A stretch of 64,000 nucleotides of DNA, from positions 1 through 64,000 of the forward strand of contig JAAYCN010000017.1 of the NCBI GenBank assembly GCA_012729755.1. Direction: 5' to 3'. The translations under genes and the position numbers were made by a program. A model generated the notes under the pieces. That model ran no database searches and was not told the origin of the DNA. It saw only the letters and a list, made by a program, of their open reading frames with translations. Below are positions 1 to 64,000 of the stretch, piece by piece. Positions within the stretch are counted from its first letter, which is position 1. Each line of letters opens with the position of its first letter. This stretch comes from Chloroflexota bacterium. Its GTDB lineage: Bacteria; Chloroflexota; Anaerolineae; Anaerolineales; Anaerolineaceae.

Positions 1-715
1 ACTTAAATATATTAGGAATAACTCCTGCTCCAAATGTCGCTATGCCCATTCTATACATCGCTTTTGCGTGAATTCTGTCATGCCAGAGAAACCTTCTTAG
101 AACTTTTGGGATGGACCACTCTTCCCCATAGCTCCCATCGTAGACTTTTCCTGACAAATAATTCTCTCTCGACTCCAACTTCTCAAAGCCACGCAAACGA
201 TTTTCTACAATTGTTCCGTCATTGGAGACCTCCAAACCGATTTCTCCCCAATAATACGCATTGACATTTTTAGTGTGTAAGTACATTTCCGAAGCAGTAC
301 GAGGCTTTGTTCCGTAAAAAGTTTTTCCTGTGGGGAGCACGCTTTGATCCTTGTCAGGGAAAGAATCATACAGCTTTAAAAAATCGTTTGCTGATTTGAG
401 TACGAGAACTTTTAATCGTTTATACTCTTCAATTGATAAATCCATTCTTTCCGTCTCAAATAAGACCTCTGAGTCTGCATCGCTAATGCATATATCCGAT
501 GCCTTTTCCTGAGTGATTATCGTTTCAATGGAAAATGGCGGGAGCTTTCCTGCCCAAAGAAAATATGATTCAATTTCAAGCGACATCTTTTGTAAAGCCT
601 CTTCTTTTGAGGCACCACGGGTAAAAGCGCCAATAATATTGCTTGAATAAATCAAGCTGTCATTTTTATTATGTTCCCAAACACAATAAACGGTCGTTTT
701 ATCGTTAACAATCAT
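1..715 (-). CDS. Partial protein running off the left edge; HicB-like N-terminal region plus DinB-like C-terminal motif
   Basis: My reverse-strand translation from ATG at 715 stays open to base 1: MIVNDKTTVYCVWEHNKNDSLIYSSNIIGAFTRGASKEEALQKMSLEIESYFLWAG...VLRRFLWHDRIHAKAMYRMGIATFGAGVIPNIFK. Not in the ORF track because no stop is in the window. Confidence 0.65.
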   Translation of the reverse strand, partial: MIVNDKTTVYCVWEHNKNDSLIYSSNIIGAFTRGASKEEALQKMSLEIESYFLWAGKLPPFSIETIITQEKASDICISDADSEVLFETERMDLSIEEYKRLKVLVLKSANDFLKLYDSFPDKDQSVLPTGKTFYGTKPRTASEMYLHTKNVNAYYWGEIGLEVSNDGTIVENRLRGFEKLESRENYLSGKVYDGSYGEEWSIPKVLRRFLWHDRIHAKAMYRMGIATFGAGVIPNIFK

Positions 716-971
716 CTTATTTGCACTCAATCAATGATCGAATTACACTCTTTTTCATTTTGACACCTGAACAGACAATAACATGTCAGTTTATTTTAAC
801 CTGCTTAATTATAGTGCTTAATCATAGTTTTCAATTATGATAACCAGCTATATTTTCCTTTTTTGGAAGTTCTGAAACCCTATTCGTTACTGCGTTTTTC
901 CCCTTGTCATTATTATGATATCCTCCCCCAGCTGCGTTGATCACTCTGGTCTCATGAACAGGTTTGCCGAT

Positions 972-1067
972 TTAAGACAAAAGCTGATAAATCAGCGGCA
1001 TTTCATATGCCAGACGGCTTTTCCAGTTGACGAAGTGGTCATAGACTGGCACGAGTTGATCGTACAT
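972..1067 (-). pseudogene. Truncated N-terminus of a class I SAM-dependent methyltransferase-like protein (31 aa)
   Basis: ATG 2 nt after the mutM stop; MYDQLVPVYDHFVNWKSRLAYEMPLIYQLLS*, resembling the start of SAM methyltransferases (Y-D-x-L-x-P-x-Y-D-x-F-V-x-W). Confidence 0.5.
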
Positions 1068-1069
1068 GA

Positions 1070-1921
1070 TTAATTCTTTTCTGGTTGAAGGGTCTGACAA
1101 TGGGGGCAAATGTGGGTCCCGCGCTGGCTGATTACAATGCGCTCAATGGGGGTGCCGCAGTTGGGGCAGGGGTTGCCAGTCTGTTGATAGACCTGAAAGT
1201 AGTTTTGAAAAGCGCCGCCGCGATAGACCCAGTCGATGCTGGCGCCATTATGCTGGATGCCAAGCTCAAGGACGTGACGGATAGCGATAAGCAATTCGGC
1301 TGAATCTGTTTCACTTAGTGTGTCGCTTGTTCGGCGGGGATGGAGACGAGCCTGGAAGAGCGCTTCATCGGAATAGATGTTACCGATGCCGGCTAAAAAG
1401 CTTTGGTCAAGCAGGAGCGGTTTTAGCTGGCGCCTGGCGGTGTGAAGCATCTGGTGGAATTCTTCCGGAGTCAGTTGAGGGTCTGTGGGTTCAATTCCGA
1501 GATGTTTCAGAACCTGCTGTGGATCAGGTGTCAGCCAGAGGCGGCCGAATTTGCGCGGGTCATTAAACGCCAACCCCCAGCCTGTCGCGAAATGTAAATA
1601 GGCACGATCATGCGGAAGAACAGGCTCGACGGTTCTGGGAGAGCCAAGATTTGAGGCTTTGCGCAGATCACCGCTCATGCGCAGGTGAACGATCAGGTAG
1701 CCTTCATCCAGAATGAAGATAAGAAACTTCCCTCGTCGATTGACATCAACGATGGTACGGCCTTTGACAAACGATTTAAAGACGTCGGGGGAAGGCGTGG
1801 CGAGTGTCCGAGACCAGAAAAGTGAACTGCCGATGATGGTTTGGCCAAGCAAGGAAGGTTCACCAGCGCGCTTGCCGATGAGCACCTGTCGGATGGTTTC
1901 AACTTCGGGTAATTCTGGCAC
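1070..1921 (-). CDS. mutM: Formamidopyrimidine-DNA glycosylase
   Basis: MPELPEVETIRQVL N-terminus and C-terminal zinc finger CPNCGTPIERIVISQRGTHICPHCQ. Confidence 0.97.
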   Translation of the reverse strand: MPELPEVETIRQVLIGKRAGEPSLLGQTIIGSSLFWSRTLATPSPDVFKSFVKGRTIVDVNRRGKFLIFILDEGYLIVHLRMSGDLRKASNLGSPRTVEPVLPHDRAYLHFATGWGLAFNDPRKFGRLWLTPDPQQVLKHLGIEPTDPQLTPEEFHQMLHTARRQLKPLLLDQSFLAGIGNIYSDEALFQARLHPRRTSDTLSETDSAELLIAIRHVLELGIQHNGASIDWVYRGGAFQNYFQVYQQTGNPCPNCGTPIERIVISQRGTHICPHCQTLQPEKN

Positions 1922-1944
1922 GACTTAGAGGCGTTTTTGTGGCC

Positions 1945-2934
1945 TTACTCATTGAACATGGCGCCAACACTGGTGCCCTCGTTGGCGCGCCTGATCACTT
2001 CAGCAAGCAATGGGCCGATGCTGAGCACAGTGAGGCGCTCACCAAAGAGTGCTTTTTGGCGCGCGTCCAGGGGGATGGTGTTGGTTGTGATGAACTCTTT
2101 GACGGGTTGTTCAGCGAGACGTTCCGTGGCGTTGGCCGAAAGCACGGGATGAATGAAGACGACATAAATATTCCGCGCGCCGTTGAGTTTGGCGATCTGG
2201 ATAGCCTGACACATCGAACCGCCGGTGTCGATCTCATCATCCACAAGCAGAACGTCCCTGTCGCGGACGTCGCCGATGATGGTGAGGGCTTCGGCATGTT
2301 CTTTATTGTCGATGCGGCGTTTTTCGATAAATGCCAAGGGGATGTTGAGAGCCTGAGCATATCGACGGCCGGTTTTGGCAAAGCCAAGATCCGCGGTGAG
2401 CAGCACCGGATTGACCATTTCAGACATCTTACTCAGCAAGAATGGTCTGAGAATGTGATAACCAGTCAGTACATCCCCCGGGATAGAGAAGAATCCCTGG
2501 ATCTGGCCGGCGTGCAGGTCCATAGTCATATAGCGATCGGCTCCGGCGACTTCGATCATGTCAGCGACGAGACGAGCTGTGATCGGCACGCGTGGCTGAT
2601 CTTTGCGGTCGGAGCGCCCGTAGCACATATATGGCACGACAACCGTGATGCGGCCGGCTGAGTCAAGTTTGAGCGTCTGAATGAGAATGAGCAGCTCCAT
2701 CAGGTTGCGATGAACCGGCATGGAGGTGGTTTGGATAATGTAGCAATCCTGCCCGCGCACGGAAGAGTGCAGTTTTACGAAGAGGTTTTCATTGGTGAAC
2801 TCAATGATATCGCGGCCACAAAGCGGAATCCCGAGAATGTCTGAAATTTCCTGAGAAAGTTCCGGAGAGGCTGAGCCTGCAAAAAGATGGATATTCCCGT
2901 AGATTGATTGGGTCTGTGACTTTCTGGATACCAT
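1945..2934 (-). CDS. prs: Ribose-phosphate pyrophosphokinase
   Basis: PRPP synthetase motifs: FVKLHSSVRGQDCYIIQTTS, YMCYGRSDRKDQPRVPITARLVADM, DLHAGQIQGFF, LLVDDEIDTGGS. Confidence 0.95.
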   Translation of the reverse strand: MVSRKSQTQSIYGNIHLFAGSASPELSQEISDILGIPLCGRDIIEFTNENLFVKLHSSVRGQDCYIIQTTSMPVHRNLMELLILIQTLKLDSAGRITVVVPYMCYGRSDRKDQPRVPITARLVADMIEVAGADRYMTMDLHAGQIQGFFSIPGDVLTGYHILRPFLLSKMSEMVNPVLLTADLGFAKTGRRYAQALNIPLAFIEKRRIDNKEHAEALTIIGDVRDRDVLLVDDEIDTGGSMCQAIQIAKLNGARNIYVVFIHPVLSANATERLAEQPVKEFITTNTIPLDARQKALFGERLTVLSIGPLLAEVIRRANEGTSVGAMFNE

Positions 2935-2942
2935 TGGTGCGT

Positions 2943-3515
2943 TTACCCTTTCTTTTTAGATAGTTTATCCCATTCGGGACGCAGAATGCTCATAATGTGC
3001 ACATCTTGATAGTGGCCTTTCCCAAACGAGGCTTCTCTCAGAGTGCCTTCGTGAATAAAGCCAACTTTCGTATAAGCTTTGAGGCCGCGTTGATTGCTGG
3101 CATTAACCCGCAAGAAGATACGGTGCAAATTTAGCTCAAAAAAGCCGTAATCAAGCAATGTGCGGATCGCTTCGGAGCCAAAACTGCGGTTCCAATAGGC
3201 TTTTTCACCGATGACTATACCGAGCTCGCCATTGCGGTTGACAGTATCTACCTGATTAAAACTGATCGTACCGATTGGCTGCCACTCTGGTTGTGGAATA
3301 TCTTGGCAATCAGCGACTTCAATAACCAGTACCTGCTCAGAGAAAGGCTTTTTAAGCATGCCCTCAAACCAGATTTCTTCGCTGGCGAGGCTCATTATTG
3401 AATGCATGTTGAGGTATTCTGTCACCTCAGGGTCGCCAAACCAGCGCACGAACGTCGGAAGATCCGCGCGCTCTGCGGCTCTCAAACGCACCCCGTTGCC
3501 AAAAAGTTTGGGCAT
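2943..3515 (-). CDS. GNAT family N-acetyltransferase (RimJ/RimL-like)
   Basis: LRAAERADLPTFVRWFGDPEVTEYL, GIVIGEKAYWNRSFGSEAIRTLLDYGFFELNLHRIFLRVNASNQRGLKAYTKVGF. Confidence 0.9.
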   Translation of the reverse strand: MPKLFGNGVRLRAAERADLPTFVRWFGDPEVTEYLNMHSIMSLASEEIWFEGMLKKPFSEQVLVIEVADCQDIPQPEWQPIGTISFNQVDTVNRNGELGIVIGEKAYWNRSFGSEAIRTLLDYGFFELNLHRIFLRVNASNQRGLKAYTKVGFIHEGTLREASFGKGHYQDVHIMSILRPEWDKLSKKKG

Positions 3516-3523
3516 CCTGGCTC

Positions 3524-4843
3524 CTACGGGGTCAAGCGGTTAGGCCCGCGGAAGAGATAAACTGCTTCGCGGATGTTGGGTAAGTCAAGCATAATCATCA
3601 ACAGGCGGCTCAAACCAAGCCCTAACCCGCCGTGGGGTGGACAGCCATAACGGAAGAAATCAAAATAATCTTTGAGCGGTTCGAGAGACAAGCCCTTATC
3701 CAAGGCCTGTGCCGTTAAGACTTCCACGCGGTGTTCACGCTGGGCGCCGGTAGTGATTTCGAGGCCTTTGCCCAACAGGTCAAAGCTCATCGTCAACCCG
3801 GGGTTGTCAGCATGGCGCATGTGATAGAAGGCTCGCACGGCGACCGGCCAATCTTTGACGAAAACGAAGTCACTGCCGCAGGTTTGTTTGACATAAGCCC
3901 CCAAAGCGCGCTCCGCGCCGGGGTCGAGGTCGCCTTTGCGTTCGGGTGGGAGTTTGTAGCCCTGGGTTTTAAGAATCTGATAGGCTTCCGCCATGGTCAG
4001 CCGAGGGAAGGGCAGGGCAGGAACGGTGAAGTCGACGTCAAAAAGGTCTTTGATTTCGTCAGCGTGTTTGTCGTGTACCTTTTGGTAGACGTGAGCGAGC
4101 CAGTGTTCCATGGCGACCATCACGTCTTCGTGGCTGTTGATCCAGGAGATTTCCATATCAACGCCGGTGAATTCGGTCATGTGACGGGAGGTGAAGGATG
4201 GATCGGCGCGGAAGACCGGACCGATTTCAAAAACTTTTTCAAAACCTGCCGCCATCGCCATCTGTTTGTAGAACTGGGGCGATTGGGCAAGGTAAGCGGT
4301 GGTTTCAAAATAAGGGAGGGTGAAAAGCTCAGCGCCGCCTTCGCTTGGCGCGCCAACGATCTTGGGGGAGTGCATTTCGATATAGCCGTTGGCCAGCCAC
4401 CACTCGCGCATAGCCTGTTCGGCGGTTGTCTGAATTTCAAAGATTTTGCGATTGCGTTCACGGCGAAGGTCAAGATAACGCCAGTCCAATCGAAAATCCT
4501 GCTCGGGCAGATTGTCAGAGTTTGGCTCAAAGGGAAGGGGCATCGGGGCATTGTTTTCAATCTTGACACTCTCAAGCTGCAACTCTAAGCCGCCGAGCTT
4601 GACGACTTCGTTAGCGACGACCTTACCGGTCAGGGTTAAGGATGATTCGGTGCCGATGGTCGAGATTAACTCAGCCAGCTCCGGGTTGCCTTTCTTCCAA
4701 TGCGCTGCCTGGACGAGGCCGGTGTGATCGCGAATGATCAGAAACTGCATGCTTTTTTGGTCGCGAAGCGTCTGCAGCCAGCCTTGAACGGTGACAGTCT
4801 GATCTAATTTTTCCTTCAGATCTTTGATGAAGGTTCTTTTCAT
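3524..4843 (-). CDS. aspS: Aspartate--tRNA ligase, archaeal/eukaryotic type (no GAD insertion)
   Basis: Class II aaRS motifs: GGAELFTLPYFETTAYLAQSPQFYKQ, FRADPSFTSRHMTEFTGVDMEI, C-terminal GLGLGLSRLLMIMLDLPNIREAVYLFRGPNRLTP; 439 aa. Confidence 0.9.
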   Translation of the reverse strand: MKRTFIKDLKEKLDQTVTVQGWLQTLRDQKSMQFLIIRDHTGLVQAAHWKKGNPELAELISTIGTESSLTLTGKVVANEVVKLGGLELQLESVKIENNAPMPLPFEPNSDNLPEQDFRLDWRYLDLRRERNRKIFEIQTTAEQAMREWWLANGYIEMHSPKIVGAPSEGGAELFTLPYFETTAYLAQSPQFYKQMAMAAGFEKVFEIGPVFRADPSFTSRHMTEFTGVDMEISWINSHEDVMVAMEHWLAHVYQKVHDKHADEIKDLFDVDFTVPALPFPRLTMAEAYQILKTQGYKLPPERKGDLDPGAERALGAYVKQTCGSDFVFVKDWPVAVRAFYHMRHADNPGLTMSFDLLGKGLEITTGAQREHRVEVLTAQALDKGLSLEPLKDYFDFFRYGCPPHGGLGLGLSRLLMIMLDLPNIREAVYLFRGPNRLTP

Positions 4844-4879
4844 ATTTCCAACTCCAATTTTAAGAATAAACGCTTGAGA

Positions 4880-5884
4880 TTATAACGCCAATAAACTGCG
4901 AATCGCATCCTGAGGTGATTTTTTTCGATCGATTACCGTCTGGATCGTTGTTTCCATTAGAGCGGGATCGACCTGTGATTGCCAATTGGAGAATAATAAA
5001 TTGCTGATTTGTCTGGCGAGGGTCGCGCGAATGTTGCGTTCATCTTTGCGTTCCCACTCGCCGGTCTGTTTCAACCATTTGGCATGTTTGAGGATGGCGC
5101 TTCTCAGGGCTTCGATGCCGCTCGAATCAACGGCAATGGTTTTGAGGATGGGCGGTTTCCAGGCGGTTGTTGGGGCTGGCTGTGAAGCTGGCTGCGAAGG
5201 TGGCGATTGCAGGCGATGTTTGGCTGACTGAGAGAACTGATAGCCCATTTCGACCATTGTGCGCAGATTGCGCAGGGTTTGGTCTGCCCCGGGATGGTCG
5301 GCTTTGTTAATGATGAGAATGTCAGCGATCTCCAGGATGCCGGCTTTGATCGATTGGATATCGTCGCCCAACCCCGGCACGTCCACGACGATGGTGGTAT
5401 GAGCCAGGTTGACGATATCCACCTCACTTTGACCGGCTCCGACGGTTTCGATAAGCACAAAATCATACCCTGCCGCGTCGAAAACCTGTGAAAAAGCTTC
5501 GGTCTGCAGGGCAAGACCGCCCAAAGCGCCACGGGAAGCCATGGAGCGGATGAAAACTTTGGGGTCGCTCTGCAGGTCGAGCATGCGCACGCGGTCGCCA
5601 AGAATCGCGCCACCGCTATAGGGGCTGGTTGGGTCAACGGCAATCACCGCCACCTGGGGGTCTGCCGGCAGCTGACGCAGAGAAGTGATCAGCGCGTTGA
5701 CGAGCGTGCTTTTGCCTGCTCCGGGAGGGCCGGTAATGCCAATCTTGTGGGCGTGGCCGGTCAATGGGAAGAGCTGTTCGAGCAGGTCGGAACCTGCCGT
5801 TGAACCGGACTCAACCTGACTTAAAACACGAGAAAGGGCTAAACGATTGCCCTTTCTGATGTCTTCAATCATGTTCTGAACCAC
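4880..5884 (-). CDS. meaB: Methylmalonyl-CoA mutase-associated G-protein chaperone (MeaB/ArgK family)
   Basis: GITGPPGAGKSTLVNALI, AVIAVDPTSPYSGGAILGDRVRM, FIRSMASRGALGGLA, LIETVGAGQSEVDI. Confidence 0.95.
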   Translation of the reverse strand: MVQNMIEDIRKGNRLALSRVLSQVESGSTAGSDLLEQLFPLTGHAHKIGITGPPGAGKSTLVNALITSLRQLPADPQVAVIAVDPTSPYSGGAILGDRVRMLDLQSDPKVFIRSMASRGALGGLALQTEAFSQVFDAAGYDFVLIETVGAGQSEVDIVNLAHTTIVVDVPGLGDDIQSIKAGILEIADILIINKADHPGADQTLRNLRTMVEMGYQFSQSAKHRLQSPPSQPASQPAPTTAWKPPILKTIAVDSSGIEALRSAILKHAKWLKQTGEWERKDERNIRATLARQISNLLFSNWQSQVDPALMETTIQTVIDRKKSPQDAIRSLLAL

Positions 5885-5889
5885 GCCGG

Positions 5890-6291
5890 TTAACGCTCCG
5901 CCACTGCAGCGCAGATATCTTCACTGACCTGGACAGTGGACGTGCCAGGTCCGTACACCTTGCGAACGCCCTGTTCAAGCAGTTGGGGGATGTCAGTTTC
6001 GGGAATGATGCCTCCCAGGAAGACAAACACATTGTCTTGACCATTGGCTTTTAATTTATTAATCACTTGGGGAACAAGCGCGTTGTGGGCGCCGGAAAGA
6101 ATCGAGAGTCCAACCACGTCCACGTCTTCCTGAAGAGCGGCTTCAGCAATCATTTCGGGGGTCTGGCGCAGGCCGGTATAGATGACTTCCATGCCCGCAT
6201 CACGCAGGGCACGGGCGATTACCTTGGCGCCGCGATCATGACCGTCCAGTCCAGGTTTGGCAATCAGAACACGTATTTTTTTATTGGGCAT
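5890..6291 (-). CDS. Cobalamin (B12)-binding domain protein, methylmalonyl-CoA mutase small subunit/C-terminal domain
   Basis: [64 protein letters not shown] (DxHxxG B12-binding motif). Confidence 0.95.
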
Positions 6292-6347
6292 ATTCGCTCC
6301 TTAGTCTTAGAAAATTATACCAAATCCAGACTGAATAAGCGCATATT

Positions 6348-6881
6348 TCAACCTTTGCTCGCATATTCAGCGGTTCCGTAGACGGCAACGATTTCGCCGT
6401 AATAGACCCGATGATAGTCCTTGAGCGGATATCGCTCATGGATGGTGGGATCTATGAACTGAGTTGGGTCAAAATCCTGAGAGTAGATCTTGCGGCACTC
6501 AATTGACAATTCTGCCTGGGCATAGGTTGGTGAAGCAACCGCATGAGAGGCAACTGGCGTCAAACTGGTCTTCACCAGCTTGTTTTCGTCACGGCCCGAA
6601 CGGGTTCCGAGATAAGCGAGGTCTTTTTTGTATTCTTTCGGGAAGACGGTTACCGTAAAATCGGGGTATTTTTCGGTGAACAGAAAGGTATGACGATGCG
6701 GGCGTACCACAATCTGGACGAAGGGAAGGTTCCACATTGTTCCGAGGGCGCCCCAACCGATCGTCATGCAATTGAAATCGCCTGTTGTGAAGTCGCCAGC
6801 GGTCAAGAGGAGGGTTTGGCGGTCAAAAAGATAATGCGGTCGGATGGTCAATTCATAGGGATCAATAGGTTGCAGGTTCAT
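6348..6881 (-). CDS. Flavin reductase-like (FMN-binding) family protein
   Basis: MNLQPIDPYELTIRPHYLFDRQTLLLTAGDFTTGDFNCMTIGWGALGTMWNLPFVQIVVRPHRHTF; start chosen at 6881 rather than the track's 6965. Confidence 0.75.
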   Translation of the reverse strand: MNLQPIDPYELTIRPHYLFDRQTLLLTAGDFTTGDFNCMTIGWGALGTMWNLPFVQIVVRPHRHTFLFTEKYPDFTVTVFPKEYKKDLAYLGTRSGRDENKLVKTSLTPVASHAVASPTYAQAELSIECRKIYSQDFDPTQFIDPTIHERYPLKDYHRVYYGEIVAVYGTAEYASKG

Positions 6882-6967
6882 TTCGTTCCTTTCTGTACGC
6901 AAATGAGATGGTCTGGTCTGAATTGTACTCAATTTGGCGGGGCAGTGCTGATGTATAATCTGCAATC

Positions 6968-7924
6968 ATGACCGAAACATTCGATAGGAAAGCGCATAAA
7001 CCTGACTGGCAGGTGATCATCCGTTGGGTCGGCACTGCTCTGTCGATCGGGATTTTGATTTGGCTGTTGTACCAGACCGGCTGGCAGCAGGTCTGGGAGC
7101 AGGTTAAACAACTGGCCTGGTGGCGGATTGTCGGCTGTCTGGTGTTGGTTTTTGTTTCTCGCCTGGCGACCTGGGGGAGGTGGCATACCTTGCTGCAAGT
7201 GCAGGAAGTGAAGGTTAAGTGGCAAGACAGCCTGAGGTTGACCTTCGCGGGATTGTTTGCCTCAAATGTCCTGCCGACTACTATCGGCGGTGATGTGGCC
7301 AGACTGGCTGGGGCGGTGCGTATTGGGGTCGATCCCGCGGTGGCTGCGGCGTCCCTGATGGCAGATCGGCTGGTGGGCATGACAGGCATGTTCTTGATGG
7401 CGCCTTTTGCCATTCCGGCTCTTCTTCAGCGGTACCGTAAAAATCAGATGTCCATGGTGATCGGTTTGGCGTTTGCGGCGTCTTATGAAAACAAATGGTG
7501 GAAAAAAATAAAAAGGGGTATTGAGAAGGTTTTTGGCAGTTTCAATTTCTGGTTGAAACATCCAGTTATTCTGCTGAAAGCGCTCGGCTTCACTTTCATT
7601 CATATGGCGGCGATCTATGGTATCGTGTCGCTGTTGATTGAAGGAATGGGCGAGAAGCTGCCGATTCATCTGATCGCGGGAATCTGGAGCCTGACTTATT
7701 TCATCAGCCTGCTGCCGGTTTCGATCAATGGGCTGGGCTTGCAGGAAGTGACGATCACGAATCTTTTTTCAGTACTGGGCGGCTTAACGCAGGCAACGAC
7801 ATTAAGCCTGGCGGTGATCCTGCGCGCTCTGTGGATTATCGGCAGCCTGCCTGGCGCTTTCTTTCTTTCCAGCGTGATCGCCGGTCAAAGCGTGAAAGGT
7901 AAAGATGAACTTGAAGTCGGATGA
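6968..7924 (+). CDS. Lysylphosphatidylglycerol synthase TM-region / flippase-like (UPF0104) membrane protein
   Basis: Multiple TM segments; LRLTFAGLFASNVLPTTIGGDVARLAGAVR...LPVSINGLGLQEVTITNLFSVLG. Confidence 0.85.
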   Translation: MTETFDRKAHKPDWQVIIRWVGTALSIGILIWLLYQTGWQQVWEQVKQLAWWRIVGCLVLVFVSRLATWGRWHTLLQVQEVKVKWQDSLRLTFAGLFASNVLPTTIGGDVARLAGAVRIGVDPAVAAASLMADRLVGMTGMFLMAPFAIPALLQRYRKNQMSMVIGLAFAASYENKWWKKIKRGIEKVFGSFNFWLKHPVILLKALGFTFIHMAAIYGIVSLLIEGMGEKLPIHLIAGIWSLTYFISLLPVSINGLGLQEVTITNLFSVLGGLTQATTLSLAVILRALWIIGSLPGAFFLSSVIAGQSVKGKDELEVG

Positions 7925-9854
7925 GCTTAAAACTTTTTTAAAGATGTTTCTGATGATGGTCTGGGCGGTCTGCGTGTGGTATGTATTCGACCAGATACAC
8001 CATCGAGGTGTATTCTTTTTCGCGATTATGGCGCTTGGAGCGGCAGCGTTCTTCGCGGTGGTTTGGTTGTTCAGAAATAAATGGGTGAACTTGCCAGAGC
8101 GAGGCGCAGGGAAAGCTTCATACTGGACATGGGCGATATTGGCGACAGCTGGTTTAGCGGTCTTGGTGTTGAGCTTTCAACTGCCGGTGCAGGTTTTTAA
8201 CAATGTAGTGGGTCGGTTGCTCGCCGCGTTGCTGTTTGCCGGTGTGGGGGCTGTTGTTGTTTTTCTGAAGGGCAGCACGCGGTCAATTTATTTTGATTTT
8301 GCTATTTTGCTGCTTGGCTATGGGCTGGTTTACCGAGTGGTCGGTTTCCTGCCGGAGATTCAGAACGGGGCGTTCGCTTTGGGATGGTCAGAGGGTAGCC
8401 GCTTTTATAATGCCTCCACCTTCGCGGCGAGACAGTTATATGGGGCGTCTCTTCCGCTGCCTGTGCTGCATCCCACGCGTTATCTGCTGCAGGCGCTGCC
8501 CTTCTTCGTTGGCATCAACTCCATTTTCGCTCACCGTGTCTGGCAGGTGATCTTATGGTTAGGGATGACATTGTTGGGGAGTTGGCTGGTTGCCAGGCGA
8601 GTCAGCGGGGGGCTTCATTTCCCCCTGTGGCTGCTCACGGCGTTTTGCTGGTTATTCTTTTTTCAAGGCGCAGTTTATTATCATCTGATGGTGGTGGCGA
8701 TTTTCGTTCTGGCTGGGTATAACGCCGAGAAGCCATTTCGAACGCTCTTGTTCGTGATTTTGGCGGCGCTTTGGGCTGGAATCAGCCGCATCAATTGGAT
8801 TCCGGTGCCGGGGCTGTTGGCGATGACCCTCTATCTGTTTGACAAACCGATGGATTTGAAGCATTGGTTTAAGTATCTGAGCTGGCCGGCAATCTGGACG
8901 CTGTTCAGCCTGGGGGTTGGCCTGCTGTCGAAGCAAGTTTATACGCGAATTTCGGGAGAAGACCCGGCGCTTTTTGACTCAGCGTTTTCATCGGCGCTGT
9001 TATGGTACAGATTGTTTCCAAACGCGACTTTCTTCATGGGCATTCTGTTGGCAATCGGGCTGGTTTGCCTGCCTTTGACTGTCTTGGTTGTCAAAAAAAT
9101 GAAGGGGGGACTCTATCAGCAGGTCGCCTGGCCGCGCTGCTTCTTATTGGGAGGCATTCTGGCTGCCTTCTTCCTGGGAGGAGTATTAGTCAGCCTCAAG
9201 ATTGGCGGAGGCGGGGACTTGCACAATCTGGACGCTTTTCTGGTCTTCTTTCTCGTTATCGCGCTCAATGTGTTGGCAGGTAAGCTGGCGTTAGACAAGG
9301 GCGAGGTTGTTGACACGGGGGTTCGGGATTGGAGACCGATTTGGCTGATGCTGACGCTGATCATTCCCGTCTTTTTCACGATGATAAAGGTTGGAGCGGG
9401 GCGAATCGCCTGGGTCAAAACTGACGATAGCGACCTTCAGAAACTTAATCAGGCTATCAATCTGACTGCTAACGAGCTGGGTAAAGTGCTTTTCATCTCG
9501 GAGCGACAACTGTTGACGTTTGACTCCCTTGACTATCGCGAGGTTGTCTCGCCTTATGAGAAAGTATTCCTGATGGAGATGGCGATGGGAGGAAATCAGC
9601 CTTATTTGGAACAGTTTTATGCTGATCTTGCTTCGGGTGAGTTCAAAGCGATCGTGACTGATACGATCAACACGAACTTACAGGAGCGCAACCGGTCCTT
9701 CTCAGAAGAAAATAATGTTTGGGTGCAACTGGTGCTTGAACCGATGCTGGAAAAGTATGAACCCGCGCTACAATTGCGGAACGGGGGAGCATATTTGCTC
9801 ATTCCAAAAGGGAATGAGACTTTGTTGGAACAGATCAAGACGCTGGCTGATTAA
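7905..9854 (+). CDS. Large multi-pass membrane protein, function unknown (GT-C-like topology)
   Basis: 649-aa ORF, many hydrophobic helices, hydrophilic C-terminal domain; overlaps the previous CDS by 20 nt. Confidence 0.7.
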   Translation: MNLKSDELKTFLKMFLMMVWAVCVWYVFDQIHHRGVFFFAIMALGAAAFFAVVWLFRNKWVNLPERGAGKASYWTWAILATAGLAVLVLSFQLPVQVFNNVVGRLLAALLFAGVGAVVVFLKGSTRSIYFDFAILLLGYGLVYRVVGFLPEIQNGAFALGWSEGSRFYNASTFAARQLYGASLPLPVLHPTRYLLQALPFFVGINSIFAHRVWQVILWLGMTLLGSWLVARRVSGGLHFPLWLLTAFCWLFFFQGAVYYHLMVVAIFVLAGYNAEKPFRTLLFVILAALWAGISRINWIPVPGLLAMTLYLFDKPMDLKHWFKYLSWPAIWTLFSLGVGLLSKQVYTRISGEDPALFDSAFSSALLWYRLFPNATFFMGILLAIGLVCLPLTVLVVKKMKGGLYQQVAWPRCFLLGGILAAFFLGGVLVSLKIGGGGDLHNLDAFLVFFLVIALNVLAGKLALDKGEVVDTGVRDWRPIWLMLTLIIPVFFTMIKVGAGRIAWVKTDDSDLQKLNQAINLTANELGKVLFISERQLLTFDSLDYREVVSPYEKVFLMEMAMGGNQPYLEQFYADLASGEFKAIVTDTINTNLQERNRSFSEENNVWVQLVLEPMLEKYEPALQLRNGGAYLLIPKGNETLLEQIKTLAD

Positions 9855-10801
9855 TCTGTTGTTGGGGTAACCTTGCGGATGTGATAAGTGGGCTTAGCCT
9901 GTGACTCATAATAAGTGCGCATGAGCAGTTCGGCAATTAAACCGAGCAGGATGGCGATGAATCCCAAAATAAAAACCATTACGCTGATCTGAAACCAGGG
10001 TGAGCCGAGCACTGATACCCCCGCCAGGACGCGGCGGAAAGCCAGCCATAAGAATACGAAGGCGCTAACGAACATCAGGCTGAGGCCGACCCCGCCGAAA
10101 ATGTAGATGGGTTTTTTAGAATAGCTCATCAGGAATTTAACCGTAATCAAATCCAAAATAACTTTAAAAACGCGCTCGAGGCCATAATTGGCCTTGCCAT
10201 GCACGCGGGCGTGATGCCGGACAACAACCTCGGTGACCCTGGCGCCTGCGTCATAAGCGTAGACCGGGATGAAGCGGTGCATTTCACCGTAGAGCCTGAT
10301 CTTGTTGAGAATCTCTCTTCGATAAGCTTTTAACGTACAGCCGTAATCGTGAAGGCGCACCCCGGTCACTTTAGAGATCAGACTGTTGGCTACATGAGAG
10401 GGCAAGTTGCGGGTGAGTTTGTTGTCATGGCGGTCTTTACGCCAACCGCTGACCACGTCATAACCCTTTTCGAGCTCGGTCAGGAGCAGGGGAATATCCG
10501 CCGGATCGTTTTGAAGGTCGGAATCGAGCAGAATGACCACATCGCCATCGCTATGATCAATGCCGGCTGAGATGGCCGCTGTCTGGCCATAATTCCGATT
10601 GAGCTCGACAACCTGGATATGTCTTGGATCTTCGAGCTGAATGCGTTTGAGTTCAGCGACAGAATTATCGTGGCTGCCGTCATCAACGAAAGTTACGTCC
10701 CAGCTGAGGTTTAAAGGTGTGACTGCTGTCGTGATTTGGCGCCATAATTCCGGCAAGTTTTTTTCTTCGTTGTAAACAGGAATGACGAGGGAAAGTTTCA
10801 T
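9851..10801 (-). CDS. Glycosyltransferase family 2 (dolichol-phosphate mannosyltransferase/GtrB-like) with C-terminal TM helices
   Basis: [68 protein letters not shown]; start placed at 10801 because the track's extension overlaps ruvB. Confidence 0.92.
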
Positions 10802-10847
10802 AATAACTCCGCTTTTGATGACAGAATTATAACTGGACGGGGAAGGA
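10799..10847 (-). promoter_or_regulatory. Promoter of the GT2 gene
   Basis: Minus strand TTGCCC-N17-TATAAT followed by GGAG and ATG (10801). Confidence 0.5.
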
Positions 10848-10876
10848 TGGGCAATAACGCGGGTATAATTCGAGGA

Positions 10877-11917
10877 ATGGTTGACAAAGAGAAAGAGAAC
10901 ATTCTGTCCGGACAGCGACAATCTGATGACCCGGTTGATAACGCGCTGCGCCCGACCAGCCTTAAAGAGCTGATCGGACAAAGTCAGGTAAAAGAAAATC
11001 TGCAAATCCAGATTCACGCCGCCAAAAATCGCAAGGAAGCATTGGAGCATGTGCTGTTCTATGGGCCGCCGGGTCTGGGTAAAACCACTTTGGCGCATAT
11101 TCTGGCGGTCGAGATGGGGGTCAATATCAAGGTAACCTCAGGGCCGGCGATCGAAAGGGCGGGCGATCTGGCGGCTATTTTGACCAACCTGAGGGCCGGC
11201 GATATCCTGTTTATTGATGAAGTGCACCGCCTGGGGCGGCAGGTTGAGGAGATCCTCTACCCGGCAATGGAAGATTACGCGCTGGATATCGTGGTCGGCA
11301 AAGGGCCGGCCGCGAAATCCATCCGGCTTAAACTGCCAAGATTCACGGTGGTAGGCGCAACCACGCGATTGGCCTTACTCACCGCGCCGCTGAGGGCAAG
11401 GTTTGGGGCGACTTATCGGCTGGAATACTACGATGAAGAAGCCTTATGCGACATCATCCGGCGTGGCGCAGGTTTATTGAGCGTGCCTTATGACGAAGAC
11501 GGCGTTCATGAGATTGGAAGGCGCGCGAGAGGCACGCCACGCATCGCTTTGCGGATGCTGAGACGGGTCAGGGATTACGCAGAGGTTAAGGCCAACGGGC
11601 GTATATCCTCCGAAGTGGCGAACGCGGCTCTGGACATGCTGCATATCGACCGCATGGGTCTGGATGAGCTTGACAGGCGAGTTTTGCTCACCATTATCGA
11701 TAAGTACAATGGCGGCCCTGTCGGGTTGAACACTATCGCCGCTTCGGTAAGTGAAGAAGCCGACACGATTATGGATGTTGTGGAGCCGTATTTGCTGCAG
11801 CTCGGCTATCTCGATCGCACTGCGCAGGGGCGTCTGGCGACGGCATTGGCTTATGAGCATCTCAACCGGCCATATACCGCTCCAAAAGATCAGCCAACCT
11901 TATTCAACCAGGAATAA
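10877..11917 (+). CDS. ruvB: Holliday junction DNA helicase RuvB
   Basis: [78 protein letters not shown]; start at MVDKEK (10877) preferred over 10847. Confidence 0.96.
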
Positions 11918-11927
11918 TTCTTCTTCG

Positions 11928-12947
11928 ATGCGAACTGAAGATTTTGATTACGACCTGCCCGAGTGTTATATTGCGCAGACGCCGGTTGAACCCCGCGATC
12001 ATGCCAGATTGTTGACGCTTAATCGGAAAACCGGTGAGATCCAACATCGTCATTTCTATGACATTATCGATTATTTGATTCCGGGTGATCTGTTGATCGC
12101 GAATAACACGCGTGTCATTCCGGCGCGTCTTTTCGGTAAAAAGCTGCCAGGAGGCGGTAAGGCAGAACTTTTGCTGCTGCGGAAAGATAATGACTTGTGT
12201 TGGGAATGTCTGGTTGGCGGCACGAAGCTTCGTGAAGGGGTCAGAATCGCGCTGGTTAATGGATTGATCGCTGAAATCACGGGTGAATTGGGCGGGTCAA
12301 AAAGGATGATCCGATTTGACGAACCAATTGAACCTTATCTTAGCCAGATTGGGCATGTTCCACTGCCGCCGTATATCAGAGATTATCAGGGCGACCCAGA
12401 GCGCTATCAGACTGTGTATAACAGTCAGCCGGGGTCTGCCGCAGCGCCCACAGCGGGCTTGCATTTCACCAGGGAACTGATTGACAAAGTCCGGGCAAAA
12501 GGTGTCAAATTCGCGACGGTAGATTTGCATGTGGGCTTAGACACTTTCGCTCCAGTTACCGAAGATAACCCGGAGGAACATCATATTCATCGGGAATGGT
12601 GCGAGTTGAGCGCGGAAACAGCCAGCTTGATTGATGAGACACGAGAGAAAGGACGGCGGATAGTCGCTGTGGGCACCACCAGCGTACGCACGCTCGAATC
12701 CGCGGCAGCCAACGTAACAAGAGGACCTGTGCAAGCCTGGTCTGGTGAAACAGCGCTGTTTATTTTGCCTGGTTACAAGTTCAGATTGGTCGATGCGATG
12801 ATTACCAATTTTCACCTGCCTGAATCGACGCTGATCATGTTAGTGTCCGCTTTCGCGGGCAGGGAGCGTATTTTAGGCGCATATGAGATAGCCAAACAAA
12901 AAGGCTATCGATTCTTTTCATTTGGCGACGCGACCTTTTTGTTCTAA
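11928..12947 (+). CDS. queA: S-adenosylmethionine:tRNA ribosyltransferase-isomerase
   Basis: MRTEDFDYDLPECYIAQTPVEPRDHARLL, NNTRVIPARLFG, AAPTAGLHFTRELI, VDLHVGLDTFAPV, TNFHLPESTLIMLVSAFAG. Confidence 0.97.
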   Translation: MRTEDFDYDLPECYIAQTPVEPRDHARLLTLNRKTGEIQHRHFYDIIDYLIPGDLLIANNTRVIPARLFGKKLPGGGKAELLLLRKDNDLCWECLVGGTKLREGVRIALVNGLIAEITGELGGSKRMIRFDEPIEPYLSQIGHVPLPPYIRDYQGDPERYQTVYNSQPGSAAAPTAGLHFTRELIDKVRAKGVKFATVDLHVGLDTFAPVTEDNPEEHHIHREWCELSAETASLIDETREKGRRIVAVGTTSVRTLESAAANVTRGPVQAWSGETALFILPGYKFRLVDAMITNFHLPESTLIMLVSAFAGRERILGAYEIAKQKGYRFFSFGDATFLF

Positions 12948-13037
12948 TCTTTATGTAATTCTTATACGTAATCAGTAAGATTTTTTGGTACAGCTATTGC
13001 AACCCACTCATAGATAATAATTACGAGGTTTATCCCG

Positions 13038-15488
13038 ATGATGCGATTTGATAAGTTTTCAGAGAGAGCCCAAGATGCGGCTACGCGCGCCGCTGAAATT
13101 ATCCAGCGATATGGTCATAATCAGATTGACTTAGAGCACATTTTGTTGGCGCTGATTGAGCAGCCGGAAGGTATGGTGGGGCAGTTGCTCGAGGCTAACA
13201 AGGTTGAACCGGGTGAAGTTGTCGAAAGGCTTGACCAGATCTTGCGCACGACCCCCAAAGCGAATATCTTTGGCGGCCCGAGCGGTCAAATATTCCTCAC
13301 TCCAAGGGTCAAAATGGTGGTTGATCTGGCAAAAACCGAAGCCAACCGGCTGGGAGATGAATACATTTCAACCGAGCATCTCTTTCTGGCAATTTTAAAT
13401 GAGAAAAACACTCAACTGTCACGGATGCTGGAAGAGTTCGGCCTAACTCGGCAGAGTGTGATGGAAGCGATTGTAGACTTGCGCGGTGGCAAGAAATCTT
13501 CTGACGCTAAGTCTGAGGCGCGATATCGCACGCTTGAGAAATATTCACGCAATCTGACCACGGCGGCACGGGAAGGCAAGCTTGACCCGGTTTTTGGCCG
13601 CGAAGTGGAGATTTTGCGCCTGATTACGATTCTTTCCCGTCGCACCAAGAACAACCCAATTCTGATCGGTGAAGCTGGCGTTGGCAAGACCGCGATTGTG
13701 GAGGGACTGGCGCAGAAGATAGCGAATAACGAAGTGCCTGAAATTTTGTCCGGCAAGCGCGTGGTTGCGCTGGATCTTGGCGCGATGCTGGCAGGGACAC
13801 GTTTCAGAGGTGAGTTTGAAGAACGACTGAAAGCGACGATCGATGAAATTCAGGCTTCTGATGGGGAAGTGATTTTGTTCATTGATGAGCTGCATACTGT
13901 GGTTGGCGCTGGCGCTGCCCAGGGGGCGATGGACGCCTCGAATATGCTCAAGCCTGCGCTGGCGCGAGGCGATCTGCAGTGCATTGGCGCGACGACATTG
14001 GATGAATATCACAAATACATTGAGAAAGACGCCGCGCTTGAACGGCGTTTCGCGCCGATTTTTGTCGAGGAACCGAGCATTGATGACACGATTGCCATGC
14101 TGAAAAGCCTGCGCGATCGTTATGAGGCTCACCATAAGGTGACCATCTCTGATGAAGCAATTGCCGCCGCGGCAAAACTGTCTTCGCGCTATATGACCGA
14201 TCGCAAGCTGCCGGATAAGGCAATAGACCTGATGGATGAAGCAGCGGCAAAGCTAAGAGTGGCGCTGTATTCGCTGCCCGATAATCTCAAAGAAATGAAA
14301 CGCGAAATGGATCGGCTTGGCGCCGAAGAAGAGCAGGCTGGCATTGAACGGGACTATGAACGCGCCGTCAAAATGAAAGCCGAACGCTTGCGCCTTGAGC
14401 AGGATTTCAACGCCCAACGCGAAAAGTGGGAAGCCGACCATAAGCTGGACGATGTCGTGGATGAGCATGATATCGGCGAAGTGATCAACCAGTGGACAGG
14501 CATCCCGATGACGCAACTGATGGAGAGCGAAGCTCAAAAATTGCTGCACATGGAAGATCGGCTGCACGAGAAGGTGATTGGGCAGGATGAAGCGATCAAG
14601 GCGATTTCTGACGCCATCCGCAGGGCGCGGTCTGGACTGAAAGACCCGCGCCGGCCCAGCGGCTCGTTCATTTTTGTGGGTCCTTCGGGTGTTGGCAAGA
14701 CCTATCTGGCCAAAGCGCTGGCGGAGTTTTTGTTTGATGATGAAGACGCGCTGGTGAGAATTGACATGAGCGAATATCGCGAGCAGCATACGGTCTCACG
14801 TTTGTTTGGCGCGCCCCCTGGATATGTCGGCTATGAAGAGGGCGGACAGCTGACTGAGGCAGTGCGGCGCAGGCCATATCGGGTGGTGCTGTTCGACGAG
14901 ATCGAAAAAGCTCACCCGGAGGTCTGGAATGCGTTGCTGCAGATCTTGGATGATGGCCGGCTCACGGATGGTCAGGGCAGGCAGGTTGACTTCCGTAATA
15001 CGGTTTTAATCATGACCAGCAACCTGGGTACTGAGTTCGTGCGCAAGGGCGGCACGCTGGGCTTTTTAGACTCTGGCGATGGCGAGGATATTAAGAGTTC
15101 GCATGAGAACATCGATAAAGCGCTCAAGACCGCTTTCAGGCCTGAATTTCTGAACCGCATTGATGATGTGATCATTTTCTCACCCCTTTCAACCGCGGAA
15201 ATCGCTGAAATTGTCAACCTGCAGGTCAAAGAAATTGAAGAGCGCCTGGAAACCTATGGCGTGACCCTCGATGTGACTTCTGAAGCCAGACAATGGTTGA
15301 GTGATCATGGTTACGATCCGGTGATGGGCGCGAGACCGCTCAAGCGGGCGTTACAGAAATATCTGGAAAGCCCGCTGGCAGAACAGCTATTGGCAGGAAA
15401 GTTTAAGAACGGAGACCGCATTCTGGTGAAACTGGATGGCGATAACGAATTAGTCTTCGAACGCGGTGAAGCGGTTGAAGATAAGTAA
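13038..15488 (+). CDS. clpC: ATP-dependent Clp protease ATP-binding subunit ClpC
   Basis: Clp_N repeats, two Walker A ([16 protein letters not shown]), [24 protein letters not shown], short UVR-like middle domain. Confidence 0.95.
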
Positions 15489-15535
15489 ACGCAATCGACT
15501 AAAGAAGCAGAGTAAACACGAAGCGGAACTGAGCT

Positions 15536-17200
15536 ATGAACGAAGCGAATGAAAACCTGATTAACTTGTTCAGATCAGTTCCGATTTTCAGCGGGCTTGA
15601 ACAGGTCGACCTGGAAGCTCTGCCTGAGATTTTTATCCCGTTTGATTACGATGCGGAGTCGATGGTGTATGCCGTCGGTGACCCGACGGATGGCCTGTAT
15701 ATTGTCTCGCAGGGAACCCTGCGGCAGACCCCAGCAGATGGAGTCGAACCATCCAGAACGCTTAAACGCGGCGATATCGTCGGGTACGAATCACTGTTCA
15801 ATATCCCTGAACGGGAAAATGATGTCAGCGTTGTTACACCTTGCCGTTTGCTGTTTCTCGAGAACAGCAGGGTGCAGGCCTATCTGTTAGCCAATCCTGA
15901 TTTTGCGGAAACCTTGAAAGTTTTGACCGAGAGCCGTGATTTGGCGACGAGGGTGCCGATGCCGTGGCTGCAAGCCGGCGAGCAGGTCAACCTGATGACC
16001 CGCAAGCACCCGTTTTTTCTGTTTTGGAACGCAGCGCTGCCAATTGTGGCTTTCGCGGTCCTGGTTTTGGTATCGAGCTGGCTCGGGGCGGGCTATCCGT
16101 TGGCAACCGCCTTATTGTTGTTAGCAAGCTTCGTGTTATGCGGATTGGCTCTGGCCTGGAATATTCATAACTGGTCGAACGATTTCTACCTGATCACCAA
16201 TAAACGCATGGTATGGGTGGAACGTGTGTCGGGTCTGTATGACAGCCGTCAGGAAGCTCCATTGGGTACGTTGATATCTGTAGGAATTAAGACCACTCGA
16301 ATTGGGGCGTTAATTGGTTTTTCGGATGTGATCGTGCGCACTTATATCGGGGATATTCGCTTTGAGCGTGTTGAGCACGCCAATCAGATTGGCAAATTGA
16401 TTGAAGCTTATTGGACGCGCGGGAAGCAAGTCAATCTGGATTTGGACGCAAAAGAAATCCGTCTGGCCCTCAGACGCAAATTTGGTCGAAATGTCGAAGA
16501 GTTGAGTCAGAAAGAAATGTCTGAGGAAGCAGCTGGTTTGGTAGCTGCCCCAAGGGTTAAAGAAATGAACTTTTGGGAATGGCTTTTCGCCGATTTTCTA
16601 AAAGTGAGATATGAAGCTGGCGGCACGACCACCTATCGTAAACATTGGTTTGTGCTGTTCAGGAATGCTTTTTGGCCGGTTTTGATCCTGATCGCGACCG
16701 CTCTGTTGGTGTCGGCGGTGATAACGCGCAATTTTCGCAACCTTGACCCTGAAATGACCGTGGTACTTGGGTTCTTTGTCTTGATTGCAGCGATTTTATG
16801 GCTCTGGTATGTGTATGTTGACTGGAAGAATGATATCTTCCAATTAACCCCAAACCAGGTGATTGATATTGATCGTAAACCACTCGGCAAGGAATCCAAA
16901 AGGTCAGCGCCGCTCGATAATATCCTGAGCATCGAATATGAACGCAAAGGCTTGCTGCCGATGATTTTCAACTTTGGCACAGTCTATATCACCATCGGCA
17001 ATACGCAGTTGACTTTCAATGATGTTTATAACCCTTCAGCAGTGCAGCAGGATATCTTCACCCGCATGGGTACGCATGAAGAAGAGAAGCGTCAGCGCAT
17101 TACTGATGAAGAAAGAGAACGTGTGGCACAGTGGTTCAAGGTTTATCACGAGGAACTGGAAGCTGATAATCCAACTCGCGTGTTGAATCCACCCGTCTGA
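15536..17200 (+). CDS. Cyclic nucleotide-binding domain protein fused to two TM-bPH (YdbS/bPH_2-like) modules
   Basis: N-terminal CNB-like VPIFSGLEQVDLEALPEIFIPFDYDAESMVYAVGDPTDGLYIVSQGTLR; two repeats of a TM pair followed by NDFYLITNKRMVWVERVSG... and NDIFQLTPNQVIDIDRKPLG.... Confidence 0.8.
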   Translation: MNEANENLINLFRSVPIFSGLEQVDLEALPEIFIPFDYDAESMVYAVGDPTDGLYIVSQGTLRQTPADGVEPSRTLKRGDIVGYESLFNIPERENDVSVVTPCRLLFLENSRVQAYLLANPDFAETLKVLTESRDLATRVPMPWLQAGEQVNLMTRKHPFFLFWNAALPIVAFAVLVLVSSWLGAGYPLATALLLLASFVLCGLALAWNIHNWSNDFYLITNKRMVWVERVSGLYDSRQEAPLGTLISVGIKTTRIGALIGFSDVIVRTYIGDIRFERVEHANQIGKLIEAYWTRGKQVNLDLDAKEIRLALRRKFGRNVEELSQKEMSEEAAGLVAAPRVKEMNFWEWLFADFLKVRYEAGGTTTYRKHWFVLFRNAFWPVLILIATALLVSAVITRNFRNLDPEMTVVLGFFVLIAAILWLWYVYVDWKNDIFQLTPNQVIDIDRKPLGKESKRSAPLDNILSIEYERKGLLPMIFNFGTVYITIGNTQLTFNDVYNPSAVQQDIFTRMGTHEEEKRQRITDEERERVAQWFKVYHEELEADNPTRVLNPPV

Positions 17201-17231
17201 TTAAGGTACAATGCCTCGATAGAGGTAAAAA

Positions 17232-17741
17232 ATGGCGCTATTAAAGATCATCACATTTCCTGATCCATTTTTGCGGTTGAAAGCGAAAACGGTCACCGAT
17301 TTTGGCAAGGACTTTCAAACTTTGGTTGAGAATATGTTTGAAACCATGCGAGATGCGCCGGGAGTGGGCCTGGCCGCGCCACAGATCGGTGAGTCGCTGA
17401 GATTGGTGGTCGTGGAATATAAGGATGAGGAGAACGAAAACGCCAAACCTAAAAGATTTGTATTGGTGAACCCTGAATTTACCGATAAATCTGAAGAGAC
17501 CGTTGTGGATATTGAAGGCTGCCTGTCGGTGCCTGCTCTGGCAGGAGAGGTGGAACGCCACTACGCGGTGAAGCTGAAAGCCCAAAACCGCTTTGGCAAA
17601 CCTATCAGGGTCAAAGCTGAAGGCTGGCTGGCGCGCATCTTTCAGCACGAAATTGACCACCTCGATGGCGTGCTTTATCCGGATCGGGCAACACGTGTTT
17701 TTCAACCTTCTGAGGAAGACCTGGAAAATATCAGGGACTGA
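17232..17741 (+). CDS. def: Peptide deformylase
   Basis: GVGLAAPQIGESLRLVVVEY, EGCLSVPALAGEVERH, FQHEIDHLDGVLYPDR. Confidence 0.97.
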   Translation: MALLKIITFPDPFLRLKAKTVTDFGKDFQTLVENMFETMRDAPGVGLAAPQIGESLRLVVVEYKDEENENAKPKRFVLVNPEFTDKSEETVVDIEGCLSVPALAGEVERHYAVKLKAQNRFGKPIRVKAEGWLARIFQHEIDHLDGVLYPDRATRVFQPSEEDLENIRD

Positions 17742-18967
17742 TGTTTCTCACACGTCTCTCGCTCACCAACTTTCGCATTTTTTCACGCCTTGATCTTGAG
17801 ATTCCCAGACGTGTTATTCTGCTGAGCGGCTCGAACGCGCAAGGTAAAACAAGCGTTTTGGAGGCGATCAGCTTTTTAGCGACTTTTAGTTCATTTCATG
17901 CCAGCAACGATCGCCAATTGCTGAATTACAACCTGACCCCCGAACCGATACAGGTTGGTCGGATTGTTGCGGATTTTGTAAAAGGGGAACGGGCGCACAC
18001 GATGGAAGTGCGGCTGGTTAAGGAATACAACGGTAATCCGAACGCTCCAAAATTTCGCAAGGAAGTGCTGTTGGATGGGGTAAAACGACGCATAAGCGAT
18101 CTCTTTGGTCAGTTCAACGCTGTCAGTTTTCTACCACAAATGTCTAAAATCGTGGAAGATGGCCCCGCCGAACGGCGTCTGTATCTGGATCAGCTTTTGT
18201 GCCAGGCTGAACCGGGATATGCCCGGCATCTTTCAAATTTTAATAAAGCGCTGCAGCAGCGCAATGCGTTGCTGAAAATGCTCGGTGAACAAGGCGGGGA
18301 CGCACGTCAGCTGGAAATCTGGGACGAAGTGATCGCCCGACACGCCGCGGAATTGATGCAAGCTCGTATTAATGTCCTGCATGAATTGGAATATGCGGCT
18401 CGACCAATTCACTCGAAACTGACCGATGGAGCGGAAGTTTTAAGACTGGTGTATCAGCCTTCTTATGAGCCGCTGCCCGCGCCAAAAGGTCAAATGCTGT
18501 TGCTGGATTCACAATTGGATCGCAGCGGTTTGAAAGTTGAAGAGCTTGAAAACGGCTATAAGGTGGCGCTTAGGGCTAATTATCGGGAGGATATCAACCG
18601 CGGGCTGACCAGCCTCGGGCCGCATCGGGACGAATTTAGATTTTTCATTAACAAGATTGACCTCGGCGACTTTGGTTCTCGGGGTCAGTCGCGCACTGTC
18701 TTGCTCTCGCTTAAATTCGCTGAGGTGGAGTGGATGCACGCGAGAACAGGTGAATGGCCGGTTTTATTATTAGATGAAATAATGGCCGAACTCGACCCTA
18801 AGCGCCGCGGCGATCTGATCGGGGTGCTTGACGAGGTGGAACAGGCGTTGCTAACAGCGACGGATCCTGAAATGTTCACCAGCGATTTTACGCAACGGCA
18901 TGAGATCTGGCAGGTTAAGGACGGCATGGTATTCAAACAGACGCAATCTGAACCAAGTTTGGAGTAA
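17741..18967 (+). CDS. recF: DNA replication and repair protein RecF
   Basis: MFLTRLSLTNFRIFSRLDLEIPRRVILLSGSNAQGKTSVLEAISFLA; SLGPHRDEFRF; SRGQSRTVLLSLKFAEV; LLLDEIMAELDPKRR; TGATG overlap with def. Confidence 0.95.
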   Translation: MFLTRLSLTNFRIFSRLDLEIPRRVILLSGSNAQGKTSVLEAISFLATFSSFHASNDRQLLNYNLTPEPIQVGRIVADFVKGERAHTMEVRLVKEYNGNPNAPKFRKEVLLDGVKRRISDLFGQFNAVSFLPQMSKIVEDGPAERRLYLDQLLCQAEPGYARHLSNFNKALQQRNALLKMLGEQGGDARQLEIWDEVIARHAAELMQARINVLHELEYAARPIHSKLTDGAEVLRLVYQPSYEPLPAPKGQMLLLDSQLDRSGLKVEELENGYKVALRANYREDINRGLTSLGPHRDEFRFFINKIDLGDFGSRGQSRTVLLSLKFAEVEWMHARTGEWPVLLLDEIMAELDPKRRGDLIGVLDEVEQALLTATDPEMFTSDFTQRHEIWQVKDGMVFKQTQSEPSLE

Positions 18968-18968
18968 C

Positions 18969-19406
18969 ATGAGAAATCGAAAATGGCTCGTCCACACTTG
19001 CCGGCTGCTGATCGGGTTGGTGATCGCGTCAAATTTGCTGGCAGCGATAACGTTCATGCTGCACCCGGAACTGTATATGGGCGGTTTCGAGTTGAGCGGC
19101 GTTCCGGGGAAGGCAGCTGTCGCGGGCTTCGGCATCTTGTTTTTAATGTGGCAAGTGCCGTATTTTTTTGCTCTGGCAGATCCACTTGAGTATACGATTT
19201 CACTAATTTCAGCAGTAATCATGCAGGCTATCGGCGTGGTTGGCGAAAGCGTATTGAAATCGACCATCCCGAATCAGCACGTTGTGTTGAGAAGTGGCGT
19301 CAATCGATTTATCGTTTTTGACGCAGCGGGGCTGGCATTGTTGGTCGCTGCCTGGTTAATTGTTTATCGGGTTAGATTAACAGAATTGGGAGTGAGGCAT
19401 GTTTAA
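18969..19406 (+). CDS. Small integral membrane protein, unknown
   Basis: MRNRKWLVHTCRLLIGLVIASNLLAAITFML...; four hydrophobic segments; start placed just after the recF stop. Confidence 0.65.
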   Translation: MRNRKWLVHTCRLLIGLVIASNLLAAITFMLHPELYMGGFELSGVPGKAAVAGFGILFLMWQVPYFFALADPLEYTISLISAVIMQAIGVVGESVLKSTIPNQHVVLRSGVNRFIVFDAAGLALLVAAWLIVYRVRLTELGVRHV

Positions 19407-19965
19407 GAATTTAGTGGCCAAAACACGTAGTGTTCGCCGGTATGATGAATCATTCAAAGTCAGTGAAGAAACCTTGAGAAGCCTGGTTGATCTGGCACGC
19501 CTTTCACCCAGCCCAGCTAACCTTCAGGCGCTTAAGTTTAAGCTGGTGTTTAACGCTGAGTTGGTGATGGAAGTTTTCAGGACCGTCCGTTTCGGAGGGT
19601 ATTTTAAGGATTGGGGAGGGCCTCAACCCGGTGAAAGACCCGCGGCTTATATTGTGATCCTCGGCGATCTGAACATTAAACGGCAGTTTGATCTGGACGC
19701 GGGAATCGCAGCGCAAAGTATGATGTTGGGTCTGACGGACCTGGGTTTGGGCGGTTGCATGGTGGGGTCCTTCGACCACGATGCGCTGAAGCGCCTGTTG
19801 GATCTAAGCGAAGATCTGGTGATTACGCTTGTTTTGGCGATTGGCAAACCCGCAGAACAAATCGTTATTGATGAGATGACCCCAGGTGGCTCGGTCAAGT
19901 ATTATCGTGATGAGCAAAACGTTCACCACGTACCAAAACGCGCGTTGGATGAGCTGATTATCTAA
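19399..19965 (+). CDS. Nitroreductase family protein
   Basis: MFKNLVAKTRSVRRYDESFKVSEETLRSLVDLARLSPSPANLQALKFKLV...DAGIAAQSMMLGLTDLGLGGCMVGSFD. Confidence 0.92.
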   Translation: MFKNLVAKTRSVRRYDESFKVSEETLRSLVDLARLSPSPANLQALKFKLVFNAELVMEVFRTVRFGGYFKDWGGPQPGERPAAYIVILGDLNIKRQFDLDAGIAAQSMMLGLTDLGLGGCMVGSFDHDALKRLLDLSEDLVITLVLAIGKPAEQIVIDEMTPGGSVKYYRDEQNVHHVPKRALDELII

Positions 19966-19977
19966 GGCAATTCAGTT

Positions 19978-21972
19978 TTATTTCAGATCAAGGCAGGTCA
20001 GAGCAGTTTTAAGGTCGATTGCCGATTCGGTTGAATTCGCGAAAATAAGTTTCCATCCATTGGAAACTCTCAGGTTCTGGCGCAATGTGACATCTGCTGG
20101 CAGTTCAAAATCAAGTTGGACGGGCTGTGACGTCGCTGTTTCACAGCGAAGCTCAATGGTCGTTTCAGATTTTGGCTTGAGGCTGATGGTGTCATTTGAC
20201 TTAATCAGATAAGCCGATTCTTCCGAGATACAGTTGGCTTGAATGGTCAGCTTCTGTTGTTCCTGCGTGGTGTTGAGCACCGTGTAAGTATAGCTATCCT
20301 TTTCTCGGGCTACATTGGTGATATTCAAACTTCCGTCAGCGGGCAGTTCGAAACCCGTGCCGACCGCGAGCGTGCCGGAGGGGCAGAGAACTTTACTGAA
20401 AAAACTCACCGCCGCCGGCACATTCTCTTTGTTTTGTTCAACCATCAATTCTTTGGGTTTTAACTGGCCATAGATGATATACAAAGTAATTTTGACGCTC
20501 TGATCAGACTGGTTGGTCGCAGTGACTGTCAGCTTGTCTTTGGATAGCAAAGAAGCGGTGATCGCCAGGCTGTCAGCCGGTTCAGCTCCTCCGCTGACGA
20601 CTAACGCAGCTGAGGGACAGTTGAGCTGGAAAGTCTCGGTGTGGTCGCCAGCCAGATCAAATGATTTGGTGATGAACGACAGACCAGGCAAGGGAGTGGC
20701 GGAGAGGGTCAGCGTCGGGTTTGGCGTTGAGGTGCTTGCAGGCGTTATTGTCAACGTGCCGGTAAGTGATTGAGTTGGCGTCTCTGAAACGTCAATGGTG
20801 GGTGTGGCTGTTGGGGCTGGTGTGTCAGGCAGGCTGGTTTCGGTGGGCGGTTCTGGCGTTGCGGTATCTTCGGGGGTGGAAGTGAGCGCGGGCGCAGTAG
20901 TTCGGGTCGCGGCCGGAGTGTCTGTGATGACGGGTGTAGTGGTTAAGGTTGGCGTTTGTGTTTCGGCAGCGATGAGGGTCGCCGTTGAGGCAGGCAGATC
21001 AGTCTGCGAAGCCGTTAGTGTCTGGGTGGGCGCAGTTGTTTGGGTAAGAGTTGGCGTCGGGGTATAGGTTTTAGTGGGCGTGGAAGTAAAGGTTGGTGTG
21101 TGGGTTTTGGTTGCCTCGGGCTTGCGCGTAGCCGTAGGAATGGGGATGACGATTCGATAGGAGAGCTCAGCGCCAATCAAACTGCCGTTGGGGGCCTGGA
21201 CGCGCCATGTGCCTTCAAAGGTGCCCGGTATTGAAGGGGCGATGAGGTTTACTGAAATAGTTGTCGCTTCGCCCGCCCTCAGGTAGGGAAGCGCAGCGGG
21301 TGATCTTCCGCCTAATTGATAGCCTTTGATAAATACGAGGCGATAGTTATTCCATGCGCATGAGCCGCTATTGCGCACCTGCCAGGATTTGGTGAAAGCC
21401 TGGGCGTCTTTCAGGATCGACCCATCGGGATAGTTGACATCTGCCAAGAAGGTCGCGCCCATTGAACATTCTGTCGGGGAGGGGGTGACGGTTGGGGATT
21501 CGCTGACCGTGGGCGTGCTGCTTGGGGCAGGCGAGGGCAGTTCGGGAATGATGGGAGTGATCTCCGCGGAAGCAGAGACCATCACCGCACGCTCGGCGAT
21601 CACTGAGCTGTGGCCGGAACGATCGAATAATTCCACCGTCAGCATTACCGGTCCCTCATTGAGTGGTAACCACGTTTGGGTAATTTCGGAATTGTACGGC
21701 GATGTCAGCGTGGCCTGGTCAAGTTTGACGAGGTTCCCATTCACGCGCAATTCAACTTTTGACCAGCCATCGCTGGTCTGAAATTGCGAGATAATCTCAA
21801 CTTCCTGAAGCATTGGGAGCACCTGGCCGGAGGTTGGTTTAACGATAATGATTGCCATGGGCGAGGGTTTGGGCTTGCCAAAAAAGTACACCAGAAGAAT
21901 GACCGAGATCATGGCCAGCAGAAATAATGGTATGACTACCAACAGTGATTTTTTAAGGCGTGTGTCTTCCAT
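19978..21972 (-). CDS. Membrane-anchored extracytoplasmic protein with Ig-like and NBR1-type Ig-like domains and a Thr/Pro-rich linker
   Basis: N-terminal TM; CSMGATFLADVNYPDGSILKDAQAFTKSWQVRNSGSCAWNNYRLVFIKGYQLGG...GTFEGTWRVQAPNGSLIGAELSYRIVI; mucin-like TPTFTSTPTKTYTPTPTLTQTT tract. Confidence 0.75.
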   Translation of the reverse strand: MEDTRLKKSLLVVIPLFLLAMISVILLVYFFGKPKPSPMAIIIVKPTSGQVLPMLQEVEIISQFQTSDGWSKVELRVNGNLVKLDQATLTSPYNSEITQTWLPLNEGPVMLTVELFDRSGHSSVIAERAVMVSASAEITPIIPELPSPAPSSTPTVSESPTVTPSPTECSMGATFLADVNYPDGSILKDAQAFTKSWQVRNSGSCAWNNYRLVFIKGYQLGGRSPAALPYLRAGEATTISVNLIAPSIPGTFEGTWRVQAPNGSLIGAELSYRIVIPIPTATRKPEATKTHTPTFTSTPTKTYTPTPTLTQTTAPTQTLTASQTDLPASTATLIAAETQTPTLTTTPVITDTPAATRTTAPALTSTPEDTATPEPPTETSLPDTPAPTATPTIDVSETPTQSLTGTLTITPASTSTPNPTLTLSATPLPGLSFITKSFDLAGDHTETFQLNCPSAALVVSGGAEPADSLAITASLLSKDKLTVTATNQSDQSVKITLYIIYGQLKPKELMVEQNKENVPAAVSFFSKVLCPSGTLAVGTGFELPADGSLNITNVAREKDSYTYTVLNTTQEQQKLTIQANCISEESAYLIKSNDTISLKPKSETTIELRCETATSQPVQLDFELPADVTLRQNLRVSNGWKLIFANSTESAIDLKTALTCLDLK

Positions 21973-22035
21973 TGGTTTTCTCCCAAATTAAAGACGTTTT
22001 TCCGGGCGCAAGGTTCCTGCCGATGGGGTCGGCGG

Positions 22036-22368
22036 CTCAGGTCAGCCGGTAAGCCGTATTCTGTCTTGGATGCGCATCTATCTAGGCAAACTGTCACCAG
22101 CCTGCTCATGCGGTCTACCCGGAGATCGAGTGAGCCGAGCAAGCTCTTTCTCCTGTTTGACCTTGCACCGGGTGGGGGTTGCCTGGACGCGTTTGTTGCC
22201 AAAGCGCCGGTGGTCTCTTACACACACCTTTTCACCCTTACTCTTGCGAGCGGTATGTTTCTGTGGCCCGATCCATGATCTTACGACCATCCAGGGGTTA
22301 CCTGGCATCCTGCTCTGCGGTGTACGGACTTTCCTCACTGTTAAGCGCGCGCACCTGACTGACCTGAG
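22036..22368 (-). ncRNA. rnpB: RNase P RNA (bacterial)
   Basis: Minus strand: GAGGAAAGTCCG, GGGCCACAGAAACATACCGC, AGTAAGGGTGAAAAGGTG, CCCCCACCCGGTGCAAGG, GACAGAATACGGCTTA; ends close with a P1 helix CTCAGGTCAG (22359-22368) / CTGACCTGAG (22036-22045 read on the minus strand). Confidence 0.96.
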
Positions 22369-22695
22369 TGATTTAAGCATAGCGGAAGGAGGTGTAAAAG
22401 TCAATTATCCATCGAGGGGGTAGAGCGATACACTGTCGATCTAACGAAAAAATAGAATTTTGGATATCTGGTGAAGATCATGAAGCAAATGATTTCGTCA
22501 CTTGGCGTAGCAGGGCTGAAGCGGTTAGAGCCCAGGTGGGATGAGGGGACACTCTTTGAGCTGGAAAAGATATTTGGCCCGACGTTGGTTTCAGCAGGTA
22601 TCATGGGCTGAAAGTGATGGATGCTGATGGATGAGTTGATAATTTTTGACAAGTATTTACCGATTTTCAAAAAATCGGACTGGACAATTTTGGAA

Positions 22696-22725
22696 TATCC
22701 TGTAAAATGAAAGATCGTGAAATTG
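22696..22725 (+). promoter_or_regulatory. Sigma-A-like promoter of rpsT (approximate)
   Basis: TGGACA-N16-TAAAAT within ggactggacaattttggaatatcctgtaaaatg. Confidence 0.45.
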
Positions 22726-22748
22726 AACGTCCAGTACGGAGGAAGAAG

Positions 22749-23021
22749 TTGGCAAATATTAAATCTCAAATCAAACGGAATAAACAAAACCAGGCAGCGC
22801 GTTTGCGCAACCGGGTCTATCGCGGCACAGCCCGCACCATGGTGCGCAAAGCTCAGGCTGCTCTGAAGACGGCTGAGACCAGCGAAAGCGCTCAGGCAGA
22901 AATGACCGCCGCGATCAAGGCGCTTGATAAGGCCGCGTCGAAGGGCGTTATTCATAAGAATAATGCTGCCCGCCGAAAAGCCCGTTTGATGGCCAAAGCA
23001 AACGCTATCGAAGCAAAGTAG
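22749..23021 (+). CDS. rpsT: 30S ribosomal protein S20
   Basis: LANIKSQIKRNKQNQAARLRNRVYRGTARTMVRKAQAAL...; TTG start at 22749 preceded by GGAGGAAGAAG; the track's start at 22707 is an upstream extension. Confidence 0.92.
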   Translation: MANIKSQIKRNKQNQAARLRNRVYRGTARTMVRKAQAALKTAETSESAQAEMTAAIKALDKAASKGVIHKNNAARRKARLMAKANAIEAK

Positions 23022-23044
23022 TTTTTAGCAACCTTGATACCATG

Positions 23045-23067
23045 AGCGAGGCGTATGCCTCGCTTTT
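23045..23067 (+). terminator. Rho-independent terminator after rpsT
   Basis: AGCGAGGC-GTAT-GCCTCGCT-TTT. Confidence 0.85.
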
Positions 23068-23294
23068 GTGTGTTTAATGCAGAGCGCTTTTTGATCTCAG
23101 GCGAACGAGCGGACTTATCCGTGACACTCGCGCTGAAGGCTGTCAAAATATTTTTGTGAATTGTTGATGACACAAAGCTAACAAATGTTGATAAGCGAGG
23201 AATTTTGAGTTTGGTGATGTGATTATGGACTAATCAGGGACGGTGTGCGAGCGCCTCACGATGTTATAATCCATTCGAAATTAGCCAAGGACTG

Positions 23295-25049
23295 ATGATG
23301 TTTGACCGACGAAAAGAACAATTAATTGCCAAAATTCAATCTTTCTGCGAAGCAAAAGGTTTGCCGATCCAAAAGGCCGAATTGCGCAATATTCCATTCA
23401 GTGGCGAGTGGGGGGTGGCACTGCCTTTCTTTCCCCTGGCAGCGGCTGACCGCGATCGCTCCGGGTCGGTTCCGCAGCACGCCCAGGCTTTGGCGGAAGC
23501 TCTGAAAGCGGAGCTTGGAATTCCGGAGGGTTTTAGCCGTCTTGAAGCGGTCAATGGCTACCTTAATCTTTATTTTTCGACCTCTGAATATGCCAAAGAG
23601 GTGGTCACCAGTGTCTTAAATGAGAGTAACAGGTATGGCAGCCGCCCAGGCAGCGGCAAACCAACTATGATCGAATACTCAAACCCCAATACCCATAAAC
23701 CTCTGCACGTTGGCCACCTGCGCAACGTGATCCTGGGCGGGGCGGTGAGTAACTTGCTCGAAGCCAGCGGTAAACCGGTTGTTCGGGTCAATTACATCGG
23801 CGATATTGGTCTGCATGTCATCAAGTGGATGTGCAATTATGAGATGTACCACGCCGGCGAAGAGCCCGCAGCGGACAAAATGCGTTGGATGGCGGACTTG
23901 TACGCTGAGGCAGACAAGCGTTTTTCTGAAGACCCGGCGTTTGAACACGCCGTGAGGGCATATTTCGCGCGCTGGGATGGTGGCGAGCAGCATCTCAAGG
24001 ATCTCTGGTTGCTGACCCGCGCGTGGTCAATGGAAGGATTCGAACAGGTTTACGACCTTTTGGGTGAGCATTTTGACCACATTTACTTTGAATCCGAAGT
24101 TGAGGAACCGGGCAAACTGCTGGTAGAAGACCTGATTAAATCGGGATTGGCTGAGGATGGCCGGCCTGAGAACCCAGTAATTATTGATCTGGACAAAAAG
24201 CTCGGTACGAAAGAGGAATATCGGGTGGCGGTTATCCTGCGCTCGGATGGCACGTCGCTTTACGCCACCAAGGAAATTCCTCTGGCGATCATGAAATTTT
24301 CTGATTATGAGTTGGACGAGTCGATCTATGTGATTGACGTGCGTCAGTCGCTGCATATGAAGCAGATGAAGAAAGTGCTCGAATTGATGGGGTATGAATG
24401 GGCGCCGCGCATGCGCCACCTGGCTTATGAGATTGTTAACCTGCCAGGGAATGTTACCATGTCTTCACGCGATGGAACGGTGGTGTTATTGGATGACCTG
24501 ATCCGAGAGGCGACTGAGCGGGCTTTGGCGATTGTCAGGGAGAAAAATCCCAGCCTGAGTGAAGCGGAAACGCGTGAGGTGGCTCTGGAAGTGGCATTGG
24601 GGGCGATTAAATATCCGATGATCTCGCGTGAAAACACTAAAATTGTCACCTTTGACTGGGAAACCGCGTTGGATTTCAACGGGCAAAGCGCGCCATACAT
24701 TCAGTACGCTCATGTCAGGGCTAACAGCATCTTGACCAAAGCCGGCGGAAGAAAGCCCGAGCGGTTCGACTTTGATTATGACTTGCAGCCATCTGAGATC
24801 AACCTGATCGAGATGATTTCACATTTCCCTGTCGAGGTCGAGCGGGCGGCGAAGGAATTGAAGCCCTCACTGATCGCGACTTACGCGTACGACCTGGCCA
24901 AGAGCTTCAGTGATTTTTACAATCAATGTCAGGTCATCAACGCGTCAGCCGAGATACGTGGCGCTAGGTTAGCTTTGGTTGACGCGGCGAGAATTACAAT
25001 TAAAAACGCTTTGAAACTAATTGGTATCAAAGCGCCGCGAATCATGTAA
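23295..25049 (+). CDS. argS: Arginine--tRNA ligase
   Basis: EYSNPNTHKPLHVGHLRNVILGGAVSNLLEASG (class I HxGH motif), MSSRDGTVVLLDDLI, C-terminal DALR domain ending KNALKLIGIKAPRIM. Confidence 0.97.
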   Translation: MMFDRRKEQLIAKIQSFCEAKGLPIQKAELRNIPFSGEWGVALPFFPLAAADRDRSGSVPQHAQALAEALKAELGIPEGFSRLEAVNGYLNLYFSTSEYAKEVVTSVLNESNRYGSRPGSGKPTMIEYSNPNTHKPLHVGHLRNVILGGAVSNLLEASGKPVVRVNYIGDIGLHVIKWMCNYEMYHAGEEPAADKMRWMADLYAEADKRFSEDPAFEHAVRAYFARWDGGEQHLKDLWLLTRAWSMEGFEQVYDLLGEHFDHIYFESEVEEPGKLLVEDLIKSGLAEDGRPENPVIIDLDKKLGTKEEYRVAVILRSDGTSLYATKEIPLAIMKFSDYELDESIYVIDVRQSLHMKQMKKVLELMGYEWAPRMRHLAYEIVNLPGNVTMSSRDGTVVLLDDLIREATERALAIVREKNPSLSEAETREVALEVALGAIKYPMISRENTKIVTFDWETALDFNGQSAPYIQYAHVRANSILTKAGGRKPERFDFDYDLQPSEINLIEMISHFPVEVERAAKELKPSLIATYAYDLAKSFSDFYNQCQVINASAEIRGARLALVDAARITIKNALKLIGIKAPRIM

Positions 25050-25094
25050 AATAAAAAGGTTGCATCAATATATTCACAAAGGAGAGTTTTTAGT

Positions 25095-26420
25095 ATGAGT
25101 CGAGTACGAACAATTATTATGGGAGCCGCGGGGCGTGATTTCCACAACTTCAACACTTTCTATCGCGACAACGAAAAGTATGAAGTGGTTGCTTTCACAG
25201 CTACCCAAATTCCTAATATTGAAGGTCGTAAGTACCCCACAGTACTGGCAGGAAAGCTGTATCCAAACGGCATCGATATCTATCCAGAATCTGAACTGCC
25301 CAAATTAATCAAAAAGTTCGATGTTGATGAAGTTGTTTTTGCTTACAGCGATGTGCCGTATCCCTATGTGATGCACAAAGCCGCCCAGGTGAACGCGCTT
25401 GGCGCTGATTTTAAATTAATGGGAATGAAGACAACCCAGGTCAAATCGACCAAACCGGTCGTTGGAATTTGCGCGGTGCGCACTGGTTCAGGCAAGAGTC
25501 AGACAACCCGTCGCGTTTCAAAGATTCTGATTGACCTTGGCTATAAGGTCGCCGCGATCCGCCACCCGATGCCTTATGGAGATCTGGCAAAACAACGCGT
25601 GCAGCGTTTCGCCGATTACAGCGATCTTGACAAGCATGAATGCACAATCGAAGAGCGCGAAGAATACGAACCTCATATTGACAATGGTGTGATTGTTTAC
25701 GCCGGCGTTGATTATGAAGCGATCCTCCGCGAGGCTGAGAAGGAAGTTGATATCGTTCTGTGGGATGGCGGCAACAACGATTTCTCGTTCTACAAAACCG
25801 ACCTGCTGATTACAGTGGCGGACCCGCTGCGCCCCGGCCATGAGATGGCATATTATCCGGGTGAGACTAATATCCGCGACGCGGATGTGGTGGTGATTAA
25901 CAAGGTTGACACGGCCAAACCAGAAGATGTCGTCAGTGTGCGCGATAATGTCTATTCGGTGAACCCGAACGCGATTATTATCGAAGGCGCTTCACCGATT
26001 TTTGTGGATAATCCTGACGCCATTCGCGGCAAGCGTGTTTTGGTGGTTGAGGATGGCCCGACCCTGACTCATGGCGAAATGAAGTTTGGCGCTGGCTATG
26101 TGGCTGCCCGCCGCTATGGCGCCAGGGAAATTGTCGACCCACGCCCCTTCGCTGTGGGCACAATCGCAGAAACCTACAAGAAATACCCGAATACGGGCAC
26201 GATTCTGCCCGCCATGGGTTATGGTGAGCAGCAGGTGAGAGACCTCGAAGCCACTATCGCGGCCGCGGATGTGGATCTGGTTGTGATCGGTACCCCGATC
26301 GACCTGACCCGGGTGATGAAGATTAATCGCCCCAGCGAGCGTGTTCGCTATGACCTCGAAGAGATCGGCAAGCCGACCCTCGAAGATATTTTGACCAAGA
26401 AATTCGGCAAGCACGCCTAA
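25095..26420 (+). CDS. P-loop GTPase related to cyclic 2,3-diphosphoglycerate synthetase
   Basis: MSRVRTIIMGAAGRDFHNFNTFYRDNEKYEVVAFTATQIPNIEGRKYP...VGICAVRTGSGKSQTTRRVSKIL...VVVINKVDTAKPEDV. Confidence 0.8.
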   Translation: MSRVRTIIMGAAGRDFHNFNTFYRDNEKYEVVAFTATQIPNIEGRKYPTVLAGKLYPNGIDIYPESELPKLIKKFDVDEVVFAYSDVPYPYVMHKAAQVNALGADFKLMGMKTTQVKSTKPVVGICAVRTGSGKSQTTRRVSKILIDLGYKVAAIRHPMPYGDLAKQRVQRFADYSDLDKHECTIEEREEYEPHIDNGVIVYAGVDYEAILREAEKEVDIVLWDGGNNDFSFYKTDLLITVADPLRPGHEMAYYPGETNIRDADVVVINKVDTAKPEDVVSVRDNVYSVNPNAIIIEGASPIFVDNPDAIRGKRVLVVEDGPTLTHGEMKFGAGYVAARRYGAREIVDPRPFAVGTIAETYKKYPNTGTILPAMGYGEQQVRDLEATIAAADVDLVVIGTPIDLTRVMKINRPSERVRYDLEEIGKPTLEDILTKKFGKHA

Positions 26421-26446
26421 GTTTCGGTAAAACAACCGAGAATCAC

Positions 26447-26477
26447 GCGAGGGTCAGAGTTATCTGACCCTCGCTTT
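26447..26477 (+). terminator. Rho-independent terminator after the CPGS-like gene
   Basis: GCGAGGGTCAGA-GTTA-TCTGACCCTCGC-TTT (12-bp perfect stem). Confidence 0.85.
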
Positions 26478-26512
26478 CGTGATAAACTCACTTCAGTTTT
26501 GAGGTGAGTTTT

Positions 26513-27778
26513 ATGTTTTTGGATTCAGTGATCATTAACGTGCATTCGGGCAAAGGCGGGGATGGCATGGTGCATATGCACCGCGAGAAGTACCGCCCGC
26601 GCGGTGGCCCGGATGGGGGCGATGGCGGCAGGGGTGGCAGCGTCATCCTCGAGGTCCAGGCGACTCTGAACACGCTTAATAAGTTTCATTACAACGAAGA
26701 ATACAAAGCCCCCGCGGGGAAAAATGGCGGCCCCTCGAACCGTTCGGGGAAGGCAGGAAAAGACCTGATCATCCAAGTGCCGCCAGGGACAATTATCTAC
26801 AATAACGAAACGCTTGAGCTGTTGGGCGACCTGGTAACGTCTGGCCAACGGCTGGTGGTAGCCAAAGGCGGCAGAGGCGGCAGGGGGAATCAGCACTTCG
26901 CGAGTTCTCGAAATCAGATGCCGCTGACGGCAGAAAAAGGGGAGCCAGGCGAAGATCTCGCTATCAGGCTTGAATTGAAGCTGATTGCGGACGTCGGGTT
27001 GGTTGGCATGCCAAACGCGGGAAAATCGTCGATTTTAGCTGCCACAACCAATGCCCGTCCCAAGGTGGCGAACTATCCCTTCACCACTTTGGAGCCTAAT
27101 TTGGGTGTGGTAGAGCTTGACCCGGAACATACCATGGTGATGGCGGATATCCCCGGCCTCATTGAAGGCGCCTCAGAAGGGGTTGGCCTGGGTTTTGACT
27201 TTTTAAGGCATGTCCAGCGCACGCGGGTGTTAATTCACGTGCTGGATGGCATGTCAGAGGACCCTGCAGGTGATTACGAAACGATTAACAATGAGCTGGC
27301 GCTGTTTGATGATCGTCTGGCAACTCTCCCGCAGGTGGTCGTTCTCAATAAGATCGACCTGCCGGAAGTTCAGGCGAAATATGATCGCTTGCGGCAAGTG
27401 TTTGCCGATGAAAATGTTGAATTATTCTCCGCTTCGGCGGTGACTCATCAGAATATGAGAGAGTTGATGTGGAAAACCTGGCAAGTGCTGCAGGACGCGC
27501 CGATCCCTGAAGCAGAAGAGGAAATGCCGGTCTATCGCGCACTCGAGGATCCAAAAGCGTTTCAAGTCTTTGAAGACGAGGACGAAGAGGGGTGGCGTGT
27601 GACCGGGAAGATGATCGAACGCGCTGCCGCGATGACATACTGGGAACAACCTGGCTCAGTGCGGCGCTTCCAGCGGCTGATGAAAGGTTTGGGAGTGGAT
27701 AAGGCTTTGCGTGAAGCTGGAATTCAAGAAGGTGAGACCGTTCATATTGGTGAATGGGACTTGGAGTGGGTGGATTAG
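26513..27778 (+). CDS. obg: GTPase Obg/CgtA
   Basis: MFLDSVIINVHSGKGGDGMVHMHREKYRPRGGPDGGDGGRGGSV, GLVGMPNAGKSSILAATTNARPKVANYPFTTLEPNLG; C-terminal OCT domain. Confidence 0.97.
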   Translation: MFLDSVIINVHSGKGGDGMVHMHREKYRPRGGPDGGDGGRGGSVILEVQATLNTLNKFHYNEEYKAPAGKNGGPSNRSGKAGKDLIIQVPPGTIIYNNETLELLGDLVTSGQRLVVAKGGRGGRGNQHFASSRNQMPLTAEKGEPGEDLAIRLELKLIADVGLVGMPNAGKSSILAATTNARPKVANYPFTTLEPNLGVVELDPEHTMVMADIPGLIEGASEGVGLGFDFLRHVQRTRVLIHVLDGMSEDPAGDYETINNELALFDDRLATLPQVVVLNKIDLPEVQAKYDRLRQVFADENVELFSASAVTHQNMRELMWKTWQVLQDAPIPEAEEEMPVYRALEDPKAFQVFEDEDEEGWRVTGKMIERAAAMTYWEQPGSVRRFQRLMKGLGVDKALREAGIQEGETVHIGEWDLEWVD

Positions 27779-27789
27779 CGCTTAAAAAT

Positions 27790-27832
27790 GTTCGCCAGCT
27801 AGGTGAGGGGGGCACCCAGCCGACGAACTTTA
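27790..27832 (+). terminator. Hairpin downstream of obg, probable terminator
   Basis: GTTCG-CCA-GCTAGGTG-AGGGGGG-CACCCAGC-CGA-CGAAC-TTTAG; near-perfect stem with a 3x3 internal loop. Confidence 0.45.
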
Positions 27833-27949
27833 GTAGTTTACCATTAAATTAGAAAACATAATAAAAATACACAGAAATTGATTAACGTTTTGTTATTAAT
27901 TCTGCTAAGAAATCGGAATATTCGCGCTTTTGAATCTCAGTTGATAAAA

Positions 27950-27973
27950 AGAGGTCAGCCCAGGCTGACCTCT
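27950..27973 (-). terminator. Rho-independent terminator of nrdJ
   Basis: Minus strand AGAGGTCAGC-CTGG-GCTGACCTCT-TTTTATC. Confidence 0.8.
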
Positions 27974-27999
27974 CAGAACGTTGATTCGACCAACAGTTT

Positions 28000-30579
28000 T
28001 TAGCACTCGCTGTGCCCACAGGTGTAGCACTTGGAGCAGCCTTCTTCGTTGATCAGGGTAGCCTGACCGCATTCGGGGCAGAGCTCGCCCAACGGCCTCG
28101 ACTCAGGGGTTATGCCTGGAATGGCTAATTGTTCTTTGGGCAGCGGTTCAGGAGCGGGGATTTCTTTCTGCCAGTGTTGCTGGTAAAGATAATCATCGAG
28201 GGCTTTGGCGATGCCGTCAGGCAGAGATCTCACCCGATTGGGGCCGAAACCAAGCGAGCGACCGCCGCCGATGCCGGCTAACTGTTCCATGACGAGCTTG
28301 AGGCGTTCGCGAGGTTCAATGGGAGAGGCGATGCGCAGAACATAAGAAATAAGACGCCCCATTGCCTCAGAATGCGCGGCGGTTTCGCTGCCGGCCTTGG
28401 CGGTGTTGATGAAGACCTCAAATGGCTGGTTGCCACCATTCTCATTGATTGTGATGAAGGCTTTGCCAAGCGGGGTCTCGATTGAGTAGGTGTAGCCATG
28501 CAGTGTGCGAGGTCGAGGACGTTTGGTATCTTTCCAGAGGCGCAATTGCGACTCGATATCTTCCCCATACAGCCCAGCCAATTCCGTCACAGCATCCCCG
28601 CCACTTTCTTTTGCCTGCATGGTGGCTTTTGTTTCCAGAACGACTTTGTCGCGGGAGCCAGTGATGTATACCGTGATGCCCTTGCAGCCTAATTTCCAGG
28701 CATACATGAAGGCGTTTTTTACTTCTTCTTCTGTGGTGCCGGCTGGGAAGTTGATCGTCTTGGAAAGCGAATTATCGACAAAACGCTGCAGGGCGGCCTG
28801 GATGCGGATGTGTTCATCCGCGGTGATATCTGATGAGACAACAAAAACCTGACGAATATGCTGTGGCAGTAGTTCGATGTTCTGACAGGAACCGTTTTCG
28901 AGCACCTTGTCAATAATCTGGTTTTTGGTTTCTTCGGTCAGATTGGTGGCGTCCAGCGCGTTCTTGAAGTGAGGTGAAACGTAGTTCAGTTTAAGGTCAG
29001 TGCCTCTGTCGTTAACGTGGCGTACATAGGCAAGCGCGAAAACAGGTTCACAGCCGTACCCTTCGCACCCAGCGACTGTGCCGATCGTGCCGGTTGGAGC
29101 GACGGTGGTTTGAGCAGCGTTGCGGATGCCGTATTTGAGGATGTCCTCAACGATCTCATCCCAGTTGATTTCAGGCCGCTGCCAGTCGCGGGTGTAGGCT
29201 TCAAGTGGCGTGGGGGGAGTCCAGCGCATATTGTGACGGTCATAAATGCTGCCTTCGATGGCTGGGAACGGCCCCTTTTCCTGGGCGAGCCTGACACTGG
29301 TTTTCATGGCGTGATAGCGCACAAATTCCATCACCTGGCCGCAGAACTCAAGCGATTCCTCACTGCCATAGCGGATGCCGCAGTGGTACATGAGGTCAGC
29401 CAAACCCATAATGCCTAATCCGATGCGGCGGGCGTTTAACGCTGACTGACGCAACTCAGGCACCGCAGGCACATAGGCGTTCTTATCGACCACATGGTCG
29501 AGGAATTCAGCAGCCAATTCCGTAGTGCGTTGCAACTTCAGCCAGTCAACCTTGCCATCTTTGCCACAATGTTCAGCCAGGTTGATCGAACCCAGACAAC
29601 AGTTTTCATAGGGGCCTAACCATTGTTCACCGCAGGGATTGGTGGCTTCCAGATCATACAGATGGGGGACCGGGTTGGCGCGGTTGGCAGCATCGAGGAA
29701 GAGCGCACCCGGCTCACCATTGTGGTGCGCCTGGCTGACGAATTTATCAAACAGTTCGCGAGCTTTGACAGTTTTGTGAACTTTAATTGGCACACCGGCA
29801 CGTTCCGCCGCCTCAATGGTGCCGCTGAATTTCTTGTATTCCGGCGAGTGAACATCGGGAAAGCGCAGGTCCCAATCGGTGTCGTTTTCAACAGCCTGCA
29901 TAAAAGCGTCGGTGATGCCGAGCGAAATATTGAAGTTGGTAATAGCGTTTTCATTCGTCTTGCAGTGAATAAAGTCTTCAACATCCGGATGATCCACCCG
30001 AAGAATTCCCATATTGGCGCCGCGACGCGTTCCACCCTGGGCGATCTCTCCAAAGGCGTGGTCATAAACTCGCAGGAAACCAACCGGGCCGGTAGCCTCA
30101 CCCGCTGAAGTCTTCACCATCGAGCCAGCAGGGCGCAGCCTTGAGAAGTTGAAGCCGTTGCCGCCGCCAGTCTGCTGGATGAGCGCAGCGTTGCGCAAGG
30201 TAGAAAAAATGCCATCCGAGGCGCGTCCCATATCATCAGCGATCGGAAGCACAAAGCAGGCAGCAAGTTGGCCAAGTGGGGTGCCAGCGCCGGTGAAGGT
30301 GGGTGAATTGGGGAAGAAGCTCTTGGTCACCAGCATCTCGTAGTATGCCCTGGCGGTCTGTTCGACAGGCATGCCATTATCTACGGTGTCAGCCACGTGC
30401 CAGGCAATGCGCCAGAACATTTCTTCGACGCTTTCAACTGGCTGACCATCGATACCACGACGCAGATAACGCTTGGAGAGGATCTGGCGTGAATTATCAC
30501 TTAATTCGATGGAGGGCAGATCCTCAGGCAAGGGTGGGGTGGGTAATAAACCAGATGAGGTGATGGGCTTCTCTGACAT
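28000..30579 (-). CDS. nrdJ: Vitamin B12-dependent (class II) ribonucleoside-diphosphate reductase
   Basis: [84 protein letters not shown]-terminal [26 protein letters not shown]. Confidence 0.95.
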
Positions 30580-30601
30580 AGCGAGTCCTTTGAATGGAAA
30601 A

Positions 30602-31060
30602 TTATTTTTCTACTTCTGACAGGAGATGGTCAATCTCATTGCGTATGGTATGCAGGTCGTCCATCCGCAGATAGACGATGGCATAACGGATATAAGCAAT
30701 ATGGTCGAGTTCTTTAAGACCTTTGACGGCCAGATCTCCTACAACGCGGGAGTTAACCTCAGAACGGCCTTTTTTTTGGAGCTCTGCTTCAATGTTGCCA
30801 GCCAGTCTTTCAATCGCGGCGGCAGGAACCGGGCGCTTCGCACAGGCGATGCGCAGACCTGCAACTAATTTGTCGCGGTTGAATTCTTCGCGGGTGCCAT
30901 CGCGTTTGACCAAAAGAGGTGTGGTGAGGATGGGACGTTCGATAGTGCTAAAGCGCTGCCCGCAGGAATCGCATTGGCGACGCCGGCGGATGCCTCTTTG
31001 GGCATCTTTCGTGGTGTCGATGACGCGCGATTCGCTATGTTGACAATAAGGACAATTCAA
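30602..31060 (-). CDS. nrdR: Transcriptional repressor NrdR
   Basis: (L)[44 protein letters not shown]...ATP-cone; probable TTG start at 31060 preceded by GGAG; track start 31117 is upstream. Confidence 0.93.
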
Positions 31061-31108
31061 TTTGCTGCTCCAGTAGTCATACCTATGGGTGGGGGTATAT
31101 AAGCAAAT

Positions 31109-31126
31109 CCACCGCATATATGGTGG
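31109..31126. promoter_or_regulatory. Putative NrdR box upstream of nrdR-nrdJ
   Basis: CCACCGCATATATGGTGG; the 16-mer ACCGCATATATGGTGG shares the ATATAT core and GTG half-site with the NrdR-box consensus acaCwAtATaTwGtgt. Confidence 0.5.
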
Positions 31127-31517
31127 AAAAAGTGTATCACGATCGTGGCATCAACGGCCTCTTTTACAGGAATTTAATCTTAACAATGCAGACTTTTTAA
31201 GGTTTGAATTCAAATGTGGATGAACTGTGGAGAATGCTGGTTTATCTTGCTTAAGAAGCATAGATTGGTTCCGAGATATAGATTCACTTGCGGATAGGTT
31301 CTGGAAGATGCTTCGTGTAGTAAATGCACTTGCTGATTAACAAGTTCTATTTTTGTTATTTAGACACACTTCTTAGGCTGATTTGTGTTGGGTTTACGAA
31401 AGATTGATATGCAAAACCTGGTTTTGCGCGCGCTTATTTGCCGCTGCCGCAGCAGGCTGGCCATCTTTTTTATGTAAAATAGGCAGGCTTATATTGAAAT
31501 AAGCTAGTTAAGAGTCT

Positions 31518-31552
31518 CCAACCTTCCTTTCAAGCGGTGAAAGGAAGGTTGG
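31518..31552. terminator. Strong hairpin downstream of ftsZ (possible terminator)
   Basis: CCAACCTTCCTTTC-AAGCGGT-GAAAGGAAGGTTGG, perfect 14-bp stem; no T-tract on the ftsZ strand. Confidence 0.5.
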
Positions 31553-31597
31553 AAAAGCACCAACAAGCACGATTAGGAGACTCGTGGTTTGGACAGA

Positions 31598-32728
31598 TTA
31601 TCCGCGGCGATTGCGCATGAAGGCAGGTATGTCGAGATCGACATTGTTGCCGACAAATTCGTATCGCTCAGTGGTCTGAGCCTGTGTCGCCGGTTCGGGT
31701 TTAGGCATCGGGTCTGACGGGGTTAGAATTCGCGCCCGGGTGTCGGCTCCTTGAAAAAAAGGCTGCTCCACCTCGTGAGAAGTGGGGATATTGTGATCGA
31801 AGCCTGTCGCAATGACCGTGATGCGGATGTTGTCGCCCATTGCCTCATCGATGACGGCACCGAAGATGAGGTTGACATCGGGGTGGGCGGTTTCTTTGAT
31901 GATTGCAGCTGCCTGGTTGACCTCAAAGAGTGAGAGGCTTGGTCCACCGGTGACGTTAAACAGAATGCCGTGAGCGCCATTGATGGTGACATCGAGCAAC
32001 TGACTTGAGATTGCCTGTTCGGCGGCGATGCGTGCGCGGTCTTCGCCAGAAGCCTGACCGACTGCCATAAGGGCGGCGCCCCCTTCAGACATGATCGTGC
32101 GCACGTCGGCAAAGTCGAGGTTGATCAGACCAGGAATAGTGATAAGTTCTGAGATGCCCTGAATGCCCTGACGTAAAACATCGTCTGCCATGCGGAACGC
32201 ATCATTAAGGCCTACATTCTTTGTGATGATCTGAAGCAGACGATCGTTGGGGATGACAATCAATGTGTCTGCGTGTTGTTTGAGACGCATAGCGCCTTCC
32301 TCGGCATTCCTGCTGCGGTGCGCGCCTTCAAAAGAGAAAGGACGGGTGACGACGCCGATGGTCAGCGCGCCAATTTCTTTGGCGATTTGAGCAACGACTG
32401 GTGCAGCACCGGTTCCTGTGCCGCCACCTAAACCCGCTGTGACAAAGACCATATCGCTGCCTTTGAGGACCTCATAGAGATCTTCGGCGGATTCTTCAGC
32501 AGCCGCCTGGCCGATGGAGGGATTGCCTCCTGCGCCAAGACCGCGCGTGGATTTGTCACCAATACGTACTCGGGTGGGGGCGTTCGATTTAAGCAATGCC
32601 TGGGCGTCGGTGTTGACCGAAATGAATTCGATGCCTTGAAGACCTTCGGCGATCATGCGGTTGACTGCGTTGCAGCCACCGCCGCCAACTCCTACTACTT
32701 TGATTCTTGCAAATGATTCAGCATCCAT
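31598..32728 (-). CDS. ftsZ: Cell division protein FtsZ
   Basis: [40 protein letters not shown]-like NLDFADV, C-terminal [13 protein letters not shown]; start at MDAESF. Confidence 0.97.
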
Positions 32729-32755
32729 GATATTTCTCCTATTTTGCTTGTTCAA

Positions 32756-33991
32756 TTATGGCAATAAAACTTTTAACCAACCGAGGATGTCCGCTTTTTT
32801 CCCGGTTTGATTTCTGGATTTGCCAGGCCGCTCAGTGAGCACCTGGTTTGTTTCGCTCATCAGAATCGCCCACTGCAAAAGCCCTACGCTGGTGGCATAG
32901 GCAGGGGAAGCGATCTGATCGGTGAGGCCGACCATCTTTTCCGGTTTGCCAATGCGGCAAGGCAGATTGGTGACCCGACTGGCGAGTTTTCGGATGCCAG
33001 GCAATTGGCTGGCTCCGCCGGTGAGAACGAGGCCTGCGGGAAGCATGCCGTCATATCCGGAATTCTTAATTTCGCGTTCAACGAGCTGGAAGATTTCTTC
33101 GACACGAGCTTCGATGATGTTGACCAACTCACGACGATTGACAGTTGAGGGCTGTTCGGAGCCGAATGATTTGATTGAAAAGGTTTCTTCTTCACCGATC
33201 TCGTCTAAATTCGCGTAGCCATGCTGTAGCTTGACTTCTTCGGCCACGTCAAGAGGCAGTCTCAGACCCTGAGCAATATCGGAGGTGACAGAGTTGCCGC
33301 CATAGCCGATCACGCTGGTGTGCCAGACATCGCCGTTGATGTAAATGGCGATATCGGTTGTGCCCGCGCCGAGGTCAACGACCGCGACACCCATTGAACG
33401 CTCCGTCTCAGAGAGCACCATTTCACCCGCGGCGAGGGGATTGAGCACAAATTGTGAAACTTCAATCCTGGCGCCGGAGACGCACTGGCGCAAGTTTTCG
33501 ACTGTGGAGGCAGCCGCTGTGATGATATGCGCTTCAACTTCAAGCCTGAAACCGTGCATGCCAATGGGCTGACGGATTCCGTCCTGTCCATCAATGATGA
33601 AACCACGTTGAATGACGTGGATAATTTCGCGATTGTGAGGGATGGCGACTGCCTGGGCCGAATCGAGCGCTCGATAAACATCCTCCTGATCGATCACACG
33701 ACCTGAAATGCCAACCACGCCGCGGCTGTTAACTGAGGAGACGTGGGATCCAGCCAGGCTCACCAGGGCGCTATTGATTTCGAAACCAGAGGTGCGTTCG
33801 GCTTTTTCGATGGAGCGTTCGATAGCGCGCGAAGCGGATTCGATATCGGTAACGATACCTTTGCGGATGCCCATGGAGGGTTCGACCCCCACACCCAAAA
33901 TGCGCAGATTGTAGCCATTCTCAACGCGGGCTACAAGCGTGCAAATTTTAGATGTTCCAATGTCTATTCCAACTACGATCGGGTCTTCCAT
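32756..33991 (-). CDS. ftsA: Cell division protein FtsA
   Basis: MEDPIVVGIDIGTSKICTLVARV, VSLAGSHVSSVNSRGVVGISGR, VVDLGAGTTDIAIY, GLVLTGGASQLPGI. Confidence 0.96.
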   Translation of the reverse strand: MEDPIVVGIDIGTSKICTLVARVENGYNLRILGVGVEPSMGIRKGIVTDIESASRAIERSIEKAERTSGFEINSALVSLAGSHVSSVNSRGVVGISGRVIDQEDVYRALDSAQAVAIPHNREIIHVIQRGFIIDGQDGIRQPIGMHGFRLEVEAHIITAAASTVENLRQCVSGARIEVSQFVLNPLAAGEMVLSETERSMGVAVVDLGAGTTDIAIYINGDVWHTSVIGYGGNSVTSDIAQGLRLPLDVAEEVKLQHGYANLDEIGEEETFSIKSFGSEQPSTVNRRELVNIIEARVEEIFQLVEREIKNSGYDGMLPAGLVLTGGASQLPGIRKLASRVTNLPCRIGKPEKMVGLTDQIASPAYATSVGLLQWAILMSETNQVLTERPGKSRNQTGKKADILGWLKVLLP

Positions 33992-33993
33992 GG

Positions 33994-35013
33994 TTACTGC
34001 TCCAGTCTGTAATAAGGTGCGTGTAGAAACTCCATACTGATCATAGTTGGATGCAAGTTTTGGGCCAGAATGGAGTTAACAATAGTTTTATATTCAACCA
34101 ATTTCAAATCAATTTTTTCAGAGTCACTGCCGAAATAAACCTGCCAACCATTTGGATCCATCCAGCCTAAACCAGTCTCGGGGGTGTGGAGCAAATTTGT
34201 GCCTTCTGGCAGGATTTTGGCCAGTTTCTCAACGGCGTGGACGAAAGTCGGGTCGACGTTCGGTTTAATTGCTGTGTCTACTTCATCAGTGTTGACGTAG
34301 GTGACGGTTTTGGGGTCTACCCAACCGAGCGGGTGAGGGGGTTCACCCGTAGAGTAGACGGCGAGCAGTCCTCCGCTGTCTCCACGTGGGCTGAAACCGT
34401 ATCCGTCTTTGTCGATCCACTGAGTGATCTCGTCGTTCTGAAGCCAGGCAATCAGCGGTTCGCGCTCAGTGACGGTGATATTAATCAGGTTGGGTAAAGA
34501 AACCGACACGTCAGCACTGGCAACTTCGGAAAAAGTAGCCAATATGACTTGTTCCACTTCCTGTGGAACCACTTCAACAATTGGTGTTCCGCCGACAGTC
34601 AGCGACTGGATCATCTCATTGGCGCTGACGCGCTGAGCGCCATTCAGGTTGACACCTGAAATTTTGAATTCATTGCTCATAGATATATAGAGCAAGGCAC
34701 CGGCAGCAACGACAGCGATAATTGCTGAGACAACCCGCCAGCCGATTCTGATGTTTGGCAGGGTAGGCAAGCGTACTTCCGTACCTTCTGAACCGGTAGC
34801 CATGTAAACGCGCTTGCGGGTTTGTTGGCGAAAAGAAGGATTGCTATCGGTCGGAGTGTAGCCGGTACGGCGTTGGACGACACGAGCGGAGTTTTGGGCG
34901 TTACGGCTCTCGCGTATGGCTGGGTTGGAAACCGGCTTGTTGCGAACCGGTTCCATTTGACGCCGCGCACGGATCAAATCCGCGCGGGAGAGATTCTCGT
35001 TTTTTCTCGCCAT
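33994..35013 (-). CDS. ftsQ: Cell division protein FtsQ/DivIB
   Basis: Single TM followed by POTRA-like FKISGVNLNGAQRVSANEMIQSL...VTEREPLIAWLQNDEITQWIDKDGYGF; position in dcw cluster. Confidence 0.85.
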   Translation of the reverse strand: MARKNENLSRADLIRARRQMEPVRNKPVSNPAIRESRNAQNSARVVQRRTGYTPTDSNPSFRQQTRKRVYMATGSEGTEVRLPTLPNIRIGWRVVSAIIAVVAAGALLYISMSNEFKISGVNLNGAQRVSANEMIQSLTVGGTPIVEVVPQEVEQVILATFSEVASADVSVSLPNLINITVTEREPLIAWLQNDEITQWIDKDGYGFSPRGDSGGLLAVYSTGEPPHPLGWVDPKTVTYVNTDEVDTAIKPNVDPTFVHAVEKLAKILPEGTNLLHTPETGLGWMDPNGWQVYFGSDSEKIDLKLVEYKTIVNSILAQNLHPTMISMEFLHAPYYRLEQ

Positions 35014-36114
35014 TTAATCCTCAAATTTCCTGACTGTGGCGTCGCGTTCAGCTTTGCGCTCGAAAGCCAGTTCGATTAAGCGGTCGACAAGCGCTGAATA
35101 GCTCAACCCGCAAGCGTTCCATAGTTTTGGGTACATGCTGATATGAGTGAAACCGGGCATCGTGTTGATTTCACTGAAGTAGATCTCTTCTGTGTCTTTA
35201 TCCATCAAAAAGTCAACCCGGGCGAGCCCAGCGCAATCCAGCGATTTAAAAGCCCGGATCGCGTAGTCATAAATAAGATTGGTTTGTTTTTCGCTCAATG
35301 AGGCAGGAATGCAGAGTTCAGCCACACCATTGAAGTATTTGTCGTTGTAAGTGTAGAACTCGGCATCTGGGAAGATCTCGCCAGGTACCGAATGAATGGG
35401 CTGGTCATTGCCCAGCACACTGATTTCAATTTCACGGGCGTTCAGTCCGCGCTCGACAAGAATGCGGCGATCATATCTGGCCGCTTTTTTGAGGGCTGGG
35501 ATGAGTTCAGCGCGATTGTGGGCTTTGCTGATGCCGACAGATGATCCAAGGTTGGCCGGCTTGATGAACAGTGGGTATGGGGCAATTTTTTCGGCGTCTT
35601 CAAACACTTTTTCGAGCTGATTGTTGACGTCGTTGCGCGAAAAAGTCGCGTATTCGAGCACCGGGATGCCTTCGGCTTCGATAATATGCTTGCAAATTGA
35701 TTTATCCATGGCGGTTGATGAACCCAAAACGCCGGCGCCGACATAGGCAGCGTCCAGGATCTCAAACATGCCCTGAATGGTGCCATCTTCACCATATGTG
35801 CCATGCAGAACCGGAAAGATAACATCAACACTTGTCAATAATCTGAGTTGGTTGTTTGAGCGGGTATAGAGATTGACTTTGCCTTGTTCGTTGATCAAGA
35901 CAACTTCGCTTAGACCTGCGATTGAACCGTCTTTGAACGTCTCCAACGTTGATTGGCCGGTAAGCCACGCGCCATCCTGAGTGATGCCGACCTGATGGAC
36001 AACATATTTTTCTTTGTCAATGGCTTCCTTAATCGAAGCGGCGGACATTAAAGAAACAGCATGCTCGCCGGAGCGGCCGCCGAAGAGTAATAACAGATTG
36101 AGTTTATGCTTCAT
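35014..36114 (-). CDS. ddl: D-alanine--D-alanine ligase
   Basis: LLLLFGGRSGEHAVSLMSAASI, FPVLHGTYGEDGTIQGMFEILDAAYVGAGVLGSSTAMDK, FIKPANLGSSVGISKA, RVDFLMDKDTEEIYFSEINTMPGFT. Confidence 0.97.
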   Translation of the reverse strand: MKHKLNLLLLFGGRSGEHAVSLMSAASIKEAIDKEKYVVHQVGITQDGAWLTGQSTLETFKDGSIAGLSEVVLINEQGKVNLYTRSNNQLRLLTSVDVIFPVLHGTYGEDGTIQGMFEILDAAYVGAGVLGSSTAMDKSICKHIIEAEGIPVLEYATFSRNDVNNQLEKVFEDAEKIAPYPLFIKPANLGSSVGISKAHNRAELIPALKKAARYDRRILVERGLNAREIEISVLGNDQPIHSVPGEIFPDAEFYTYNDKYFNGVAELCIPASLSEKQTNLIYDYAIRAFKSLDCAGLARVDFLMDKDTEEIYFSEINTMPGFTHISMYPKLWNACGLSYSALVDRLIELAFERKAERDATVRKFED

Positions 36115-37030
36115 AAAATTCACCTAAAAGCTCTACTTCGAGTTCAAGATCAACCCCAAACTTCTCTTTGACTGTTTTTTGGGCGAGTCGAATGAGCTTG
36201 TAGTAATCCTGTGCACTTGCCGTGCCATCATTCACTATAAAATTAGCGTGTTGACTGCTGAAAGCGGCATTCCCCTCGGCGTGACCTTTGAGGCCGGCTG
36301 CTTCGATCAACCTGCCCGCATAATCGCCGGGCGGATTTTTAAAGGTTGAGCCAGTGGATGCCCCTCCAGGCTGTGTTTTTTGACGATGATTGGTGAATTC
36401 AGTTAATTTCTGCCAGGCAGCTTCACGGGTGCTTTTTAGCACAGCAAAAGTCGCTGAAAGAATAATGGAGGGCAACCGTTCACGTTTGAGGAAACTGCTG
36501 CGGTATGCATAGCCCATGCCTTCACTGTTGAGCACTTTTTCGCCTTCCTCGCGAAAGAGGACTGTGGTGTTGATCAGGGTTTTAGATACATCCGAACCAT
36601 GCGCGCCAGCGTTGCCATAGACGGCGCCGCCAACGGTTCCGGGGATACTGTTCGCCCATTCCAATCCAGTAAGCCCGCGCAAAGCTGATTGGCGCGCCAT
36701 GGCGCCGAAGTTCGCTCCGCTTTCGCAATAAACATAAGGACTTTCTTCCTGCGAGTAGATTTTTATGTTATGACAGCGGTTGAGCAGAATTATGCCAGGG
36801 TATCCTTTGTCGCTGATTAGGACGTTGGCCCCACTTCCGAGAACTTTAAAGGGCACCTGATGCGACCATAGTTTTGTGGCGGCTTCGCGCATTTCGTCCA
36901 GAGTGTTGATGGGCAATAAACCCAGCGCCAGTCCGCCCACACGCGAAGTGGTATAGTTTGACATTCGTACGTTTTGCTGCAACCTGTCACCGAAGCTTTC
37001 TTCGAGCAATCGGATGATGGATTGAGTCAT
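36104..37030 (-). CDS. murB: UDP-N-acetylenolpyruvoylglucosamine reductase
   Basis: NYTTSRVGGLALGLLP, VLGSGANVLISDKGYPG, GLTGLEWANSIPGTVGGAVYGNAGAHG, QPGGASTGSTFKNPPGDYAGRLIEAAGLKG. Confidence 0.97.
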   Translation of the reverse strand: MTQSIIRLLEESFGDRLQQNVRMSNYTTSRVGGLALGLLPINTLDEMREAATKLWSHQVPFKVLGSGANVLISDKGYPGIILLNRCHNIKIYSQEESPYVYCESGANFGAMARQSALRGLTGLEWANSIPGTVGGAVYGNAGAHGSDVSKTLINTTVLFREEGEKVLNSEGMGYAYRSSFLKRERLPSIILSATFAVLKSTREAAWQKLTEFTNHRQKTQPGGASTGSTFKNPPGDYAGRLIEAAGLKGHAEGNAAFSSQHANFIVNDGTASAQDYYKLIRLAQKTVKEKFGVDLELEVELLGEFYEA

Positions 37031-38409
37031 TGTTTGCCTCCTTGCGGGGCTGAACCTTGAAGCCGTTTAACCAGATCGGCGCTGAGTTGAGGGCCCTTGC
37101 CAGCGGAGAAGACAACCACCACATCATCATTTGCGATTTCAGATGTGATTGTGTCTACAACAGCGCTGAATTCTGGCAGATAACGTCCATGTGGGAGCGC
37201 GTCGGCGATTGGTTGCGGCGTCAGCCCGGTGTCTGTTTCGCGCGCGGCATAAATTTGTGTAATGATGACTTTGTCAGCTTTATTGAGCGCTTTTATGAAT
37301 TCGTCTTTCATGGCAACGGTACGGCTGTAGGTGTGAGGTTCCCACACTGCCCAGAGGCGTTTGTGGGGATAGAGTTCGCGTACCGCGCTGATCGTTGTAT
37401 TGATTTGAGTGGGATGGTGGCCATAATCGTTGATGATGACCTGACCATTTTGTGAATAAACGATATCAAATCGACGCTCAGTTCCCTGAAAATCTCTCAA
37501 CGCGCTCGAGAGCAGGCTGAGATCCAGACCCAATTGATGGACGACCGAGAGGGCAGCGGCCGCGTTGAGCAGGTTATGTTTACCGGGCACGCCAACCTCA
37601 AAACTGCCTAAAGGTTCCCCGGCAAGTTCAAGCGAGAAGAGATTATGAGTGCTTCGCCAGCCAGCGCCGACAATGCGGTAATCACAGTTTAATCCAAAAC
37701 CATAGGTCATCACACGATCAAGTTCAGTCGAAAAGCGGGACATGAGGCGGATGACACCCGGGTCATCGCCACAGAGGACTGCCTTGCCCTGGCGATCGGT
37801 TCTGGATAAGAAAGCGCCAAAAGCGTCGAGGTAGTTTTCGATGGTAGGGAAGCAATCAGGGTGATCATGTTCGAGGTTGGTAATCACGCTAAACTTCGGG
37901 TAGAGACCTAAAAACATGTAATCGTATTCATCGGCTTCGATAACAAACAGATCATTCAGCCCATGGTGAGCATTGGTATTGAGACCTTTGATCTCTGCGC
38001 CAAGGATGAAACTCGGGTCGAGATGAAGCGACTGTAAGAGGCTGATGAGCATGGCTGTTGTGGTGGTTTTCCCGTGCGAGCCTGCGACGGCCAATGTCGT
38101 CTTGCTGTCGGTTACGAAATGGAGAAAATCTGAGCGCTTCAACACTGGAACACCAGCGGACAAGGCCGCTGAAACTTCGGGGTCACCATCTTTGATTGCC
38201 GAAGATCTCACGACGACGTCAGCGGCTACGGCAAGCTCCGGGTGGTGTCCGAGCGCTGTGTTGGCCCCATGCGCGGTAACGGCTCTGAAATAATGTGAAT
38301 CATTGAGATCGCTTCCGCTGACCTGCAAACCTCGATCGAGCAGAAGCAGCGCGATGGCTGACATGCCAGTGCCGCCGATGCCGATGAAGTGAATTTTCTT
38401 CAGACTCAC
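37027..38409 (-). CDS. murC: UDP-N-acetylmuramate--L-alanine ligase
   Basis: (V)SLKKIHFIGIGGTGMSAIALLLLDRG, AVAGSHGKTTTTAMLISLL; GTG start at 38409; the track's N-terminal extension is spurious. Confidence 0.96.
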   Translation of the reverse strand: MSLKKIHFIGIGGTGMSAIALLLLDRGLQVSGSDLNDSHYFRAVTAHGANTALGHHPELAVAADVVVRSSAIKDGDPEVSAALSAGVPVLKRSDFLHFVTDSKTTLAVAGSHGKTTTTAMLISLLQSLHLDPSFILGAEIKGLNTNAHHGLNDLFVIEADEYDYMFLGLYPKFSVITNLEHDHPDCFPTIENYLDAFGAFLSRTDRQGKAVLCGDDPGVIRLMSRFSTELDRVMTYGFGLNCDYRIVGAGWRSTHNLFSLELAGEPLGSFEVGVPGKHNLLNAAAALSVVHQLGLDLSLLSSALRDFQGTERRFDIVYSQNGQVIINDYGHHPTQINTTISAVRELYPHKRLWAVWEPHTYSRTVAMKDEFIKALNKADKVIITQIYAARETDTGLTPQPIADALPHGRYLPEFSAVVDTITSEIANDDVVVVFSAGKGPQLSADLVKRLQGSAPQGGKQ

Positions 38410-38927
38410 AGGAACACTCCGAGGACGATTAAACAGCCAATGATTAGCGCGTAATAAATGACCGGCGCGTGGAGGTAATTGGGGAGGGCGATGGACAGGA
38501 TACGTGCCGCTGCCTGACCCGCGCTGGTGGCGGTGTCTGGAGCGGTAATTCCGGCGATCGGATAATTGGCGGCTGCCATGAAATGCCACATTGAACCGAA
38601 GATAATATAACCATTCAGGGCACCCATCAGGGCTCCCATCACCACGTCTCGCGCTGAATTACGCTGAAGGCGGATTGAGTCGGCAAAAGCATTAATTGCC
38701 GGGGTTTGGTAACCGAGAAACATGCAGAGCAAAATAACGATCCATTTCGCATATAAGGTTTTATCCGCCGGCCAATCACCCGCGAATTTCGGAAGAATAA
38801 TTTCGATAATAGCCAAAGCGAGAATACCTGCGAAACTTACCAAAACTTCTTTTCCCCAGCCGCGCAGGGCACCGACAATGGTGAACAGCATGATAGAGAA
38901 GTAGAAAAGAAGGTCTAGACTGATCAT
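38406..38927 (-). CDS. CvpA-like small multi-pass membrane protein within the dcw cluster
   Basis: MISLDLLFYFSIMLFTIVGALRGWGKEVLVSFAGILALAIIEIILPKF...; 4-5 hydrophobic segments; overlaps murC by 4 nt. Confidence 0.6.
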   Translation of the reverse strand: MISLDLLFYFSIMLFTIVGALRGWGKEVLVSFAGILALAIIEIILPKFAGDWPADKTLYAKWIVILLCMFLGYQTPAINAFADSIRLQRNSARDVVMGALMGALNGYIIFGSMWHFMAAANYPIAGITAPDTATSAGQAAARILSIALPNYLHAPVIYYALIIGCLIVLGVFL

Positions 38928-38936
38928 TTTTCCTCG

Positions 38937-40025
38937 TTAAGCGTCTGCCATCTCATAGAGCAGCGCGGTGATTTTCTCGGCAGCGTCAGGCTCGGCTAGA
39001 GAATTCATGGCATGGCGCATAGCCGCAAGTCTGGCAGGGTCGGACATTAGATTAGTAATCGTTGGCAATAAATCGGTCATAAGGCGTGAGTCTTCAAGAA
39101 CGATGGCGGCTTTATGGTCGACAAGAAAATCCGCGTTAACTTTCTGATAGCGCCAGGCATAAGGATAGGGCACCAAAATTGCTGGCAGGCCGAAATATGG
39201 ATATTCGCCAAGCGTGGAAGCGCCGGAGCGCGAAATCACCAGATCCGCCGCTGTATAAGCCGCGCCCATTTCATGAAGGTAGGGAAATGCCTGGTAGCGG
39301 GGACCGAGGTGCGCGGTGCGCTTCTGGACGCTTTCCCAGTCAAGATGACCGGTCAGGTGAATGACCTGAAAATGTTCAACCAGGGACTCAATGTTAGCGA
39401 CGACTGCGTTGTTAAGGGAGCGTGCGCCGCTTGAGCCTCCGGTGAACAGGAGGGTTCTAATGGTTGGGTCAAATTGGAAATAAGCGTGAGCTTCAGTACG
39501 GTTCCACTTTTTAAGACTTTCACGAATAGGGTAGCCTGTCACGGTAATCCTTTCTTTTTTCCTGAAGAACTTTCTTGAATCTTCCACACTCACAGCGATC
39601 TTTTTAGCGAAGTGGGAGAGCCCTTTGAGGGCTAATGCCGGCTCAATATCCGGCACGTACAACAAAATGGGCAGTTTTCGTCCTGCCAGCGCCATCGGTA
39701 TGGCAACATAGCCGCCAGTAAAAAGGAGCGCATCGGGTTTGAATTCATTGATGATCTGCTTTGACCGCTGGTAGCCTTTGAACAGTTTAATTAAATTAGC
39801 GGGCAGTTTCTTGAGCGAGACGCCGTGAACACCCGCGGCAGGAATGGTTTTAAACGGCAAATCAGCGCGACCTATGAGGTCGGCTTCCATGCCTCCTTCA
39901 GCGCCCACCCAAAGCAGGGAATTAGACTCAGTTTGCATTCTCTGGGCCACGGTCAGCGCTGGATATACCCCGCCGCCCGTCCCGCCCGCGCAGATCAACA
40001 AACGCACCGGCAAAACTCCTCTCAT
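38937..40025 (-). CDS. murG: UDP-N-acetylglucosamine--N-acetylmuramyl-(pentapeptide) pyrophosphoryl-undecaprenol GlcNAc transferase
   Basis: VRLLICAGGTGGGVYPALTVAQRM, ALLFTGGYVAIPMALAGRKLPILLYVPD, LFTGGSSGARSLNNAV, DLVISRSGASTLGEYPYFGLPAILVPYPYA. Confidence 0.95.
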   Translation of the reverse strand: MRGVLPVRLLICAGGTGGGVYPALTVAQRMQTESNSLLWVGAEGGMEADLIGRADLPFKTIPAAGVHGVSLKKLPANLIKLFKGYQRSKQIINEFKPDALLFTGGYVAIPMALAGRKLPILLYVPDIEPALALKGLSHFAKKIAVSVEDSRKFFRKKERITVTGYPIRESLKKWNRTEAHAYFQFDPTIRTLLFTGGSSGARSLNNAVVANIESLVEHFQVIHLTGHLDWESVQKRTAHLGPRYQAFPYLHEMGAAYTAADLVISRSGASTLGEYPYFGLPAILVPYPYAWRYQKVNADFLVDHKAAIVLEDSRLMTDLLPTITNLMSDPARLAAMRHAMNSLAEPDAAEKITALLYEMADA

Positions 40026-41178
40026 TATTTCCCACGATTGAACCACTGTGGGATATGTTCATTACGATTCCCAAGGCTGCCATAGTGGTGACCATGCTCG
40101 ACCCACCCGCGCTGATTAGCGGGAGGGCGTTCCCGGTGAATGGGATCAGGCCAACGATCACGGCAATATTCATCAGCGCTTCCATAACAATCCAGGCAAT
40201 CAGACCAAACGACAAAAGCGAACCTAACTGGTCGGGGGCGCGCTTTGAGATCACCAGACCGCGCCACAACATGCCAATGTAAAGCAGAATAAGGATAAAG
40301 CTGCCAACGATGCCGGTCTCTTCAGCGATCACCGCGAAAATGCTGTCGGTGTGGGGCAGGGGCAAGCCGGTGAACTTGGTCGTTGCCTGACCAATGCCCA
40401 CGCCGAACATGCGGCCTTTAATGACCGCTTCAAAGGTGCGGCGGATGTGATAAGAGCCCATGACAGGGTCCTGGAGACCATTGAAATATTGTTCGATTCT
40501 GGCTTTTCCTGTCGATGTGGCTGCGACGACCGCGCTGCCTACCACTATGACGATCAGAAAAACTACAATCAGCTGCTTCCAGTCACCTCCGGCAATAAAA
40601 AACAGCATAATGCCCAGGATCATGATCGTCGCAGAAGCTGAATAATCGGGTTGAAGGAAGATTAAACCGGCAATAAAACCCAGAATGACCGCCAGAGGCA
40701 ATAGCCCGAGGGTGACCGATTTCAAATTTTCCTGTTTATTCGATAGCCAGAACGAAAGATAGATGATGATGCCAAGTTTGGAGAGCTCAGATGGTTGGAT
40801 GGAACCTCCAAACAGGGCGCGAGTTGAATTGAAGCGAACTTCGCCTTGCAGCAGGACTACGATGAGCAGTAAAACCACCACGCCCATCATGTAAACAAGA
40901 AATTTGCTGTACCTGTGATAGTCGAAAAAGCTGGCAAACAGGAAAATCGCAATTCCCGCCAGAACAAAGAGCAATTGACGGGTAAAAACATAGGTTGTCG
41001 GTTTGTTGATCAGGATGGAGGCGTCCCAACTGGAGGAATACACCATCAATAAACCAAAAACCAATAAACAAACGACAATCAACAACAATGGTACGTCGAA
41101 TGGAAGCTTCGCAACCGCGCTGACGCGCGCGGATGGCATCGAAGTAGAGGAAGGACTTACATAAGTTCGTTCACCCAT
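39928..41178 (-). CDS. ftsW: Lipid II polymerase / cell division protein FtsW
   Basis: SEDS family: PFDVPLLLIVVCLLVFGLLMVYSSS, SELSKLGIIIYLSFWLSNK, GSYHIRRTFEAVIKGRMFGVGIGQATTKFTGLPLPHTDSIFAVIAEETG, PFTGNALPLISAGGSSMVTTMAALG. Confidence 0.95.
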   Translation of the reverse strand: MGERTYVSPSSTSMPSARVSAVAKLPFDVPLLLIVVCLLVFGLLMVYSSSWDASILINKPTTYVFTRQLLFVLAGIAIFLFASFFDYHRYSKFLVYMMGVVVLLLIVVLLQGEVRFNSTRALFGGSIQPSELSKLGIIIYLSFWLSNKQENLKSVTLGLLPLAVILGFIAGLIFLQPDYSASATIMILGIMLFFIAGGDWKQLIVVFLIVIVVGSAVVAATSTGKARIEQYFNGLQDPVMGSYHIRRTFEAVIKGRMFGVGIGQATTKFTGLPLPHTDSIFAVIAEETGIVGSFILILLYIGMLWRGLVISKRAPDQLGSLLSFGLIAWIVMEALMNIAVIVGLIPFTGNALPLISAGGSSMVTTMAALGIVMNISHSGSIVGNNERSFAGAFVDLRGRDGRRGISSADRGPENAN

Positions 41179-42545
41179 TTTCGATAACATTCTCCTCTCT
41201 CTTCGAAATCTTTAAAAGCGTCATAGCTTGTGCCTCCCGGCGAAAGCAGGACAATATTGCCCTCCGCGACCTGATTCGCTGCTGTCTTAACAGCCTCCTG
41301 AAGGGTCGCGCAGCGCACGACAGATTGAAGGTATTGGCCGCGTTTTTTAGGCCCAATGGCGTTAGAGATCAGGTCTGCCGCTTCGCCAAACAGGATCACT
41401 CGGAAGACTTTACGACGGATGACATCAGCCAGTTTCTCCCACGGCAAGTTTTTATCGCGCCCACCCAGCAGCAAAATGATAGGCTCATCAAAGGATTCGA
41501 TGGCCGCCAGGGTTCTTTCCGGGGCGGTGGCGATTGAGTCGTTGTACCAGCTGGCTCCTTTGAATTCGCGGACGAATTCGAGGCGATGGGGCACGCCGGT
41601 AAAATTTTCCACCGCTGATTGGATGGCGGGTAGAGCCAGGCTGGCGCTGGCGGCGATTGCGCTTGCCGCTAAAACATTGTAGACATTGTGCTTGCCCCGC
41701 AGCTGAATCCAATCGAGCGGGAACATTTTCAGGTTGTCCTTGCCGATTTTCAGGCAAACATGTTCGCGATCGATATAGCTACCGTTCTCACTGCCAGGTG
41801 GTTTGTGGAAGCCAAAACTGATCAGATCAGATTTAACTGAGTTCTGTAACGCCCATGAACCCGGATCGTCGCGGTTGAGAATGGCGACATCGCCCTGCTT
41901 TTGATAGAGCAGAATGTTCGCTTTGGCAGCGGCATAGGCTTCCATGGTGAGATGACGGTCAAGGTGGTTGGGGGTCAGGTTGATTACCGCAGCAATCTGA
42001 GGCGAACGAGTCATCAGCTCGAGCTGGAAGCTGGAAAGCTCCAGAACGACGAGGTCATCTTCTCCTATTTCATCCACATGATCAATCAGCGGGTTGCCGA
42101 TGTTGCCACCCACCCAGACTTTAAATCGTTCCCCCTTCATCTCATTGAAGCGGGTAGCCATCAGACCGACCAGACTAGTCGTGGTGGATTTACCCGCAGA
42201 GCCGGTTATGCCAATCACTGTTGCCGGACAGGCTTCAAGAAAAATCTGTGAGTCGTTTGAGAGTTTGATGCCCTGGGCGGTGGCTTCACGCACGAAGGGC
42301 AGCGCCAGAGAGACACCCCCGGAGAGGCAGAGCAAGTCGGCCCCAGTCAGTAAAGCGGGATCGTGGCCGCCCAGCGACAATTTGACGCCAGACGCACATA
42401 AGTCACTCAGGGAGCCAATTTGGTCTTCTGTACGGTTGTCGGTCAGAGTAACCTGAGCGCCATGCTCAACCAAATAGCGGCTTAGGGCGGTTCCCTGGCG
42501 GCCGGCTCCGATGATGATAACATGTTTTCCACTAAAGTTTTGCAT
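41157..42545 (-). CDS. murD: UDP-N-acetylmuramoylalanine--D-glutamate ligase
   Basis: VIGITGSAGKSTTTSLVGLMA, LELSSFQLELM, NLTPNHLDRHLTMEAYAAAKANIL, LLGGRDKNLPWEKL, LLSPGGTSYDAFKDFEERGECYRKWV. Confidence 0.96.
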   Translation of the reverse strand: MQNFSGKHVIIIGAGRQGTALSRYLVEHGAQVTLTDNRTEDQIGSLSDLCASGVKLSLGGHDPALLTGADLLCLSGGVSLALPFVREATAQGIKLSNDSQIFLEACPATVIGITGSAGKSTTTSLVGLMATRFNEMKGERFKVWVGGNIGNPLIDHVDEIGEDDLVVLELSSFQLELMTRSPQIAAVINLTPNHLDRHLTMEAYAAAKANILLYQKQGDVAILNRDDPGSWALQNSVKSDLISFGFHKPPGSENGSYIDREHVCLKIGKDNLKMFPLDWIQLRGKHNVYNVLAASAIAASASLALPAIQSAVENFTGVPHRLEFVREFKGASWYNDSIATAPERTLAAIESFDEPIILLLGGRDKNLPWEKLADVIRRKVFRVILFGEAADLISNAIGPKKRGQYLQSVVRCATLQEAVKTAANQVAEGNIVLLSPGGTSYDAFKDFEERGECYRKWVNELM

Positions 42546-42547
42546 AA

Positions 42548-43543
42548 TTATCCCAAAAACGTCAACGCGAATCCCAACATCGCGCTGATCAACGCGATCA
42601 ACCAGAAACGCAGCACGATTTGATTTTCCTGCCAGCCGATCATCTCAAAGTGATGATGGATGGGGGTTTTTTTGAAAACTCGCTTGCCGTGAGTGGCTTT
42701 AAAGTAGAGTACCTGAATGACAACGCTGAGTATCTCAGCCGTCGGGATGATGGCAATCAGCGGCAAAAAGAGCCAGCGACCGGTCATCAGCGCGACTACT
42801 GCCAGTGAAGCGCCAAGCGCCTGAGAACCTGTATCACCCATATAAAGCCCAGCTGGTTTAACATTGAACCACAAAAACGCGGCGAGAGCCCCAACAAGCG
42901 CGAAGCAGAAACGCGCCAGGTAAATTTGCTCCTGGGTGAGCGCAATGACGCCGTAGATACCGAAGGCGGTGAGAGCGATCATGCCAGCCAGACCATCGAT
43001 GCCATCAGTAAAATTAACGGCATTGGCCATGGCGACGATGATAAAAGTCGCGATAACGAGATAGCCCCAGCCAAATTCGAGCGGTACGGGTGAAGAGGGC
43101 CAGAACAACTGCGGGACGTCCAGCACCCACTGCAAGATATAGGCGACAACAAGCGCGATGACTACTTGAAGGATGAACTTGGTGCGTGAGCGCATCCCCA
43201 AACCACGTCGAGGGCCACGGATGCCTTCCCAATCATCGATCGCGCCGATTATCGCAAAGCCCCACATTGTGCCAAGGGGAACGAGGATTGAGTTGCCGAG
43301 CAGCGGCGAACCAAATAATGAAACGGCATTGAAGATGACGGTCAACAGAGTGACAGGCAGGAGGAACATAAACCCGCCCATCGTGGGGGTGTTCATTTTT
43401 GCGAGGTGAGATTCGGGAACATCGACGCGGATGATCTTGCCGATCTTGAATTGACGCAGCAGGCGGATGAAGGGGTCGCCCCAAATCACAGTCAGTAAGA
43501 AAGCGATACCGCTGATTGCAATTGGGAGGGAGGTGCTTTCCAT
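42548..43543 (-). CDS. mraY: Phospho-N-acetylmuramoyl-pentapeptide-transferase
   Basis: KMNTPTMGGFMFLLPV, NFTDGIDGLAGM, YMGDTGSQALGASLA, TPIHHHFEMIGWQENQIVLRFWL. Confidence 0.96.
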   Translation of the reverse strand: MESTSLPIAISGIAFLLTVIWGDPFIRLLRQFKIGKIIRVDVPESHLAKMNTPTMGGFMFLLPVTLLTVIFNAVSLFGSPLLGNSILVPLGTMWGFAIIGAIDDWEGIRGPRRGLGMRSRTKFILQVVIALVVAYILQWVLDVPQLFWPSSPVPLEFGWGYLVIATFIIVAMANAVNFTDGIDGLAGMIALTAFGIYGVIALTQEQIYLARFCFALVGALAAFLWFNVKPAGLYMGDTGSQALGASLAVVALMTGRWLFLPLIAIIPTAEILSVVIQVLYFKATHGKRVFKKTPIHHHFEMIGWQENQIVLRFWLIALISAMLGFALTFLG

Positions 43544-43544
43544 G

Positions 43545-44972
43545 TTATTGATTCTCCTCAAGCGCAGCTACGATGGTTTCAAGATGCATGCAATGCGAGC
43601 CTTTTATCAGCGCGATATCGCCTGACTGCAAAGTATCCATCAGGTACGGAATGGCTTCAGCAGCCTGCGCATACCAATGTATTTTTTCGGGTTTGAAACC
43701 GGATGAAATGGCCGCCTGACGCGTAATCGTGGAACGTTCGCCGATCAACACCAGTTCGTCAGCCACCTCCGCCGCACGCCAGCCGACCTTTTGATGGCCT
43801 TCGTCTTCATATTGGCCAAGTTCGAGCATGTCTCCCAGGACAGCCACCTTGCGGCCGCCGAGGTCTCTGAGCAGGTTGAGCGCGGCAACGGTCGAATCAG
43901 GCGACGCATTGTAGCTGTCATCGATCAGACGAGCTCCGGATTTGGTGTTGACGGTGACAATGCGAACCTGAATTGGCATGTCTTTGAGCGCAAAAAATAT
44001 CCAATCCCAACTGATGCCGAACTTCAATGCTGTGGCAACAGCGCGCAGCATGGTGTAAACCGAGTGGCGTCCGATTAAGGGCGCGGTCAGATAGTTTGAT
44101 TCGCCGCGATAATGCATGCGGCAGCGTACCCCTTCGAGGCCCATACTTTCGATCTCATCTGCCCATAGGTCCGCCTCTGGAGACAAACCGTAATAAAAGA
44201 CCTCCGCTTTGGTCTTGGATGCCATCTCTCTGACCCGGGTGTCATCATAGTTGAGGATGGCAAAACCCGTTGGGGCAGGGGGAAGCGCTTCAACCAGTTC
44301 GGCTTTGCCCTTGGCAATCACCTCGATGGAACCTGCGCGCTCAGCATGAACTGTGCCGACGTTGGTGATAATGCCGATTTGGGGATGGGCGATATCACAT
44401 AGCAATTTAATCTCACCGGGCACATAAAAGCCCATTTCGAGTACAGCGACTTCATGCCGGCTATTCAGCTTGAGCAGGGTCAGTGGGAGGCCGATTTCGT
44501 TGTTTTGATTGCCTTCACTGTGCAGGGTGACGAGGCGGCGGGAGAGGATCGACCAGACCAGATCTTTGGTAGAAGACTTGCCGACGCTGCCGGTAATGCC
44601 GACAACTTTGAGATTAAACTGCTCGCGCCACCAGGTCGCAATGCGCTGAAGCGCCTCAAGAGAATTGGCAGTCAGCAGGCTGAAAGGTTTGTTTTCGGGC
44701 AAGACCAATGGTGTTTTGGAGAGATCAACGATCGGGAATTCAGAGATAATCTCGTGATCGATCAGCGCCAGTGACGCGCCTTTTCGCAAGGCATCATCAA
44801 CATAGAGATGACCATCCGTATTTTCGCCGGGCAGGGCGATAAAGAGATCGTTTGGTTTGACATTGCGAGAATCGATAGAGCCCCCATCAATATTGAAGTT
44901 GAAGGGAGGTTCAGTTTCGCCGACCAGAGCGGTCAGCACATCACGCAGGGTAAGTGTTCGCACAGCCATCAT
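43545..44972 (-). CDS. murF: UDP-N-acetylmuramoyl-tripeptide--D-alanyl-D-alanine ligase
   Basis: VVGITGSVGKSSTKDLVWSIL, LHSEGNQNNEIGLPLTLL, LIDDSYNASPDSTVAALNLLRDL, AVLGDMLELG, LIKGSHCMHLETIV. Confidence 0.96.
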   Translation of the reverse strand: MMAVRTLTLRDVLTALVGETEPPFNFNIDGGSIDSRNVKPNDLFIALPGENTDGHLYVDDALRKGASLALIDHEIISEFPIVDLSKTPLVLPENKPFSLLTANSLEALQRIATWWREQFNLKVVGITGSVGKSSTKDLVWSILSRRLVTLHSEGNQNNEIGLPLTLLKLNSRHEVAVLEMGFYVPGEIKLLCDIAHPQIGIITNVGTVHAERAGSIEVIAKGKAELVEALPPAPTGFAILNYDDTRVREMASKTKAEVFYYGLSPEADLWADEIESMGLEGVRCRMHYRGESNYLTAPLIGRHSVYTMLRAVATALKFGISWDWIFFALKDMPIQVRIVTVNTKSGARLIDDSYNASPDSTVAALNLLRDLGGRKVAVLGDMLELGQYEDEGHQKVGWRAAEVADELVLIGERSTITRQAAISSGFKPEKIHWYAQAAEAIPYLMDTLQSGDIALIKGSHCMHLETIVAALEENQ

Positions 44973-46759
44973 TGGCTCGCTTTCTCCATGGGTTGGGCAG
45001 CGTTCAGACGGACGTCATCGGGGGGGATTTCCATAAGTACAACCAGATTGGAAACCAACTCAGAAAAAACAGGCGAGACGACTTCGGAGCTCCAGATTGA
45101 GGATTTTGGTTTCTCGAGCCAGATATAAACCAGGAACTTTGGGTCTTGAGATGGTCCCCAGCCAACGAAGGAGGCGTTGGTTTCAGAGCTGCTGTACCCG
45201 AAGGGGGGAACAGCGATTTCGGCCGTGCCCGTTTTGCCTGCTACTGAATAGCCATCCACCAATGCGGCGGAAGCTTCGTTTTTTAGTGAATTGGTCAACA
45301 TCTCCGTTACTGTATGAGCGGTTTCACGTGTTATCGGGTTACCTACAACTACAGGTTTTACCTCATACTGTTTGCCATCGATGATCATGGCTTTAACCAC
45401 GTGTGGCGCCATCATCTGACCATCGTTAGCGAGCGCTCCGGATGCCATCACCATTTGGATGGGGGTTACGGAAATACCCTGCCCGTATGAGTTGGTCGCC
45501 AGATTGGCATCCCACCAATTTTCGTCACCCGGCAGAGCCAGCGGCCAGTTGTTCTCGCTGCCGAGATCTATCCCGGTAATGCGGTCAAAACCGAAGGCTT
45601 TAACATAGGAGTAGAAACGGTCAGGCCCAAGCTGTGTCGCAATCCAGGCAAGACAGACATTCAAAGAATGCTGCATGCATCCGGTCATATCCTGAGTGCC
45701 CCAGGCGCCGCGATCCCAGTTGTAAACAGTAGTCCCACCGACGGAAATCGCGCCTGTATCTTCGAATGTAGTTTCGGGCTTGATGGCGCCCGCGTCTAAG
45801 GCGGCAGCCAGAGTGATGATTTTGAACACAGAACCTGGTTCGTAGGTTTCGCTGACAGCTTTGTTGAACGGGGTGGTATTGGTGAAGGTCTCAAGGTATT
45901 TCCAATATTCGTTTGGATCAAGCCGTGGGGTTGAGGTCATGGCTATGATGCTGCCGTCTTCGGGGTTTGAGATAACGATCACGCCAGACACGGCGCCAGA
46001 GTCTTCCAGCGCTTTGTCGAGTACGTGTTCAGTCATGGCCTGAATTTCTCTATCGAGGGTCAATATCAGGCTGGCGCCTGGCGGGATTTCGTCGATATCC
46101 GAAATCTTTTGCGGATCAAAAGCGGTGTAAACCTTTTTTGGGGTGCCGGCGAGAAGGGTATTATAGGTTTCTTCAACCCCATAATATCCGATGCCCTGGG
46201 CACGGTCTAAGAAGCCGTAAAAGCCGAGGACGTTGGAAGCGAGCATGCCTTCCGGATAGCTGCGCTTGTCGTGAGGGGTCCACATCAGCCCGTCCAGACG
46301 GGGACGTGTTTCGTTGTTTTTCAGAACGCGATTTTCATATTCATCGCGAATAATTTCGAGTTGGGCGACTTTTTCTTTTGAGACGAACCCATTTAAGGTT
46401 ACGTACACTGGGTTGTCACCGCCGGGGGTCATCTGGGCGTAGGTGAGCGTTTGCATGTAGTCGAGCCCTAACACTGAAGAGGCTACCGTGGCAATGGTTT
46501 CAGGCTGTTTGACGCTGGCCAGGTCGATTCCGACTTCATAAATTGTTTCATTGCCGGCCAGTAAACGACCCTGGTCATCGTAGATGTTTCCGCGTTCCGG
46601 ATAAATGGTCTGAGTGACTCCCTGATAGAACTGACTCTGATCAAGAATCTGCTGAGCGCCAGGAATGTGCTGAATGCGCACCATCTGCACGCCAACAGCG
46701 ACAAAAAGCAGCGTGAATGAGACGCACACCAGCCAAAATCGGATCAGGTTTTGTTTCAT
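44969..46759 (-). CDS. ftsI: Peptidoglycan transpeptidase FtsI / penicillin-binding protein 2
   Basis: N-terminal TM, YEPGSVFKIITLAAALDAG (SxxK), HSLNVCLAW (SxN), GKTGTAEIA (KTG). Confidence 0.94.
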   Translation of the reverse strand: MKQNLIRFWLVCVSFTLLFVAVGVQMVRIQHIPGAQQILDQSQFYQGVTQTIYPERGNIYDDQGRLLAGNETIYEVGIDLASVKQPETIATVASSVLGLDYMQTLTYAQMTPGGDNPVYVTLNGFVSKEKVAQLEIIRDEYENRVLKNNETRPRLDGLMWTPHDKRSYPEGMLASNVLGFYGFLDRAQGIGYYGVEETYNTLLAGTPKKVYTAFDPQKISDIDEIPPGASLILTLDREIQAMTEHVLDKALEDSGAVSGVIVISNPEDGSIIAMTSTPRLDPNEYWKYLETFTNTTPFNKAVSETYEPGSVFKIITLAAALDAGAIKPETTFEDTGAISVGGTTVYNWDRGAWGTQDMTGCMQHSLNVCLAWIATQLGPDRFYSYVKAFGFDRITGIDLGSENNWPLALPGDENWWDANLATNSYGQGISVTPIQMVMASGALANDGQMMAPHVVKAMIIDGKQYEVKPVVVGNPITRETAHTVTEMLTNSLKNEASAALVDGYSVAGKTGTAEIAVPPFGYSSSETNASFVGWGPSQDPKFLVYIWLEKPKSSIWSSEVVSPVFSELVSNLVVLMEIPPDDVRLNAAQPMEKASQ

Positions 46760-47241
46760 GGGCTTACCTCGATCGGTGCAACCTGCGACGCGACTGGCGC
46801 CTGCCACACCTTGTCTTTAAGCCAATCCCACAGTGATGAGGTGAACTCGGGCAAGAGGACTTGAGCGGTAACCGCGTCAACGCTCGGCGGGGGAGCCATC
46901 ACGACTGTTGTGCGCGGTTCATAGCCGGGTACTTCTACATACAAAGCCTGATGGGGATTCACTTCAACCATGTCGAGCTTGGCAAGGCGGTCATAAAGCG
47001 TTTTGGCAGAGGAAGCCTGAGCAAGTTGCGTGTTAAGATCATTGATGTTGAGTTTGAGGGCGGAGATATCCATTTCGAGGTTCTGAATGCGCCGCCCAGT
47101 CGCAGCGGTTCGGCCTGAAATGGATAGGTAAATTCCAGCCACAGAAGCGATTATTACCAACACGACCAGGAAAATGCCAATCCACTGGAGCTGCATGCGC
47201 CAGGGGGCTTGTCGATATGCCTGGAAAAATGTCGTCTTCAT
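46756..47241 (-). CDS. FtsL-like bitopic coiled-coil protein
   Basis: Single TM then coiled coil (RIQNLEMDISALKLNINDLNTQLAQASS); lies between rsmH and ftsI, the usual ftsL slot. Confidence 0.65.
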   Translation of the reverse strand: MKTTFFQAYRQAPWRMQLQWIGIFLVVLVIIASVAGIYLSISGRTAATGRRIQNLEMDISALKLNINDLNTQLAQASSAKTLYDRLAKLDMVEVNPHQALYVEVPGYEPRTTVVMAPPPSVDAVTAQVLLPEFTSSLWDWLKDKVWQAPVASQVAPIEVSP

Positions 47242-47244
47242 AGT

Positions 47245-48210
47245 TCAACTCCCTGCAGCTTTCATGCCAAAGGATATTTTTTCCACTACCCGGAGTTTTG
47301 CGCTGCGAGCTCTGGGATTTTGGTTCACCTCGCCCTCAGTTGGTAAGACCGGATGAGGCGTGAGAACTTTTACGCTGGCTTGATGATCGCATGTGCACAC
47401 CATTTGTTCTGGCGGACAAATGCAGTCACGACTGGCCAGTCTGAAAGCTTGCTTTATCAGGCGATCCTCGAGGGAGTGAAAGCTGATAATGGCAAGCCGC
47501 GATTTCGGTTGTAAGAGGTCAATCAATTCGGGGATAGCCCGTTCGACGGTTTGCAGTTCCTGGTTCACCGCGATGCGCAACGCCTGGAACGTCCGTGTGG
47601 CTTGATCCTGACGTTCCCTGGTGCGGCCAACCGCAGATCTGACGACATTGGCAAGTTCGAGGGTGGTGGCGAAAGGACGGTTGGTGACGATCTGACGGGC
47701 AATGCGCTTCGAAAAATGCTCCTCTCCAAAGCGCCAGATGATGTCGGCCAGCTCTTGCTCATCCAGCTTGTTCACCAGATCGGCAGCGGTTTGGCCGCTG
47801 GTTGGGTCAAACCGCATATCGAGGGGGGCGTCAAATCTGAAGGAGAAACCTCGTTCCGCCTGGTCAAGCTGCATTGAGGACAAGCCGAGATCCATGACGA
47901 TGCCGGCGACCTGGTCTCTTCCGAGGTCTGCCAGAAACTTGCGCGCATCAAGATAACTGCCATGGCAGACATGCGCTCGATTGCCAAACTCGACAAGGTT
48001 GACTTTCGTCAGCTCAACTGCTGTCGGGTCGAGATCAAGGCTGAGCAATTCACCGTTGGGGCAGCTTGCCTCGAGGATGCCTCTTGAATGTCCTCCTGCC
48101 CCTGCTGTGCAGTCCAGATAAAAGTTTGGACTGGAGGGTGCGATGAAGTCGATAATTTCCTGATAAAGTACCGGACGATGGGGAGAGGTGGCTTGAGAAC
48201 CGGGCTTCAC
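47245..48210 (-). CDS. rsmH: 16S rRNA (cytosine(1402)-N(4))-methyltransferase
   Basis: HRPVLYQEIIDFI, DCTAGAGGHSRGIL, VMDLGLSSMQLDQAERGFSFRFDAPLDMRFD, RTFQALRIAVNQEL, IISFHSLEDRLIKQAF. Confidence 0.97.
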   Translation of the reverse strand: MKPGSQATSPHRPVLYQEIIDFIAPSSPNFYLDCTAGAGGHSRGILEASCPNGELLSLDLDPTAVELTKVNLVEFGNRAHVCHGSYLDARKFLADLGRDQVAGIVMDLGLSSMQLDQAERGFSFRFDAPLDMRFDPTSGQTAADLVNKLDEQELADIIWRFGEEHFSKRIARQIVTNRPFATTLELANVVRSAVGRTRERQDQATRTFQALRIAVNQELQTVERAIPELIDLLQPKSRLAIISFHSLEDRLIKQAFRLASRDCICPPEQMVCTCDHQASVKVLTPHPVLPTEGEVNQNPRARSAKLRVVEKISFGMKAAGS

Positions 48211-48653
48211 TACTCACCCCTTGTGGTCAGATCAAACGCCTGCCAGCGGTTTTCGTCGGCGTTGGGATCATTGAGGCGCATTTCCTGTTCTTTCCAGGCG
48301 TCGACTGCCCAAAGCTCGAACGAGTCGCCAATGCCGACAATTACAACGGATCCTTTGATCTGCGCCATCTCGCGCAGGCGGGCTGGCACAAGAATGCGCC
48401 CGGCTGGGTCATAACTGAGCTCGGCTGAATTACTGAAAATCTTACGGCGCAGTTCGCGGGAGGCCGGATTGGTAATTGAGGTTTTGGCGAGATTGGCCGC
48501 AATCGCCTCAAAATGTCGCTTGGAATAAACAGAAAGGTTGTGGTCAAAGCCTTCGGTCACGAACACACCGTCAAGCGTTTGCTCGCGGAAGTTGGCCGGG
48601 ATGGTGATGCGGCCTTTTGCGTCCAGATTGTGTTCGTATTGTCCAAAGAACAT
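48210..48653 (-). CDS. mraZ: Transcriptional regulator MraZ
   Basis: MFFGQYEHNLDAKGRITIPANFREQTLDGVFVTEGFDHNLSVYS, ELSYDPAGRILVPARLREMA; start at 48653, not 48725 (which lies in the repeat/promoter region). Confidence 0.95.
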   Translation of the reverse strand: MFFGQYEHNLDAKGRITIPANFREQTLDGVFVTEGFDHNLSVYSKRHFEAIAANLAKTSITNPASRELRRKIFSNSAELSYDPAGRILVPARLREMAQIKGSVVIVGIGDSFELWAVDAWKEQEMRLNDPNADENRWQAFDLTTRGE

Positions 48654-48710
48654 TTGTTCCACTTTTCCTTTAATCGGCGAAGCGCCGGTGACCCAGCGCT
48701 CCTTCAATTT

Positions 48711-48774
48711 GACACTTTGTGACACTTTATGACATTATTTCCCACATTATAGGTTAAAACAGCTAAAAATGCAA
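48711..48774 (-). promoter_or_regulatory. dcw promoter with MraZ-type 10-bp direct repeats
   Basis: Minus strand TTGCAT (48769-48774)-N17-TATAAT (48746-48751), then ATAAAGTGTC ACAAAGTGTC in exact 10-bp phase with AAATAATGTC and ATAATGTGGG (plus-strand decamers GACACTTTGT GACACTTTAT GACATTATTT CCCACATTAT). Confidence 0.8.
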
Positions 48775-49092
48775 GGGTTTTGGCACACAATTTGCAGGTT
48801 TGGTAGGTTTTGCCTGCCTTCGTTTCCTTGTTGAAATCGTCTGTTGAGACGATCTGGCGCCTGATTTACGGATGCAGGGAGGTAGTGGAAATTAATCGGC
48901 TTGTATAGGTTCTTTTCTCATGCAGAAAAAGCCTTTTACGACTGTTTGATCGGGCTCGGCCTTGCGACTGAGCCGTGGCGTAAAAATTTACGGAATTAAT
49001 TAAGTTGCGGATACAAACTGTTTGGGTGGTAGAAAATCGCAAACGCTGGCAGGGCAAAAAGTTGGCAAAGGAATTGCATTATAATCATCGAG

Positions 49093-50295
49093 ATGGCTAC
49101 ACCGACTGTACTAAATGACCGTTACCAACTGCAGCAGACTCTCGGCACGGGGGGCATGGCTTTGGTTTATAAAGCTAAAGACCTGATGCTTGAGCGGCAC
49201 GTTGCGGTTAAGGTCCTGCGCGAAGATTTTAGCCAGGATGTCGCTTTTAGAGAACGCTTCAGACAGGAAGCTAAGGCGGCAGCAAATCTTTCTCATCCGA
49301 ATATTGTCACAGTGCATGATTTCGGCCTCGACCAAGGACATCTGTTCATTGTTATGGAATATATGTCTGGGCAGGATCTCAAAACATATATCAAGCAGAA
49401 GGAACGTTTTTCGGTTGCGGAGACGCTTGAGCTGATGATCCAGGCTTGTCAGGGGGTCGGCTATGCTCATCGGGCTGGGCTGGTGCATTGTGATATCAAA
49501 CCACACAACATGCTGGTCACTCCTGAGGGCCGGCTGAAAGTAACTGACTTTGGTATCGCCAGGGCACTATCGACGATATCGCCCGAGGAGCATAATGATG
49601 TGGTTTGGGGCTCGCCGCATTATTTCTCACCTGAACAGGCAAGTGGTCTGCCACCTTCGCCTGCTTCAGACGTGTATTCGCTGGGTGTGATCCTGTATGA
49701 AATGCTGACTGGCAGGGTGCCGTTTGTGTCATCCAGTTCGAGCGAATTGGCTCGTATGCACCGCGAAGAGACGCCCGTTTCACCGCGCACTTATAACACC
49801 TCTATTCCCAGTCAGCTCGAAGAGATCATCCTCAAGGTGCTCTCAAAAGAGCCGGCCGCCCGCTACCGCACTGCGGATCAACTGGGAAGGCTCCTGCAGG
49901 GTCTCTATCAGAGCAATCCCTCGCTGAAGCGGTCAGTGCCGTTTGTTTACGACACTTTTCAGGCGCTCTCAAACGCTACCGGTCCTCATATAACCCAGAC
50001 TGGTCAACAGGTGGTCAAACCTTATCAACCGCCTCAGGTGCCCGTCGGTGAAAGTCAACGGGTTATTCGCCCTGGCGTCACCGAGTCAGAAATTGCCACT
50101 GCCTACCAGCCAGACGCGGCGAAGCAACCCAAGGCGGTTAAACTGCGCAAAGGCGGCGCGCAGCCGAGACCAAGCGCCCCCAAGGCTGAGGAAGAGGTGG
50201 ATTGGAAAACTTGGCTATTGGGCATCGCGGCGTTTGCCAGCCTGTTTGGCCTGATTCCTTTCTGGTTATATGTCTATACCGTGCTCAAACCTTAG
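49093..50295 (+). CDS. Hanks-type serine/threonine protein kinase with C-terminal TM helix
   Basis: YQLQQTLGTGGMALVYKAKDLMLERHVAVKVL, HCDIKPHNMLVTPEGRLKVTDFGIAR, SPEQASGLPPSPASDVYSLGVILYEMLTGRVPF; C-terminal IAAFASLFGLIPFWLYVYTV. Confidence 0.95.
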   Translation: MATPTVLNDRYQLQQTLGTGGMALVYKAKDLMLERHVAVKVLREDFSQDVAFRERFRQEAKAAANLSHPNIVTVHDFGLDQGHLFIVMEYMSGQDLKTYIKQKERFSVAETLELMIQACQGVGYAHRAGLVHCDIKPHNMLVTPEGRLKVTDFGIARALSTISPEEHNDVVWGSPHYFSPEQASGLPPSPASDVYSLGVILYEMLTGRVPFVSSSSSELARMHREETPVSPRTYNTSIPSQLEEIILKVLSKEPAARYRTADQLGRLLQGLYQSNPSLKRSVPFVYDTFQALSNATGPHITQTGQQVVKPYQPPQVPVGESQRVIRPGVTESEIATAYQPDAAKQPKAVKLRKGGAQPRPSAPKAEEEVDWKTWLLGIAAFASLFGLIPFWLYVYTVLKP

Positions 50296-50303
50296 AGGTA
50301 TGA

Positions 50304-50963
50304 ATGAAACTCGAGATTTCACCTTCCATCCTTTCCGCTGATTTGGCCCAGCTCGGTCGTGAGATTGAGCTCTGTGAGGTGGGAGGCGCGGACGCGATTC
50401 ATGTTGACGTGATGGACGGTCGTTTTGTGCCGGCAATCACCTTTGGACCAATCATAGTGAAGGCATGTCAAAGGGTGACGAAACTGCCTCTGGATGTGCA
50501 TTTAATGATCGTTGAGCCTGAGAAGCACCTTGAGGCGTTCGCTGAGGCTGGCGCAGCGCTATTGACTGTGCACGTAGAAGCTTGCGCGCACATCCATGGC
50601 ACGTTGCAGGCGATCAAGCGTCTGGGTATTAAAGCGGGCGTTACTTTTAACCCGGGCACTCCGTTGGACGCGCTCTGGAATGTGGTGGATCTGGTAGATC
50701 TTGTTTTGATCATGTCAGTGAACCCCGGTGCTGGCGGACAAAAGTTTATTGCGCATAGCATCGATAAAGTGCGGGAGGTGAAGCGAATTCTGGCAGAAGT
50801 CGGTTCGGAAGCTGTCATTCAAATTGATGGAGGCATTAACACTGAAACCGCAAAAGCCGCAGTAGATGCGGGTGCGACCAATCTTGTGGCCGGTTCGGCG
50901 ATTTTTGGCAGTCCAGCTGGTATTGTGGGCGCGATTGGGGCGCTGCGGAATGCAGTAAATTAA
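50304..50963 (+). CDS. rpe: Ribulose-phosphate 3-epimerase
   Basis: EISPSILSADLAQLGREI, IHVDVMDGRFVPAITFGPIIV, LDVHLMIVEPEKHL, VLIMSVNPGAGGQKFI, IQIDGGINTETAKAAVDAGATNLVAGSAIF. Confidence 0.97.
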   Translation: MKLEISPSILSADLAQLGREIELCEVGGADAIHVDVMDGRFVPAITFGPIIVKACQRVTKLPLDVHLMIVEPEKHLEAFAEAGAALLTVHVEACAHIHGTLQAIKRLGIKAGVTFNPGTPLDALWNVVDLVDLVLIMSVNPGAGGQKFIAHSIDKVREVKRILAEVGSEAVIQIDGGINTETAKAAVDAGATNLVAGSAIFGSPAGIVGAIGALRNAVN

Positions 50964-50967
50964 AAAT

Positions 50968-50992
50968 AAAAAGTCGCTGAACGCGACTTTTA
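50968..50992. terminator. Bidirectional terminator between convergent rpe and rpmB
   Basis: AAAAGTCGC-TGAAC-GCGACTTTT. Confidence 0.85.
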
Positions 50993-51013
50993 GAAGGTTA
51001 TCGGGTTAATAAT

Positions 51014-51199
51014 TTAGTTGTAAGCTTTGGTCAGGGTCTTGATGCAGCGCGCGCAAAGGACTTTGCGAACTTTCCTGCCGTTTTCCATCACGGTGATCCG
51101 CTGAAGGTTAGGGCGGAACTCGCGGCGGGTTGCGACGAGCGAATGGCTGCGATTGTGACCGAAGGTTGTCGTTTTACCACACTGGTTGCACTTTGCCAT
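51014..51199 (-). CDS. rpmB: 50S ribosomal protein L28
   Basis: MAKCNQCGKTTTFGHNRSHSLVATRREFRPNLQRITVMENGRKVRKVLCARCIKTL. Confidence 0.95.
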   Translation of the reverse strand: MAKCNQCGKTTTFGHNRSHSLVATRREFRPNLQRITVMENGRKVRKVLCARCIKTLTKAYN

Positions 51200-51321
51200 C
51201 TCGATATCCTTTCAGTTATAATTTCGAGGTGTGGGTTAGTTCAACCCACGCAGTCGTTTATAATAGCATATCTTTGGCAACGAATCAAGAGTAAAAAACG
51301 CAGAGAAGAGAGCAAAGAAAG

Positions 51322-51678
51322 ATGACAAGTCAGGAAAATAAAATTGGTCAGATATACATTTTGCCCCGGGCGATAAGAACCGTCGCCCGCGCTGTTGCTT
51401 TGCAATCTTATGGTGTCATTAACCTGGCCCCACGTAATTTTTTAGAGGCTGTCAACAGGCTGGTTTGTAAAGACTCAGACTACGGGATCAAGGTGGCTAC
51501 TTCTGCGGAAGGGCTGGTTTTAGAGCTTAGTCTGATTATCGAGTATGGGCTCAGAATTAAAAGCGTGTCAGATTCTGTTGCCGAGAGCGTTAAATTTAAT
51601 GTTGAAAAAACCATGGGTATTCCTGTCCAACGGGTGGATGTTCACGTCCGCGGATTGCGCATCAGCAACGCTGATTAA
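51322..51678 (+). CDS. Asp23/Gls24 family protein
   Basis: IYILPRAIRTVARAVALQSYGVINLAPRNF...LVLELSLIIEYGLRIKSVSDSVAESVKFNVEKTMGIPVQRVDVHVRGLRI; syntenic upstream of a DAK2 gene. Confidence 0.88.
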   Translation: MTSQENKIGQIYILPRAIRTVARAVALQSYGVINLAPRNFLEAVNRLVCKDSDYGIKVATSAEGLVLELSLIIEYGLRIKSVSDSVAESVKFNVEKTMGIPVQRVDVHVRGLRISNAD

Positions 51679-51697
51679 TGCATCATAGAGGAGTTTT

Positions 51698-53380
51698 ATG
51701 AGTGTAAAAACTAACGTTTTGCCAAGTGAAGCTCAGCGGCATGAATTGGTCAAATCCCCTTTGAACGGTGAAGGCCTCTATTTGCTGTTTAACGCGGGTT
51801 TGACCTGGTTAATGACAAATCAGCAACATGTCAATTCGCTTAATGTTTTTCCCGTCCCTGATGGGGATACCGGCACCAATATGGTCCTGACCATGCAGGC
51901 CGCGGTCAATGAAGCTGAGCATGCCCAAACGAAGAACGTTGGCGACATGGGCAGGGCTTTTGCGCAAGGGGCGCTGATGGGCGCTCGAGGGAATTCGGGG
52001 GTGATTCTTTCACAGATCTGGCGTGGTTTTTCACGCGCGCTGGACAGCAGCGAAACCATGGACCCGCCATTGTTCCTCAAAGCACTACAGGAAGCACGCA
52101 ACACGGCCTATAAGGGTGTCGTCAGACCAGTGGAAGGCACAATTCTGACCGTCATCAAAGACGTTACAGCCGCCGCGGAGGAGACAGTCACCAAGGACAC
52201 AAACCTTTCTGACATGTTGGTGCTCATTGTTGAAGCGGCAGATGAATCAGTGCAGCGTACGCCTGAATTGCTGCCCATCCTCAAGCAAACGGGGGTGGTC
52301 GATTCGGGCGGTAAAGGCTTGTTCTACATTTTTGAGGGTATGCTGCGGTTAATTCAAAAGCTGCCTTTGGATGTCTCGAACGCGGTCATTAAACCGCTTG
52401 ATCAAGTGAAGTTGGTTCATGCCATGGATTCTGTCGAAGAAGGTCAGGACTATGAAGTTGTTATTGACTTTGAGCCCAATGGCAGTTTCTCACTCGAGTC
52501 TTATTATGACGACCTTGGCAAAATAGGCACCAGTATTCAGGTTGGCGAAGGCGACGGTATTTATCGCATGCATATCCACACCGCTTTGGATAGGCGGTAC
52601 GAACCGATTTCATATACCGAAAGCGTCGGTACAGTCAAAAAGATTATGATGGAAAACCTGCAGGAACAGGTAAACGGCAAAAAGAGTGAAGGGGAAAAGT
52701 TCAAACTTAACCCGATCAATCCGGGCGAAATTGCTGTGGTGGCAGTCTCACCCGGAAAAGGGCTGTCGTCTATTTTTGCCAGTCTGGGCGTCGCAGCGAT
52801 TGTCGAAGGTGGTCAGACGATGAACCCGAGCGTGAAGGATCTCGTTTCGGCTTTCGAAAATCTGCCGACTGACAAGGTGATTATCCTGCCCAATAATAAA
52901 AATATCTTCCTGGCGGCGCAAAACGCGGTAAAGGTGACTACAAAAAAAATTGTGATCATCCCTACCCGCAACACGCCGCAAGGCTTCGCGGCGATGCTGC
53001 GCCTGATGCCCGAAGGCACGCTGCAGGAAAATGAAGAAGCGATGAATGAATCGATCCAGGAAGTCCATACTGGTGAGATCACCACTGCCATTCGCAGCGT
53101 CGAGATCGATGGCGTGCAGGTTAAAAAGGGCGAGGTGATTGTCTTGTTTGACGGCAAATTGGTTGTCTCAGCCAGATCAATTGAGGACGCGGCAACCCAA
53201 TTGATGGAAAAAGTCCAGATGGATGACTTCGAGCGCATCACCATTTTTTATGGCGCTGACATGACCCAGGCGCGAGTCAATCAACTTGTTGACGGAATCC
53301 GCAAACAATACCCTGATCATGAGGTCGAGGTTCACGAGGGTGGCCAGCCGCATTATCAGCTGATTATCGCTTTCGAGTAA
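51698..53380 (+). CDS. DAK2 domain / fatty acid kinase FakA-like (YloV family) protein
   Basis: NVFPVPDGDTGTNMVLTMQAAVNEAE, GALMGARGNSGVILSQIWRGFSRAL, GVVDSGGKGLFYIFEGM. Confidence 0.92.
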   Translation: MSVKTNVLPSEAQRHELVKSPLNGEGLYLLFNAGLTWLMTNQQHVNSLNVFPVPDGDTGTNMVLTMQAAVNEAEHAQTKNVGDMGRAFAQGALMGARGNSGVILSQIWRGFSRALDSSETMDPPLFLKALQEARNTAYKGVVRPVEGTILTVIKDVTAAAEETVTKDTNLSDMLVLIVEAADESVQRTPELLPILKQTGVVDSGGKGLFYIFEGMLRLIQKLPLDVSNAVIKPLDQVKLVHAMDSVEEGQDYEVVIDFEPNGSFSLESYYDDLGKIGTSIQVGEGDGIYRMHIHTALDRRYEPISYTESVGTVKKIMMENLQEQVNGKKSEGEKFKLNPINPGEIAVVAVSPGKGLSSIFASLGVAAIVEGGQTMNPSVKDLVSAFENLPTDKVIILPNNKNIFLAAQNAVKVTTKKIVIIPTRNTPQGFAAMLRLMPEGTLQENEEAMNESIQEVHTGEITTAIRSVEIDGVQVKKGEVIVLFDGKLVVSARSIEDAATQLMEKVQMDDFERITIFYGADMTQARVNQLVDGIRKQYPDHEVEVHEGGQPHYQLIIAFE

Positions 53381-53395
53381 GCATCTGATTCTAGC

Positions 53396-53421
53396 AAAAA
53401 TGCCGGGAAACCGGCTTTTTT
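53396..53421 (+). terminator. Rho-independent terminator after the DAK2 gene
   Basis: AAAAATGCCGG-GAAA-CCGGCTTTTTT. Confidence 0.85.
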
Positions 53422-53453
53422 GATGTGGCGATGAATGGCTGATTGAGTATCAG

Positions 53454-53482
53454 TGTCAAAACATCTGGTGGTATTGTACAAT
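53454..53482 (+). promoter_or_regulatory. Promoter of the decayed glycosyltransferase gene
   Basis: TGTCAA-N17-TACAAT. Confidence 0.45.
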
Positions 53483-53534
53483 TTAACTCTGAAATGACTC
53501 GCTGAGATGATTGAATTGAAAGCAAGAAGATTGT

Positions 53535-54305
53535 ATGGAACTTCATAATAAATCCATATCAAATCCATATCAATAATAATTCCTGTTTGTGACAATTCCC
53601 ACATTATAAAAACGTTGAATTTAATTTGTTCGTGTTTTGAATCAGATAACTCTTATGAGGTATTGGTTGTGGTGAATGGGTGTAAAGACAATGCACCTGA
53701 CTTGGTAAAGAATTTTTCGAAGACTATAAACCCGAATGTAAAATTAATAGAATTAACTCGGCCTAGCAAATCCAAAACGGTTAGAAGAGGGATCCTTCAA
53801 TCTACAGGCGACATTTGCTGCTTTATTGACGAGGATATAAGCAAAAACTTCCACGACATACCGAGCGTAAAGCAGGATTTGGTAAATATGTTTAATTACA
53901 TCAAATGACTTTGATTATTTATATGCTGAGCGACTAATCAGAAATAACGATCAAAGATCAAAAATGTCCAGGATTTTTAACCATCTTACTCGTAAACTAT
54001 TTTCTATAGACGCGACAGATACGCAATGTGGTTTAAAAATGTTCAACAAAAAGTTTGCTAACATCCTTTTAGAGAAAGGTAACTTTCTTGGTTTCGAATT
54101 TGATGTCGAATTTTTTATATTAGCTAGAATCTATAATATTAGAGCCAAATCATATCCAATTCGGTGGGACAGCAGCTCTTCTTCCCGTAAGATAAACGTT
54201 GCGAAACTGAGCTTAAATTTAGGCTTGCCGATGGCTTTAAACCTGTTCCGCTTAAAGATTATCTACATGTTTAAAAAACATGCACAACAAATTGAAAAAT
54301 TCTAA
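53535..54305 (+). pseudogene. Family 2 glycosyltransferase pseudogene (two frameshifts)
   Basis: Intended product MELHNKSISIIIPVCDNSHIIKTLNLICSCFESDNSYEVLVVVNGCKDN...GDICCFIDEDISK...(SN)DFDYLYAERLIRNNDQRSKMSRIFNHLTRKLFSIDATDTQCGLKMFNKKF...; broken by an 11-bp tandem duplication (53550-53571) and a +1-type shift near 53903-53908. Confidence 0.85.
53550..53571 (+). repeat. 11-bp perfect tandem duplication AAATCCATATC x2
   Basis: aaatccatatc aaatccatatc; removing one copy restores the GT reading frame. Confidence 0.95.
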
Positions 54306-54430
54306 ATTCTTGGGGTTTTGAAGCTAAGATCACACGATCATTTGTTTGTGTTTTCCTATGGATTTGGTTCTCATTGCCAATACTATTGCATCGGGATGCT
54401 TATAACTATAACAATGATGTAAGCAGTTAA
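54280..54430 (+). pseudogene. Truncated membrane-protein gene fragment adjoining the GT pseudogene
   Basis: MHNKLKNSKFLGF* in one frame, continuing after a 1-nt shift at the GGGGTTTT run as FEAKITRSFVCVFLWIWFSLPILLHRDAYNYNNDVSS*. Confidence 0.4.
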
Positions 54431-54497
54431 AACACTGATTGAAGGAAGCTCATTGCGTGAAGGTTAATTCGGGTATGATTAACTAATCAGGTAAAGA

Positions 54498-57038
54498 ATG
54501 ATTTCATTTGCTGAGAAGTACACCCGCATTATTAAATTGGAAGCCAGCCAGGGTTATGAGAATCGGGCTGTGTTTGGAGGGTTGGGGAAGCTGACCACCG
54601 CTCTCACCGCTGACGCGCGCGAGAGCGGATTTGATGAAAAGAAGTTGGCTGAAGTTGTGGCGCTGTTGAAGTCTTATGCTGACCTGCATCCGTCGCTGCG
54701 ACAGGAGGCTCTGCAACAAGTTGTTTCTCTGCTTGACGCGAGCCGGAAATTGCGCCTGCCAGACGCGCCTAAACAGGTGAATGCTGCAATTACAACTGAG
54801 GAGGTTTCGCATAGCCGTCAACCGAAGCTGATTGCTGATCAGCAGAAGAAACGGCGCGTGACAAAAGACTCTGTAACCGAACTGGCCAAACCGCGCAAAG
54901 TGAAATCGCCAAGTTCAGCTGAAGCGATCGCGCGGCATCTGGCCAGTGACGAAAGCAAAGGGCTGGATGCTTCGGTCGGCGTGATCAGGGGCGTGGGAGA
55001 GAAACAGGCGCGCATGCTTGAGAAGCTGGGTATCTATAAAATCAAGGATCTGCTCTATCATTTTCCGCGCCGTTACGATGATTATTCCAAATTGAAATCA
55101 ATTTCGTCACTAAGGTTTGGTGAAGAAGTCACTGTGGCCGCTTATATCGTCGAGAGCCGCCTGGTGCCGACGCGAAAAGGTCGTAAACTGATCGAAGCGA
55201 TTGTTTCGGACACGACAGGCATGCTTCGTCTGCTGTGGTTCAACCAGGTGTTTCAATTGCGCTATCTCAAGAAAGATACCTTGCTTTCAATTTCCGGAAA
55301 AATTGAGAGTTACATGGGGCGGCCGGTAATGTTTCACCCGGATTATGAGGCGATTGATAAACAGCAACTCAACACGAACCGCATCGTGCCGGTTTACCCG
55401 CTGACCGCGTTGGTAACTCAACGCTGGCTGAGGAAAACGATCTTCAACACGCTGGAATATTGGGCTCCTCGAGTGACCGAATTTTTACCCAAATCAGTGC
55501 TCGATGAAGCAGACCTGGTTGGCTTGCAGGAAGGCCTTCGGCAGGTTCATTTTCCGGAATCTTTCGAAGCGCTAAAGGCTGCCCAGGAGCGCTTCGCCTT
55601 TGATGAATTGTTCATGCTGCAGCTTGGCATTATCAACCAAAAGCGTCAATGGCAGGCGCTGGAAGGCACGCCGTATCCGGTCAGTGATGATTGGTTGCAG
55701 AGTCGTTTGGAGGGTCTCCCTTACATGTTAACCAACGCGCAGCGGTTGGCTGTCGAAGAAATGCGCAGGGATATCGCCAGCAATCATCCGATGAACCGTT
55801 TGTTACAGGGTGATGTGGGGTCGGGTAAAACAGTTGTTGCGGTTCTGGGTATGGCGATGGTGATTGAACATGAGGCGCAGGCTGCCTTGATGGCGCCGAC
55901 AGGTATATTGGCGGAACAGCATTATCGGACGATCAAACGATTGCTAACAGCGCCAGAGAATGGCGCGGAAGCGCTGCTTGAGCCTGATCAGGTCAGATTG
56001 TTGACCGGTGATACCAGCTCGACAGATCGTAAGGAGATCCTGGCGGGATTACAATCGGGATATATCAAATGTTTGATTGGTACGCATGCCCTGATTGAAG
56101 ACCCGGTCGCATTTTATAACCTGCAGATGGTGGTGGTGGATGAACAGCATCGGTTTGGCGTTGAGCAACGCGCGGCTTTGCGCAGCAAAGGTTTCAACCC
56201 CCATCTTCTGGTGATGACCGCTACGCCGATCCCGAGGTCGCTGCAATTGACTGTGTTTGGTGACCTGGATGTCAGCGTTATGGACGAAATGCCGTTGGGC
56301 AGGCTGCCTATTCATACGATCATCGCCTATCCGCATGAACGCTCGGCTGTCTATGAGAAAATCAGACGGGAAGTCGCCGTGGGGCATCAGGCATTTATCA
56401 TTTATCCGCTTGTTGAGCAGGGCGATAATGAAGAAAGCAGGGCGGCGGTTGAGGAACAGCAGCGCCTTCAGGCGGATATATTTCCTGAATTGCGCGTAGG
56501 ATTAGTGCATGGCCGATTAAAGCCATCCGAAAAAGACGCGGTAATGCTCGCTTTTCGCGAAAAGGAGTTTGACATCCTGGTTTCGACATCGGTAGTTGAG
56601 GTGGGTGTGGATATTCCCAATGCGACGATAATGGTGATTGAGGGCGCCAACCGCTTTGGTTTGGCACAACTTCACCAATTCAGAGGCAGAGTAGGACGCG
56701 GCAAGGCGCAGTCGTATTGCGTTTTAATTCCCGAGAATGAGAAGGCGGCTGAAAACGAGCGCTTGATCGTGATGACCCAGGCGAATAATGGATTCTTGCT
56801 GGCTGAAAAAGACCTGCAACAGCGCGGTCCCGGGGATTTTCTCGGCACGCGCCAGGCAGGGTTTATGGACTTGCGCATGGCGAATCTGGCTGATATCAAG
56901 CTGATCGCAAAAGCGCGTAAAATTGCTGAAAACATCTATGAACGTGATCCTGACCTGCGGCTGCCTGAAAACCAGCTGCTGCGTCAAGCGGTTTATCAAT
57001 TTTGGCCATCTTTGGCTGGCACAGGAGATGTGAGTTAA
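54498..57038 (+). CDS. recG: ATP-dependent DNA helicase RecG
   Basis: IRGVGEKQARMLEKLGIYKIKDLLYHFPRRYDDYS, LLQGDVGSGKTVVAVL, MAPTGILAEQHY, VVDEQHRFGVEQRAAL, QFRGRVGRGKAQSYC. Confidence 0.97.
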   Translation: MISFAEKYTRIIKLEASQGYENRAVFGGLGKLTTALTADARESGFDEKKLAEVVALLKSYADLHPSLRQEALQQVVSLLDASRKLRLPDAPKQVNAAITTEEVSHSRQPKLIADQQKKRRVTKDSVTELAKPRKVKSPSSAEAIARHLASDESKGLDASVGVIRGVGEKQARMLEKLGIYKIKDLLYHFPRRYDDYSKLKSISSLRFGEEVTVAAYIVESRLVPTRKGRKLIEAIVSDTTGMLRLLWFNQVFQLRYLKKDTLLSISGKIESYMGRPVMFHPDYEAIDKQQLNTNRIVPVYPLTALVTQRWLRKTIFNTLEYWAPRVTEFLPKSVLDEADLVGLQEGLRQVHFPESFEALKAAQERFAFDELFMLQLGIINQKRQWQALEGTPYPVSDDWLQSRLEGLPYMLTNAQRLAVEEMRRDIASNHPMNRLLQGDVGSGKTVVAVLGMAMVIEHEAQAALMAPTGILAEQHYRTIKRLLTAPENGAEALLEPDQVRLLTGDTSSTDRKEILAGLQSGYIKCLIGTHALIEDPVAFYNLQMVVVDEQHRFGVEQRAALRSKGFNPHLLVMTATPIPRSLQLTVFGDLDVSVMDEMPLGRLPIHTIIAYPHERSAVYEKIRREVAVGHQAFIIYPLVEQGDNEESRAAVEEQQRLQADIFPELRVGLVHGRLKPSEKDAVMLAFREKEFDILVSTSVVEVGVDIPNATIMVIEGANRFGLAQLHQFRGRVGRGKAQSYCVLIPENEKAAENERLIVMTQANNGFLLAEKDLQQRGPGDFLGTRQAGFMDLRMANLADIKLIAKARKIAENIYERDPDLRLPENQLLRQAVYQFWPSLAGTGDVS

Positions 57039-57535
57039 TGACTAAAGTCATCTTTCCAGGTTCATTTGACCCGATTCATCTGGGCCATCTCGATATTGTC
57101 CATCGGGCTGCTAATTTGTTTGATGAGGTTGTCGTTGCGGTCTATAACCGTCCGCTTAAATCACTGCTTTTCACGCCAAAAGAGCGTATTGCCCTGGTCA
57201 AGGCTACCACGAAAGGTCTCGAAAATGTCACTGTTATCGGTTATGACGATCTGACTGTGCATTTTGCCAGAAAAATTGGCGCATCCGCGATCGTCAGAGG
57301 GCTGCGTGTTTTTTCGGATTTTGAGTATGAATTTCGCATGGCGATGGCTAATAAACGCCTTGACTCCGCTGTTGAAACGATAGCTTTTGTCACAGATGAA
57401 CAAAACACGTTTCTGTCATCGTCGACAGTCAAGGAAATCGCCGCGTTGGGCGGAGATGTCTCTACCATGGTGCCTGAGATCGTCTTAAGAGCTTTACAAA
57501 AGAAATTCAGGCCAGAAGGGTCGATGGAAGCCTGA
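57038..57535 (+). CDS. coaD: Phosphopantetheine adenylyltransferase
   Basis: MTKVIFPGSFDPIHLGHLDIVHRAANLFDEVVVAVYNRPLK, IVRGLRVFSDFEYEFRMAMANKRL; TAATG overlap with recG. Confidence 0.97.
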   Translation: MTKVIFPGSFDPIHLGHLDIVHRAANLFDEVVVAVYNRPLKSLLFTPKERIALVKATTKGLENVTVIGYDDLTVHFARKIGASAIVRGLRVFSDFEYEFRMAMANKRLDSAVETIAFVTDEQNTFLSSSTVKEIAALGGDVSTMVPEIVLRALQKKFRPEGSMEA

Positions 57536-57632
57536 TAAATGAGTTCGCAGAATGATTGGTTATTCCAACACGACCAGCGTTTTGATGATAAACTAAATAA
57601 GGTTTATCCCCTGATTACCTGATGGAGAGATT

Positions 57633-58103
57633 ATGGACATCTTACAACTTGTCGATCGCCTGGAAGAGCTCTTCAACAACAGCAAACCGATCCCATTGAC
57701 ACACAGCGTCGTGGTTGATGAAAACGCGTTTATGGATATCATCGACCAGATGCGCATATCTATTCCTGACGATATTAAAAAGTCACAGCAGGTTCTGGCT
57801 CAGAAAGACCGTATTCTTGCTCAGGCGCAGGAAGAGGCAAACAGAACTGTGGCGATGGCTCGAGAAAAAAGCGAGAAGATGGTTGAGAAAAGCGACATCT
57901 ATCAATCAGCTCAGGCCAAAGTGGATCAGATCGCGGACCAAGCTCAAAAGGAAGCCGCTCAGACAAAACTGGATGCCGACCGATATGTGATGGAAACGCT
58001 GACCAAACTCGAATCCGAACTGAACCGCATCTTGAGTCAGGTCCAGAATGGGATCAGGACGCTCGAGGCTGAAGAACGCAGCACGGCAAATCGCTTTCAA
58101 TAA
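57633..58103 (+). CDS. Coiled-coil protein, unknown (V/F-ATPase subunit B- or DivIVA-like heptads)
   Basis: MDILQLVDRLEELFNNSKPIPLTHSVVVDENAFMDIIDQMRISIPDDIKKSQQVLAQKDRILAQAQEEANRTVAMAREKSEKMV...; follows coaD, ends before a terminator. Confidence 0.75.
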   Translation: MDILQLVDRLEELFNNSKPIPLTHSVVVDENAFMDIIDQMRISIPDDIKKSQQVLAQKDRILAQAQEEANRTVAMAREKSEKMVEKSDIYQSAQAKVDQIADQAQKEAAQTKLDADRYVMETLTKLESELNRILSQVQNGIRTLEAEERSTANRFQ

Positions 58104-58125
58104 TAATTCTTCGAAGAACAAAAGA

Positions 58126-58155
58126 TGCCTGAAAATCTCAGGCACCTTTTGTTTT
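58126..58155 (+). terminator. Rho-independent terminator
   Basis: TGCCTGA-AAATC-TCAGGCA-CCTTTTGTTTT. Confidence 0.8.
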
Positions 58156-58209
58156 AATAGATGGCAAGCAATCTTTGAGTAGGGTGTGGCAAGGCTGATT
58201 AAAAATCAC

Positions 58210-60708
58210 TCATTCAGAGCTCTCTGATGACTCTTTCTTGTTTCGAGTGCCACGTTTCGGTTTGAGCGTTTTTGAAAAGACTGGCGCGCCAGCTAAGCTG
58301 TGCGAGAGCACGTCATCCATATGTTCAACAAACTTGATGTCGATCAGGTCGAGCGTGCCCACAGGCAGTTCGACGAGGTCTTTTTCATTTTTTATCGGCA
58401 ATAAGACTGTCTTGATGCCAGAACGTTGGGCCGCGAGCACTTTTTCGCGCACGCCGCCGACAGGCAGGACCCTGCCGCGCAGGGTGATTTCACCGGTCAT
58501 GGCTACTTCCATGTGCACACCGACGCCCAACACCGCGGAGGTCAACGCGGTCGCTAAGGTGATGCCCGCACTGGGGCCGTCCTTGGGGATGGCCCCTTCC
58601 GGAACGTGGATATGGATATCCACTTCTTCGAAGTAGTCATCGGGAATTTTGAAAGCCTCGGCGCGCGATTTGAGATAGGAGAGCGCGGCTTGAGCGGACT
58701 CCTGCATGATCTCGCCAAGCTGGCCAGTCAATTGCAGGCTACCCTTGCCGGGTATTACCAAGACCTCGACCGGCATAATCTCGCCGCCGTTCTCGGTCCA
58801 GGCGATCCCTGTCGCCACGCCAACCTGGTCCCCCGCGTCCGCGCTGATTGGGAAGAACTCGACCGGCCCCAACAGTTCACTGACGATTTCGGGGGTGATA
58901 TGCCGCGAAAAATCTTTGCCTTCTGACTTTTTGCGAGCCAACTTGCGCAGAACTGAACCAATTTGCCGTTCAAGGTTACGCACGCCGGCTTCGTATGTGT
59001 AGCTTTGTACCAGAAGGGTCAGCGCGTCCTCTTCAAATTTAATGTTCTCTTCATCAAGGCCGGTCTCAGCCAGCTGATTGGGGATGAGGAACTGCTTGGA
59101 GATTTTAATTTTTTCTTCGAGAATATAGCCCGGGAAGTCAATCACTTCCATGCGGTCCAGCAGGGCGGGTGGAATGGTCGCGACAGTGTTGGCGGTAGTG
59201 ATAAAAAGCACTTTCGAGAGATCATAGGGCACCTCAAGATAGTGATCAGAAAAGGCATGATTTTGCTCTGGATCCAACACTTCAAGCAGTGCCGCTGCCG
59301 GGTCTCCCTGAAAGTCAGAGTTGAGCTTATCGATCTCGTCCAGCATGAAAAGCGGGTTGATTACTTTTACCTTGCGCATAGTCTGTACGATGCGCCCCGG
59401 CAGAGCGCCAAGATAAGTGCGTCGATGGCCGCGTATCTCGGCCTCATCGTGCACGCCGCCGAGAGACAGGCGGACGAATTTTCGATTCATCGCTTCAGCG
59501 ATAGAACGGCCGAGGGAGGTTTTTCCCGTTCCAGGCGAACCGACAAAACATAAGATCGGTTGACGATCACGCTTTGGCTTCAGACTGCGCACGGCAAGAT
59601 ATTCAAGAATGCGATCTTTGGCTTTCTGTAGGGCATGATGGTTTGAATCGAGCACTTCACGTGCGTGCTGAACATCCAGATTGTCGACTGTAGACTCCGT
59701 CCAGGGCAGCTCGAGCAGCCACCTCAGGTAGGTCAGCAGCATGCCGCTTTCTGGCGAAAGGGGGGGCATGCTTTTGAGCCTTTCGAGTTCTTTGGTGGCG
59801 ACCTCACGCGCTTCTTCGGGCAGCTCTAACTTGCTCATCAGATCCTGAAGGGAAGCGATCTCGGGGTCACTGGATTTGCCGTCACCGAGTTCCTTCTGGA
59901 GTTTGCTGATTTGTTCTCTCAAGTAGATTTCCCGCTGTGATTTATCGAGTTCCGATTGCACCTGAGTATGTATAGTCGCTTCAAGCTGTAATAGTTTGAT
60001 CTCAGTTTCAAGCAGCCTCAGCACCATTCGCAACCGCTCAACCGCGTTGGTTTCAAGCAGCAGGTCGAGGCGTTGATTGCCGCGCAAATCAATTGTCGAA
60101 GCAACCAGATCAGCCAGTTCGCCGGCTTTTTCGAGATTGGAAGCGTAATAGGCCAGGTCTGAATTGGCGTTTTCAGACATGGAAATGTAGGTTTCCAGCG
60201 AACGTCTGACCACTCTCATCAGCGCCTCAACTTCTTTGGATTGCGAGGAGACTTCGGTGATTAATGCGACAGTCGCAGATGTGAAATTATCCTTGAAGCT
60301 AATCTCATTGATTTGCACTCTCCGCCGGCATTGCACAAGCACATGACGGATCTCGCCATCATTTTCGCTTAAATGCCCAACGGCGAATTCAATGCCCACC
60401 GGAAGATAATGATCGTCATCGTCAGTAGGCTTATCGGGGTCCTCATACACGCCGATCAGCGTTGTTCGGGTCTGAAAGGCGATATTGATGGCTTGATAAG
60501 CGGCGCTTTCCGCGCTAAAGCTGAGAGGGGCAATGGCGCCGGGAAAAATGACCGTCTGGGAAAGGACGACAGCTGGCGCTTTGAAGATATGCGAGCGGTT
60601 CGCTTTGCGATTAAGAGTCAGGTTAAGACTCTCAATGCCTGTCATGTGGGGATTGTTGAAACTGTCTTCAAGGTTGATTTGAAAGGAGTAGAAATTATCT
60701 TGTTCCAT
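58210..60708 (-). CDS. lon: ATP-dependent protease La (Lon)
   Basis: CFVGSPGTGKTSLGRSIAEAMNRKFVRLSLGGVHDEAEIRGHRRTYLGALPGRI, C-terminal PKDGPSAGITLATALTSAV catalytic Ser and LRGRVLPVGGVREKVLAA. Confidence 0.97.
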   Translation of the reverse strand: MEQDNFYSFQINLEDSFNNPHMTGIESLNLTLNRKANRSHIFKAPAVVLSQTVIFPGAIAPLSFSAESAAYQAINIAFQTRTTLIGVYEDPDKPTDDDDHYLPVGIEFAVGHLSENDGEIRHVLVQCRRRVQINEISFKDNFTSATVALITEVSSQSKEVEALMRVVRRSLETYISMSENANSDLAYYASNLEKAGELADLVASTIDLRGNQRLDLLLETNAVERLRMVLRLLETEIKLLQLEATIHTQVQSELDKSQREIYLREQISKLQKELGDGKSSDPEIASLQDLMSKLELPEEAREVATKELERLKSMPPLSPESGMLLTYLRWLLELPWTESTVDNLDVQHAREVLDSNHHALQKAKDRILEYLAVRSLKPKRDRQPILCFVGSPGTGKTSLGRSIAEAMNRKFVRLSLGGVHDEAEIRGHRRTYLGALPGRIVQTMRKVKVINPLFMLDEIDKLNSDFQGDPAAALLEVLDPEQNHAFSDHYLEVPYDLSKVLFITTANTVATIPPALLDRMEVIDFPGYILEEKIKISKQFLIPNQLAETGLDEENIKFEEDALTLLVQSYTYEAGVRNLERQIGSVLRKLARKKSEGKDFSRHITPEIVSELLGPVEFFPISADAGDQVGVATGIAWTENGGEIMPVEVLVIPGKGSLQLTGQLGEIMQESAQAALSYLKSRAEAFKIPDDYFEEVDIHIHVPEGAIPKDGPSAGITLATALTSAVLGVGVHMEVAMTGEITLRGRVLPVGGVREKVLAAQRSGIKTVLLPIKNEKDLVELPVGTLDLIDIKFVEHMDDVLSHSLAGAPVFSKTLKPKRGTRNKKESSESSE

Positions 60709-60745
60709 GCGACCTCAGTTATAGTGATATTACCACAGGCAATTG

Positions 60746-62116
60746 TTATAGCCCCATGGACCTGTATATTTCGCGGCCGGCTGAGGCGATAAACATACTG
60801 CCGCTGACGATAACGCCTTTATGCGCCCCGGCTAATTCGAGCGCTTTGGCCAAAGCCGCTTCGGCAGGGTCTATCGCGATCACCGTTAAGCCGTATGGTT
60901 CTACTAAAGCTTTTAATTCCACGGAGTCTTTGGCGCGTGGGTGTATCGATCGGGTGGTAATGACCATTTCGACACGGGGCAAGATTGCATCAAGCATGGC
61001 TTTCATTTCTTTATCAGCGGATGCGCCGAAAACAAGGATGAAGGGGGTGTTTGGGAAGTACTCATCCAGCGTTTCGCGCAACCGCTCCATTGAATCGCCA
61101 TTATGGGCGGAATCAAGCACAACAGGGGGAGACTCGCGCAAGATTTCAAACCGCGTTGGCCAGGCAACCTGTGCGAAACTGCGCCTGACGCTTTTACGGG
61201 TCAGGCGCCAACCTTTTTTCCGCAGCACTTCAAGGGCGGCGACGGCTGTAGCGGCGTTTTCTATCTGATGGTGGCCAAGCAGTGGAATCTCCAGCTTGAG
61301 CGGCGAATTGGTCAATTGGCTGCGTTTGGGCACGCGGGCAGCCGAGCGGTGTACGATGATGGTTTGTGAATGCAGCGTGTGGCTGACTTCTTGATAATTC
61401 AATTCTTTTTCGACCAAAGTTGGCGCTGCTGAACGCTCTTGGGCAATTCGCACGAGCTCTGTCAGCGCTTCAGGTTTTTGCGGCGCGATAACGACAGGCA
61501 CCTCTGGTTTAATGATGCCGCCTTTTTCATAGGCGATTTCAGTCAGCGTGTTGCCAAGCACGGCTGTATGATCGTAAGAAATTGAAGTAATCACTGATAC
61601 TTGCGGAATGATCACATTGGTCGCATCCAGCCGTCCACCCAAGCCGACTTCAATAACAGCAATATCCACCTTTTCCTGAGCGAAATACTGAAAAGCGAGA
61701 GCGGTGGTGAGTTCGAAAGTTGTGATCTCCGGAACGCTGAGCGTTAACGGTCTGAGTAAATCGGTAAGCGAAATCAGTGAGGCTTGTTCAATATGCTGGC
61801 GGTTAATCTGAATTCGTTCGGTAAACTCGACCAGGTGGGGGGAGGTGTAGAGCCCGACTTTGTAGTCTGCCTGTTCCAACGCTGAGGCGATAAATGAGGC
61901 GGTTGACCCTTTGCCTTTCGTACCGGCGACATGAACGGTGGGAAATTTGTGGTGGGGGTCATCCAACAAGCCCATTAATTTGTTCATACGGTCGAGTTTG
62001 AAGAAACGGTGAGTGTCATCGACATGTCGTTTCATGCTGAAATCGATGAATGAGTAGATGAAATCGAGCGCTGCGTTATAACGAGTTTCGAGATCTGATG
62101 ATTGACAATCAGTCAT
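60746..62116 (-). CDS. folC: Folylpolyglutamate synthase / dihydrofolate synthase
   Basis: VHVAGTKGKGSTASFIASALEQADYKVGLYTSPHLVEFTERIQIN, VGLGGRLDATNVI, SYDHTAVLGNTLTEIAYEKGGIIKP, VLDSAHNGDSMERL. Confidence 0.95.
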   Translation of the reverse strand: MTDCQSSDLETRYNAALDFIYSFIDFSMKRHVDDTHRFFKLDRMNKLMGLLDDPHHKFPTVHVAGTKGKGSTASFIASALEQADYKVGLYTSPHLVEFTERIQINRQHIEQASLISLTDLLRPLTLSVPEITTFELTTALAFQYFAQEKVDIAVIEVGLGGRLDATNVIIPQVSVITSISYDHTAVLGNTLTEIAYEKGGIIKPEVPVVIAPQKPEALTELVRIAQERSAAPTLVEKELNYQEVSHTLHSQTIIVHRSAARVPKRSQLTNSPLKLEIPLLGHHQIENAATAVAALEVLRKKGWRLTRKSVRRSFAQVAWPTRFEILRESPPVVLDSAHNGDSMERLRETLDEYFPNTPFILVFGASADKEMKAMLDAILPRVEMVITTRSIHPRAKDSVELKALVEPYGLTVIAIDPAEAALAKALELAGAHKGVIVSGSMFIASAGREIYRSMGL

Positions 62117-62137
62117 GGCAAAGCCTCGAATTTTGAC

Positions 62138-64000
62138 TTATGGGACACGCAGATCTATGCGCCAGACGTAACCGATGATGCCTAACGAAGGCGCTTCAAC
62201 CAATACACACTCACGGTTGGTCTGGTCAAACACACGTTCAGAAATGGAAAGCAGCCTCACCTTTACCCCCGCGGGAATATGTCCAGTGGCGGTATAGCCT
62301 TCATAACAGCCGTTGCGGGCGTACACCTGCCGCATTGTGACCAGATCAATGACCGGGGTTGGGGTGGATATCTCTGTCGGCGTAGGTGAGTAGTAAATGG
62401 TTGGCGTTGAAGTGAGCGTGGGCGTTGGGGTCTGTGTGGGCGTCAGTGTGATGGTTGGAGTACGAGTAGCGGTCGGAGTGCGCGCCAGATTGCGTTCATA
62501 AATGGATTGACTGATGCCACGCCAGGCAGCGCTGATCAGCACGCCAAGCAGGATCAAGATGATAAGACCGCCAAAGGCCGTCATAATGTAGCTCAGTGTC
62601 AGACCTTTTTTTAACTCAATCACACGAGGATCCTGTGGAAAACGGCGGCGCACCTTGCGGCTGATCATGAAGCTGTCGAGAGCAAAAAACTTGTTGCCTG
62701 TTTTTAGGGCGGCTTCAGCGCGAGTTATGGCGTCCTCATGCGCGAGTACCTCTGTTTCAAGGCTGCTGATTTCATTCTCGAGAGTGAGGCTCTGCGCATC
62801 GTAAGCATCCAATTGCCTGAGGAAGTCCAGGTTTTCGCGGGCGGCAGAAATCTTCTGGTGGGCAATAGAGACTGTCGGCGCCGCTTCGGTCTCCTGCTTC
62901 AGCCTTTGTGTATTGTTGAGAAGGGATTGGATAGTGACTGGGATCAGCATGTCCAGCTTGTTCCCCAAACGTGAAATTTGTGGAATCTCGCCATATTTCA
63001 TGCGAATTCGCTCGAGGATTCCTTTAGCTTCGGCTAATTTGGCTGGCGGAATCTTGCCGCTCAAACTGACCACGTCGCCAATGTTATTGATCTGAGCCAG
63101 GTCGGCGCGCACCTCGGCAGCTTTCTCAATATATTCAGGGATGGCAACGGCGCTCGCCGCGGTCTGCAGTTTGCCAAGCGCGGTGACCAGATCGCCCTGC
63201 AAAAGCAGGTTTTGGCCTTCTTTGAAGACATCATAAGCCTGCATCTGATTCTCGAGGTCATGCCGCAGCTCTTCCCCTTCACGCCAGCGTTTGATGCCGG
63301 CGTCTTCCAGGTGGTCAAAAGCCTCATCCAGATAATTCAGCGCGACCTGATACCTGAAAACCCTGGCAGCGCTCTGGGCTTTACCGTAGGCTTTGCCTGC
63401 TTCGGGGGGTAGCGCGACCGAAGGAATATTGCCGGAACGCAGATATTCTTCCGCCTCGGCGTGGTGTTCCTGGGCGCGGGTCCAGGCGGGTTCCATTTGA
63501 ATAACTTTTTCGTATAAGGGAATGGCAACCTGGTAATTACCCTTATAAAAAGCTTCCTCCGCCTCATCCATCATGCGTTCCGCTTCTGGATCATGGCTGT
63601 AGGTGAAGAATTTACGCAATGGATCCGCGGTGATTCCCTGATCAGGATCATCCGATTTCAGCGAGATGCGAGTAACCTGCTGAGGAGTCGGGAGCGGTGG
63701 CAGGTCCTGTTTCTCGACGTGTTCCGGCTGGTCAGGAACAGTTTCTGACTCAAGCGAGGTCGGTATGGGTGAGTCAGGAAGTTTGATCTCAGGTTCAGTT
63801 TGAATTGGTGTCGGAACGGGTGATTGGGTTTCAATCGGCGCTTGGGCTGGTTGGGATCCCTGACGACGGCTGCGTTCGCGGCGCAGCTCTCTCAGGAGGC
63901 GGTTGGCCTCTTCGAAATCGTCGATCTCAACCTGTTCGCTAATGCGCTTAGTGGCAAGCGCTTCAAGAAAAGTCGAAAGGCTGTTCTCGATCGCAAGCAA
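62138..64000 (-). CDS. Partial TPR/coiled-coil protein with one TM helix, Thr/Pro-rich linker and C-terminal SH3-like region; runs off the right edge
   Basis: EAEEAFYKGNYQVAIPLYEKVIQMEP (TPR), TM AFGGLIILILLGVLISAAW, TPTATRTPTITLTPTQTPTPTLTSTPT, GHIPAGVKVRLLSISERVFDQTNRECVLVEAPSLGIIGYVWRIDLRVP. Confidence 0.7.
   Translation of the reverse strand: MLAIENSLSTFLEALATKRISEQVEIDDFEEANRLLRELRRERSRRQGSQPAQAPIETQSPVPTPIQTEPEIKLPDSPIPTSLESETVPDQPEHVEKQDLPPLPTPQQVTRISLKSDDPDQGITADPLRKFFTYSHDPEAERMMDEAEEAFYKGNYQVAIPLYEKVIQMEPAWTRAQEHHAEAEEYLRSGNIPSVALPPEAGKAYGKAQSAARVFRYQVALNYLDEAFDHLEDAGIKRWREGEELRHDLENQMQAYDVFKEGQNLLLQGDLVTALGKLQTAASAVAIPEYIEKAAEVRADLAQINNIGDVVSLSGKIPPAKLAEAKGILERIRMKYGEIPQISRLGNKLDMLIPVTIQSLLNNTQRLKQETEAAPTVSIAHQKISAARENLDFLRQLDAYDAQSLTLENEISSLETEVLAHEDAITRAEAALKTGNKFFALDSFMISRKVRRRFPQDPRVIELKKGLTLSYIMTAFGGLIILILLGVLISAAWRGISQSIYERNLARTPTATRTPTITLTPTQTPTPTLTSTPTIYYSPTPTEISTPTPVIDLVTMRQVYARNGCYEGYTATGHIPAGVKVRLLSISERVFDQTNRECVLVEAPSLGIIGYVWRIDLRVP

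Follow-up and report, generated by a model that had tools for sequence, protein, structure and literature searches.

MraZ operators and leader RNAs of the dcw cluster have been described in other bacteria. In Burkholderia cenocepacia, MraZ binds four 7-nt repeats with 3-nt spacers that lie downstream of the -10 element, over the transcription start (PMC7761207). In mycoplasmas the repeats have the form AAAGTG[T/G] (Fisunov 2016, cited in PMC8475190), and the dcw cluster is derepressed without MraZ (PMC8475190). As for leader RNAs, UpsM of the Rhodobacter dcw cluster is 206 nt long and has a terminator at its end, within a leader of 268 nt (PMC5089854), and structured standby sites have been studied with synthetic E. 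coli 5' UTRs (PMC3936740). Here we describe a mraZ locus from the Chloroflexota where, as judged from comparative sequence analysis, it is highly probable that two things hold together: the promoter region carries an ordinary autoregulatory MraZ operator with the published layout, and the leader carries a hairpin that is a selected RNA structure.

The locus lies in a 64,000-nt stretch of DNA, referred to as the window (positions 1 to 64,000 of contig JAAYCN010000017.1, GenBank assembly GCA_012729755.1). Its genus is that of Candidatus Mesolinea (Anaerolineaceae, Anaerolineales, Chloroflexota); a Candidatus Mesolinea assembly (L118), the best relative with a name, has the same leader and MraZ N-terminus, as printed, as locus L089 from the window's genus. 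The features of the locus are collected in Table 1. The mraZ product contains PF02381 in two stretches with a D-x-x-G-R loop in each half, as is characteristic of the MraZ family, and its nearest PDB matches are 1n0e (MraZ of M. pneumoniae) and the further MraZ entries 9qlg, 9qlr and 9sx6. The list of open reading frames had placed the mraZ start at 48725, which the preliminary description rightly rejected: this is merely the mechanical first GTG of the frame, and homology runs from the ATG at 48653. Orthologues begin at the equivalent ATG, and in about half of those from the order an in-frame stop is found within 72 nt upstream.

Table 1 Features of the mraZ locus and dcw cluster, with the extra leader-element copies of genome G228.
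Feature	Position	Strand	Basis or remark
-35 element TTGCAT	48769..48774	-	sequence reading; CTTGC conserved in genus at 17-nt spacing
-10 element TATAAT	48746..48751	-	identical in 25/25 genus members
MraZ box 1 ATAATGTGGG	48741..48750	-	overlaps -10; GTG[G/T]G kept in most of genus
MraZ box 2 AAATAATGTC, degenerate	48731..48740	-	contains predicted transcription start near 48739
MraZ box 3 ATAAAGTGTC	48721..48730	-	sequence, genome pattern count, genus conservation
MraZ box 4 ACAAAGTGTC	48711..48720	-	sequence, genome pattern count, genus conservation
Leader RNA hairpin GGAGCGCTGG-gtca-CCGGCGCTTC	48702..48679	-	24-nt stem-loop; folding, covariation, covariance model
Shine-Dalgarno-like AAGGA	48666..48670	-	single-stranded stretch after hairpin; conserved TTAAA-purine stretch
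TGGAAC, the genome's form of hexamer TAGAAC	48656..48661	-	-8 to -3 before start codon
mraZ	48210..48653	-	PF02381 in both halves, 110.6 bits (cut-off 23); start ATG 48653
rsmH (mraW)	47245..48210	-	PF01795
Small FtsL-like protein	46756..47241	-	weak coiled-coil match only; identity inferred from gene order
FtsI-type penicillin-binding protein	44969..46807	-	PF00905, PF03717
Mur ligase, probably murF	43545..44972	-	PF08245, PF02875; name inferred from gene order
mraY	42548..43561	-	PF00953; name from gene order
murD	41157..42545	-	PF21799, PF08245
Extra leader-element copies, G228	L191:668-723, L191:1068-1116, L193:593-648	-	two of them ~400 nt apart

Upstream of mraZ, the minus strand reads TTGCAT-N17-TATAAT (48774-48746) and runs straight into an array of decamers. 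Measured against the sigma-70 consensus, the -10 element matches at 6/6 positions and the spacer is 17 nt (16-18 nt in the consensus), while TTGCAT shares only 3/6 positions with TTGACA. The coordinates, spacer and perfect -10 of what had been called a textbook promoter thus stand, but with so weak a -35 the word is too strong. A mechanical promoter scan that required at least 4/6 matches in the -35 did not list this promoter; CTTGC is the clade's own conserved -35. Judging from the position of the -10, transcription would start near 48739, which predicts a leader of ~85 nt. A plus-strand TTGACA-N18-CATTAT (48709-48738) also lies within the array, facing the divergent Ser/Thr protein kinase gene at 49093-50295; such a match is at chance level (0.7 expected).

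Direct reading of the minus strand from 48750 to 48711 gives four decamers in exact 10-bp phase, at the coordinates already proposed. As expected of MraZ boxes, they repeat directly every 10 bp around a GTG core, over and just downstream of the mraZ -10. The proposed overlap with both the -10 and the predicted start site holds as well, with box 1 sharing bases of the former and box 2 holding ~48739. Boxes 3 and 4 match AAAGTG[T/G] exactly (PMC8475190), which bears out the earlier likening of AAAGTGT-N3-AAAGTGT to the Mollicutes box pattern. This pattern has a single exact match in the 2,225,670-base genome, at 48712-48728. When up to two mismatches were allowed, its counts in the same genome equaled those of a reversed-pattern control, and further MraZ arrays in this genome were rejected, none rising above control counts.

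The preliminary description, which covered 48711-48774, identified the MraZ array but missed a conserved hairpin directly downstream, between the array and the start codon, with its 3' end 25 nt before the ATG. A strong stem was found at this leader position in nearly all of 90 genomes of the order; outside the order, 5/39 genomes exceeded the 95th shuffle percentile, where 2 are expected. From loop centre to start codon the distance is 37.7 nt (sd 0.72, range 36-40), while that from loop centre to the -10 varies with an sd of 13.1. Because the stem-loop is thus held at a fixed distance from the AUG and not from the promoter, a role in ribosome binding is the best-supported inference, and we give about an even chance to the hairpin acting at the ribosome. 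The stem-loop, which leaves the Shine-Dalgarno stretch free, would serve there to position or insulate the start site or as a standby element, and not as a terminator. Shared descent, with few indels in so short a stretch, could be a partial cause of the fixed distance.

The hairpin might instead shield the mRNA from degradation at its 5' end and be unconnected with ribosome binding. An mRNA can be protected by a stable 5' stem, and the predicted 5' end is a mere 35-40 nt or so from the hairpin; however, its distance to that end varies (sd 13) while that to the AUG is steady, so that 5'-end protection, though possible, leaves the fixed spacing unexplained, and we regard it as rather unlikely. 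Far less probable is an intrinsic terminator or attenuator of the cluster, for which one could cite the GC-rich stem within a dcw leader and the published precedent of the Rhodobacter UpsM leader with its terminator (PMC5089854). Here, no T-tract follows the stem, a terminator scan gave no call, the sequence beyond the stem has a TTAAA-plus-purine consensus, and the spacing is locked to the start codon rather than to the promoter; together these make such a function very improbable.

Several lines of evidence point to a structure maintained in RNA. In an alignment of 72 leaders, double changes were found in all 12 modelled pairs and 87.5% of the cells paired, where shuffling gave 80.7% and sliding the partners no more than 47.3%; the covariation score was 0.316 against 0.199. 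Unguided, RNAalifold recovered the inner eight pairs. The helix is thus supported by covariation, as expected of a structured cis RNA leader. When G-T and A-C mismatches were scored equally, the 90 genomes of the order had 80 G-T and 5 A-C mismatches, and further families had 25 and 4. Since G-T so far exceeds A-C (80:5), the simplest reading would be that the mRNA strand is under selection. That the inverted repeat is instead a DNA operator for another dimeric regulator, and not an RNA structure, is suggested by its near-perfect palindromic core (CGCCGG...CCGGCG), but is just as improbable as termination: a loop that ranges from 3 to 8 nt among relatives would alter the spacing of the half-sites, the mismatches are strand-asymmetric, and the stem sequence is replaced in some genomes with pairing kept, as at L058, where it is wholly different (GAAGGTCGGA with TCCGACCTTC).

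A covariance model of the hairpin (R1) gave one strong match in the window's own genome, of 54 bits, the next best scoring 21. Matches were found in 73/101 sampled genomes of the order, one in each except G228, which has four, and in a phylum-wide sample in 13/151, all 13 from the order; none was found in 138 sampled genomes outside the order, five of the same class included. In 25/27 matching loci from families outside the training alignment, mraZ lies directly downstream and box arrays upstream; the two without mraZ downstream are both from G228. Loci of the non-training families also show covariation (in an alignment fitted to the model), and in 28 of their genomes, a set that leaves out two genomes with other best stems, the loop centre is 38.1 +/- 1.0 nt from the start codon. 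Genomes missed by R1 mostly have diverged stems (L223, L224, L225, L229, L232), and in some the hairpin is lost (L226, L227, L228, L230). It is absent from family f56 and from one genus of f47, so it is not essential everywhere. That such a hairpin precedes every gene was rejected, with only 2/47 other genes of the window scoring at least 20. Searches against Rfam gave no match at gathering score for six loci and nothing above any gathering score for the window, where the mraW RNA motif RF01746 was absent at E up to 10.

Other hairpins came to light alongside these results. G228 carries three extra copies of the leader element near other ORFs, each with the hairpin, a TTAAAGGGG-like tail and a TAGAAC-like hexamer. 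The window's own genome has a hairpin, TCAAAACGCCGG-gacga-CCGGCGTTTTGA, followed by TTTAAG, at L153:1501-1544 (C55:74237-74280); it is a weak R1 match of 21 bits, and no mraZ was found near it. On the plus strand of the window, a perfect 12-bp inverted repeat, GCGAGGGTCAGA-GTTA-TCTGACCCTCGC (26447-26474), lies upstream of an ORF at 26513 and is perhaps the terminator of the preceding gene or another leader element.

A transcript from ~48739 would carry boxes 3 and 4, the hairpin, TTAAA with AAGGA, the conserved T[A/G]GAAC hexamer and the AUG. Two explanations of the hexamer were rejected. That the TAG of TAGAAC closes a conserved upstream ORF failed on inspection of the frames, and the window has TGGAAC; TAGAAC as a general start signal in these genomes failed as well, most matches to the pattern being mraZ itself. 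The hexamer can pair with the first codons (GGAAC-AAAU-GUUCU, 48647-48660, minus strand) in a possible mini-stem at the start codon, and this pairing, of GAAC with GUUC of codons 1-2, is present in the lowest-energy fold of the window. The codon evidence is mixed: codon 2 is TTC in 53/54 family members against a background of 0.49, but in only 7/25 genus members, and the sister family has GCAC. The mini-stem is a lead.

For the MraZ array, we took the regions upstream of mraZ from 25 genomes of the genus, 54 of the family, 11 of the sister family and 39 others of the phylum. Pairs of GTG[GT] at spacing 10 numbered 26, 130, 23 and 72 in these four sets, against shuffle expectations of about 0.1, 0.7, 0.2 and 1.0. 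Spacings of 10, 20 and 30 were all strongly over-represented; spacings of 9 and 11 in the same sets showed no comparable excess. Conservation before orthologous mraZ, which the preliminary description had left to a motif scan, is thus found across the Chloroflexota: the 99th shuffle percentile is exceeded by 98-100% of the genomes in the genus, family and sister family and by 92% of those from elsewhere in the phylum. Most arrays have 3 or 4 boxes and a few have 5 or 6, the first lying on the -10; 24/25 genomes of the genus, 43/54 of the family and 11/11 of the sister family agree in their phase to TATAAT. The least credible of the alternatives, that the decamers are a regulator-free promoter-proximal repeat, maintained solely because the -10 region requires it, draws on the bases that box 1 has in common with the -10, but boxes 3 and 4 lie beyond the predicted start with cores conserved as well as the -10, the array is tied to mraZ throughout the phylum, and similar repeats bind MraZ elsewhere (PMC7761207).

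The autoregulation of the whole cluster that had been predicted appears likely, and the best explanation of the array and TTGCAT/TATAAT is that they form the autoregulated main promoter of a dcw cluster in this member of the Anaerolineaceae. A triple-box scan of 81 genomes of the order matched mostly the mraZ promoter itself, so in this order MraZ seems to regulate only its own cluster; matches away from mraZ were few, scattered and similar to the control. In 6/39 distant phylum members (loci L059, L061, L064, L065, L069 and L079), TGTGGATAA, a perfect DnaA box sequence, stands before mraZ, within the arrays or close to them; this could be chance, given that GTGG boxes alternate with AT-rich spacers, or could connect DnaA with dcw.

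The array had been described as a hybrid, part Mollicutes-type and part E. coli-type, a view that the relatives do not support: boxes 2-4 represent a GTGTC variant, found throughout the genus, of the GTGG box seen in the family, and box 1 keeps the GTG[G/T]G form and has bases in common with the -10. Boxes 3 and 4 are GTGTC in 23-25 of the 25 genus genomes per position, compared with GTGG plus a variable base in the family, and box 1 retains GTG[GT]G in most of the genus. Both D-x-x-G-R loops of MraZ (D-A-K-G-R and D-P-A-G-R) also differ between genus and family, residue 12 changing from E/D to K/A and residue 83 from K/R to T/S. A simple residue-83 code for the box change (K/R to T/S) was rejected, with distant relatives that have A, G or S keeping GTGG; the genus is moreover one clade and hence one event. 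The shift from GTGG to GTGTC alongside changes in both loops is a lead only, which would offer a natural switch in box specificity to test with a small conserved regulator.

From what has been published on Burkholderia (PMC7761207) and mycoplasmas (PMC8475190), we propose that MraZ, expected to sit on the four GTG decamers, which follow one another at each helical turn along a single face of the DNA and cover the -10 and the start, would exclude RNA polymerase. By analogy with these systems, binding and repression at the array would set the level of mraZ-rsmH-ftsI-murF-mraY-murD and the downstream genes. The leader RNA, with its hairpin, free Shine-Dalgarno stretch, TAGAAC box and AUG, would in turn set how much of the cluster's repressor is made; it might do so by docking on the 30S subunit, always at one place, or through a trans factor that it binds. 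We are evenly divided on this full scheme of two-level dcw control in the Anaerolineales, with MraZ at the promoter, a leader RNA governing the initiation of mraZ translation, and the genus operator shifting from GTGG to GTGTC together with both loops.

The kind of MraZ operator found here is already known; this one has a lineage-specific box, and the operator is extended to a phylum for which we found no earlier description. It resembles the mraZ operators of B. cenocepacia dcw and E. coli in its GTG core, its 7 nt plus 3-nt spacer, its four copies before mraZ and its place beyond the -10 and across the start site, and differs from them in the box AAAGTGTC and the conserved leader hairpin; the E. 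coli mraZ leader is 38 nt, compared with the ~85 nt predicted in the window. In the Mollicutes the likeness reaches the protein: in M. pneumoniae MraZ, A stands where residue 12 would be and T where residue 83 would be, which comes close to K/A and T/S of the genus. The Mollicutes, however, are a distant phylum, and the rest of the window's family has GTGG boxes; the likeness therefore probably arose separately.

As far as we found, in literature that included few subscription journals, the hairpin is an undescribed, order-specific leader RNA, a compact element at the head of the cell-division cluster. RF01746 of the Actinomycetales (PMC2864571) is likewise a conserved structured RNA named for a dcw gene, but the element in the window is a different, order-specific hairpin whose position is locked to the start codon. 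With UpsM it shares the setting of a structured 5' mraZ leader confined to one lineage; unlike UpsM, it is one short hairpin with no terminator. It is like the structured standby sites in having a hairpin upstream of a Shine-Dalgarno stretch with a defined single-stranded stretch between. In contrast to those studied elements, it is natural and conserved across an order at a nearly fixed spacing, and a clear prediction about translation initiation follows from how little its distance to the start codon varies.
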